From: Ruminococcus flavefaciens
GTDB taxonomy: Bacteria; Bacillota; Clostridia; Oscillospirales; Ruminococcaceae
Direction: 5' to 3'
Length of the DNA: 34,771 nt
Assembly: GCA_902760805.1 (NCBI GenBank)
Contig: CACWHY010000022.1
Span: 1 to 34,771 of the forward strand
This document shows positions 1 through 34,771 of the stretch, piece by piece. The notes beneath the pieces were generated by a model, which did not search any database, was not told the DNA's origin, and saw only the letters and a program-made list of their open reading frames with translations. The stretch's first letter is position 1. Every line of letters starts with the position of its first letter. The position numbers and the translations under genes were made by a program.

Positions 1-111
1 AAGTAGTTTGTCATAGGTGTCTATTACTTCATAAACAACATCATTACCACTTATTGTCTTAAAGTGTTTTTCTGCACAACGTATTTTTGCTCTTTCTAAA
101 GGCGTTTGCGG
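1..111 (-). pseudogene. C-terminal fragment of a type III restriction/helicase-like subunit (continues past the window edge)
   Basis: On the minus strand an open frame reads P-x-T-P-L-E-R-A-K-I-R-C-A-E-K-H-F and then a segment with YEVIDTYDKLL. This resembles the end of type III restriction (Res) subunits, where a TPEERAKI-like helix and a KHF motif sit in the C-terminal nuclease region. The frame is open to base 1, so the rest lies outside the window. Its 5' side stops at about base 111, where an unrelated plus-strand gene fragment begins, so the gene is truncated. The match is by motif only and is tentative; it could be another helicase-associated nuclease. Confidence 0.4.
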
Positions 112-431
112 ATAATGATACCGAGCTTGCACTGAATGTCGAGCCTCTTGAAGAGGTCATTGATGATCTCACCGCTGCGATAAGGGACAAGCATATCGAC
201 AGACTTCGCAAGGGCGAATGCAGCCCTGAGCTGGGCGTTTATCTGTCCGACCTGCTCATAAACTGCGAGAGAGTGTCCGACCATTGCTCCAATATCGCAG
301 TGTCAATTATCCAGATTGCAAAGTCCAGCATGAGAAGTCATGTATACCTTAATGAACTGAAAGCACAGCGTTCCGAGCAATTTATCGACGCTTACAATTC
401 GTATCATGAAAAATACAGACTCTCTGCATAA
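102..431 (+). pseudogene. C-terminal PhoU-like domain of a Na/Pi cotransporter (NptA/PNaS family), 5' truncated
   Basis: The frame carries a clear PhoU-like helical domain: ELALNVEPLEEVIDDL followed by LGVYLSDLLINCERVSDHCSNIA. Bacterial Na/phosphate cotransporters of the PNaS family end this way, after an N-terminal membrane part of about 300 residues. Here only about 105 residues remain and the membrane part is missing. Homology starts near base 102; before it the frame opens with a TTG codon lacking a convincing ribosome binding site. The fragment meets the oppositely oriented restriction-like fragment head to head, so this is a junction of two broken genes. A perfect terminator hairpin follows the stop codon. 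It is unlikely to be functional for transport. Confidence 0.75.
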
Positions 432-438
432 AAGAAAT

Positions 439-479
439 AACAGCCGTATTCCCAATGTGAGAATACGGCTGTTTTGTTA
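439..479 (+). terminator. Rho-independent terminator
   Basis: A perfect 13-bp inverted repeat (439-451 with 461-473, loop of 9) is followed by TTGTTAT. It lies 8 bp after the stop of the PhoU-like fragment and also faces the end of the leftward pyruvate kinase remnant, so it may act in both directions. Confidence 0.8.
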
Positions 480-481
480 TG

Positions 482-880
482 TCAGTTTATTGTTTCAAGA
501 CGTATCGTGTTGGTGTTTCCGGATCTTCCGTTTGTCTGTCCACCCGTCAGTATCACGTTGTCGCCTTTGGAAAGTCCGAATACCTGTTTTGCTTTCTGCA
601 TTGCATGATAGAACATCACATCAACGGAATTGAACTCCTCACTGAGGACAGGAGTAACGCCCCAGCTCAGGTTCAGCTTCCTCCACGCTTTCAGAGAGGT
701 GGTCATTCCGATAATATCAACAGGCGGTCTGAAACGGCTCACCATACGGACGGTCATTCCCGAAAGCGAGCTGATAACGATCCCCTTGGCTTTGGTATCT
801 ATCGCCATTGCACAGGTAGCGTGAGAAACAGCGTCAATGTTATTCTTGATGTCATAGGATCTATTCTGATCGGAGGCGTT
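482..880 (-). pseudogene. pyk: Pyruvate kinase C-terminal domain remnant
   Basis: The minus-strand frame reads NNIDAVSHATCAMAIDTKAKGI and later a KGDNVILTGGQ-type segment. These are hallmarks of the pyruvate kinase C-terminal allosteric domain (PK_C), the last quarter of the glycolytic enzyme that makes ATP and pyruvate from phosphoenolpyruvate. About 133 residues remain of a usual 470-590. The catalytic barrel and lid domain are absent. The frame is closed upstream by a TAA at 881-883, which is also the stop of the monooxygenase remnant, so the two are joined in one frame with a stop between them. It cannot be catalytic; the rest was lost by deletion. Confidence 0.85.
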
Positions 881-1045
881 TTATGATCCGGTGATCTCAT
901 ACCGCTGGAATAGAGTCTGTGCAACATATTTCTTTTTCATCTCTGTGAGCGCTTGATAATGCGGCGTTTCCATATGCTGCGTCATAAAACGCCTGACGCC
1001 TTCTCGGTTTCAGATAGTAGTGTACTTCTACGATCTTTTCAAAAC
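881..1045 (-). pseudogene. ABM-fold (antibiotic biosynthesis monooxygenase/quinol monooxygenase-like) remnant with internal deletion
   Basis: Two pieces of one small protein lie in different frames. The 5' piece (about 985-1045) reads FEKIVEVHYYLKP, the first beta strand of ABM-domain proteins. The 3' piece (881-985) reads MTQHMETPHYQALTEMKKKYV, the typical ABM C-terminal segment, where HMxTPHF precedes the last helix. A normal ABM protein is about 95-105 residues, so roughly half is missing between the pieces and the frame changes at the joint. The 5' end runs into the 3' end of the flavodoxin gene without a start codon. Interpretation rests on motif recognition; function is lost. Confidence 0.6.
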
Positions 1046-1053
1046 CGTTCTCC

Positions 1054-1497
1054 TTATACGATCTCAGATACAGATGTTACCCTTTTTGCATCTGCAATGC
1101 TTGCGCCGTTGACATAAGGCATCAGCTTTTCGGCAGTTTTCCCGATGCCGCTGCTGCCGGATGTGGCGAAGATATGGAGGGTCTTCCCCTTCCAATCATA
1201 GCCCTTGCAGAAGGTGTTGACCACATTTGGAGCGGCATAGTACCAGATCGGGAAACCAAGATAAACGCTGTCATATTCGTTCCAGTTCTCGATCTTGCCT
1301 GCAACAGGAACGTCCTTCTTGCCGAGCTTTTCCCTATTGCATCTGGCCAGCGGATTTGTCCACTTCATGTCGGCGGCGGTGTAGGGCTGTTCCGGCTTGA
1401 TCTCGAAAATATCTGCCCCCAGCTGCTGTGCAAGCTCCTCTGCGATCTTTCTTGTTTTTCCAGTTTCAGCACTGAAATAGATGACGATCGACTTCAT
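1054..1497 (-). CDS. Flavodoxin (altered 3' end)
   Basis: This encodes a 147-residue flavodoxin, a small FMN-binding electron carrier in the cytoplasm. The N-terminus has the beta1-loop phosphate site (YFSAETGKTRKIAEEL), and WNEYDSVYLGFPIWYYAAPNVVNTF is the flavin-binding 50s/90s loop region seen in clostridial flavodoxins. A good ribosome binding site (AAGGAGG, 9 bp upstream) supports the ATG. It lies 18 bp after the nitroreductase stop, so the two are probably cotranscribed; both are flavoproteins of reductive metabolism. The last residues (VTSVSEIV) end early compared with homologues and run into a monooxygenase remnant, so about 10-15 C-terminal residues (end of the last helix) may be lost. 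Activity is uncertain. Confidence 0.85.
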   Translation of the reverse strand: MKSIVIYFSAETGKTRKIAEELAQQLGADIFEIKPEQPYTAADMKWTNPLARCNREKLGKKDVPVAGKIENWNEYDSVYLGFPIWYYAAPNVVNTFCKGYDWKGKTLHIFATSGSSGIGKTAEKLMPYVNGASIADAKRVTSVSEIV

Positions 1498-1515
1498 ACT
1501 GCGATCCTCCTTGTT

Positions 1516-2028
1516 TTATAGATATGTGACTGTCTCGGACAGAGGCTTTCTGCTGGTGTGATTTGGCAGAGGTCCTGCGCCCTCTGCGGCATAGCCCAGA
1601 TCCATTATCATCAGCACTTCCTCATTCTCAGGCAGGCCGAGCAGCTCAGCAGCCTTGTCCGGATCGAAATAATTGATCCAGCAGCTGTCCACGCCTTCAT
1701 CTGCGGCAGCAAGGATCAGATGTGTGGCAACGATCGTTGCATCCTCCACACCGGAGTCACGCTTCTCTCCCGGATAGGTGAAAACGTTGTTCTTGTCGAA
1801 GGCGACTGCCAGAACAGTCGGCGCACCGTAGCGGCAGGGTGTGAGCTGGTCGATGACAGCCAGTTTTTCAGCAGACTGTATCACATAGATGTGCTGTTCC
1901 TGCAAGTTTTTTGCAGTGGGGGCAAGTCTTCCTGCTTCCAGAATGGAGGTGAGCTTTTCCTGCTCGACCTGCCTGTCACTGTATTTCTTGCACGAATAAC
2001 GGTTTTTGACAACTTCTTTGAATTCCAT
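1516..2028 (-). CDS. Nitroreductase family protein
   Basis: A complete 170-residue protein of the nitroreductase family, FMN-dependent NAD(P)H oxidoreductases that usually act as dimers in the cytoplasm. The N-terminus RYSCKKYSDRQV is the classic R-(S/Y)-x-R/K-x-(F/Y) FMN-phosphate motif. It is followed by LEAGRLAPTAKNLQ (flavin-binding) and a C-terminal region with LIMDLGYAAEG and HTSRKPL, normal for the short form. The start is fixed by AGGAGGG about 7 bp upstream. It leads a two-gene operon with the flavodoxin. No promoter is obvious in the 29 bp separating it from the upstream membrane-protein fragment, so transcription may start farther upstream. The physiological substrate cannot be told from sequence. 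Confidence 0.9.
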   Translation of the reverse strand: MEFKEVVKNRYSCKKYSDRQVEQEKLTSILEAGRLAPTAKNLQEQHIYVIQSAEKLAVIDQLTPCRYGAPTVLAVAFDKNNVFTYPGEKRDSGVEDATIVATHLILAAADEGVDSCWINYFDPDKAAELLGLPENEEVLMIMDLGYAAEGAGPLPNHTSRKPLSETVTYL

Positions 2029-2057
2029 GTTCGATCCCTCCTGTTTGGATCATTTGT

Positions 2058-2345
2058 TTAATTATTGTTAGTATGAAACACCTTTTTCAGTCCGTCCAGT
2101 ATCAGCAGATACAGCATCCCAACGATCAGCAGCGCTAAGAACAGTCCTAATATCCACCATGCACAGCCCATATAAGGCAGCTCATCTGTAAACCCGAATG
2201 CTCCTGCCGGGCTGCCCCAGTTCAGGAAAAAGTACGGGTAATTGTAACCTTCTGCGAACTGCCAGTTCCGGGCATAGCCGATCCCAGCATAAATTGCATA
2301 CAGCATGGGCGGAACGATCACCCAGGGGTGTATAGGCTGATACCA
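2058..2345 (-). pseudogene. C-terminal fragment of a multi-spanning membrane protein (Pr6Pr/FAR-17a-like)
   Basis: About 95 residues with two hydrophobic segments: HPWVIVPPMLYAIYAGIGYA near the start and WWILGLFLALLIVGMLYLLI near the end. Between them is NYPYFFLNWG, resembling the C-terminal part of the Pr6Pr/FAR-17a-type integral membrane family, whose members have about six helices and 200 or more residues. Only the last two helices are left. In the preceding bases the frame switches to a MarR-like N-terminus, so this is a fusion of two gene pieces made by deletion. Family assignment is tentative, but membrane topology is clear. Probably non-functional. Confidence 0.5.
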
Positions 2346-2397
2346 CAGAGCGTGCAGCCGCATAGATCGGAAAACAGAGCTGATTGTCCAGCTTCAT
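2323..2397 (-). pseudogene. N-terminal fragment of a MarR/OhrR-type regulator
   Basis: An ATG at 2397-2395 opens a frame reading MKLDNQLCFPIYAAARSVV and then SAYTPL. This is the dimerisation helix of MarR-family repressors of the OhrR type, where LDNQLCFALYAASR with its redox cysteine is typical. After about 25 residues the frame is lost and the adjacent bases encode the membrane-protein fragment. The winged-helix DNA-binding part is missing. A consensus promoter lies about 60 bp upstream, suggesting this was the first gene of a transcription unit. A weak ribosome binding site (AAAGAGG) precedes it. Recognition is from a short stretch only. Confidence 0.5.
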
Positions 2398-2458
2398 TGC
2401 CTCTTTATAGTCCTGATCCGATCCAATGCACCTCCGCATAAATGTTTGCCACAATCAT

Positions 2459-2487
2459 ATTGTATCAAATATAATTGAGTTTGTCAA
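2459..2487 (-). promoter_or_regulatory. Sigma-A type promoter ahead of the MarR fragment
   Basis: On the minus strand TTGACA (2487-2482) and TACAAT (2464-2459) are separated by exactly 17 bp. The promoter would read into the MarR fragment and possibly on to the nitroreductase and flavodoxin. The AT-rich spacer and the nearby ATTGTATCAAATATAAT may hold the lost regulator's operator. Confidence 0.6.
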
Positions 2488-2672
2488 GAGGTAAAGGACA
2501 TTTTTTCAAAATATGACCCCATATAGTGCGGCTTTTCCAAAAATAGTCAGCGTATAGCAGATATACTTTCACCAGCTGTGGACGTCATCCTCAGGAGCAT
2601 TGCTGCGGTGAGATTTCTGTGTGTTTCATAGTTACCTCTGATAAACATATTTGAATTTATCTATATTTAGCC

Positions 2673-2702
2673 GAAACAAATATCCGTGTTCCCACGGATA
2701 TT
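2673..2702 (-). terminator. Terminator of the arsR-like gene
   Basis: A perfect 10-bp stem (2679-2688 with 2693-2702, loop of 4) directly overlaps the stop codon of the ArsR gene and is followed on the minus strand by TTGTTT. The T tract is short, so efficiency is uncertain. From here to 2487 I see no gene. Confidence 0.65.
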
Positions 2703-3007
2703 CATGTACAGCAGCATTCGCCGCTTTCTGATACCTTTGTCAGCTCACGCAGAACATTCACAGCTGCCTCCGTACCCTCCGCAGAAATGGAGTAATACAT
2801 CCACTTGCCTTCTTTTCGGCCATTCACAAGACCGCTGTCGCAGAGTATCTTCATGTGATGGGAAAGAGTTGGCTGAGTACACTGCATAGCCTCAAGCAGC
2901 TTGCAGGCGCATTTCTCGCCGTTTTGCAGAAGTCTGAAGATCTGCACCCTGTTCTCATCACACAAAGCCTTGAAAATCACTGTGATCTGCTTATTTGTCA
3001 GTTCCAT
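2702..3007 (-). CDS. ArsR/SmtB-family metal(loid)-responsive repressor
   Basis: A complete 101-residue winged-helix repressor. Residues 1-30 (KQITVIFKALCDENRVQIFRLL) form the usual N-terminal helices. EKCACKLLEAM (about 31-41) is the alpha3 metal site: the CxC pair matches ArsR/CadC-type ligands (normally ELCVC). TQPTLSHHMKIL is the DNA-recognition helix, and KEGKWMYYSI the wing. The C-terminus has a further Cys cluster (ECCCT) that could add ligands. By family knowledge such proteins leave DNA on binding As(III), Sb(III), Cd or Zn. A perfect promoter overlapped by an inverted repeat lies upstream, suggesting autorepression. No efflux or arsenate reductase gene sits beside it, which is unusual; the partner may be deleted or distant. 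Confidence 0.92.
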   Translation of the reverse strand: MELTNKQITVIFKALCDENRVQIFRLLQNGEKCACKLLEAMQCTQPTLSHHMKILCDSGLVNGRKEGKWMYYSISAEGTEAAVNVLRELTKVSESGECCCT

Positions 3008-3036
3008 ACGCTCACCTCATATTGATGATTTTCTAT

Positions 3037-3068
3037 ATTATATCATACATATCGAAAATTGTCAATAT
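3037..3068 (-). promoter_or_regulatory. Consensus promoter with ArsR-type operator
   Basis: On the minus strand TTGACA (3065-3060), a 17-bp spacer and TATAAT (3042-3037) make a perfect promoter. The imperfect inverted repeat ATATTGA-N6-TCGATAT (3068-3049, one mismatch) covers the -35 box and spacer, where an ArsR-family repressor would block RNA polymerase. The arsR start codon is 30 bp downstream of the -10, with a GAGGTGAG ribosome binding site. Confidence 0.8.
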
Positions 3069-3142
3069 GGTTTTGCGATCTTCTCAGTAAAAATTAGCCT
3101 GTTGTAATTCAGCAGGATCAGCATCTGAAGGAAAGCGCTTGA

Positions 3143-3718
3143 TCAGATCTGCGTTTGATCAAGAATACTCCTTATCACTTTTGCAGGACAGCCTACTGCT
3201 ATCATATTTTCAGGTATGTTCTTTGTAACGACCGAGCCTGCGCCGATGACCGCATTATCGCCGATAGTGACCCCCGGAAGGATCGTCGAATTTGACCCTA
3301 TCCAGACATTTTTACCGATGTGAATGGGCTTGGGTATCAGATCATGACGTTCTTCGGGGAGAAGCCCGTGATTCAGCGTTGCAAGCACCGTGTTGTGACC
3401 GATCAGCGCACCGTCACCGATATAAATGCCTCCCTGATCCTGAAACTTGCAGCCTGAATTGATGAAAACGCCCTTGCCAAGATGTATATTCTTGCCGCAG
3501 TCAGTATTAAAAGGAGGAAACAGCCCGACCTCCACAGGCTCGCCCACAAGCTCAGACATCAGCGCATTGATCTCTTCGGGTGTATGATAACGGCTGTTGA
3601 TCTCCATTGTGATGCGGATCGCATCCTGACTGAGCCTATGCATCGCCTGATGCACATCGTTCTCCGCCGTGACCTGTCTGCCGCTGTTCATATATTCAAG
3701 AAATTCTGATGTTGTCAT
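3143..3718 (-). CDS. Maltose/galactoside O-acetyltransferase-like hexapeptide enzyme
   Basis: A 191-residue sugar O-acetyltransferase of the LbetaH (left-handed beta-helix) family, which transfers acetyl from acetyl-CoA to a sugar hydroxyl; active trimers are cytoplasmic. The N-terminal Mac domain (TSEFLEYMNSGRQV) is followed by FPPFNTDCGKNIHLGKGVFIN, the catalytic His loop (LATLNHG) and hexapeptide coils (IGKNVWIGSNSTILPGVTIG). It ends with GxPAKVIR, all typical of the maa/lacA type. The start at 3718 is chosen because GGAGGA lies 8 bp upstream; an upstream in-frame ATG at 3742 overlaps the hydrolase stop and has no site. It is the last gene of a leftward operon with a small conserved protein and a broken hydrolase. 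The natural acceptor is unknown. Confidence 0.9.
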   Translation of the reverse strand: MTTSEFLEYMNSGRQVTAENDVHQAMHRLSQDAIRITMEINSRYHTPEEINALMSELVGEPVEVGLFPPFNTDCGKNIHLGKGVFINSGCKFQDQGGIYIGDGALIGHNTVLATLNHGLLPEERHDLIPKPIHIGKNVWIGSNSTILPGVTIGDNAVIGAGSVVTKNIPENMIAVGCPAKVIRSILDQTQI

Positions 3719-3738
3719 TGCTGTTTCCTCCAAAATGA

Positions 3739-4666
3739 TCATTTCAGGTATTCGTTATAGAATGCTTCCAGCTTATCAAAGGGAATGACCTTGCCCTCGC
3801 CGCCGTCATAAAGATCCGTGTGGGAAGCCCCCTCGATAACGAGAAGCTGCTTGTTGTCGGTATACTTGTTACCATTGATCATGTTCTCATAAGCATCCTT
3901 GCCGAAGTAGAATGAGTGAGCCTTGTCGCCGTGCATCACCATTACTGCTGAGCGGATCTCATTGCTGTATCGCAGGATAGGCATATTGATGAACGACATA
4001 CAGCCAATCTTGTTCCAGCCGCCGTTTGAGTTGAGAGAACGAGGGTGATAGCCTCTTTCGGTCTTGTAGTAAGCGTGATAATCCTTGACAAAGTAGGGAG
4101 CGTCTTCCGGCAGAGGATCAATAACACCGCCGCCAAGCTCGTACTCGCCGCTTGTATAGTCCTTTATACGCTGAGCGCACAGTGCCTGCTTCATAGCAAA
4201 ACGTTTTTCCTCGCTGTCATCGGCATCAAAGTATCCCTTTGCATTCACTCTGGTCATATCGTACATGGTGGATGCAACGGTAGCCTTGATACGGGTGTCA
4301 AGTGTTGCAGCATTGATAGCCATGCCGCCCCAGCCGCAGATACCGAGGATACCGATACGCTCGGGATCAACGTTCTCCTGTATCGAGAGGAAGTCCACTG
4401 CTGCCATAAAGTCCTCAGTGTTGATGTCGGGAGAAGCCATGTATCTCGGCTGTCCTCCGCTTTCACCCGTAAAGGACGGATCGAATGCAATGGTCAGAAA
4501 TCCACGCTCTGCAAGTCTTTCCGCCTGCGTTCTTCGGAGCGTACATATCCGCAGCCAGGGTGATACCGTAGCGATTGTGGAATGTTATTTTCTTGTGATC
4601 CACCTTGTCAGACTTCGGGAAGGTCTTATCCCATTCATTAGTTAAAGTGAGCATCTCGTCTTTCAT
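3739..4666 (-). pseudogene. Alpha/beta hydrolase (DLH/X-Pro peptidase-like), disrupted by an internal deletion and frameshift
   Basis: The gene starts at 4666 with GGAGG 6-10 bp upstream and reads LTNEWDKTFPKSDKVDHKK and ITLAADMYAPKNAGG in one frame. Homology then resumes in a second frame at about 4510 with ERLAERGFLTIAFDPSFTGE. The next stretch (4440-3739) carries the nucleophile region IGILGICGWGGMAIN, where Cys sits in the elbow position, the acid region VMVMHGDKAH, and the late His in EGASHTDLYD. A segment of about 25-30 residues between the frames, usually including a GPFG loop, is missing. The carboxy-terminal ORF has an internal ATG, but without the N-terminal strands it is unlikely to fold. 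A Cys nucleophile would point to a dienelactone-hydrolase-like type. Confidence 0.8.
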
Positions 4667-4667
4667 T

Positions 4668-4901
4668 TTACATACCTCCGTTTTTTAGTTTATAGGTGAA
4701 ATAGTCAAGGCAGTCGATACGATCGTTATACTTGTGAACGCTGTCAAGGAGCGTTTGACGATAGCTTTTCAGAAAACAGTCAAGTGCCTGATATTGTCCG
4801 CTTTTGACCATTTGCAGGCATTTCGCTACGCTTTCATCGTCCAAGCCCATATCCCTGAGATTTTCGGTCATGACCGCTGTTTTGTCGGCTGCGTTTGCCA
4901 T
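4668..4901 (-). CDS. Small conserved helical protein (77 aa), unknown function
   Basis: A 77-residue, probably all-helical protein: MANAADKTAVMTENLRDMG, then LDDESVAKCLQMVKSG, then a segment ending DRIDCLDYFTYKLKNGG. There is no signal peptide or membrane segment. An excellent ribosome binding site (GGAGGTGG, 6 bp before ATG) fixes the start at 4901, although the open frame extends farther upstream. It is the first gene of the leftward operon (this gene, hydrolase, acetyltransferase); its stop is 1 bp from the hydrolase ATG, so translation is coupled. The operon is divergent from a LysR regulator, likely its controller. I recall similar small proteins beside LysR-controlled hydrolases in gut Clostridia but cannot name a function. 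Confidence 0.75.
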   Translation of the reverse strand: MANAADKTAVMTENLRDMGLDDESVAKCLQMVKSGQYQALDCFLKSYRQTLLDSVHKYNDRIDCLDYFTYKLKNGGM

Positions 4902-4950
4902 TTTCACCACCTCCGTGTTTCTGTGATTAAAGTATATCACATCTTTTCGG

Positions 4951-4973
4951 ATATGTAAAATACCTATATGTAA
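4951..4973. promoter_or_regulatory. Direct repeat in the divergent LysR/operon promoter region
   Basis: ATATGTAA occurs at 4951-4958 and 4966-4973, 15 bp apart start to start. The site lies between the start of the leftward operon (4901) and the -35 box of the LysR promoter (4987), where LysR-family regulators usually bind. The leftward -10 is probably TATACT at about 4933-4938, giving a weak promoter that would need activation. Confidence 0.45.
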
Positions 4974-4986
4974 TCGCTTGTCATTC

Positions 4987-5015
4987 TTGACAGGAATGAC
5001 AAATTGCAGTATAAT
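4987..5015 (+). promoter_or_regulatory. Perfect sigma-A promoter of the LysR gene
   Basis: TTGACA (4987-4992), a 17-bp spacer and TATAAT (5010-5015), only 25 bp before the LysR start codon, leaving a short untranslated leader. Confidence 0.8.
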
Positions 5016-5040
5016 AGTAGTATCAAAAACGAGGTGCAGT

Positions 5041-5916
5041 ATGGAGATACGGATATTACGATATTTTCTTGCCATCGCAAGAGAGGAAAACATGACAAGG
5101 GCAGCTGAACGGCTTCATATCTCGCAGCCGTCGCTCTCTAAGGAAATCAAAAAGCTCGAAGAAGAATTAGGGCATGAGCTCTTTATCCGCACGAATAAGA
5201 ATATGATACTTAACGATGAAGGTATGCTCATGCGCAAACGTGCCGAGGATATCCTCGCTATGGTGGATAAGACCACCGAGGAGTTCAGCCAGCTTGACAA
5301 CATCGTTGGCGGTGAGATACGCATAGGCTGTGCCGAGAGCTATCTTATCAAGTATCTGGCACGGAGCATTAAGGTATTCAAGGAGCAGTACCCGAATTTC
5401 ATATTTCACATATTCAGCGGAGATACCGAGCCCGTTGCCGAACGTCTTGACAGAGGTATCCTTGATCTTGCCGTGATCGTTGAGCCTCCTAATATGTCAA
5501 AATACAACTACCTGTCTATCCACGGAAGCGATAAATGGGGACTTGTCATGCGCCGTGACAGTCCGCTTGCCGAAAAAGAGTATGTAACATTTGATGATCT
5601 TTATGGGCTGCCGCTGTTCTGCTCCGAGCAGTCCATAAGAGTGGATTTTCCGCGCTGGTGCGGAGAAAATATGGATAAGCTCAACTTTGCGGGAACAGTC
5701 AATCTTGCCTATAACGGATCTGTTTTTGTCAAAGAGGGACTGGGGTATCTGCTGACCTTTGAACATCTGATCGACACAAGTGAAGAAAGCGGCCTTTGTT
5801 TCCGGCCGATCGAGCCTACACTTGAAACGAATATGTATATCATCTGGAAAAAGTATCAGGTCTTTTCACCGATCGCAGAGCTGTTTCTAAAACAGCTAAA
5901 GCAGGATCACAGCTGA
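5041..5916 (+). CDS. LysR-family transcriptional regulator
   Basis: A complete 291-residue LysR-type regulator. Residues 1-60 form the winged helix-turn-helix: MEIRILRYFLAIAREENMTR, then AAERLHISQPSLSKEIKKLE is the recognition region. LFIRTNKNMILNDEG and the long linker helix follow. Residues about 90-285 form the two-lobed periplasmic-binding-like effector domain (GEIRIGCAESYLIKYLA, DLAVIVEPP, GLGYLLTFEHLI). I place the start at 5041 because the LysR consensus begins there and GAGGTG lies 5 bp upstream; the earlier in-frame ATG at 4978 would lie upstream of the promoter. It is divergent from the operon of the 77-residue protein, hydrolase and acetyltransferase and probably controls it. The ligand is unknown. 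Confidence 0.93.
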   Translation: MEIRILRYFLAIAREENMTRAAERLHISQPSLSKEIKKLEEELGHELFIRTNKNMILNDEGMLMRKRAEDILAMVDKTTEEFSQLDNIVGGEIRIGCAESYLIKYLARSIKVFKEQYPNFIFHIFSGDTEPVAERLDRGILDLAVIVEPPNMSKYNYLSIHGSDKWGLVMRRDSPLAEKEYVTFDDLYGLPLFCSEQSIRVDFPRWCGENMDKLNFAGTVNLAYNGSVFVKEGLGYLLTFEHLIDTSEESGLCFRPIEPTLETNMYIIWKKYQVFSPIAELFLKQLKQDHS

Positions 5917-6064
5917 TCTTGCTCATGGTGCGCAGTAATTATATTGCAGGGGAACACGTCCTGATCGTGATCACGCAGCTCAGATAAGCCAAAGGCGCCG
6001 CTCCACCCGAGAGAACTGCCGATCAGCCTATCTAGGAGCGCTTCTCACAAGTCCTATAAACCAT

Positions 6065-6101
6065 AAAACAGGGGCTGACCTTCACATCAGCCCCTGCTAT
6101 T
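6065..6101. terminator. Bidirectional terminator between LysR and cca
   Basis: A perfect 10-bp stem (6069-6078 with 6087-6096, loop of 8) has an A tract on the left and CTATTTTT on the right, so it can end transcripts from both convergent genes. The 150 bp before it (5917-6064) hold no gene I recognise. Confidence 0.85.
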
Positions 6102-6120
6102 TTTCCACCACCGAAAGAAT

Positions 6121-7440
6121 TCATATCTTCATTTTCAGCACACTTCTTGCATAGGCCAGGCTTTGGCGGAGGACATTTTCCTTCTCCAGCCCAGCAAGGC
6201 GGAGCTTGTGAGCGTACTCCAGGATCTGAGCCATCTCCTCTCCCGGCGAGATCCCGGCTTCGATCAGATCCTTTCCGGAAACGAATGGCCGCTCCATTAT
6301 CCGGCAGAATTTCTCATAGCGCTCCATTAGGAACTGCTCTGAGCTGTCGTTTTGAGGCAGCTTCCCCAGACCGTCGCAGATACTGAGCTGGATCAGATCG
6401 AAGGGCTCCACCGAGAGATCGAACATCCGGTTTGTGCGCTTCAGCTTTGAACGTGACTTTGCCAGCTTGTTGGGATCCATGTGGAGCTGGGTCATGTTCA
6501 GAACGTACCGTTTCAGCCTTTTATCGGAGGTCAGCCTCGCCAGGAAGCTCCTCACCAGCGGCAGGCCCTCTGTCTCGTGGCCGTAGGAGTGTACCACGCC
6601 GTTTTCCTCAGTGGTAGCGACAGCCTTGCCGAAGTCGTGGCAGAGAGCGCTCATCATGAGCCCCAGAGGAAAATGGGCGGTATCTCGGCGTTTTGCGGCC
6701 TCATCCACCACCATCATGGTGTGTACCCACACATCGCCCTCCTGGTGATAATACCTGTTTTGGGGAACTCCGATCAGCGCCTCCAGCTCAGGCATCCAGC
6801 AGCTGAGCTGCTCCATTTTGCGGAGCTCCTCAAAGAAGACCGAAGGCCGCTCAGATCGAAGGAGAGCCTTTGAGATCTCTCCCATGACACGCTCCCCTGC
6901 AAGCTGAGAAACGTCTATTTTTCGGCAAAGATCAAGAGTTTCCTCTTCTACTGAGAAGCCATAGCGTGCTGCCAGCTGAGCTGTGCGGAAGGCCCTCAGA
7001 GGGTCACTTGCGAAGGTATCGTCGTCCACCCGGCGCAGCAGCTTTCTCTCAATGTCCTCCCTGCCGCCGAAGTGGTCGGTGAGCTGGCCGGTGAGGACGT
7101 TCTCCATGATCGAATTTAAGCTCAGATCACGGCGTCTGGCTGCCTCAAATGTGCCGATATTGGGGGCTTCACAGCCATTATCGTCCCGAGGGAGCGAGAT
7201 GTCGAGCCCACGCCCGGCCAGCCCGTATACACCGAAGCTCCGGCCATGCTCAAGGACAGTCCCCACCTCCCCCAGCAGCTCTCTGAGCTTCTCACCGGGG
7301 ACCCCGTGGATCTCTATGTCGATGTCCTTGCACGGGCAGCCAAGGAGCTTGTCTCGGACGCAGCCGCCTACGAAATAGGCACGGCCGCCCTGAGCCTCCA
7401 CCAGCTGAGCAATTTGTTTTGCGGTTTCAAGGTCGGTCAT
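6121..7440 (-). CDS. cca: CCA-adding tRNA nucleotidyltransferase with HD domain
   Basis: A 439-residue class II CCA-adding enzyme, which builds or repairs the 3' CCA end of tRNAs from CTP and ATP. The head domain has VGGCVRDKLLG (residues 24-34), the catalytic Asp pair in KDIDIEI (D39, D41) and LDISLPR with a third Asp. RRDLSLNSI and DPLRAFRTAQLAARYGF form the neck and nucleotide-selection region. The C-terminal half contains an HD phosphohydrolase domain (VHTMMVVDEA, LCHDFGKA, YGHETEG), as in Escherichia coli-type enzymes, which process 2',3'-cyclic phosphate ends. The start at 7440 has GGAGG 8 bp upstream. The gene overlaps the WYL gene by 14 bp, so it is translationally coupled, and the operon lies opposite the Ro-like gene. 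The HD domain suits repair of broken tRNA. Confidence 0.95.
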   Translation of the reverse strand: MTDLETAKQIAQLVEAQGGRAYFVGGCVRDKLLGCPCKDIDIEIHGVPGEKLRELLGEVGTVLEHGRSFGVYGLAGRGLDISLPRDDNGCEAPNIGTFEAARRRDLSLNSIMENVLTGQLTDHFGGREDIERKLLRRVDDDTFASDPLRAFRTAQLAARYGFSVEEETLDLCRKIDVSQLAGERVMGEISKALLRSERPSVFFEELRKMEQLSCWMPELEALIGVPQNRYYHQEGDVWVHTMMVVDEAAKRRDTAHFPLGLMMSALCHDFGKAVATTEENGVVHSYGHETEGLPLVRSFLARLTSDKRLKRYVLNMTQLHMDPNKLAKSRSKLKRTNRMFDLSVEPFDLIQLSICDGLGKLPQNDSSEQFLMERYEKFCRIMERPFVSGKDLIEAGISPGEEMAQILEYAHKLRLAGLEKENVLRQSLAYARSVLKMKI

Positions 7441-8437
7441 TTTTCCAGCCTCCATCGAATTTTTCCAGCAGCTCCACCTGCCTGCGCACACGGTCTCTGG
7501 CCTGTAATCTTAGCCGCTCAGGACCCATGATCTCAATGACCGGACCGAAGCTGAGCAGCTTGATCAACAGCTCGATCTCGTCATGAACGTCGTACCACAG
7601 CTCAACAGTGTGCTCCCCTGTTTCCGGGTCACGGACAGAGTGCTTCTCGAATGAGGCGAACTCCAGCATGAAGCGCTCCACCGCATTGCGCTCGGGAGTT
7701 ACCCTGATGACCGCCGGCGAGCTGCACTTTCTGCTGGAAAAATAGCTGTCCATGGAGATCTCCTCCGTGAAGACCTGACCTGTATCACGAACGCTGCGGA
7801 TCCGGCCGATGTTGATCATGCCGCTGTCGGAGATCTTGCCGCCCTTCAGCTGATAGCAGTACACCCGAAACCGGTCGTTCCGTGGAGAATACTCCATTTT
7901 CAGCATGACGAAGCTGCCGAAGATCCGGTTTTTCTTTCCTGAAACGAAGCCGATCTCCAGGATACTTCTGTCCTTGACCGCCCTGAGGATCTTGCGGAAA
8001 TTGGCTATATACTCAGGGTCGGAGTAGGGATCGTGCTCAGTGGGACGGTCGGTGGTGCGGAACTGCTCCTGCCGGTAGAGGGGCACTGTTCCGGAAAGCC
8101 GCCTTTCAAGCTCAGCCAGGGCGTCCTCCTCCATGAAGAGCCTGATCCTTGGGTCGGAGAGCTTTGCCTTCAGCCAGCTTTTTTGCAGGCCTGTGAGGAT
8201 CCTGGGCGGAGCATTTTTCGTGACTCTCCTCAGACTGCCGTCCTTTTCTCTGCGGAAAAGCCCCCAATCCTCGCTGCCGGGGATCAGCTTTTGGGGCAGG
8301 AAGAGGATCGAGTCCCGGAAGCCGCCTCGGAAGATCGCCTCCCGGACGGTCTTATCGTCAGTTGTGCCAAGGGTCAGGAGCTTGGCTGCGATCCGGAAAT
8401 ATGCTCCGTAAAGCTCACTGAATATGTTCATCTTCAT
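7427..8437 (-). CDS. WYL-domain regulator (second of a PafBC-like pair)
   Basis: A 336-residue protein with a C-terminal WYL-type domain. The N-terminal half has a winged-helix-like segment (VREAIFRGGF, VTKNAPPRILTGLQKSWL). A beta-rich ligand-sensing region follows (ILEIGFVSGKKNR, FRVYCYQLKG, GMINIGRIRSV), then a WYL C-terminal extension (VTPERNAVERFMLEF, EIELLIKLLSFGPVIEIMGPE). WYL proteins are known as transcription factors or effectors that sense nucleic acids or nucleotides. It overlaps the upstream WYL gene by 23 bp and the downstream cca by 14 bp; an upstream GTG at 8440 is the alternative start. Being coupled to both, it probably works with the first WYL protein as a heterodimer, in the manner of PafB and PafC. 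The target promoter may be the divergent Ro-like gene. Confidence 0.8.
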   Translation of the reverse strand: MKMNIFSELYGAYFRIAAKLLTLGTTDDKTVREAIFRGGFRDSILFLPQKLIPGSEDWGLFRREKDGSLRRVTKNAPPRILTGLQKSWLKAKLSDPRIRLFMEEDALAELERRLSGTVPLYRQEQFRTTDRPTEHDPYSDPEYIANFRKILRAVKDRSILEIGFVSGKKNRIFGSFVMLKMEYSPRNDRFRVYCYQLKGGKISDSGMINIGRIRSVRDTGQVFTEEISMDSYFSSRKCSSPAVIRVTPERNAVERFMLEFASFEKHSVRDPETGEHTVELWYDVHDEIELLIKLLSFGPVIEIMGPERLRLQARDRVRRQVELLEKFDGGWKNDRP

Positions 8438-9683
8438 CACCGCCGTACATTTTATCCATTCGGTAAATATCGCTGTAAAACCGCTGTCTTACGCTGCTTG
8501 GGCCGCCTTCCACACGCTTTATCCTGCCGATGAATGTCTTGACCCAGTGCATGATCTCGTTGACGTCAAGCACGTCTGCGGTGAGGGTGAAGATATGGTC
8601 GCCGGTGCGCTCAAGAGTGCAGCAGCGCTTCTCCCGCTGAAGCCGCTCAATGACGTAGTATTCACGGATCGGGTCTGCGAAAAACTCTATCCTCATGGGT
8701 GACCTTCCGGCGCTCTCTGAGGAAAAGCCGAAGGACACTCCGAAGCACCGGGCTGCGGCCTTGCGGAAGCTCTCATCCAGCCGTTTGTGATCCTCACAGA
8801 CCTGCCCCACCTTGACGCTCCTGATGTTGTCCAGCCGCATAGCCACAAATCGCCTGAGATCCGGGGCATAGCCTGCCGCATAGCGCCTTCCGGTCTGGGC
8901 TGAGGAGAAGATCTGCATGGGCAAAAGGGGCATCTCCCTTTCGGTCTTTTCGGAGCTGTTTTGCCCGGGAAATACTGCTGCTGTTATGTATCGGTGCTCA
9001 TCTATCGCCCTGAGAAGATCCGGCAGCAGCAGATCCTCCAGTGTGTGCATCAGGTAGTTGTGCTTGATGAAGAAAAGGTCGTTTTTCAGATCCAGAGACT
9101 TCATTATGCTGTTGCCCACAACACCGAAGGACTGCACCTCTGAGAAGAATTTCACGGCGTCCTCAAGGCCGGGGACCGCAGAAAGGTACTCGTCCGCTCG
9201 GTCCTTTGTCAGAGAGTAGACCAGTGACTTCCCCGATCTTTCCGCAAGGACGATCCCCTCATCGGTGTATTCACGGAGCTTGTTGCGCACAGTCTGCTCC
9301 TCGAAAATGAAGCCGTATTCGCTCTCCAGAAGATCCACGATCCTCCGCAGGGGCAGCCTCTCCTCCTGAGAGAGAATGTCCAGAAGCAGAAAGTGAAGGC
9401 GGATGTCGTTGTCGGTGAAGCTCCTGGAATAAAAGGCGCTGTACAGAGGATTTTCGGGGATATGACCGCTGTCCACGGAGATCGACACCTGCCTTCCACG
9501 AACTGAGTCGTCATAGCGCATATAGTCCCCGATCCAGCTCTCCGCCCGGCGCTTCTCGTCGTCGTAGGTGCGGGAGCTCTTCCTATTGAAATCGCTCCTG
9601 ATCTTGCTTCCGTATATGAAAAAATCCCGAAGGTAATCTCTTGTTTTGTCGAAGTTTTTTATCAGCTCAGAAAAGCCAGCCAT
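8415..9683 (-). CDS. WYL-domain regulator with N-terminal helix-turn-helix (first of pair)
   Basis: A 422-residue protein. The first part (SELIKNFDKTRDYLRDFFIYG) is followed by a long region ending in a winged helix (LLDILSQEERLPLRRIVDLL, EQTVRNKLREYTDEGI, SGKSLVYSLT). The second half carries a WYL-like core (HRYITAAVF, LPMQIFSSAQTGRRY, LRRFVAMRLDNIRSV) and a WYL C-terminal domain (MRIEFFADPIREYYVIERL). The start at 9683 has AAGGA 9 bp upstream; earlier ATG codons lie almost at the transcription start. It leads the operon WYL-WYL-cca and is divergent from the Ro-like gene, with both promoters inside about 100 bp. By analogy with PafBC and similar pairs it should be a DNA-binding regulator responding to a nucleic acid signal; this is inference. 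Confidence 0.82.
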   Translation of the reverse strand: MAGFSELIKNFDKTRDYLRDFFIYGSKIRSDFNRKSSRTYDDEKRRAESWIGDYMRYDDSVRGRQVSISVDSGHIPENPLYSAFYSRSFTDNDIRLHFLLLDILSQEERLPLRRIVDLLESEYGFIFEEQTVRNKLREYTDEGIVLAERSGKSLVYSLTKDRADEYLSAVPGLEDAVKFFSEVQSFGVVGNSIMKSLDLKNDLFFIKHNYLMHTLEDLLLPDLLRAIDEHRYITAAVFPGQNSSEKTEREMPLLPMQIFSSAQTGRRYAAGYAPDLRRFVAMRLDNIRSVKVGQVCEDHKRLDESFRKAAARCFGVSFGFSSESAGRSPMRIEFFADPIREYYVIERLQREKRCCTLERTGDHIFTLTADVLDVNEIMHWVKTFIGRIKRVEGGPSSVRQRFYSDIYRMDKMYGGDEDEHIQ

Positions 9684-9707
9684 TTCTCCACTTCCTTCCA
9701 TACATCT

Positions 9708-9737
9708 AATATAACACAAAACCGGGCGGCATTTCAA
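9708..9737 (-). promoter_or_regulatory. Promoter of the WYL-WYL-cca operon
   Basis: On the minus strand TTGAAA (9737-9732) is followed after 18 bp by TATATT (9713-9708), or after 17 bp by TTATAT. The -10 box is only 25 bp from the first start codon, giving a short leader. Confidence 0.65.
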
Positions 9738-9769
9738 GCCCCAAAAGAATGTACGCAGAAAAAAATAAA

Positions 9770-9797
9770 TGAACTTCCTTCCGGATCATGCTATACT
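9770..9797 (+). promoter_or_regulatory. Probable promoter of the Ro-like gene and its structured leader
   Basis: TATACT at 9792-9797 is a good -10 box, but the -35 region (TGAACT at 9770-9775) is poor, as expected for a promoter needing an activator. It lies 33 bp from the -35 box of the divergent WYL operon, so a WYL regulator could act on both. Transcription would begin at about 9804. Confidence 0.5.
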
Positions 9798-9814
9798 AAG
9801 TTTACTCCCATGAA

Positions 9815-9980
9815 GGGCAAGCGCCCCACCGGTCAAAGACGCATACAGCAATAGTTCTGGAGATATTGCGTCTTGTTAAACGACTCATACAGCAATAGCT
9901 CTTGGATATGAGAATGAGCCGTGTCAAAGTCAGCATCAGCATACACACGATCCAGCGGAGGCCTCTCCGCTGTCTGACTT
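9815..9980 (+). ncRNA. Structured leader RNA with repeated stem-loops before the Ro60-like gene (Y RNA candidate)
   Basis: This non-coding stretch holds three stems. P1 pairs AAGACGCA (9836-9843) with TGCGTCTT (9867-9874). P2 pairs GACTCAT (9882-9888) with ATGAGCC (9914-9920; one mismatch), or CTCATA with TATGAG. P3 pairs AAGTCAG (9927-9933) with CTGACTT (9974-9980) and encloses a perfect 8-bp hairpin with a 4-nt loop (9953-9972). The loop sides of P1 and P2 share CATACAGCAATAG (9842-9854, 9886-9898), then a TCT(T)GGA-type segment and ATAT. CATACA recurs at 9940-9945 in P3. A small GGGC/GCCC hairpin lies at 9815-9826. P3 ends 1-4 bp before the ribosome binding site (AAAGGAG), so it could also control translation. 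Ro proteins bind Y RNAs often encoded beside them; these repeats are my candidate, without a match to a known Y RNA family. Confidence 0.55.
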
Positions 9981-9994
9981 GAAAGGAGCAGAAT

Positions 9995-11464
9995 ATGCTT
10001 GAAATGTTAAAAAATGAACTCAGCTATACATACACCCAGAACGGTGCGATCGCTCTAAATTCCACCGGCGGGAACTGCATGGACCTTTTCTTCAGCGCAG
10101 GCGCAATGCGTGGCGCTTCCAAGGAGGAGATCTCTGCACTTACGATCCACGCCTTTGCAGAGGACCCTGACAAGACCATGAAGATACTCTTCTTCGCCCG
10201 TGACGTGAGAGGCGGCCTTGGCGAGCGCAGGTTTTTCCGCATAGCTATGGGAGCTCTGGCAGGCTATGCACCTGAGTCTGTCAGGAAAAACATCAAGAAT
10301 TTCGCAGAATACGGCCGTTTTGATGACCTGATGGTGCTGCTGGGGACTCCTCTGGAAAATGAGGCCGTTTCTCAGATCAAGGCTCAATTCTCCGCCGATA
10401 TGAAGGCTATGGCGGACGGAAAGAGAGTTTCCCTGCTGGCAAAGTGGATGCCCTCGGTGAATGCCTCCAGCTCCGCCACAAGGATCCGTGGCAAGCGCCT
10501 TGCAGCCCTCATGGGCATGAGAGAGCCTGCCTACAGAAAGGCGCTCTCCGCCCTGCGAAAGTACACCGACATTCTGGAAAACCGCCTCCGTGAGCGTGAC
10601 TACACCTTCGATTACGAGGTGCAGCCTTCCCGTGCCATGTTCAAGTACAGAAACGCTTTCTACCGTAACGACGGTCTCCGCTACAGCCAGTATCTGGACA
10701 AGGTAGAGGTGGGCAGAGCTGTCATGAACACCGGCACCCTCTACCCCTATGATATAGTCCGCAGAGCCCTTACCTACGGTATTTCCGCAGAGGAGATCCG
10801 TTCTCTTGACGTGGCGTGGAAGGCTCTGCCTGACCTTACCGGATCCCGGAAGGAGAATGCGATCGCAGTGATTGACGGCTCCGGATCAATGACGATCGGC
10901 TGCGGGAGCCTTCGCCCTCTGGACGCTGCGCTGTCCCTGGGGATGTACTTCGCAGAGCACAACGTAGGCGCCTTCGCAAACCACTTCATCACCTTCTCTG
11001 AAACACCTCAGCTGGTTGAGATCAAAGGCGGCGACATCGTGGAAAAAGCTCAATACTGCGCCAGCTACAACGAGATCGCCAACACCGATCTGGAGCAGGT
11101 CTTCCTGCTGATCCTCAGGACTGCGCTGAACAACAGAGTTCCCCAGAAGGAGCTCCCCACAAGGCTGTACATCATCTCCGATATGGAGTTCGATGAGGCA
11201 GTCACCGGCGGAAACAGCAAGCCCTTGTTCCGTGAGATGAAGGAGCTGTTCGCACAGCACGGCTACAAGCTGCCTGAGATCGTTTTCTGGAACGTTTCCG
11301 CCAGAATGGGAGCGATCCCCGTAGGGCGCTCAGAAACAGGTGCTGCTCTTGTTTCCGGCTATACACCGGCAGTTTTCGACATGGTGATGAGTGGAGAGCT
11401 CTCCCCTGAGACAGTGATGGAGCAGGTCCTCTCCTCCCCCAGATACGCAAAGATCTCCGCATAA
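9995..11464 (+). CDS. Ro60-like TROVE/DUF2828 protein with vWA domain
   Basis: A 489-residue protein of the TROVE/DUF2828 type, the bacterial relatives of the Ro60 autoantigen. Residues about 1-280 form a HEAT-like helical ring: NCMDLFFSAGAMRGAS, AEDPDKTMKILFFARDVRGG, GRFDDLMVLLGTPLENE, SLLAKWMPSVNASS. This region binds RNA in Ro proteins. Residues about 285-480 form a von Willebrand A domain with an intact MIDAS site (VIDGSGSMT, D294/S296/S298; later ISDMEFDEA). There is no signal peptide or membrane segment, so it is cytoplasmic. The start at 9995 has AAAGGAG 7 bp upstream. It is divergent from the WYL-WYL-cca operon and has a structured leader. In Deinococcus the Ro protein Rsr works with Y RNA and PNPase in RNA decay; a similar role is inferred. 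A terminator follows. Confidence 0.88.
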   Translation: MLEMLKNELSYTYTQNGAIALNSTGGNCMDLFFSAGAMRGASKEEISALTIHAFAEDPDKTMKILFFARDVRGGLGERRFFRIAMGALAGYAPESVRKNIKNFAEYGRFDDLMVLLGTPLENEAVSQIKAQFSADMKAMADGKRVSLLAKWMPSVNASSSATRIRGKRLAALMGMREPAYRKALSALRKYTDILENRLRERDYTFDYEVQPSRAMFKYRNAFYRNDGLRYSQYLDKVEVGRAVMNTGTLYPYDIVRRALTYGISAEEIRSLDVAWKALPDLTGSRKENAIAVIDGSGSMTIGCGSLRPLDAALSLGMYFAEHNVGAFANHFITFSETPQLVEIKGGDIVEKAQYCASYNEIANTDLEQVFLLILRTALNNRVPQKELPTRLYIISDMEFDEAVTGGNSKPLFREMKELFAQHGYKLPEIVFWNVSARMGAIPVGRSETGAALVSGYTPAVFDMVMSGELSPETVMEQVLSSPRYAKISA

Positions 11465-11469
11465 ACAGG

Positions 11470-11496
11470 GCTCCCGGATCACCGGGAGCTCTTTTG
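11470..11496 (+). terminator. Terminator of the Ro-like gene
   Basis: A perfect 8-bp GC-rich stem (11470-11477 with 11482-11489, loop of 4) followed by TCTTTT, 5 bp after the stop codon. Confidence 0.85.
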
Positions 11497-11515
11497 TCAG
11501 AAGTCGAATGAGGGC

Positions 11516-11545
11516 TTGATTTTCCTAGCAAAATGATGTATAATG
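11516..11545 (+). promoter_or_regulatory. Promoter of the PPOX-like gene
   Basis: TTGATT (11516-11521), an 18-bp spacer and TATAAT (11540-11545). The start codon is 41 bp downstream with an AAAGGAGG ribosome binding site. Confidence 0.65.
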
Positions 11546-11585
11546 GATGTAAAATAGCCGCAAGGCAATAAAGGAGGTCTCAGAA

Positions 11586-11981
11586 ATGAGCAGGATCACA
11601 GAAGAATTGAAAAAAGTGGGCGTTTTCTACATCGCAACTACCGACGCAAACGGCGACCCTCACGTTCGTCCATTCGGCGCAGTTGCCGAGTTTGAGGGCG
11701 GTATCTACATATGCACCAACAACCAGAAAAAGTGCTACGCTGAGATGATCGGCCACAGCAAGGTGGAGATCAGCGGCATGGCTCCTGACGGGACTTGGCT
11801 GCGCTTGACCGCAAAGGCTGTCCGTGACGACCGTGACGAGGCAAGAGCCGCTATGCTGGAGCAGTGCCCTGAGCTAGGCAATATGTACAAGGTCGGTGAC
11901 GGCATCTTCGAGGTGCTCAGACTGGAGGACCCGGAGTGCGTGAAGTGCTCCTTCACAGCAGCTCCCGAGATCATCAAGTAA
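11586..11981 (+). CDS. Pyridoxamine 5'-phosphate oxidase-fold flavoprotein
   Basis: A 131-residue split-barrel protein of the PNPOx-like family, which binds FMN (sometimes F420 or heme) as a dimer. The N-terminal ITEELKKVGVFYIATTDANG, then HVRPFGAVAEFEGGIYICTNNQKKCYAEM, is the usual flavin-phosphate-binding barrel. A middle strand (SKVEISGMAPDGTWLRLTAKAV) follows, with an end of about the right length (120-140 residues). It is monocistronic, with its own promoter and a perfect terminator, so it is functionally separate from the Ro-like gene. An AAAGGAGG site supports the ATG. Substrate unknown; such single-domain proteins are often stress-linked flavin reductases or FMN-storage proteins. Identity as a biosynthetic PdxH is unlikely given the small size. 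Confidence 0.88.
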   Translation: MSRITEELKKVGVFYIATTDANGDPHVRPFGAVAEFEGGIYICTNNQKKCYAEMIGHSKVEISGMAPDGTWLRLTAKAVRDDRDEARAAMLEQCPELGNMYKVGDGIFEVLRLEDPECVKCSFTAAPEIIK

Positions 11982-11986
11982 ACAGC

Positions 11987-12023
11987 AAAGCCCGGAAACC
12001 TTCGATATTCCGGGCTTTTTGCT
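11987..12023 (+). terminator. Terminator of the PPOX-like gene
   Basis: A perfect 11-bp stem (11987-11997 with 12008-12018, loop of 10) followed by TTGC, directly after the stop codon. The T tract is part of the stem end. Confidence 0.85.
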
Positions 12024-12101
12024 AAGCTGATGTAATGTGATAAAAAAAGCAATAAAATTGATACAATAGTTCATTCACTTTTGTGGAAATTTATTGTATT
12101 C

Positions 12102-12183
12102 TATAATTGTATTAAGCATTGTGTAGGCCGCAGTGCTTTACCTCTCTCTGATATGGCGTTTTCTCTCAGGCAGGAGAAGCGCC
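12102..12183 (+). promoter_or_regulatory. Promoter and leader hairpin of the GH43 gene
   Basis: TATAAT at 12102-12107 is a consensus -10 box with a poor -35 (TTTTGT at 12079-12084), suggesting activation. The leader of about 120 nt can form a stem (GGCG with CGCC plus TTCTC with GAGAA, 12155-12183), then a small CCGC/GCGG hairpin before the ribosome binding site GGAAGGAG. Function unknown; it may stabilise the mRNA. Confidence 0.4.
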
Positions 12184-12235
12184 CGAATATTACCGCTAAG
12201 CGGTCGAATACACTCATCAACGGAAGGAGTTTACT

Positions 12236-14986
12236 ATGAGTTCAAAGCTATTAAGGAAAGCGGTCTCATTGGCCGCAGCCGGAGCATTGCTCCTGTCAGC
12301 TGCTCCTCTTCTGCCTTCATCGGGCCTGAGAGCTGATGCAGCCGCTAACAAAGCCCGTGTTTCTGTTCATGACCCCTCTATCATCAAGGACGGCAGCACC
12401 TACTACGTTTTCGGCTCCCACATCGATGCAGCCAAGACCAACGACCTCCAGAACTGGACACTGTTTTCCAACGGCTACGCAAGAACGAATAATGTGGAGT
12501 TCGGAAACCTCTCACAAAACCTGCAAAAGGCCTTCGCCTGGTCAGGTGAGGACTTAGAGGACTGCGCCGGCGGATTTGCAGTCTGGGCGCCGGACGTTAT
12601 CTGGAACCCGGATTTCCAGAACTCTGACGGAACTAAGGGTGCTTACGTTATGTACTTCTGCACCTCATCCACCTATATCCGCTCGGTCATCTGCTTCGCT
12701 ACATCGAAGAACATCCAGGGTCCTTATACCTTCGGTGATACGCTGATCTACTCCGGCTTCACCAAGAACGACCAGTATGTTACCAGCGCCACCAAGAACG
12801 TCAACAAGAAGTACACCTCCACCAACATCGACGAGCTCATCGCTTCCGGTGAGGTGACTATGAACAACAGCTGGTTCAACGGCAACAATTTCAACAACCA
12901 GCTCTTCCCCAACGCTATCGACCCCACTATCTACTATGGCACCGACGGCAAGATGTACATGACCTACGGCTCTTGGTCAGGCGGTATCTTCACCCTTGAG
13001 ATCGACCCGGCTACCGGAAAATGTATCCACCCAAAGACAGGAACTACCTCCGACGGACGCATGGTGGACAGCTACTTCGGTACAAAAATCGCCGGCGGCT
13101 ACGGAAAGTCAGGCGAGGGTCCTTTCATCGAGTACAACGCCGACACTGGCTACTACTACCTGTGGACAACTTACGGCGGACTTGCCTGGGACGGCGGCTA
13201 TAATATGCGTGTTTCCCGTTCAAAGAGCCCTCTGGGTCCCTTCACTGACCCGGCAGGAAGAAAGGCTGTCCTTGACCCAAGCACCAACCTTGACAGCGTT
13301 GGTCTGAAGGTAATGGGCAACTACAAGTTCAGCACCCTTGATTCAGCATATTTCGCTCCCGGCCACAACTCAGTCCTCAGGGACGACGACGGTCGCTGGT
13401 ACCTTTTCTACCACACCCGTTTCCAGAACAGCAATATGCACCAGGTAAGAGTCCACGAGATGTTCTTCAACGAGGACGGCTGGCCTGTGGCAACTCCCTT
13501 CGAGTTCGGCGGAGACCATATCTCAGAAGGCGGCTATGACGAGGCCGACATCGTGGGCGATTATGAGTACATCAACCACGGCAATGGCACTAACGCAGAC
13601 CTAATCAATTACCAGAACATCAAGCTCAACGCAGACCATACGATCTCCGGAGCAGTTTCAGGTAAGTGGGAGCAGGCTCCCGACAGTGCTGCTGCAACTA
13701 TCACTATCGGAAATCAGCGCTACAGCGGTTACTTCATCGCTGCTGAGAACGAAAAGGGCACTAAGGTAATGTCCTTCACAGCAGCCGGAAACAACAACCA
13801 GTGCATCTGGGGCGCTAAAAACAGCGGGTTCACAGGCAGCGAGAGAGCTTCCCTTGCGGACTACACAAACCCCGACGCTGACCTGGTAATGGCTCCCGAC
13901 ACTGTAGGTGAACAGAGCAAGTCCTTAAAGCTCAGCGGAACAAGCCTGCTCAGCGGTGCTACCTACTTCATCACAAATCAGAACAGCGGTCTCTCCCTGG
14001 ATCTGCCTGACGGCTCACTGGAGGCTGGTACCAATATCCAGCAGTGGGACTTCAACAAGTCCTGGGCTCAGCAGTGGAGACTTGTTGCTGTGGACGATAC
14101 CTACTTCCGCATCGTTTCTCTCGGCGACGAGAGCAAGTGCATCGCCGTTGCTGAAAACTCAGCAGCTGACGGCGTAAATGTGGAATTACAGGCCTACACC
14201 GGCGCTGACAATCAGCTGTTCAAGCTGGTGGAGAGCGGCAGCTACTACGGCATCGTTTCCAAGTGCTCCGGCGGAAAGAGCGCTCTGGACGTATTTGAGT
14301 GGTCTACCGAGAACGGCGGAAATATCGCACAGTATCCCTACCACGAGTACGCCTGCCAGCTTTGGAAGATCGAGCCGGTACGTCCCTCAGTGACCAGCGG
14401 CACCTACACCATAAAAAATCTCAACAGCGGTAGATATATCGCTGACAAGAACGGCAGTGCTGTTCAGAGCCAGTCTCAGATCTGGAACATCACAAAGCAG
14501 GACGACGGTACCTACACTATCCAGGCCGAAAACGGCAAGGCTCTCACAGTTGAGAACAACTCCGCTGAGGACGGTGCTGACATCGTGCTTGCGGACTTCA
14601 ACGGCGGCAGCTCACAGAAGTTCAGGCTCCAGTGCAGCAAGGACGGCACATATTCCCTGCTCACTGTGGCTTCAGACGGCGCAAGATGTGCAGACGTCTA
14701 CGAGATAAGCCTTGAAGACGGCGCAAACATCTGCCAGTGGGAATACTGGGGCGGCGACGGTCAGAAGTTCATCCTTGAGCCTGTGATCGCTCCCAAGGCT
14801 CCCGAGCAGGTGGTCGGCGACATCAACGCTGACGGAGAGTTCTCCGTAAACGACCTGGTAATGCTCCAGAGATACCTTCTCAGGGCTATCGACGAGCTGC
14901 CAAACTGGCAGGCCGGCGACCTTACCGGTGACGGAAAGCTGTCCACCTTCGACCTGATCCTCATGCGCCAGATGATAGTGCAGTGA
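12236..14986 (+). CDS. Secreted GH43 endo-arabinanase-type enzyme with two CBM13 modules and a dockerin
   Basis: A 916-residue secreted enzyme. Residues 1-35 are a signal peptide (KLLRKAV, then a hydrophobic core, cleavage near ALRADA). Residues about 42-430 form a five-bladed GH43 catalytic domain resembling Abn2-type endo-1,5-alpha-arabinanases. The likely catalytic residues are D46 (VHDPSII), D229 (NAIDPTIYY) and E294 (GEGPFIEY), with the metal-linked His in PGHNS (377). A GH43 C-terminal beta-sandwich follows (about 430-565). Two ricin-type CBM13 modules span about 572-715 and 721-850 (QxW motifs; NICQWEYWGGDGQKF). Residues 858-916 are a type I dockerin with two Ca loops (DINADGEFSVND, DLTGDGKLSTFD) for docking on a cellulosome scaffoldin. 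It is monocistronic, with its own promoter and terminator. Subfamily is inferred from motifs. Confidence 0.92.
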   Translation: MSSKLLRKAVSLAAAGALLLSAAPLLPSSGLRADAAANKARVSVHDPSIIKDGSTYYVFGSHIDAAKTNDLQNWTLFSNGYARTNNVEFGNLSQNLQKAFAWSGEDLEDCAGGFAVWAPDVIWNPDFQNSDGTKGAYVMYFCTSSTYIRSVICFATSKNIQGPYTFGDTLIYSGFTKNDQYVTSATKNVNKKYTSTNIDELIASGEVTMNNSWFNGNNFNNQLFPNAIDPTIYYGTDGKMYMTYGSWSGGIFTLEIDPATGKCIHPKTGTTSDGRMVDSYFGTKIAGGYGKSGEGPFIEYNADTGYYYLWTTYGGLAWDGGYNMRVSRSKSPLGPFTDPAGRKAVLDPSTNLDSVGLKVMGNYKFSTLDSAYFAPGHNSVLRDDDGRWYLFYHTRFQNSNMHQVRVHEMFFNEDGWPVATPFEFGGDHISEGGYDEADIVGDYEYINHGNGTNADLINYQNIKLNADHTISGAVSGKWEQAPDSAAATITIGNQRYSGYFIAAENEKGTKVMSFTAAGNNNQCIWGAKNSGFTGSERASLADYTNPDADLVMAPDTVGEQSKSLKLSGTSLLSGATYFITNQNSGLSLDLPDGSLEAGTNIQQWDFNKSWAQQWRLVAVDDTYFRIVSLGDESKCIAVAENSAADGVNVELQAYTGADNQLFKLVESGSYYGIVSKCSGGKSALDVFEWSTENGGNIAQYPYHEYACQLWKIEPVRPSVTSGTYTIKNLNSGRYIADKNGSAVQSQSQIWNITKQDDGTYTIQAENGKALTVENNSAEDGADIVLADFNGGSSQKFRLQCSKDGTYSLLTVASDGARCADVYEISLEDGANICQWEYWGGDGQKFILEPVIAPKAPEQVVGDINADGEFSVNDLVMLQRYLLRAIDELPNWQAGDLTGDGKLSTFDLILMRQMIVQ

Positions 14987-15012
14987 CCGACAAATAGCCA
15001 TCAGGCAAACAA

Positions 15013-15049
15013 AAAAGCAGTATCCTTGCCGATCAAGGATACTGCTTTT
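15013..15049. terminator. Strong bidirectional terminator
   Basis: A perfect 16-bp stem (15013-15028 with 15034-15049, loop of 5) with A tract left and T-rich right flank, between the convergent GH43 and exonuclease genes. Confidence 0.9.
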
Positions 15050-15079
15050 CGTTTTATCTGTACTGGGAAAAGCCCTGTT

Positions 15080-15610
15080 TTACGCCAAACGATAGGTGCG
15101 AATGAAGCTGTTCACGTCTGCGCCGCTTTCCATATAGCGCAGAAGGATCTCCGCACAGGCATTGCTGTCGCTGTCGGCCTGATGATGATCAAGGGAAATG
15201 CCGTAGTGCTCGCACATCACGTTAAGGCTGTGGCTCATACCCGGGAGAAGCTTCCGCCCGGCCTGAACTGTGCAAAGGTACTTGGCGGAGCTCTTCCACT
15301 GGATACCGTAGCCGTGAAGGCACTTTTTCAGCACTCCCATATCAAAAACCGCATTGTGAGCCACCAGCACGCCGCTTTCCATGAGAGGCCTGATCTGCTC
15401 CCACAGTGCCGCAAAATTCGGGGCGCCCTCAACGGTCTTGGAGCTGATCCCGGTCAGCTGTGTGTTGAAGCGGTCAAAGTGGGTCTCCGGGTCCACCAGA
15501 GAGAAAAACGACTCCCCTATCCTGCCATCCTCCACAACGGTTATTCCGATTGCGCTCATGCGGTCGTTGAAACGGTTTGGAGTCTCAACGTCAAAAACAA
15601 TGTATCTCAT
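15080..15610 (-). CDS. DnaQ-like DEDDh 3'-5' exonuclease
   Basis: A 176-residue exonuclease domain protein of the DEDDh group, which removes nucleotides from 3' ends of DNA or RNA with two metal ions. Exo I is MRYIVFDVETPN (D7, E9). Exo II is VLVAHNAVFDMGVLKK (Asp in FDM). Exo III is HHQADSDSNACAEI (His and Asp five residues apart). It has no polymerase or helicase domain, so it is a stand-alone enzyme like the epsilon-like proteins of Firmicutes. The start at 15610 has AAGGAAG 4-5 bp upstream; an upstream in-frame extension overlaps fruK and is unlikely. It is the last gene of an operon with the beta-helix protein and FruK (25 bp gap). Why it is coupled to sugar genes is unknown. Confidence 0.88.
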   Translation of the reverse strand: MRYIVFDVETPNRFNDRMSAIGITVVEDGRIGESFFSLVDPETHFDRFNTQLTGISSKTVEGAPNFAALWEQIRPLMESGVLVAHNAVFDMGVLKKCLHGYGIQWKSSAKYLCTVQAGRKLLPGMSHSLNVMCEHYGISLDHHQADSDSNACAEILLRYMESGADVNSFIRTYRLA

Positions 15611-15635
15611 AAGCCTTCCTTTCAGCAGTTTTTTG

Positions 15636-16535
15636 TCAAAGCTGTGTAAGCAGCTGCCAGATGAGCTCTCTTTTGGCAAGTCCGTCGGAAAATGCGGTGG
15701 CTCCCCCGGCCGCTGTTCCCAGCCTCAGGCCGCTGTCGTATCCGCCCTGCTGGAAGCCTGCCAAGAATCCCGCCAGCATTGAGTCACCTGCGCCCACGGA
15801 GTTCCTCAGCTCGCCCTTGCAGACTCCGCAGCGGTGAACATTGCCGTTCTCGTCCAGCAGCATTGCGCCCTGCTCCGCCATGGAGACAAGCACGTTCCTA
15901 GCGCCCATTTCCTGCAATTTCTCGGCATAGTGCCGGATCTGATCATCTGTTGTGAGCTCCACGCCGAAGATCTCGCCCAGCTCAAAGTTATTGGGCTTAA
16001 TGAGAAACGGCCTGTACTTCAGCACGTTCAGCAGAAGATCCTTGGTGGCGTCAACCACTGTGAGGATCTGTTTTCCGGAAAGCCGCTTCAGGATCCTTTC
16101 GTACACGTCCGACGGGAGACTGCTCGGGATACTGCCAGCCAAAACAAGGGTATCCCCCTCAGAGAGCCCGTCCAGCTTGCAGAAGAGCTCCTCCAGCGCC
16201 TCCTGATCGATGTCAGGACCCTGACCGTTGATCTCAGTTTCCTCCCCGGCCTTGATCTTCACATTTATACGGGAATTGCCGGTTTTCAGCCTTACAAGGT
16301 CGGTCTGTATGCCCATGGCCTTGATGCCGTTTTCGATGGCCTCTCCGGTAAAGCCTGCCGCAAAGCCCAGCGCCTTCGAGGTGACGCCCAGCTCCTTTAG
16401 AACGATCGAAACGTTGATGCCCTTTCCTCCAAAGAACATCTCCTCAGATGAGCAGCGATTGACCTGCCCCGGCTTCATCTGGTCCAATCGCACCACATAG
16501 TCTATGGCCGGATTGAATGTTACGGTGTATATCAA
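15636..16535 (-). CDS. fruK: 1-Phosphofructokinase-type PfkB sugar kinase
   Basis: A 299-residue kinase of the PfkB family, hexose-phosphate branch, which phosphorylates fructose-1-phosphate or a related ketose phosphate with ATP. Residues 1-45 read IYTVTFNPAIDYVVRLDQM and then FFGGKGINVSIVLKELG (substrate lid and first PfkB signature). The C-terminal signature is NSVGAGDSMLAGFLAGF (anion hole and catalytic Asp), as in FruK, LacC and Fpk. The start is unusual: the first TTG before IYTVTF, 8 bp after AGGAGG; an upstream TTG (16541) is an alternative. It sits 25 bp after the stop of the beta-helix protein. No PTS permease or FruR gene is nearby, so the substrate may instead be tagatose-6-phosphate or another sugar acid derivative. 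Gene name is by similarity. Confidence 0.85.
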   Translation of the reverse strand: MIYTVTFNPAIDYVVRLDQMKPGQVNRCSSEEMFFGGKGINVSIVLKELGVTSKALGFAAGFTGEAIENGIKAMGIQTDLVRLKTGNSRINVKIKAGEETEINGQGPDIDQEALEELFCKLDGLSEGDTLVLAGSIPSSLPSDVYERILKRLSGKQILTVVDATKDLLLNVLKYRPFLIKPNNFELGEIFGVELTTDDQIRHYAEKLQEMGARNVLVSMAEQGAMLLDENGNVHRCGVCKGELRNSVGAGDSMLAGFLAGFQQGGYDSGLRLGTAAGGATAFSDGLAKRELIWQLLTQL

Positions 16536-16560
16536 AATCAAGTCCTCCTAGATATGTTTC

Positions 16561-18114
16561 TCAGTTCAGCCCCATGAACCATGCCTGTGTCATTTCGACA
16601 CCAGCCTTGTCCAGCTTTTCAGAGCCGTTTAGGTAGTCCCAGACCTCCACGTCTGCTCGGGTAACGTCCTCGGGAAGCTCCAAAGTGAGCTCAGTCTCGC
16701 CGTTCTCGTCAAGGGTGAGCTTGCCCAGAGTGAGCTGGATCCATTTTCCGGTCTTGCCGGTGTCGGAGTCGGTGTAGTGAGGGTCCCAGTAGCCCCAGGC
16801 AGCATTCACCGCATATCCTGGCTGCGCCTTCAGCTTCACATGGAGAGTTCTTCCGCCAAGTCCGTCGGTAAGGCGCCATTTTCCGGCAGCCTCCTGAGTG
16901 AAGTTCACAAACACCTGCGCCGGGTCTGGCTGGCCGGACTCCAGCAGATCTCTCAGAGCGCACATATCGTAAATGTCCAGCCGGCCGTCTGAGCAGAGAT
17001 CTGTGTTTTCCCAAGAAAAATAGTGCTTTTCCGGCCTTGCAAGAAGCATATCCTGCAAAGTCTGGCCGTCGGTGAGATCCACGGATCCGTCCTCGTTAAC
17101 ATCGCCGCTGAGCAGGATCCTGCTCACGGACGCAACTTTATTGCCGCTTGTGGGAGAACACTCCGGCTGGCTGGTGTTCCTGAAAACGTATGAGGAGCAG
17201 TTCCAGCCCTTTACCAGAAACAGGTCGTCCCTGTCCATGTAGAAGGTGTTGTCATAGATCCGGCTGTTCTGTCCCCAGCCTTCCACAGCGTTGTACAGGT
17301 CCACCGCCTGAACGATCTTCTCGTTCTCGCTGCGATAGCCAACGTTATTGCGGAGGATCACGTCGTTGCCCTTTACCTCGATCAGGCTGTCGGCGCCGTT
17401 CTGTCCCTGAGTTCCGCAGCCGTCAAGGGTACAGCCCTCCACAAGAGTTCCCCGGGTGTACTCCTTTATGTCGATGCAGTCAGCGCCCACGTTAGAGATC
17501 CGGCAGTTCCTCACTGTATTGTAATGGCAGTCAAAGCCATAACCGGTGGTACCCTTGGCGCTGCCGATGTAGATGCCCTCGCCGTACTGTGGACTGACTG
17601 TTCCGCAGTCATGGACATAGCAGTTCTCGATAAGGCAGCCGCTGGTATCGTCACGGAGGTGGATCCCCTCGGCTCCGATGTCATAGACCTGACAGCCGGT
17701 TATGGTGGAATTGCTGGCCTGGTCAAGGACTATGCCCTTTCCGGCATTGCACACCACCAGGTTTTCCAGGTGCCAGAACTCTCCAATTATGTGGAGCCCC
17801 ACCTTGTTTTCCTGGGTAGCTCCGCAGATCATGGCCGGATCATCGGGATCCTGACTGCAAATAGTGATCGGCTGCTCAGCAGTTCCGCTGGCTTCTGAGA
17901 AAAACGCCGCCCATTTGCCCTTCCACTCGTCGTTCTGATATTTTCCTGGCGCAAGGATCAGCCTGTCTCCGGGTCTGGCTCCCTCCAGAGCAGCCAGCAG
18001 CTCCTCCGTGGTGGAGATCTCCACCTGACGGGCTCCGTCAACATCCACGTTCATGGAAAGGCCGCTGCACATCACCGCAGCTGCCGCAAAAATGCTAAGG
18101 ATAGTTTTTTTCAT
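16561..18114 (-). CDS. Secreted right-handed beta-helix protein (polysaccharide-lyase-like) with internal dockerin and C-terminal beta-sandwich
   Basis: A 517-residue protein. Residues 1-30 are a signal peptide (MKKTILSIFAAAAVM). Residues about 31-330 are a right-handed parallel beta-helix starting VEISTTEELLAALEGARPGD and RLILAPGKYQND, with many coils (ITGCQVYDIGAEGIHL, CLIENCYVHDCG, NTVRNCRISNVGADCIDI). This resembles PL6/PL9/NosD-type lyases. A dockerin (about 337-400; SGDVNEDGSVDLTD and CSDGRLDIYDMCAL) sits in the middle, not at the end. A C-terminal beta-sandwich (about 405-517, ending AWFMGLN) is probably carbohydrate-binding. The start at 18114 has AGGAGG 8 bp upstream; an upstream GTG is less likely. 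It leads the operon with FruK and the exonuclease. I cannot identify catalytic residues with certainty, so lyase activity is inferred; pectin or alginate-like uronates are possible substrates. Confidence 0.85.
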   Translation of the reverse strand: MKKTILSIFAAAAVMCSGLSMNVDVDGARQVEISTTEELLAALEGARPGDRLILAPGKYQNDEWKGKWAAFFSEASGTAEQPITICSQDPDDPAMICGATQENKVGLHIIGEFWHLENLVVCNAGKGIVLDQASNSTITGCQVYDIGAEGIHLRDDTSGCLIENCYVHDCGTVSPQYGEGIYIGSAKGTTGYGFDCHYNTVRNCRISNVGADCIDIKEYTRGTLVEGCTLDGCGTQGQNGADSLIEVKGNDVILRNNVGYRSENEKIVQAVDLYNAVEGWGQNSRIYDNTFYMDRDDLFLVKGWNCSSYVFRNTSQPECSPTSGNKVASVSRILLSGDVNEDGSVDLTDGQTLQDMLLARPEKHYFSWENTDLCSDGRLDIYDMCALRDLLESGQPDPAQVFVNFTQEAAGKWRLTDGLGGRTLHVKLKAQPGYAVNAAWGYWDPHYTDSDTGKTGKWIQLTLGKLTLDENGETELTLELPEDVTRADVEVWDYLNGSEKLDKAGVEMTQAWFMGLN

Positions 18115-18140
18115 TTTGACCACCTCCTAATGCCTCTTTA

Positions 18141-18273
18141 CATTCATTATACCATATAAGCGAAGCGCATATGTTATAATTGCCCGATGTGCAGGGAGCA
18201 GATCTCTGATCTGCGGATCTGCAAGGGCATTCAAATAAGTATAATGAATGATTCATCATTCATTATACCATAT
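18141..18273 (-). promoter_or_regulatory. Duplicated extended -10 promoter elements and a perfect palindrome
   Basis: The same 17-bp segment occurs at 18141-18157 and 18257-18273. Read on the minus strand it contains TGGTATAAT, an extended -10 box, so the beta-helix operon may have two promoters 116 bp apart. The upstream copy lies in a perfect inverted repeat (ATAATGAATGA at 18241-18251 and its complement at 18256-18266, spacer 4). The palindrome could be an operator. Bases 18274-18373 hold no recognised gene. Confidence 0.5.
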
Positions 18274-18373
18274 TAACCGTGAAATTTCAACTCACACTGC
18301 GAAAAGACAATGTTTTCGGGCGATTTCAGCGGTGGGTGTATCACTTTGGTCAACATTCGGTCAACTTTCATGA

Positions 18374-19657
18374 CACTTCAAGATAGACTTCACGCGGCTT
18401 GCACTTTTATCACTCATAACGATCCCGGTGGGAATGGCGGTATTGAGTTCGACTATGAAAAGCTACGGCGAGAACTACGGAAAGTCGGTGGAGATCGGTG
18501 GCAGAATGACCAATGCCATCGTTGAGTATATGGGCGGGATAGAAGTCATCAAGGCTTTCAGTCAGGGCGAGCGCTCCTACGAAAAATATGAGTCTGCTGT
18601 CAACGAGAATGCCGCATTTTTCTACGGTTGGATGAAAAGCGCACAGTGGGCTATGTCTGCCTACAATGCGATAACGCCGTCGGTTTTATTGACGGTACTT
18701 CCATTCGGATCCTTGTTTTATTCATCGGGGAGCCTTTCCGCAGGGGCATTTGTCACCATGATAATTCTCTCCCTCGGTCTGCTTGAACCGCTCATAGCAG
18801 CTATGAACTACACGGACAATATCGCAAGAGTAGGCACAGTCATGGGGCAGATAAACGATGTTCTTTCAAGCCCAGAGATAAACAGGACAGATAAAAATGC
18901 AGACATGCCCGGAAATACCATAGAGTTCAGAAATGTGACATTCAGCTATGACAGCGAGAACGATGCTCTCAAAAATATCAGCCTGACAATCCCCGAAGGT
19001 AAGGTCACAGCACTTGTGGGACATTCGGGAAGCGGCAAATCCACCGTTGCAAAGCTGATAGCAGGCTTCTGGGACGTGACTGACGGCAAACTGCTAATAG
19101 GCGGACAGAACGTTCGTGATATTCCCCTCGAAGCACAGACCGAGCGGATCGCTTACGTTGAGCAGAACAACTTCCTGTTTGATGAAATAGTCATGGAAAA
19201 TATCCGCAAGGGCAAGGCTGGCGCAACTGATGAAGAGGTGATAAATGCTGCAAAAGCAGCAGGCTGTGATGATTTAATCAGAGGACTGGACAAGGGCTAT
19301 CAGACGGTAGTCGGAAGTGCCGGAGGACATCTTTCTGGCGGAGAAAGGCAGCGTATAGCCATTGCAAGAGCTATGCTCAAAGATGCGCCTATCGTTATCC
19401 TTGATGAAGCTACTGCTTACATCGACCCCGAGAATGAGGCTGTTATCCAAAGTGCTATCGCAAGGCTGGTGCAGGGCAAGACGGTCATTGTTATCGCTCA
19501 CAGGCTTTCCACCATAACCGATGCGGATAATATGATCGTCATGGATAACGGTACTGTTTCCGCACACGGCAGGCATAATGAGCTGCTTGATAATTCTCAG
19601 CTTTACCGCAGTATGTGGCAGGCTCACACAGGTACAAAAGGAGGTGCAGCAGAATGA
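18374..19657 (+). pseudogene. ABC exporter subunit 1 (fused membrane-ATPase), 5' truncated
   Basis: The frame from 18374 reads RLALLSLITIPVGMAVLSST and continues as the second half of an ABC exporter membrane domain (ANAIVEYMGGIEVIKAF-like region, then FGSLFYSSGSLSAGAFV). A complete nucleotide-binding domain follows: Walker A GHSGSGKST, Q loop YVEQNNF, signature LSGGERQRIAIARAM, Walker B IVILDEAT, H loop IAHRLS. About 160-170 N-terminal residues (first three or four helices) are missing, and a stop (18371-18373) closes the frame. No ribosome binding site precedes the first GTG/ATG (18428). It forms a pair with the next gene through an ATGA overlap. Its closest look-alikes are YbtP/IrtA-type siderophore ABC pairs; this is a family impression only. 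Confidence 0.88.
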
Positions 19658-21395
19658 TAAGTGCTTTTAAGAAGATATGGGACTTCGCAGGAAGTGAACA
19701 GAAGAATATCAAAAGATCTATCATCCTTGCACTTCTTCACTCGATATTCTATGCGCTGCAATTTGCGGCAGTGTTCGTGATCCTCAAAGCGCTGACAAAC
19801 GGCGACACCTCAAAAATGACTGCACTTTACGCCCTTGGCATCATGGTGCTGAGCATTGGAGGTAGGATAGTTCTGAACACTTTCTCTCAGCTTCAGAGAG
19901 TTCATGCCGGCTATTTTATGGTAGCAAACAAGCGTATCTCAATCGGTAATAAGCTCAGGTCGGTTCCTATGGGTTATTTCAACAAAAACAATCTCGGACA
20001 GATGACAGCTATTACGACCACAACTCTTACAGACGTTGAAAATACAGCACCAGTTGTGCTTGTGACTGTACTTGGCGGCTTTATCAATTCTGTTGTATTC
20101 GCACTGTCGGTCCTGCTATTTGACTGGAGAATAGGTATCATCTTTTTTATCGGTATGGCGGCGTTCATCTGGACTACCTCTTTACAGGAAAAACATTCAC
20201 GCAAAGGCGCTCCCGAAAGACAGCGTGCGCAGGAAACGCTCGTTGAAAAAGTCCTTGAAGCTGTGCAGGGTATCAGCGTTATCAAGAGTTTTCATCTAGG
20301 CGAAAGTTCTTCGAGTGCGGTAAGCTCTGCCATAGAGCAAAGCTGTGACAAAAACCTTGCCATTGAAAAGCAGATGACCCCATATCAGATCTTCCAGCAG
20401 ATCGTGCTGAACCTGTTTGCGGTCATTATCATGATCGTTACTGCGGCACTGTATCTGAACGGATCAATGGAGCTTGCTGATGCCATGATGATGTTCGTGG
20501 CAGCATTCATGGTATTCGAGCAGATGAAAAGTGCGGGCATAAGCATCGCAACGCTCCGTATTGCTGAAAGCTCTATCGACAAGGCGAACGAAACGGACAA
20601 TGTTCCTGTCATGGACGAGGGCGGCAGAGCTATCGCTCCGAACACTCACGATATAGCATTTGAAAACGTCAGCTTCTCCTACGGCGAAAGATACTTGACA
20701 GCGTTTCCTTTACCGTAAAAGAAAAGGCCACAACTGCAATCGTCGGACCTTCGGGCTCAGGAAAGACTACCATGTGCAGCCTTATCGCTCGTTTCTGGGA
20801 CGTGAACAGCGGCAGAGTGACTATAGGCGGAGAGGATGTGCGTGACTTCACACTTGACAGCCTGATGAAGAATATCAGTATGGTGTTCCAGAACGTGTAC
20901 CTTTTCAGTGACACGATAGAAAACAACATAAAGTTCGGCAGTCCGGACGCCACCCACGAACAAGTAGTTGAAGCGGCGAAAAAGGCTTGCTGTCATGACT
21001 TCATAATGAATCTTCCGAACGGATATGACACGGTGCTTGAGGAAGGCGGAGCTTCACTCTCCGGCGGTGAACGTCAGAGGCTGTCCATCGCAAGGGCGAT
21101 ACTCAAGGATTCTCCCATTATAATCCTTGATGAAGCCACTTCCAACGTTGACCCCGAAAACGAGGACAGACTGCAAGCGGCAATCGAAGCTCTCATGAAG
21201 AACAAGACGATCATTATGATCGCGCACAGACTAAAAACCGTCCGCAAGGCAGATCAGATACTCGTGCTTGACGGCGGACATATCGTGCAGAAAGGTACTC
21301 ATGCTGAGCTTGCAGAACAGGACGGGATTTACTCACGCTTTATCAAACAGCGTGAGCAGGCTGAAAGCTGGCATATCGCAGGGCAGGACACATGA
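19654..21395 (+). pseudogene. ABC exporter subunit 2 (fused membrane-ATPase) with a -1 frameshift
   Basis: The gene starts at 19654 (AAAGGAGG upstream, ATGA overlap with subunit 1). It encodes an ABC exporter membrane domain (DVENTAPVVLVTVLGGFINS, helices to about residue 320) and enters the ATPase domain with IAFENVSFSYGE. At 20686-20691 the frame is lost. The second frame continues perfectly with ILDSVSFTVKEK, Walker A VGPSGSGKTT, signature LSGGERQRLSIARAI, Walker B IIILDEAT and IAHRLKT to 21395. Loss of one A in GAAAAG, leaving GAAAG, explains it. Everything else is intact, so this is a recent mutation, a sequencing error or, less likely, a slippage site. With subunit 1 it would form a heterodimeric exporter or siderophore importer. 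Confidence 0.9.
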
Positions 21396-22192
21396 TAAAG
21401 CGCATTTTATCAAGACTTGGCGTTCTGGCAGTCGTACTTTTCGGCGTGACCCTGCTGACATTCTTCTACACAAGTCTTTCGCCCGTTGATGCGGCGCAGG
21501 CGCTGGCAGTAAGAAGATATACCCGTCCCACAGAAGAACAGTTCACACAGGTCAGGCAGGAGCTCGGACTCGATCAGCCGCTTATCAAACAGTATACCGG
21601 CTGGCTCACAAAGGCGGTAAAGGGAGATTTCGGGAATTCCTACAATACCGGAAAACCCATTATCGAGGAGCTTTCGGCTTCCATGCGACCGACACTGAAG
21701 CTGGCGGCAATGGCTCTGCTGTTCACGGCACTTCTGAGTATACCCCTGGGAGTGCTGTCGGCGGCTAGAAAAGGCGGATTTGCAGACAAAAGTATATATC
21801 TGTTCGGTATCGTATGTATGTCCGTGCCGAATTACTGGATAGGCTTCATGCTTATGCTCGCCTTTGCGGTGAACATACCGCTGTTCAGTATAATGGGTGC
21901 GGAGAACTTGATCGACTTTGTACTTCCTGCCCTTGCCATAGCGATACCCACAGCCGCCGCCAACATCAGAGTATTCCGCTCATCTCTACTTGACGGCTAC
22001 AACAGTGATTTCGTCATGTACGCAAGAGCGAGAGGCATTTCCGAGAGGAAGATCGCAGGAATTGTCAGCAGATATGCACTTCCTCCGCTGGTAACACTTT
22101 TAGGGTTTGTACCTATTGTGATATGCTCCACTATGCCTGTTGGACTTGTGCAGAACATAAAACTGGCGAGCCGATGGACTATAGGCTATTGA
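21392..22192 (+). pseudogene. Opp/Nik-type ABC permease, C-terminus replaced
   Basis: A 266-residue frame matches the peptide/nickel ABC permease family (DppB/NikB) for residues 1-238. It has an N-terminal helix (LGVLAVVLFGVTLLTFFYTS), RQELGLDQPLIKQYTGWL, then GDFGNSYNTGKPIIEEL. Helices continue with the EAA-loop region VMYARARGISERKI. After ALPPLVTLLG (about base 22106) the sequence changes to unrelated residues and ends early. Normal members have about 305-315 residues and a last helix with the VFSIPGLG-type motif, which is missing. The start overlaps the ABC subunit 2 stop by ATGA, so the three genes were one operon. Together they suggest a metal-chelate or peptide transport locus now dead. 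Confidence 0.8.
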
Positions 22193-22222
22193 CACACCAG
22201 CCGTATCAAAGGAGTTGATCTA

Positions 22223-22432
22223 ATGGAGATAAACCGGGATAAAAACAGAAGGTTCATTTCAGTATGGATGACGAACGAGGAACAGGAGCTATACGGCCGC
22301 AAACAGCTTACCGCTCGGCTCCTTAAAAACGTTGATGATCCTAAGTGCAAGGTCATATTCTTTTTGTCAGGCAAGGGCGATCTGTTTGAAAATACTGAGG
22401 GCCTTTGGCTGGCAAATCTGGCAAAAGTATAA
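22223..22432 (+). CDS. Small conserved-looking protein (69 aa), unknown function
   Basis: A 69-residue protein with a strong ribosome binding site (AAAGGAG, 8 bp before ATG). The sequence begins MEINRDKNRRFISVWMTNEE. KCKVIFFLSGKGDLFENTEG predicts a beta strand followed by a loop, and LWLANLAKV ends it. It has mixed charge, no signal peptide and no membrane segment, so it should be a small soluble protein. It follows the altered end of the permease by 30 bp. Its position after a junction suggests it came with the incoming DNA. I do not recognise a family. Good codon use and a clean start favour a real gene. Confidence 0.6.
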   Translation: MEINRDKNRRFISVWMTNEEQELYGRKQLTARLLKNVDDPKCKVIFFLSGKGDLFENTEGLWLANLAKV

Positions 22433-22715
22433 AAAGTCAGGTTCAAGCCGGGTACTCATGCAGTAGTTCACCCAGAACTTATGCAAAAGCCTTTACAGCA
22501 GGCTATAAGAAGAAAATATGGGATGCTCAACGCATTATGTCTGAGTATGTACACGATGCAACTGAGGGATCAAGTTCTTTGGTATACATATAGTAAAATA
22601 TTGCTGATATTACTCTATCAGCATTATTCTAACTCAGTTTTAGTGACCACCAGCACCGTTTTGTTCGCTCTATACAAAAAAACGTGCAAAATATGAAAAA
22701 CAATTGCTAAAACGC
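22433..22715. other. Gene-poor stretch
   Basis: Open frames occur (for example 22436-22696, plus strand), but none has a ribosome binding site or recognisable motif. Base composition is AT-rich. I see no RNA gene or repeat. It ends at the promoter of the LRR protein. Confidence 0.5.
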
Positions 22716-22744
22716 TTGACTTATCCGTGAATGCGTGCTATAAT
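22716..22744 (+). promoter_or_regulatory. Promoter of the LRR-dockerin gene
   Basis: TTGACT (22716-22721), 17-bp spacer and TATAAT (22739-22744). The start codon is about 180 bp downstream, so there is a long untranslated leader (22752-22927) that could be regulatory; no clear structure was found in it by eye. Confidence 0.7.
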
Positions 22745-22927
22745 TATTTTAAAGAATTCGTTGATATAGTCTTTCCTGATCGTATATTCAGGAGGCAAAT
22801 TCACTTCTCAGCTCTTGCAGCTTTAGCCCTGTGCTTTTATCTGCTGTCAGGGCAGACAAAAAAGAAGAGACAGATTATGTTCCGCTCGGCTATGATATCA
22901 CTGCACATAAGAAAAGGAGGTCTCATC

Positions 22928-24553
22928 ATGAAATGTAAACGGTTATTCAGTATTTTCTGTACGACAGCTCTTTCCGTCATGTCTCTCGGACAGAGTCTTA
23001 CGCCGGCTGCGCCTGTTTTTCCTGCTGCTGTCACAGCATACGCGGAGGAAACAGCCTCAAAGGTCACACTGAACGGCATGACATTCAGCATTTTCTCCAA
23101 TCATGCCGAAGTCACAGAATGTGTCCGTTCCTATGAGGGAGAACTTATCATTCCTGATGAGGTTAACGGTGTGCCGGTCACAAGTATCGGTTTCTCTTCT
23201 ATTGCCGGCTGCGAGAAGATCACCTCTGTTACAATCCCGGACACCGTGACAAGCATCAATGTCTACGCATTCAATGCGTGCAGTTCACTCGTCTCCGTGA
23301 CGATACCCGATTCCGTCACGTATATCGGAGACAACGCATTCGTCGGAACGAAGTGGCTGGAAGCGAAGCAGGAAGAAGACCCGTTTGTCGTGGTCAACGG
23401 TATCCTTATCGACGGAAAAACCTGCTACGGTGACATCGTAATTCCCGACAGCGTGACGATGATCGGTGACAGTGCATTCAGCGGCTGTCATGAGATCACA
23501 TCAGTCGTGATCCCGGATTCTGTCACAAAGATCGGCACAGATGCGTTCTCAAACTGTGCCTATCTCAGCTCTGTGTCGATACCTGATTCTGTCACGGAGA
23601 TTCCTGCCTGGGCATTCTATGGAACAGGTCTTACATCTGTCGTGATACCTGATTCTGTAACGAGCATAGACGACCGTGCTTTCTGCCTTTGCTATCAGCT
23701 CGAAACGATCACCATACCCGAATCCGTTGCATATATCGGCGATGAGACATTCGACAGCACATATTGGATGAGCGCACAGCAGACAGCAGATCCTCTTGTC
23801 ATTGTCAACGGTATCCTTATAAACGGAAAAACGTATGAAGGCGACCTTGTCATCCCAGATTCAGTCACAATGATCGCAGACGGTGCATTCTATGAGTGCG
23901 AAACGATTACCTCACTGACGATCCCGGACTCTGTCACACGGATCGGCCGCCATGCGTTTCAGGACTGTATAATGCTCGAAACAGTTGTGATGGCAGATTC
24001 CGTCACTGATATGGGCGAATATGCGTTCAACTGGTGCAGCAATCTTGAGTCAGTCACATTATCCGCTTCACTGAAAAGCATCGAAAAGGATACCTTCACA
24101 TTCTGTAACATTCTCCATGAGATTGACATCCCGGCTTCTGTTTCCAGCATCGGAGAAGATGCATTCCTTGGTTGCAGGATGCTGGAGACCATCACGATCA
24201 ACAATCCCGATTGCAATATATTCGATCAAAGCGATACGATCTGTACAGAATATGACAAGAATCTGAAACGAGACATATTTGACGGAGTAATCTGGGGCTA
24301 CGGCGGTTCCACTGCACAGGCTTATGCGCTGAAATACGACTACACATTTGAAGCAATCAGCAGTATTACAGGCGATGTGAGCGGTGACGGAGAATTCAAC
24401 ATCTCCGATGTTGTGCTTGTTCAGAAGTGGCTGCTTGGTGTTCCTGATACACAATTCACTGACTGGAAAGCTGCCGATTACTGCCCTGACAACAAGCTCA
24501 ATGTATTCGATCTCTGCCTGATGAAACAGGCTTTGGTCGATGGCCAAAAGTGA
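22928..24553 (+). CDS. Secreted BspA-type leucine-rich-repeat protein with dockerin
   Basis: A 541-residue extracellular protein. Residues 1-41 are a signal peptide (MKCKRLFSIFCTTALSVMS). Residues about 50-470 are LRR_5/BspA-like repeats with the pattern TIPDSVTxIGxxAFxxC, used for binding surfaces or proteins; no catalytic site is visible. The repeats interrupt twice with a VVNGILIDGKT / VNGILINGKT segment 137 codons apart, pointing to an internal duplication. Residues 480-541 are a type I dockerin (GDVSGDGEFNISD and CPDNKLNVFDLCL), in which one Ca loop is slightly degenerate (PDNKLN). The start at 22928 has AAAAGGAGG 8 bp upstream; the longer upstream frame lacks a signal peptide. Likely a non-enzymatic cellulosome component for adhesion or interaction, inferred from domain makeup. 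It is monocistronic with its own promoter and terminator. Confidence 0.9.
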   Translation: MKCKRLFSIFCTTALSVMSLGQSLTPAAPVFPAAVTAYAEETASKVTLNGMTFSIFSNHAEVTECVRSYEGELIIPDEVNGVPVTSIGFSSIAGCEKITSVTIPDTVTSINVYAFNACSSLVSVTIPDSVTYIGDNAFVGTKWLEAKQEEDPFVVVNGILIDGKTCYGDIVIPDSVTMIGDSAFSGCHEITSVVIPDSVTKIGTDAFSNCAYLSSVSIPDSVTEIPAWAFYGTGLTSVVIPDSVTSIDDRAFCLCYQLETITIPESVAYIGDETFDSTYWMSAQQTADPLVIVNGILINGKTYEGDLVIPDSVTMIADGAFYECETITSLTIPDSVTRIGRHAFQDCIMLETVVMADSVTDMGEYAFNWCSNLESVTLSASLKSIEKDTFTFCNILHEIDIPASVSSIGEDAFLGCRMLETITINNPDCNIFDQSDTICTEYDKNLKRDIFDGVIWGYGGSTAQAYALKYDYTFEAISSITGDVSGDGEFNISDVVLVQKWLLGVPDTQFTDWKAADYCPDNKLNVFDLCLMKQALVDGQK

Positions 24554-24603
24554 CACCTTGACCGGCATCTGCACATAAACCGGAACATATAAGAATAAAC
24601 AGG

Positions 24604-24633
24604 AACCGGGACTCAATGAGTCCCGGTTTTTGC
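24604..24633 (+). terminator. Terminator of the LRR-dockerin gene
   Basis: A perfect 10-bp stem (24604-24613 with 24619-24628, loop of 5) followed by TTTTT, 50 bp after the stop. Confidence 0.85.
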
Positions 24634-24766
24634 AATATGCCCTCTTTGACCGCTCAAATTCATCGCCTTGCAGTGATGAGCCATAGACTCAGCACAGATC
24701 TGAGCCGCAGCGAAATCATACGATAAACGCTGCCCCTTGTGTCGTCCGCCGGGATTTGGACATTGC

Positions 24767-24949
24767 CTAAAAAAGTACAAGTCTGCCCTTGTATGCTGAG
24801 AGGTCAATCTCAGACACGCCCCAATCACCGGGCTGTATCCATTTTGTGCCGTCGTAGTGGACCGACTGGTCGTCCTGCTCGTTATAGAGGTTATCTGCTG
24901 CGCCTGCTGATATCGGAGCAGCAAGCAGCGAGCCGGTGACAAAAAGCAC
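24767..24949 (-). pseudogene. Possible N-terminal remnant of a secreted protein
   Basis: The minus frame reads VLFVTGSLLAAPISAGAADN and then NEQDDQSVHYDGTKWIQPGD. The first part looks like the second half of a signal peptide ending in Ala-x-Ala, and the rest like a mature secreted protein. It begins with GTG, has no ribosome binding site and lacks the basic start of a signal peptide; a hairpin (24950-24976) lies directly upstream. The frame stops after 60 residues. It is probably a truncated leftover. The surrounding 24,640-25,160 contains no other gene I can support, only shadow frames. Confidence 0.3.
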
Positions 24950-25167
24950 CGCCCGGACCTGATGGAAGTCCGGGCGTCTTTCCCTTCTTCTTGGGGTTAG
25001 TTATAATATCATTTTCAGAAACTGTTCGCGGCTGAAACACCACATTCGCTGATTCTGTACGAATGAAATACATATCATTTTCAAACAGTTTTCTGCGGAA
25101 GCTAATGGGACTTCTTGATATCTTATTCCGGCAATGCTGCAATGTACGGGAGAGCTTCTTTTATCTG

Positions 25168-25199
25168 TAAAAACCACAAAGACCCGGGCATCTCCCCGG
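25168..25199 (-). terminator. Possible terminator of the sortase-anchored protein gene
   Basis: On the minus strand CCGGG and CCCGG (25199-25195 and 25188-25184, 6-nt loop) form a short GC stem, followed by GTCTTTGTGGTTTTT. The T-rich tail supports termination; the stem is short and it lies about 60 bp after the stop. Confidence 0.45.
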
Positions 25200-25256
25200 A
25201 GCTTCATGGCTGAAAATCTATTGTACGCCGAATCGGTGTAGTGTTTCAAATTAAGT

Positions 25257-25976
25257 TCAGTTTGACTTCTTCTTCAGTGTGAATGCTACTGCTACTGCTG
25301 CTACAGCCAGACCAGCTACAGGGATCGCAGGGAATGCAACGCCTGTCTTGGGTGAACCGTTCTTGTTAGCGGTAGTCTTTGCAGCAGTGGTCGTTGTAGC
25401 CTTTGCCTGTGCTGTTGTTGCTACAGCTGTTGTACCTGAGAATGAGCCGTCCTCGTTGTAGGCTGCATACTCGTCAACGTGGAAGTACTTAACAGGAGCG
25501 TTTCCGTTGTCGATCTCACGAACGCCTATTCTCCAGAAGTATTCGTTTGCGTTCTGGACCCACTCTGTGCTTACGATGATATATGTCTTGCCGTCCAGTC
25601 CAGCGGAAGCCAGTGCGTTTTCACCGGCAGCCTGCTCCTGTTTCTTGAAAGCCTCGGCTGCTGCGTTTACGGGAGTTGTTGTGGAAGGAACGTCAACTGC
25701 GACTGCCTCTGTAGTTGTTACAACGGGAGCCTCAGTAGGTGCTTCTGCGGGAGCCTCAGTAGGTGCCTCGGTAGGCGCCTGAACTTCGTCAGCCTTGAAC
25801 TGAACTGCGTCTATAGAAACTGTCTCAGTCTGGATCTGCTCCATTTCTGTGCAGTGGTTTGTTGTTGCCGGCATCTCGGGAACTGCGTCCTCAGTTGCGA
25901 AGGAGCTCATTGCTCCTGCCATTGCGATAGAACCTGTGATTACTGCGGTTGCGATGATTGAAATATGCTTTCTCAT
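25257..25976 (-). CDS. Sortase-anchored surface protein with Pro-Thr-Glu linker
   Basis: A 239-residue cell-wall protein. Residues 1-28 are a signal peptide (RKHISIIATAVITGSIAMAG). A low-complexity APTEAPTEAPAEAPTEAP linker (about 67-95) spans wall polymer. A compact domain follows (about 105-175; AAGENALASAGLDGKTYIIV, VQNANEYFWRIGVREID, APVKYFHVDEYAAYNEDG). The C-terminus has the sorting signal SPKTG, a hydrophobic helix (VAGLAVAAVAVAFTL) and KKKSN, so sortase should attach it to peptidoglycan. The start has AAAAAGGAG 10 bp upstream. Its middle domain is related to that of the lipoprotein at 29,618-30,436, and both share the same upstream control region, so the two are coregulated paralogues with different anchors. 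Ligand unknown; PepSY-like folds are one possibility. Confidence 0.85.
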   Translation of the reverse strand: MRKHISIIATAVITGSIAMAGAMSSFATEDAVPEMPATTNHCTEMEQIQTETVSIDAVQFKADEVQAPTEAPTEAPAEAPTEAPVVTTTEAVAVDVPSTTTPVNAAAEAFKKQEQAAGENALASAGLDGKTYIIVSTEWVQNANEYFWRIGVREIDNGNAPVKYFHVDEYAAYNEDGSFSGTTAVATTAQAKATTTTAAKTTANKNGSPKTGVAFPAIPVAGLAVAAVAVAFTLKKKSN

Positions 25977-26051
25977 GATTAAATTTCTCCTTTTTCATTA
26001 CATTTAGATTTTCGTTTTTGATTTCCGGTGGAGGTCTTTCCCCTTTCCGTG

Positions 26052-26150
26052 ATTATATAATAACATGATCTTGCAGGAGTTTCAATATTCAATAATTCCC
26101 CGATATGTAGCCTAAACTACGGTGTTTTCCAGTGCTGTAGTTTAAGCTAC
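26052..26150 (-). promoter_or_regulatory. Control region copy A: promoter and twin palindromes
   Basis: On the minus strand TATAAT (26057-26052) has no good -35 box. Upstream lie two 14-bp palindromic sites: GTAGCTTAAACTAC (26150-26137) and GTAGTTTAGGCTAC (26120-26107), 30 bp apart centre to centre. The region 26052-26150 is nearly identical to copy B at 30506-30604. The poor -35 and site positions (about 60-95 bp before transcription start) suggest an activator that binds twice on one DNA face. The strong conservation of spacing is the main evidence. Confidence 0.7.
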
Positions 26151-26167
26151 AAAACGCTCTCGAATTG

Positions 26168-26197
26168 TAAAAAAAGCACCTGCATTCAAGCAGGTGC
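26168..26197 (-). terminator. Terminator of the RlaP-like gene
   Basis: A perfect 8-bp stem (26176-26183 with 26190-26197, loop of 6) with TTTTTTT on its minus-strand 3' side. Confidence 0.85.
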
Positions 26198-26218
26198 CAG
26201 GTGTGTATTCTGTTGATA

Positions 26219-26986
26219 TTAACGTTCAAGACATTTCAGAAACAGCGAGTTCAGAAGCTCCCAGTCGTTGTTCTTATCATTCTTCAGCATATCCGCGGAA
26301 ACCTTGATACTGCTGATCTCTGATGCGATATACTCCTCCAATACGGGGATACGAGCGATCAATTCCGCTTCATCAGCCTTCTGCTTCCGGTCGATCAGGT
26401 CGCAGATCGTCGTAAACAACTTATCATCTGTCTCCATTTCGTTCAGCAGGCTGTCAAACAGGACCGGAGGCGGAGTCTTATGAGCTAAGATCCAGTCGCA
26501 AGCCATAAGCGGACGCAGCAAATAAAAGTATTTTTTCAGTTTCACTTTATCCTTGTTTGCGATATATCCCTTAAAGTTCGCTTTTGCAGTATTCAGATAA
26601 TGATACAGCCCGGCTTTGCAGGAAAAGAATGAATCGATCTGCGGAGTGATCTCAGCAATTATCGGCTGTGTGTTATAAACGATCGGCGAATGGATCCACT
26701 CAAAAACCGTAGGATTTGAATCGTGCAGCAGCCGGAACAACTTCTGAATATCCCAGCCGTTTATATCGTAAACATCGTTCAGTTCCAGCTCCATAACATC
26801 ACGGGTTTTCTCAAGTTTCAGATACCATTCCATATCATGGGCATAAATGAAGCGCACATCGTAGTCACTATCCGGAGAGGCAAATCCCCACGCTCTGCTG
26901 CCGGATTCCACAGCATGGAGTATCCTGATGTTATGCTCAGATTCGCAGGCATTAAGTTTCTTCAGTATCTCATTTTTTATATCCAT
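26219..26986 (-). CDS. RlaP-like nucleotidyltransferase (polymerase beta superfamily)
   Basis: A 255-residue nucleotidyltransferase of the RlaP/COG3541 type. The active-site motif is ESGSRAWGFASPDSDYDVR (residues 27-45: GS at 29-30, catalytic Asp pair D41 and D43), followed by DVYDINGWDIQKLFRLLHDS, which likely carries the third Asp. The C-terminal half is helical (KLKKYFYLLRPLMACDWIL). RlaP proteins are named for association with RNA ligases in RNA repair, where they are thought to add nucleotides to RNA ends. Here it stands alone: no ligase, kinase or RtcB gene is adjacent. The start has GGAGG 6-8 bp upstream and it has its own terminator. Function in RNA repair is inferred from family only. 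Confidence 0.82.
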   Translation of the reverse strand: MDIKNEILKKLNACESEHNIRILHAVESGSRAWGFASPDSDYDVRFIYAHDMEWYLKLEKTRDVMELELNDVYDINGWDIQKLFRLLHDSNPTVFEWIHSPIVYNTQPIIAEITPQIDSFFSCKAGLYHYLNTAKANFKGYIANKDKVKLKKYFYLLRPLMACDWILAHKTPPPVLFDSLLNEMETDDKLFTTICDLIDRKQKADEAELIARIPVLEEYIASEISSIKVSADMLKNDKNNDWELLNSLFLKCLER

Positions 26987-27125
26987 TTTTACACCTCCGG
27001 ATTATCTGAATTATATCACAGCCGGCAGAAAAAGTCAATCAGGTTTATCGGAGCTATCCGGCTGAATGCCTTGTTGTATCACCTGGTTTTGATAAAAAGC
27101 ATCAGTTAATTGCTCAGATATTACA

Positions 27126-27154
27126 TTGAATCAGAACAAATTCTGTCATATAAT
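27126..27154 (+). promoter_or_regulatory. Promoter of the second GH43 gene
   Basis: TTGAAT (27126-27131), 17-bp spacer and TATAAT (27149-27154). The start codon is 81 bp downstream with an AGGAGG ribosome binding site. Confidence 0.7.
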
Positions 27155-27234
27155 TATAGGCAGAAAAATGGGTCCGAACAAGACCGCACGGATAACAGCG
27201 GAGCATAACGCGAAATAATCAGGAGGTAAAAACT

Positions 27235-29553
27235 ATGCACAGAGTTAAGACAAGTAAAACCCTTTCAGTCATAGCTGCCCTTATGCTATCTGCATCAGCC
27301 TATACTATGAGTATGCCGTTAAACACAGCATTTTCCGCTGAAAATGCACCGGGCAATACATCAGACAGCATTATCCCGGACGGCTTATATTTCATCAGGA
27401 ATGTCAACAGCGACAAATACCTTTCTCAGCGATATGGCAATGTGATGCAGTTCAGTTCACCAAAAGCATGGAAAATCATAAATCAGCCTGACGGAAGTTG
27501 CTGTATCACATACTGTGATGACTATGCGCTGACAATAGAATGCGGTACAGGTACGGACGGTAATAACATCTCGCTTCAAAGAGCTGACGGCAGCGATGCA
27601 CAGAAATTCCTGCCCAGGCAGGTAGGTGATAATACCTATGCCTTCCTTACTGCCGTATCAGGAGGAGAGTCTGCTGTTGATGTATACAATATCAGCATGG
27701 ATGACGGTGCGAATATCTGCCAGTGGGATTACTGGGGAGGAGACGGACAGCACTTCATACTTGAAGCGGCATCTGAAACAGAGGATACTGCTGACGATGT
27801 ACGCCTGCCTGTGGAGTTGTCTGTAAGCCGGAACACCAATCCCTTTGCCGGAAATATCACAAAGAAGAATGAGCGTTACAATTACGGCGGAGACCCTGCT
27901 GCATTTGTAGACGGAGATACGGTCTATGCATATACCGGTCATGATATTTCTACAAATGCAGAGGTGGACAGAGCCATTTATAATATTCCCGAGTATCTTT
28001 GTTATTCCACAAAAGACCTCATCAACTGGAATTATGAGGGCGTAGTGATGAAAATGTCAGATGTTTCATGGGGAGACTCCAAAAGTGCGTGGGCAGGTCA
28101 GGTAACGAAGCATAATGGCAAATACTACCTTTACTTCTGCTCCTGGGACAGGACTTCCGAAGGTAAACAGTCAATAGGAGTCGCTGTATCCGATTCTCCC
28201 ACCGGTCACTTCAAAGACATCGGACATCCTCTTGTAAAAGGTACGCTCACCAATGACCAGTCCAGCAACTGGGATGACATAGACCCTACGGTATGGGTAG
28301 AACGGGACAAGAATGGAGTTGAGCACCGGTATCTTGCATGGGGCAACAGCAGATACTATATCTGTGAGCTCAATGATGATATGATAAGTGTTAAGGACCT
28401 GAACGGTGACGGAAAGATAACATTCGGAGGTGAAGGTCCGAACGGAGATGTTTTCTACCGCGGCAGAGGACTGAATATGTATACCGAAGCCCCCTGGATC
28501 TACAGGAGACAGAACGAAGACGGAAGCTATTACGGAGATTATTACCTAATCTACGCTTATCGCTGGCGTGAGCAAATGGCATATTCCACCTGTACCGATC
28601 TTCTGAAGGGGGACTGGAAGTTTGGCGGCCTTATGTTTGAAACTAATGCTACATCCAATACCAATCACAGCGGTCTGTTTGATTTCAAGGGCAAGACCTA
28701 TATAATCTATCACAACGGAGCACTCCCGGAAGGCAATGGATACAGAAGGTGTCCTAATATATGTGAAGTCAATTTCGACAGCAACGGCAGGATCATGAAG
28801 ATGGAAGAAACTACAGCCGGTATTGGCGGAACAGTGTCACAGATAACTGATACCAAAGGAAATATGATTGGTCACGCAGCATTTGTGAACTCCATAAACG
28901 ACAATGACTATCCGTATACAAACGTCCGGCTCGGCTCAAAGCTGAATGGTCTGACTGAGCACGATACGGATTGGGTAATCGTTCCCGGATTGTCCAATGT
29001 TGAAGAACCAACATATGTTTCCATTGAATCCGAAAACAAAACAGGATTATTTGTAACTATGGAGAGCAATGGCAGATCAGCAGTTCTCTCACAGATGACC
29101 ACAATTATTGACAGTGATCTGAAACGGGCAACATTCCGCACAATAGAAGGACTGGCAGACCCTACAAAGGTCAGCTTTGCAAGCGTATCAGATCCCGGAA
29201 AATATCTGACATCGACAGTGGATGGAAATATCATAATGACTGACGGCAGTAATCCTGCTGCGTGCACTTTCAGTATTTCACCCGATGGGATGATCCCGTC
29301 AGGGATGAAAGGCGACGTAAATGTAGACGGCAGCGTCACCCTCAACGATGCTGTGGCGATACTGCAATATATCGCGCTATCTGCGAAGTATCCCCTGGAT
29401 GCGATAGCCCTTGATGCAGCTGATGTCTGCGATCCCGGAACCAGCGGCATTAACGGCAACGATGCCCTTGCAATCATGATGGTGGACGCCGGTCTGCTTC
29501 AACCGGATAAGCTGCCTATAAGCGGCAGCGATCTGACGGAACACCTTTCTTAG
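27235..29553 (+). CDS. Secreted GH43 arabinofuranosidase/xylosidase-type enzyme with CBM13, CBM42-like module and dockerin
   Basis: A 772-residue secreted enzyme. Residues 1-35 are a signal peptide. Residues about 47-178 are a ricin-type CBM13 (NICQWDYWGGDGQHF). Residues about 198-535 are the GH43 catalytic domain with likely catalytic D220 (YGGDPAAFVDG), D350 (WDDIDPTVW) and E418 (MYTEAPWIYR). Inside it, residues 387-404 (KDLNGDGKITFGGEG) form a calcium-loop-like insertion. Residues about 556-684 resemble CBM42 (AbfB, arabinose-binding: ATFRTIEGLADPTKVSFASV). Residues 692-756 are a dockerin (GDVNVDGSVTLNDAVAIL; the second loop, DVCDPGTSGINGNDAL, is longer). The CBM42 hints at arabinoxylan or arabinan side chains as substrate. 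Start chosen by AGGAGG 8 bp upstream. A terminator follows. Confidence 0.92.
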   Translation: MHRVKTSKTLSVIAALMLSASAYTMSMPLNTAFSAENAPGNTSDSIIPDGLYFIRNVNSDKYLSQRYGNVMQFSSPKAWKIINQPDGSCCITYCDDYALTIECGTGTDGNNISLQRADGSDAQKFLPRQVGDNTYAFLTAVSGGESAVDVYNISMDDGANICQWDYWGGDGQHFILEAASETEDTADDVRLPVELSVSRNTNPFAGNITKKNERYNYGGDPAAFVDGDTVYAYTGHDISTNAEVDRAIYNIPEYLCYSTKDLINWNYEGVVMKMSDVSWGDSKSAWAGQVTKHNGKYYLYFCSWDRTSEGKQSIGVAVSDSPTGHFKDIGHPLVKGTLTNDQSSNWDDIDPTVWVERDKNGVEHRYLAWGNSRYYICELNDDMISVKDLNGDGKITFGGEGPNGDVFYRGRGLNMYTEAPWIYRRQNEDGSYYGDYYLIYAYRWREQMAYSTCTDLLKGDWKFGGLMFETNATSNTNHSGLFDFKGKTYIIYHNGALPEGNGYRRCPNICEVNFDSNGRIMKMEETTAGIGGTVSQITDTKGNMIGHAAFVNSINDNDYPYTNVRLGSKLNGLTEHDTDWVIVPGLSNVEEPTYVSIESENKTGLFVTMESNGRSAVLSQMTTIIDSDLKRATFRTIEGLADPTKVSFASVSDPGKYLTSTVDGNIIMTDGSNPAACTFSISPDGMIPSGMKGDVNVDGSVTLNDAVAILQYIALSAKYPLDAIALDAADVCDPGTSGINGNDALAIMMVDAGLLQPDKLPISGSDLTEHLS

Positions 29554-29564
29554 TTTAAAGATAA

Positions 29565-29595
29565 AACAGGCAGCTTTGAGCTGCCTGTTATCATT
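29565..29595. terminator. Terminator between the GH43 gene and the lipoprotein gene
   Basis: A perfect 11-bp stem (29565-29575 with 29579-29589, loop of 3) with an A tract left and a T-rich stretch right, between convergent genes; bidirectional. Confidence 0.85.
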
Positions 29596-29617
29596 TCTCT
29601 TGTTCTTGTTTTTTATC

Positions 29618-30436
29618 TCAGTTGCACTTTACAGCGTGATCTGAGCCAGCTGTGAAGTATGTGATCTTTCCGGAGGGGTCGCTCTCAGACTTTACACCTA
29701 CCTTGAAAGCATACTGGAGCTTGTCATAATCGTAGTTCACGAAGTCGCAGCTTACGATGCGAGCGTCTGCGATACCGGAAGCTGCAATTGCGTTCTGACC
29801 AGCCTGCTGGCTTGCCATTGCAAATCTGTGCTCTGCGGAATCCTGGTATGTATCCCACTCGTTCTTTGTGAGGTCGTCCTTTTTGCTGATCCACTCGCCC
29901 TCTGTCATTGCGAAGTTCTCGCCAGCGTAGTAGTACCATGCAGGAGCCTTTGCGTTGTCAACAGGAACGATCCCGAAGCGGTAAGCTGCGGAGCCGTCAG
30001 AAGTCTGAACAGCCTCAGAGCTGATGATCTTGTAGCCGTTTCCGCCAGCGTAAGCGATAGCGTTGTTTGCTGCGGCCTGCTCTGCGGAAGTTGCAGCCTG
30101 GTATGCAGGAGCCTGCTGTACGGGAGCAGCCTGCTGGACTGTCTGCTGTGCAGGTGCCTGTGTATATGAAGCAGTATTAGTGCTTGCATCGTAGGAAATG
30201 CTCTGTTCAGCGTTGTTATCTGCTGTGTTGCTCAGTGATTCAGCCTTTACAGACTGCTCAGCAGCAGGAGTTTTTGCAGGCTTTGCAGCCTCTGTAGCAG
30301 CCTCGGCAGCTGCCTGAGTTGCAGGCTGTGCCTGTTCTGCGTTTCTGGAACTCTCCACTACACTGCCGCAGCCGGTCAGTGCGATTGCTCCGAGGATAGA
30401 TGCGATTGCGAATACTGTGATCTTTCTGGTTTTCAT
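29618..30436 (-). CDS. Secreted lipoprotein related to the sortase-anchored protein
   Basis: A 272-residue lipoprotein. The signal peptide ends at a lipobox (ITVFAIASILGAIALTGC, Cys about residue 22), so the mature protein should be lipid-anchored in the membrane. An Ala/Gln/Thr-rich linker spans about 25-125 (AEAATEAAKPAKTPAAE). Two related domains follow: AANNAIAYAGGNGYKIISSE-VQTSDGSAAYRFGIVPVDNA and QNAIAASGIADARIVSCDFV-YDKLQYAFKVGVKSES. Each has the A-G-(D/N)x-I-(V/I)S pattern also found in the sortase-anchored protein. The start at 30436 has AAAAAGGAG upstream; a longer frame begins inside the promoter and is rejected. It shares the twin-palindrome control region with its paralogue. Function unknown; sensing or carbohydrate binding is possible. 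Confidence 0.82.
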   Translation of the reverse strand: MKTRKITVFAIASILGAIALTGCGSVVESSRNAEQAQPATQAAAEAATEAAKPAKTPAAEQSVKAESLSNTADNNAEQSISYDASTNTASYTQAPAQQTVQQAAPVQQAPAYQAATSAEQAAANNAIAYAGGNGYKIISSEAVQTSDGSAAYRFGIVPVDNAKAPAWYYYAGENFAMTEGEWISKKDDLTKNEWDTYQDSAEHRFAMASQQAGQNAIAASGIADARIVSCDFVNYDYDKLQYAFKVGVKSESDPSGKITYFTAGSDHAVKCN

Positions 30437-30505
30437 GATTATTTTCTCCTTTTTCATTACAATAGATTTTTGATTTTCATTCGGTGGGGTGTTTCCCCTT
30501 CCGTG

Positions 30506-30604
30506 ATTATATAATACCATGATTTCCAGCAAGTTACAATATTCAATAATTTCCCGATTTGTAGCCAAAACTACAGCGTTTTCCGGCGCTGTAGTTTAAG
30601 CTAC
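30506..30604 (-). promoter_or_regulatory. Control region copy B: promoter and twin palindromes
   Basis: Minus-strand TATAAT (30511-30506), then GTAGTTTTGGCTAC (30574-30561) and GTAGCTTAAACTAC (30604-30591), 30 bp apart and 50 bp from the -10 box, the same spacing as copy A. Sequence between them is also conserved. A shared regulator, not yet identified in the window, is implied. Confidence 0.7.
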
Positions 30605-30642
30605 AGAAGGTGGTGAAATTGTTGCCGAAACTATTTGAAATG

Positions 30643-30667
30643 AAAAAGCTCCGCCCGAAGGCGGAGC
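30643..30667 (-). terminator. Terminator on the trailer side of the CRISPR array
   Basis: A perfect 8-bp GC-rich stem (30648-30655 with 30660-30667, tetraloop) with TTTTT on the minus-strand 3' side (AAAAA at 30643-30647). Its direction fits transcription of the array on the minus strand. Confidence 0.75.
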
Positions 30668-30729
30668 AGGTCTGGAAGGACAGTCCTTTATGCATTTTCA
30701 GACACTTTATTCATACGAATAGCAGTATT

Positions 30730-30940
30730 CCATAACCCCCGCATACGCGGGGAAAAGCAGTGTACTACGGCTGACTATGTCTACACGGTAGGATCACCCC
30801 CGCATACGCGGGGAAAAGGTATAGCCTTCGCAGCAGATTGGCCCGTCCTTGGGATCACCCCCGCATACGCGGGGAAAAGTTTTTTGTTTTAACTTCGGAA
30901 AATACTTGACAAGGATCACCCCCGCATACGCGGGGAAAAG
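30730..30940 (-). CRISPR. Orphan type I-E-like CRISPR array: four 28-bp repeats, three 33-bp spacers
   Basis: Repeats lie at 30730-30757, 30791-30818, 30852-30879 and 30913-30940; spacers at 30758-30790, 30819-30851 and 30880-30912 are each 33 bp. The last three repeats are identical. Each contains the CCCCGCGTATGCGGGG stem typical of type I-E, read on the minus strand, where the repeat starts CTTTTCCCCGCG and ends GTGATCC. The copy at 30730 has changes at its 3' end, as expected for the trailer-end repeat, so the leader end should be at 30941. Instead of an AT-rich leader there is the start of a cas1 gene. No other cas gene is in the window, so new spacers cannot be acquired locally. Spacer targets cannot be identified here. 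Confidence 0.95.
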
Positions 30941-31027
30941 CTCACGACTTATACGGCAGTGCTCCAGATAGATGAAGGTCATTCGGTCGCTTATTGTGGG
31001 CAGCTCCGTAAGCACAGGCTTTTCCAT
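30941..31027 (-). pseudogene. cas1: 5' fragment of type I-E cas1 fused to the CRISPR array
   Basis: From an ATG at 31027 the minus strand reads MEKPVLTELPTISDRMTFIY and then LEHCRISRE. This matches the start of type I-E Cas1 from Firmicutes, where LPxIxDRVTYLYLExCxINRED is typical. After about 29 codons the frame runs directly into CRISPR repeat 4. Intact I-E loci have cas1, cas2, leader and array in this order, so a deletion removed most of cas1, all of cas2, the leader and the first repeats. No good ribosome binding site is left upstream. The assignment relies on a short but distinctive segment. Confidence 0.7.
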
Positions 31028-31109
31028 ATAGGAATAATTGTAACCATTCTTGTGAAAGGCGCAGCAATTTCAAAAGCCAGTCCAGTTCATAGCGCACATA
31101 TTGTATTTC

Positions 31110-31139
31110 ATCGCCGTCGGGAATTATCCTGACGGCGAT
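31110..31139. repeat. Inverted repeat after MobC
   Basis: ATCGCCGTC (31110-31118) pairs with GACGGCGAT (31131-31139) around a 12-nt centre. It lies 14 bp after the MobC stop. There is no T tract on the minus side, so it is not a typical MobC terminator; on the plus strand TTTT follows. Bases 31028-31109 hold no recognised gene and contain the junction between the CRISPR relic and the mobile element. Confidence 0.6.
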
Positions 31140-31152
31140 TTTCAATTTATGC

Positions 31153-31497
31153 TCAATGCTTTAGCTGAGCCACCTTTGTTTGCAGAAACATCAGCGGACG
31201 CCAGAGCTTATCGTCAAGCTCCTTGATCTCGTCAATATCTTCCTTGTAAACTTTGTTCGTGACATTTGCACGTCGGGCAATCTGGTTGATATTGTTGGCA
31301 ACGTTATTTGCGATGCGGGTGAGTTCTTTCAACTCGTTTTCGTCGACCTGAGCGATGTATCCTTCAAAAATCATCGCACGAACAAATCCACTGAGACTGC
31401 TCATACCGCTGTTCTCAAACTTCTTCTTGATAGCCGCCATTTCTTCGGGGCTGACACGGACTTTCAGGTACAATGTACGCTTCTTTTCTTCTTTCAT
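31153..31497 (-). CDS. mobC: MobC-like relaxosome accessory protein
   Basis: A 114-residue protein with the pattern of mobilisation protein MobC. Its N-terminal ribbon-helix-helix-like part (RTLYLKVRVSPEEMAAIKKK, then SGFVRAMIFEGYI) should bind DNA. The helical segment ELTRIANNVANNINQIARRA is the family's hallmark. In mobilisable plasmids and elements MobC helps the relaxase open oriT. It lies just downstream of an oriT-like hairpin cluster on the same strand. A relaxase gene normally follows MobC, but here the CRISPR relic follows, so the relaxase is missing and the element cannot mobilise itself. An AAGGAG ribosome binding site supports the start. Confidence 0.88.
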   Translation of the reverse strand: MKEEKKRTLYLKVRVSPEEMAAIKKKFENSGMSSLSGFVRAMIFEGYIAQVDENELKELTRIANNVANNINQIARRANVTNKVYKEDIDEIKELDDKLWRPLMFLQTKVAQLKH

Positions 31498-31568
31498 TTC
31501 TCTTGTTCTCCTTTTCTATTTTTCTCAATTCGGGGTCGTAGGGGCAGTGCCCTCTGCCAAGCCTTGTG

Positions 31569-31641
31569 AAGTGTGTGTAGTCGCATTTTGCGCCCACACT
31601 TTACCGTGCTTGCTGGTAGAGTTTCGCCCCTGTGGGGCGAA
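31569..31641 (-). other. Candidate origin of transfer (oriT) with nested inverted repeats
   Basis: AAGTGTG (31569-31575) pairs with CACACTT (31595-31601), enclosing CGCA/TGCG, and a second hairpin TTCGCCCC/GGGGCGAA lies at 31623-31641. Such stems upstream of mobC are typical of oriT in mobilisable elements of Firmicutes. The nick site is not identifiable by eye. A frame of 67-75 residues runs through it on the minus strand but follows the hairpins and is probably not a gene. Confidence 0.5.
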
Positions 31642-31649
31642 TGTCATTT

Positions 31650-31673
31650 CCGAGCCTTTCGGCTCGGTCTTTT
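31650..31673 (+). terminator. Strong hairpin with T tract
   Basis: CCGAGCC (31650-31656) and GGCTCGG (31661-31667) with a TTTC loop, then TCTTTTTT on the plus strand. No plus-strand gene precedes it inside the element; it may insulate oriT from rightward read-through. Confidence 0.7.
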
Positions 31674-31732
31674 TTCTCGATTCCGAGAATTGGAGCTGTG
31701 CGACTTTCTCTATATCGTCGCTCCCCATAATC

Positions 31733-31761
31733 AATATAGCGCACTTTCCCAATCACGTCAA
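31733..31761 (-). promoter_or_regulatory. Promoter of the mobC transcript
   Basis: On the minus strand TTGACG (31761-31756), 17-bp spacer and TATATT (31738-31733). TAGCGCACTTTC (31736-31747) next to it recurs with one change at 31835-31846, a possible regulator site. Confidence 0.65.
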
Positions 31762-31918
31762 TAATAAATTTCAGTTTTTTTATGTTCGCTCAAAATCGCT
31801 TCGTCAAAATGCCCGGATAGCATAAACGGCGAAATAGCGTACTTTCAGTTTTTTGAATCTAAAAATTTCCCGGACATTTGTTGAAAAAGTATGAACAAAA
31901 GTTTGTGCGCAATGCGGC

Positions 31919-31948
31919 TTGTATTTAAAATGTAGAGCGCGCTATAAT
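31919..31948 (+). promoter_or_regulatory. Promoter of the rightward element genes
   Basis: TTGTAT (31919-31924), 18-bp spacer and TATAAT (31943-31948). A leader hairpin (GGCAG...CTGCC with an inner GTGA/TCAC stem, about 31957-31990) precedes the first gene. The 157 bp between this and the leftward promoter are AT-rich and contain a 12-bp direct repeat, TTTCAGTTTTTT (31769-31780, 31843-31854). Confidence 0.65.
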
Positions 31949-32022
31949 TGGATCATGGCAGGTGAGCTTCGGTCACTCGGCTCTGCCTGCTAATAACACA
32001 AAAGAAAGGTTGTGATTTTTCT

Positions 32023-32376
32023 ATGGGCATCTATACAGAGAAAAGAGATCAGCTCATTGAGAAGATCAAAGGTTTGGAAAAGCGTATCGCAAGCGATACA
32101 GCGAAAAAGAAAACGCTGGAGGACAAGCTGAAAGAAGTTTCTCGTCTGGCTATGGCGGAGGAATACAACTGCAAGCCTCGTGAGCTTGATGAGATCATTA
32201 CCTCGGAGCATTCGCTGTTGCAGAAACTCCGTGCAAGCGGTCTTTCCGATGAAGATCTTCTGAAACTGGTCGGCGGCGGAAATGCTGAAAATGAGAAAAC
32301 CGATACCGTCAATCTTTCCGCTGACTTCGGACAGCAAATGAGCTTTTCGGATAAAGCGAATCCCTATGAGGATTAA
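32023..32376 (+). CDS. Coiled-coil small protein of a mobile element (DUF4315-like)
   Basis: A 117-residue charged protein. Residues 1-45 are a strongly predicted coiled coil (EKRDQLIEKIKGLEKRIASD, then TAKKKTLEDKLKEV). A short helical segment follows (PRELDEIITSEHSLLQKL, SGLSDEDLLKLVGG), then a disordered acidic tail. It resembles small DUF4315-type proteins common in integrative and mobilisable elements of Clostridia, whose function is unknown. It has GAAAGG about 13 bp upstream and its own promoter. It is first in the rightward set with TnpW and the recombinase, so a DNA-binding or regulatory role within the element is possible but unproven. Confidence 0.7.
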   Translation: MGIYTEKRDQLIEKIKGLEKRIASDTAKKKTLEDKLKEVSRLAMAEEYNCKPRELDEIITSEHSLLQKLRASGLSDEDLLKLVGGGNAENEKTDTVNLSADFGQQMSFSDKANPYED

Positions 32377-32398
32377 AACTATCCGGTAACAAAAAATG

Positions 32399-32449
32399 TA
32401 GCCGTAAAATACTCAGTCGGCTCAAAACACTGAGCCGACCTTACGGCTA
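32399..32449. repeat. Nested palindrome (cruciform)
   Basis: Outer arms TAGCCGTAA (32399-32407) and TTACGGCTA (32441-32449) enclose inner arms GTCGGCTCA (32416-32424) and TGAGCCGAC (32431-32439). All pairings are perfect. There is no T tract; position between the coiled-coil gene and tnpW suggests an mRNA processing or protein-binding structure, or an old insertion scar. Confidence 0.75.
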
Positions 32450-32528
32450 TTATGAGGGTGAAAGACAGAAAGCGAAGCCCTCAACTCTAAAGCATAGAGA
32501 CAGAGAAGCTAAAGGAGTAAAATTCGCT

Positions 32529-32741
32529 ATGAATAAAAATGATACTGCCATAGAAAGAGAAAAGGCAGGAAAGATGTTTGAGCTGAACGAGAAGTACAAG
32601 GACTTCCCTGAGCGTGTTTCGGAATATGAGATCGACGGGAAGAAGTACATCGTTCACAGTCGTTTCGTCGGAGAGAAAAATATCGACGAAGTGATCGGCA
32701 GGCTCGCCTTTGAAAGAGCCACAAAAGAAACACTGGCGTAA
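32529..32741 (+). CDS. TnpW-family transposon-encoded small protein
   Basis: A 70-residue protein with the core VSEYEIDGKKYIVHSRFVGE followed by KNIDEVIGRLAFERATKE. This is the TnpW family pattern: a beta hairpin with GKKY(I/V)V then a helix. Such proteins are regularly encoded directly before the large serine recombinase of Tn4451-like elements. Their role is not known; accessory or regulatory function is usually assumed. AAAGGAG lies 12 bp upstream of the ATG. It precedes the recombinase by 88 bp, which has its own promoter. The N-terminus (DTAIEREKAGKMFELNEKY) is helical and charged. Confidence 0.8.
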   Translation: MNKNDTAIEREKAGKMFELNEKYKDFPERVSEYEIDGKKYIVHSRFVGEKNIDEVIGRLAFERATKETLA

Positions 32742-32757
32742 TTTTGTCGGCAAGGCA

Positions 32758-32786
32758 TTGACTATACCGGCATTTTGCGCTATACT
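32758..32786 (+). promoter_or_regulatory. Promoter of the serine recombinase
   Basis: TTGACT (32758-32763), 17-bp spacer and TATACT (32781-32786). The start codon is 44 bp downstream. Confidence 0.7.
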
Positions 32787-32829
32787 GAAGATGTCGGTAT
32801 GGTACTGCTTTGATTTGAAAGGAGTTACT

Positions 32830-34476
32830 ATGGCAAAGCAGACCATTTACAATGCAGGAATTTACGTTCGACTCTCACAGGAGGATATGAGAGCCGGCGA
32901 ATCCCTGTCAATAGAAAACCAGAAACTTATCCTCACCAAGTATGTCAAGGAACAAGGTTGGAATCTCGTCGATACCTACGTCGATGATGGTTGGAGCGGT
33001 ACGGACTTCGACAGACCTGCGGTGCAGAGATTGCTGTCTGATGCTCAGTCGGGGAAGATCAATCTTATCATCTGCAAAGACCTCAGCCGTTTCGGTCGCA
33101 ATTACATCGAAGTCGGCAGATATGTGGACTACATTTTTCCGAGTTATAATATCCGCTTCATCGCTCTCAACGATAATGTGGATACCGCAAGCAAGGATAC
33201 CTCAGCACTTGACATGATGCCTATTGTCAACTTGTTCAACGAATGGCACGCCGCTTCGACTTCTAAGAAAATCAAGGCTGTCATTGAAGCCAATGCAAAG
33301 GCAGGCAAGTACCGCACGACCTGCGCTCCGTTCGGCTACACAAAAGGCGATGATTCGAATCATTTGCCTGTAATTGATCCCGATGCCGCATCTATCGTCC
33401 GCAATATCTTTGAAATGCGTGCAATCGGTATCAGTCCGCACCACATTGCTGATAAGCTCAATGAGGACGGCGTACCGATTCCCTCGGATTACTACTATGC
33501 AAAGCTCGGCAAGCCTAATCCTCGCCGCACAAGGCATATGTGGAGTCCCGAAACGGTAAGGCAAATACTTCACAACTACACATACCTCGGACACCTTGTT
33601 CAGCTCCGCACAAGAACGGTCAGCTACAAGAATCACAAGGTCATTAAGAACGATGAGGAGGACATGATCGTTGTGAAGAATACGCATGAGCCTATCGTTT
33701 CTCAGGAGCTTTGGGACAGGGCTCGTGAGATGGAGCAGTCGGTATCTCAGGGCAAGCGTAACAGCAGCGGATATGTTGCTAACCTCAGTGGACTTATTTA
33801 CTGTCAGGACTGCGGAAACAAAGTCCGCCTTGCGTGGAACAACACCACGAATGGCAGTAAGAAAAAGCCGAGAAAGTATCTTCGCCACAATTATAACTGC
33901 ACTTCCTACATGAAGTTCGGAAAGCGTTACTGTCCCAGCCATTACATCAAAATGCAGGATATGGACGCTATTGTGCTTGAAGATATTCGCAGTCTCGCTC
34001 AGCTTGTAGTAGAGGACGAGGAAAAGGCAAAAGCGGAATTTCTTGCACGCAAGGCGAAGCACCACGAGGAGCAGTATTCCGTTGACACCAAGAAGCTGAC
34101 AGAGGGCAGATACCGCTTGCAGGAGCTTGATACGCTGATCCAGAACATCTATGAGGACAAAGTCCTCGGCAAGGTTTCAGAGGACGTGGCGATGAAGCTG
34201 ATAGCAAAATATGAAGCAGAGCAGAAAGAGCTGTCCACCGAAGTCGCAGACCTTGAAGAAAAGTTCTCCTCGATCAGGCAGGACAAGGAAGATGTGGCTC
34301 TATTCATGGAGCGTCTGAGAAAGTATACTGATGTACAGGAGCTTACCCGTGAGATGTGCTTAGAGCTGATCGAGTATATCACCCTTGATGCCTATGTGGA
34401 GGGGCAGCCCCGTGAGATCTACATCTACTACAAACTGCTCGATGAACCGCTGAAAGACAAGAGAAGCCTGTTTTAA
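32830..34476 (+). CDS. Large serine recombinase (TnpX-type) of a mobilizable element
   Basis: A 548-residue site-specific recombinase that would integrate and excise the element. Residues about 8-155 form the resolvase domain: catalytic Ser in GIYVRLSQED, then WSGTDFDRPAVQRLL and KDLSRFGRNYIEVGRY with the active-site Arg residues. Residues about 180-290 are the recombinase DNA-binding domain (GKYRTTCAPFGYTKG, MWSPETVRQILHNYTYLGHL). A zinc ribbon follows (CQDCGNKVR, with later NYNCTSYMKFGKRYC). The C-terminus is a coiled coil (TEGRYRLQELDTLIQ, EQKELSTEVADLEEKF). Length is normal for TnpX relatives (about 550-700), slightly short. The start is placed at 32830, with GGAG 6 bp upstream; an upstream in-frame ATG (32710) overlaps tnpW. 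It appears intact and lies near the right end of the element. Confidence 0.95.
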   Translation: MAKQTIYNAGIYVRLSQEDMRAGESLSIENQKLILTKYVKEQGWNLVDTYVDDGWSGTDFDRPAVQRLLSDAQSGKINLIICKDLSRFGRNYIEVGRYVDYIFPSYNIRFIALNDNVDTASKDTSALDMMPIVNLFNEWHAASTSKKIKAVIEANAKAGKYRTTCAPFGYTKGDDSNHLPVIDPDAASIVRNIFEMRAIGISPHHIADKLNEDGVPIPSDYYYAKLGKPNPRRTRHMWSPETVRQILHNYTYLGHLVQLRTRTVSYKNHKVIKNDEEDMIVVKNTHEPIVSQELWDRAREMEQSVSQGKRNSSGYVANLSGLIYCQDCGNKVRLAWNNTTNGSKKKPRKYLRHNYNCTSYMKFGKRYCPSHYIKMQDMDAIVLEDIRSLAQLVVEDEEKAKAEFLARKAKHHEEQYSVDTKKLTEGRYRLQELDTLIQNIYEDKVLGKVSEDVAMKLIAKYEAEQKELSTEVADLEEKFSSIRQDKEDVALFMERLRKYTDVQELTREMCLELIEYITLDAYVEGQPREIYIYYKLLDEPLKDKRSLF

Positions 34477-34493
34477 GGCGTATTTATGTTGTT

Positions 34494-34517
34494 TACACAC
34501 CATACGAAAGTGTGTTA
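34494..34517. other. Candidate right attachment site of the element
   Basis: The imperfect inverted repeat ACACAC (34495-34502 region) and GTGTGT (34510-34516) lies 20-40 bp after the recombinase stop. Serine recombinases often act on such a palindromic att site next to their gene. The next sequence (34533 on) belongs to a different recombinase gene, so the element boundary should be in 34,480-34,533. Exact core not identified. Confidence 0.35.
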
Positions 34518-34532
34518 CTATTTGGCAAGAGG

Positions 34533-34616
34533 ACTACAGCCGACGTTTATTCTCATCTTGATTTCAGCAGCAAGGAGCATTCTGCGGAGATAATCTCCCA
34601 TGTGCTGGCAGTGTGA
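34533..34616 (+). pseudogene. C-terminal fragment of a tyrosine recombinase/phage integrase
   Basis: The frame reads TTADVYSHLDFSSKEHSAEI and ends ISHVLAV before TGA at 34614. This is the end of a tyrosine recombinase, where GHxxxxTTxxYxH(L) carries the catalytic Tyr (here Y in DVYSH) and the last helix follows. The catalytic His, Arg and the core are missing upstream. The larger serine-recombinase element ends directly before it, so it was probably inserted into, or deleted up to, an older integrase gene. Confidence 0.7.
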
Positions 34617-34618
34617 GG

Positions 34619-34647
34619 TTGACATTGCTGCTGTGGTGATGTATAAT
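34619..34647 (+). promoter_or_regulatory. Perfect sigma-A promoter of the last gene
   Basis: TTGACA (34619-34624), 17-bp spacer and TATAAT (34642-34647), 37 bp before the start codon. Confidence 0.8.
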
Positions 34648-34684
34648 CTAAGTAAGAAAAATCGGAATTTGCAGGAGTATCACT

Positions 34685-34771
34685 ATGTGGTTTTTATTAG
34701 CGCTTGGTTCGGCAATCTTTGCCGCACTGACATCAATATTGGCAAAGATAGGAATTGAAGGTGTCGGATCG
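34685..34771 (+). CDS. Start of an EamA/DMT-family transporter (partial)
   Basis: An ATG with AGGAG 8 bp upstream opens a frame to the end of the window: MWFLLALGSAIFAALTSILA then KIGIEGVGS. The first membrane helix with AALTSILAKIGIEG is typical of the EamA (drug/metabolite transporter) superfamily, in which members have ten helices in two repeats. Only 29 codons are seen. It is transcribed from a consensus promoter just after the integrase fragment, so it is likely an ordinary chromosomal gene beside the insertion. Substrate unknown. Confidence 0.65.
   Translation, partial: MWFLLALGSAIFAALTSILAKIGIEGVGS

What the first reader, a model, noticed from the sequence alone, without database searches (positions are those of the whole stretch)
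9770..11464. Ro60-like gene with a repeated stem-loop leader: candidate bacterial Y RNA or autoregulatory RNA
The TROVE/DUF2828-vWA gene is preceded by about 190 nt of non-coding leader with three closing stems: AAGACGCA/TGCGTCTT, GACTCAT/ATGAGCC and AAGTCAG/CTGACTT. Two of them share the 13-nt CATACAGCAATAG followed by similar bases, and CATACA returns in the third. Repeated loop motifs in tandem stems are unusual for a simple mRNA leader. Ro proteins bind Y RNAs frequently encoded next to them (established for Deinococcus and other bacteria). The RNA here does not resemble a Y RNA family I know, and DUF2828-type Ro relatives are poorly studied. Either the leader is processed into a Ro-bound RNA, or the protein binds its own mRNA.
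Basis: partly seen in the sequence, partly recalled or inferred. Interest (0 to 1): 0.85.

Follow-up and report, generated by a model that had tools for sequence, protein, structure and literature searches.

The report
Ro-like protein with tRNA-mimic RNA arrays
The gene, a distant cousin of the human Ro60 RNA-binding protein, is preceded by a small tandem array of noncoding RNA hairpins, and relatives in gut bacteria and in many phages carry longer arrays, part of whose members copy pieces of transfer RNAs, which suggests a little-studied RNA-protein system for guarding or repairing tRNAs.

Summary
The leader at 9836-9981 holds three tandem units, each with a ~7-bp closing stem, ACAGCA (unit 3: TCAGCA) just inside it, a variable interior, and G after the stem. 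All 28 homologous Ruminococcus/Clostridia loci carry such units. The stem covaries strongly, also when units are picked from the 5' side alone (81 of 93 exact complements; control 0).

The neighbouring DUF2828 protein is predicted to have the Ro60 fold. Units and DUF2828 travel together. DUF2828 occurs in 43 of 50 unit-bearing phage records against 0 of 50 random ones. Units occur in 18 of 20 DUF2828 phages against 0 of 30 random records, and in no DUF2828-less genome among 391.

Phage units mostly sit among tRNA genes. Up to a third of interiors contain recognisable tRNA parts; the window's own units do not. In Ruminococcus the RNA ligase RtcB and WYL-type regulators are neighbours.

Best reading: a Y-RNA-like RNP whose RNAs present tRNA parts, as decoys or sensors for tRNA-cutting enzymes, beside RNA repair. 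RNA binding, expression and function are untested. Autoregulation alone is unlikely, because in phages units also lie downstream of the gene or far from it.

The parts
9836..9875 (+). RNA unit 1: closing stem AAGACGCA/TGCGTCTT, ACAGCA motif at 9845-9850, 3' G
   Evidence: sequence; pattern; model R1 36.3 bits (training row)
9880..9923 (+). RNA unit 2: stem ACGACTC/GAGCCGT with one A-C mismatch, ACAGCA at 9889-9894; resembles the CGGCTC class of homologues, interior much shorter
   Evidence: homologues; R1 E 0.0036 (not a training row)
9927..9981 (+). RNA unit 3: stem AAGTCAG/CTGACTT, variant motif TCAGCA, inner hairpin CAGCGGAG/CTCCGCTG; many homologues of this class hold a T-arm, this one does not
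   Evidence: fold z -3.0; not found by R1 at E 0.01; no 7-nt-loop hairpin
9995..11464 (+). DUF2828/DUF7788 gene, 489 aa, Ro60-like (helical ring plus vWA with MIDAS residues) by predicted fold
   Evidence: Pfam; phrog_850; MIDAS columns; structure
8415..9737 (-). divergent gene, putative WYL-type regulator (first of a conserved pair)
   Evidence: WYL weak here (E 0.08, below cut-off), 0.0023 in the L003 homologue, 1e-7 in L049; homologue in 23 of 28 loci
7427..8440 (-). second WYL/WCX-type gene of the pair
   Evidence: WCX; PADLOC WYL model E 2.5e-10; 23 of 28 loci
6121..7491 (-). CCA-adding/poly(A) polymerase-type nucleotidyltransferase next to the WYL pair; link to the system uncertain
   Evidence: homologue in 8 of 28 loci (in many loci its place would lie near or beyond the fetched end)

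Best explanation
The leader is a tandem array of Y-RNA-like noncoding RNAs that partner the adjacent Ro60-like DUF2828 protein. Shown here: the units are conserved, covarying stems with an almost invariant ACAGCA strand, and they co-occur with DUF2828 across bacteria and phages. A minority of interiors carry tRNA parts (anticodon-arm hairpins with real anticodon loops, T-arms, whole or circularly rearranged tRNAs). In phages the units mostly sit in tRNA clusters, and in Ruminococcus RtcB and WYL-type genes are neighbours. Inferred: the closing stem plus ACAGCA is what the Ro-like protein binds; the units are cut from a longer transcript; the interiors act as effector modules that mimic tRNA parts, so that tRNA-cutting nucleases, or repair and quality-control enzymes, are baited, sensed or steered. 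The window copy is a short version whose interiors show no recognisable tRNA parts.
For: Units upstream of the gene in all 28 homologous loci. R1 matches in 35 of 37 bacterial loci and regions (misses L049, L051), all 90 matches in the arrays and none elsewhere in 437 kb (many of these loci supplied training rows); 18 of 19 further loci of relatives, which may overlap the first set in species. 5'-side-only test: exact complement plus CTTG in 81 of 93 bacterial and 62 of 88 viral cases (fetch-pattern stems left out), 0 of 12 random viral, reversed control 0. All 7 stem pairs show double changes, 125 cells against 27.5 shuffled. Fold: the seven best PDB matches are all Ro60/TROVE. Co-occurrence. 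Anticodon loops identical to real ones: 13 of 81 units against 1.1 in shuffles, and 45 of 189 against 2.7. At least one tRNA gene in 82 of 118 viral unit loci against 8 of 80 random ones. RtcB in 19 of 28 loci, WYL pair in 23 of 28.
Against: 221 of 331 non-redundant units show no tRNA part by my rules, and none of the window's three does. 7 of 50 unit-bearing phage records have no DUF2828 match even with profile A2, and none of the 50 has TROVE. 36 of 118 viral unit loci hold no tRNA. RtcB is in only 2 of 25 unit-bearing phage records (0 of 25 random) and is not beside the array in the window (it lies on another contig). No Rfam Y RNA family was seen (the window, 10 of 28 bacterial and 16 of 118 viral loci scanned). 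No expression or binding data.
Confidence: 0.62

Rival explanations
1. Ro-like quality-control or tethering RNP: the units gate the Ro ring or tether it to an exonuclease such as PNPase, as reported for Deinococcus Rsr and Y RNA; tRNA-like interiors serve folding and stability, not nuclease baiting.
For: Same predicted protein fold; published model for Deinococcus (passages of PMC7790460 and PMC8058203); most interiors show no tRNA part.
Against: Does not explain why arrays hold several different units, nor why loops identical to real anticodon loops are about 12 to 17 times commoner than in shuffles.
Confidence: 0.25
2. Cis-acting mRNA leader: the stems regulate only the downstream DUF2828 mRNA by feedback binding or attenuation.
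For: In the bacterial DUF2828 loci examined the units lie upstream, on the same strand.
Against: In catalogued phages units lie downstream of the gene (5 of 18) or more than 2 kb from it (4 of 18; over 100 kb in Erwinia phage SNUABM_47 and Salmonella phage 7t3); a second array in the same genome lies on a contig where no DUF2828 gene was found.
Confidence: 0.07
3. Spacer or processing elements of tRNA operons, for example sites for tRNA-processing RNases, that sit near DUF2828 only because both belong to tRNA clusters of large phages.
For: Phage units are interspersed with tRNAs on the same strand; 82 of 118 viral unit loci hold a tRNA.
Against: In Ruminococcus the arrays adjoin RtcB or the WYL pair and DUF2828, and Rfam saw tRNAs in only one (L028) of 10 such loci; 391 DUF2828-less bacterial genomes have no match to the pattern or the model; random large phage records have neither units nor DUF2828.
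Confidence: 0.06

Closest known systems
Ro60/Rsr (TROVE-vWA) protein
   Same: Predicted fold: helical ring plus vWA; the seven best PDB matches of the model are Ro60/TROVE entries, TM about 0.46-0.63; MIDAS residues invariant in 47 sequences.
   Different: About 11-14% identity; Pfam DUF2828/DUF7788 and no TROVE match at E 0.001.
Bacterial Y RNAs, YrlA type
   Same: Encoded beside a Ro-like gene; terminal stem plus effector module; some effector modules are tRNA-like, and a few units have T-arm, closed acceptor and D-arm in rearranged order, which resembles YrlA as I recall it (titles of Chen 2014 and of Sim and Wolin 2018 seen only in reference lists).
   Different: No Rfam family seen for the units; tandem arrays of different units; mini anticodon-arm hairpins; partner is DUF2828, not TROVE.
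Salmonella rsr-yrlBA-rtcBA RNA repair operon
   Same: Ro-like gene, Y-like RNAs and RtcB together (passages of PMC7790460; here).
   Different: Regulators here are WYL-type, not RtcR; several RNAs per locus; in the window RtcB is on another contig.
Phage Ro-like RNA-binding proteins (e.g. Mycobacterium cluster L phages)
   Same: The same DUF2828 family: 672 of 50,697 phage records match the window protein; LeBron gp53 is annotated Ro-like and was toxic when overexpressed, as were an RNA ligase and a polynucleotide kinase (passages of PMC13148394).
   Different: I found no description of partner RNAs for them in the searches listed in the report.

Membership tests
Ro60 (TROVE-vWA) | helical ring plus vWA fold | tested here: met
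   AlphaFold2 model pLDDT 89.1, pTM 0.89; top Foldseek hits 1yvr, 9kop, 2i91
Ro60 (TROVE-vWA) | MIDAS residues in the vWA domain | tested here: met
   D294, S296, S298, T364, D396 invariant in 47 sequences (the MIDAS motif itself is recalled)
Ro60 (TROVE-vWA) | match to the TROVE profile PF05731 | tested here: not met
   Pfam scan of the window protein shows only DUF2828 and DUF7788 at E 0.001; so I call it Ro-like, not a TROVE member
Ro60 (TROVE-vWA) | binds Y RNA or misfolded RNA | not testable with these tools
   needs pull-down or binding assay
bacterial Y RNA | encoded next to a Ro-type gene | tested here: met
   28 of 28 bacterial loci; phages: within 2 kb in 14 of 18
bacterial Y RNA | terminal stem kept by compensatory changes | tested here: met
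bacterial Y RNA | tRNA-like effector module | tested here: inconclusive
   recognisable tRNA parts in 110 of 331 units, some of these by chance; in none of the window's three units
bacterial Y RNA | match to a known Y RNA covariance model | tested here: not met
   Rfam gave only tRNA, tmRNA, tRNA-Sec and ROOL among the matches shown (12 of 162 matches were not shown; I did not check by name which Y RNA models Rfam holds); descent from known Y RNAs is not claimed
bacterial Y RNA | bound by the Ro protein in the cell | not testable with these tools
   experiment
rsr-yrl-rtcBA repair operon | RtcB in the same locus | tested here: inconclusive
   19 of 28 homologous loci (one of the 19, L028, is a 30% identical gene downstream), absent beside the window array, present elsewhere in the genome
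rsr-yrl-rtcBA repair operon | RtcR regulator and RtcA | not tested
   a WYL-type pair stands there instead; RtcA and RtcR were not searched

The most novel reading that the evidence does not exclude
DUF2828 proteins are the centre of a widespread phage and bacterial system, a Ro-type particle loaded from an array of different small RNAs. Each RNA is a bait shaped like one part of one tRNA (an anticodon arm for Lys, Asn, Asp, Glu, Ser or Cys, a T-arm, a rearranged whole tRNA). It protects the tRNA pool against anticodon nucleases of defence and toxin systems, or reports their activity to the RtcB/WYL repair module.
Probability: 0.33. Interest if true: 0.95.

Novelty: new variant of a known kind. 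Interest (0 to 1): 0.86.

Why it matters
Ro60 and Y RNAs are known from animals and some bacteria, and the function of bacterial Y RNAs is largely open. Here a separate Ro-like family, present in about 1.3% of catalogued phage records (672 of 50,697), comes with its own covarying RNA class in arrays, and part of the RNAs copy tRNA anticodon arms. That turns 'Ro-like RNA-binding protein' in hundreds of phages into a testable RNP with candidate RNA partners, and links it to the tRNA-cutting and tRNA-repair conflict between phages and bacteria.

Tried and rejected
A single-sequence fold of the whole leader was not informative. Rfam gave no family for the units, also at lax thresholds on two arrays (one weak hit, P14, E 3.7). 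One class (CGGCTC stem, interior around GGGGCGCAGAGAGCTTTCCTACGGGTCAAAGCGCTGCG) could not be matched to any known RNA. TROVE as the phage partner was rejected (0 of 50). RtcB as a general phage partner was not supported (2 of 25). The promoter scan found none on the + strand before the array. An extended -10-like TGCTATACT at 9789-9797 is seen by eye only. Blastn of one phage array against INPHARED found nothing. The ARMADA lead that I recalled belongs to YprA helicase systems and looks unrelated (listing and start of abstract only). I considered a CRISPR-like repeat array and dropped it, because the shared part is a base-paired frame around unlike interiors.

Rows dropped: units with more than 80% simple identity were removed before counts, and units with other than NAG or NCG at the 5' end. 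Stems were required to pair when units were collected, so the counts lean towards pairing; one search was made to avoid that. Four of the 20 phage records had given training rows to R1 (FelixO1, LP-125, SEP9, EFDG1); 14 of the other 16 match. In one search only 13 candidates per genome were scored, and 3 of the 7 DUF2828 genomes were missed. The 755 real anticodon loops come from ARAGORN calls in the fetched loci, a few of which may be units themselves.

Full report
Observation. One search shows three stems in the leader of the DUF2828 gene: 9836-9875, 9880-9923 (one A-C mismatch) and 9927-9981. ACAGCA stands inside the stem in the first two; unit 3 has TCAGCA in the same place. All three are followed by G. 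A matching pattern occurs once in the window against 0.09 expected. The gene is Pfam DUF2828/DUF7788 and PHROG 850 'RNA-binding protein'. The window belongs to a Ruminococcus-like genome: the closest loci are Ruminococcus, and 18 of the 35 other same-genus genomes searched hold a relative of the protein.

Relatives in bacteria. A protein scan of genome contigs gave 28 loci that encode a relative. Upstream of each there are one or more units of the same build: a 6-11 bp stem, mostly from a few families (TAAGGCAC, TAAGACGC, TTCGGCTC, TAAGTCAG, TTCGTCAC), ACAGCA within 0-2 nt, an interior of about 16 to 90 nt, the complementary arm, then G. A strict count gives 1 to 6 units per locus, median 3. 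It accepts 93 of 143 ACAGCA within 1300 nt upstream on the gene strand, against 18 of 352 elsewhere in the same loci. Six more distant loci of the same phylum, from genomes found by the family alone, show the same build: five of them match R1; the sixth, L049, has variant motifs and is seen by eye only. A seventh, a divergent paralogue (L051), shows none. The same genome as the window has a second, four-unit array near the end of contig C39, where no DUF2828 gene was found.

Covariation. To avoid choosing units by their pairing, I took every AAGNNNNNNACAGCA and asked whether the exact complement of NNNN stands before a CTTG within about 110 nt. Yes in 81 of 93 bacterial cases, in 62 of 88 viral cases (stems used for fetching left out) and in 0 of 12 random viral cases; the reversed but not complemented control gave 0 in each. 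On an alignment of 81 units all 7 pairs have double changes, 99.3% of cells pair, and shifted registers give 28-53%; this alignment was collected with pairing required.

Phages. Two patterns with 21 fixed bases hit 72 and 53 stretches of IMG/VR; the first stem with a scrambled motif hit 2. In those contigs units often stand between tRNA genes on the same strand, for instance among 25, 24, 22 and 21 tRNAs in L084, L110, L112 and L079. Of the 118 fetched stretches 82 hold at least one tRNA, against 8 of 80 random ones. Of the 50 longest records, 43 carry DUF2828 and none TROVE. Of 50 records fetched with an arbitrary 15-mer, 0 carry DUF2828; these are shorter on average, 15 of them 62 kb or longer, while all 50 unit-bearing ones are. 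The 7 unit-bearing records without DUF2828 also miss with the 47-row profile. Within the fetched stretches 54 of 118 viral unit loci hold a DUF2828 reading frame, against 0 of 80 random ones. In the phage catalogue 672 of 50,697 records match the window protein. I took 20 of them, chosen by hand for variety of host (19 named phages and one faecal scaffold; 10 had been looked at by script before), and searched the whole records with model R1: 18 match at E 0.01, 0 of 30 random records do. The misses are Synechococcus B23 and Vibrio EniLVp02; in B23 variant units with TCAGCA or ACTGCA are visible by eye. The matches include FelixO1, Listeria LP-125, Mycobacterium Moostard, Staphylococcus SEP9 and Bacillus PJN02. 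The nearest unit lies within 2 kb upstream of the gene in 9 of the 18, downstream in 5, and further away in 4.

Bacterial specificity. In 398 genomes of the phylum, 7 carry DUF2828, the window's own included. A degenerate unit pattern hits 2 of 398 and model R1 hits 4 of 398. All hits lie in DUF2828 genomes, none in the other 391.

Protein. The AlphaFold2 model from 47 sequences has pLDDT 89.1 and pTM 0.89. Foldseek against the PDB returns Ro60/TROVE entries as the seven best matches (1yvr E 1.5e-8; TM 0.46-0.63), then mostly vWA domains. A sequence search of the PDB found no relative (best E 0.69). The MIDAS residues are invariant. I therefore call it Ro-like by fold, not a TROVE member.

Interiors. 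Hairpins with 7-nt loops in the interiors are enriched for the anticodon-loop pattern (strict form, stem of at least 5: 12 of 93 bacterial units against 0.14 in shuffles, 28 of 238 viral against 0.72). Loops identical to one of the anticodon loops of tRNAs found in the fetched loci occur in 13 of 81 bacterial units (1.1 in shuffles, largest 4) and 45 of 189 viral units (2.7, largest 8), for interiors up to 60 nt; CUUUUAA, the Lys UUU loop, is the commonest (17 in viral units). Other units contain a T-arm, a whole tRNA body, or T-arm, closed acceptor and D-arm in rearranged order. In a further form a normal tRNA frame has the unit stem in place of its anticodon arm. Simple rules find a tRNA part in 110 of 331 units: 34 of 93 bacterial and 76 of 238 viral. 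The anticodon rule there is loose (74 of the 110), and a similar loose rule gave 2.3 and 9.9 in shuffles, so some are chance. The other 221 show none, nor do the window's three units.

Neighbours. In the 28 loci a relative of RtcB stands in 19 (in L028 a 30% identical one downstream) and the WYL-type pair in 23 (Pfam). In the window the WYL-type pair lies beside the array and RtcB is on contig C13. Listeria LP-125 has an RtcB-like ligase 1.3 kb after the DUF2828 gene; Erwinia SNUABM_47 and Salmonella 7t3 phages have a gene annotated as RNA ligase shortly before it, with one and two small genes between. As a general rule RtcB is not linked in phages (2 of 25 against 0 of 25).

Mechanism. Published work places Ro-type protein, Y RNAs and RtcB together in Salmonella and suggests that the tRNA-like part of YrlA could inhibit an anticodon nuclease (passages of PMC7790460). 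A jumbo-phage survey describes ROT/TROVE proteins as platforms for RNA repair with a tRNA-like partner (passages of PMC7824862). The arrays here fit that idea and extend it: several RNAs per locus on one common frame, some presenting anticodon arms. Binding, processing and nuclease baiting are inferences.

Literature. Searches for DUF2828 (four papers, plant subjects by title), TROVE arrays, Y RNA with RtcB or WYL, YrlA, phage Y RNA, phage tRNA decoys, Ro-like phage proteins and tRNA clusters showed no description of these RNAs in their listings; I read passages only, of PMC7790460, PMC7824862, PMC8058203, PMC9569102, PMC11208441 and PMC13148394. Only open-licence PMC papers are held; Burroughs and Aravind 2016, Sim 2020 and Chen 2014 could not be read, so prior description there or in preprints cannot be excluded. 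The LeBron screen reports that overexpressed Ro-like gp53 is toxic.

Verdict. Most secure: covarying unit, Ro-like fold, co-occurrence. Less secure: tRNA-part mimicry as the common purpose. Open: function.

Noticed in passing
G000 contig C39, locus L055 (its first ~520 bases, minus strand): A second four-unit array in the same genome, near a contig end, followed by the start of another reading frame, on a contig where no DUF2828 gene was found.
   Followed up: partly
L144:11196-11346, L144:11817-11939, L059:4219-4336: tRNA genes that appear to carry a second tRNA-like sequence inside their anticodon region.
   Followed up: no
L045:3100-3340, L096:1842-2082, L144:6085-6214, L315: Capped form: a tRNA frame with the unit stem (3' arm, short loop, 5' arm, ACAGCA or a variant) in place of the anticodon arm. 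Two phage records annotate long odd tRNAs near the gene (Vibrio PhiImVa-1 tRNA-Sup-TTA of 115 nt, Synechococcus B23 tRNA-OTHER of 110 nt) that may be such forms.
   Followed up: partly
L003-L030 upstream arrays, e.g. L006:5818-5897; L114:3564-3662: Unit classes with longer structured interiors around GCUUUC...AAAGC that matched no Rfam family in the two arrays tested; what they imitate is unknown.
   Followed up: partly
L084:1-2134: A ROOL RNA and a tmRNA stand in the same phage tRNA and unit cluster.
   Followed up: no
L051 (G092 contig C17): A divergent DUF2828-like paralogue without a visible array, in a genome that also has the array type.
   Followed up: no
window 12236-14986, 16561-18123, 22727-24553, 27235-29553: Large proteins with signal-peptide-like starts and C-terminal dockerin-like repeats, typical of cellulosome-forming Ruminococcus (read, family recalled, not searched).
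   Followed up: no
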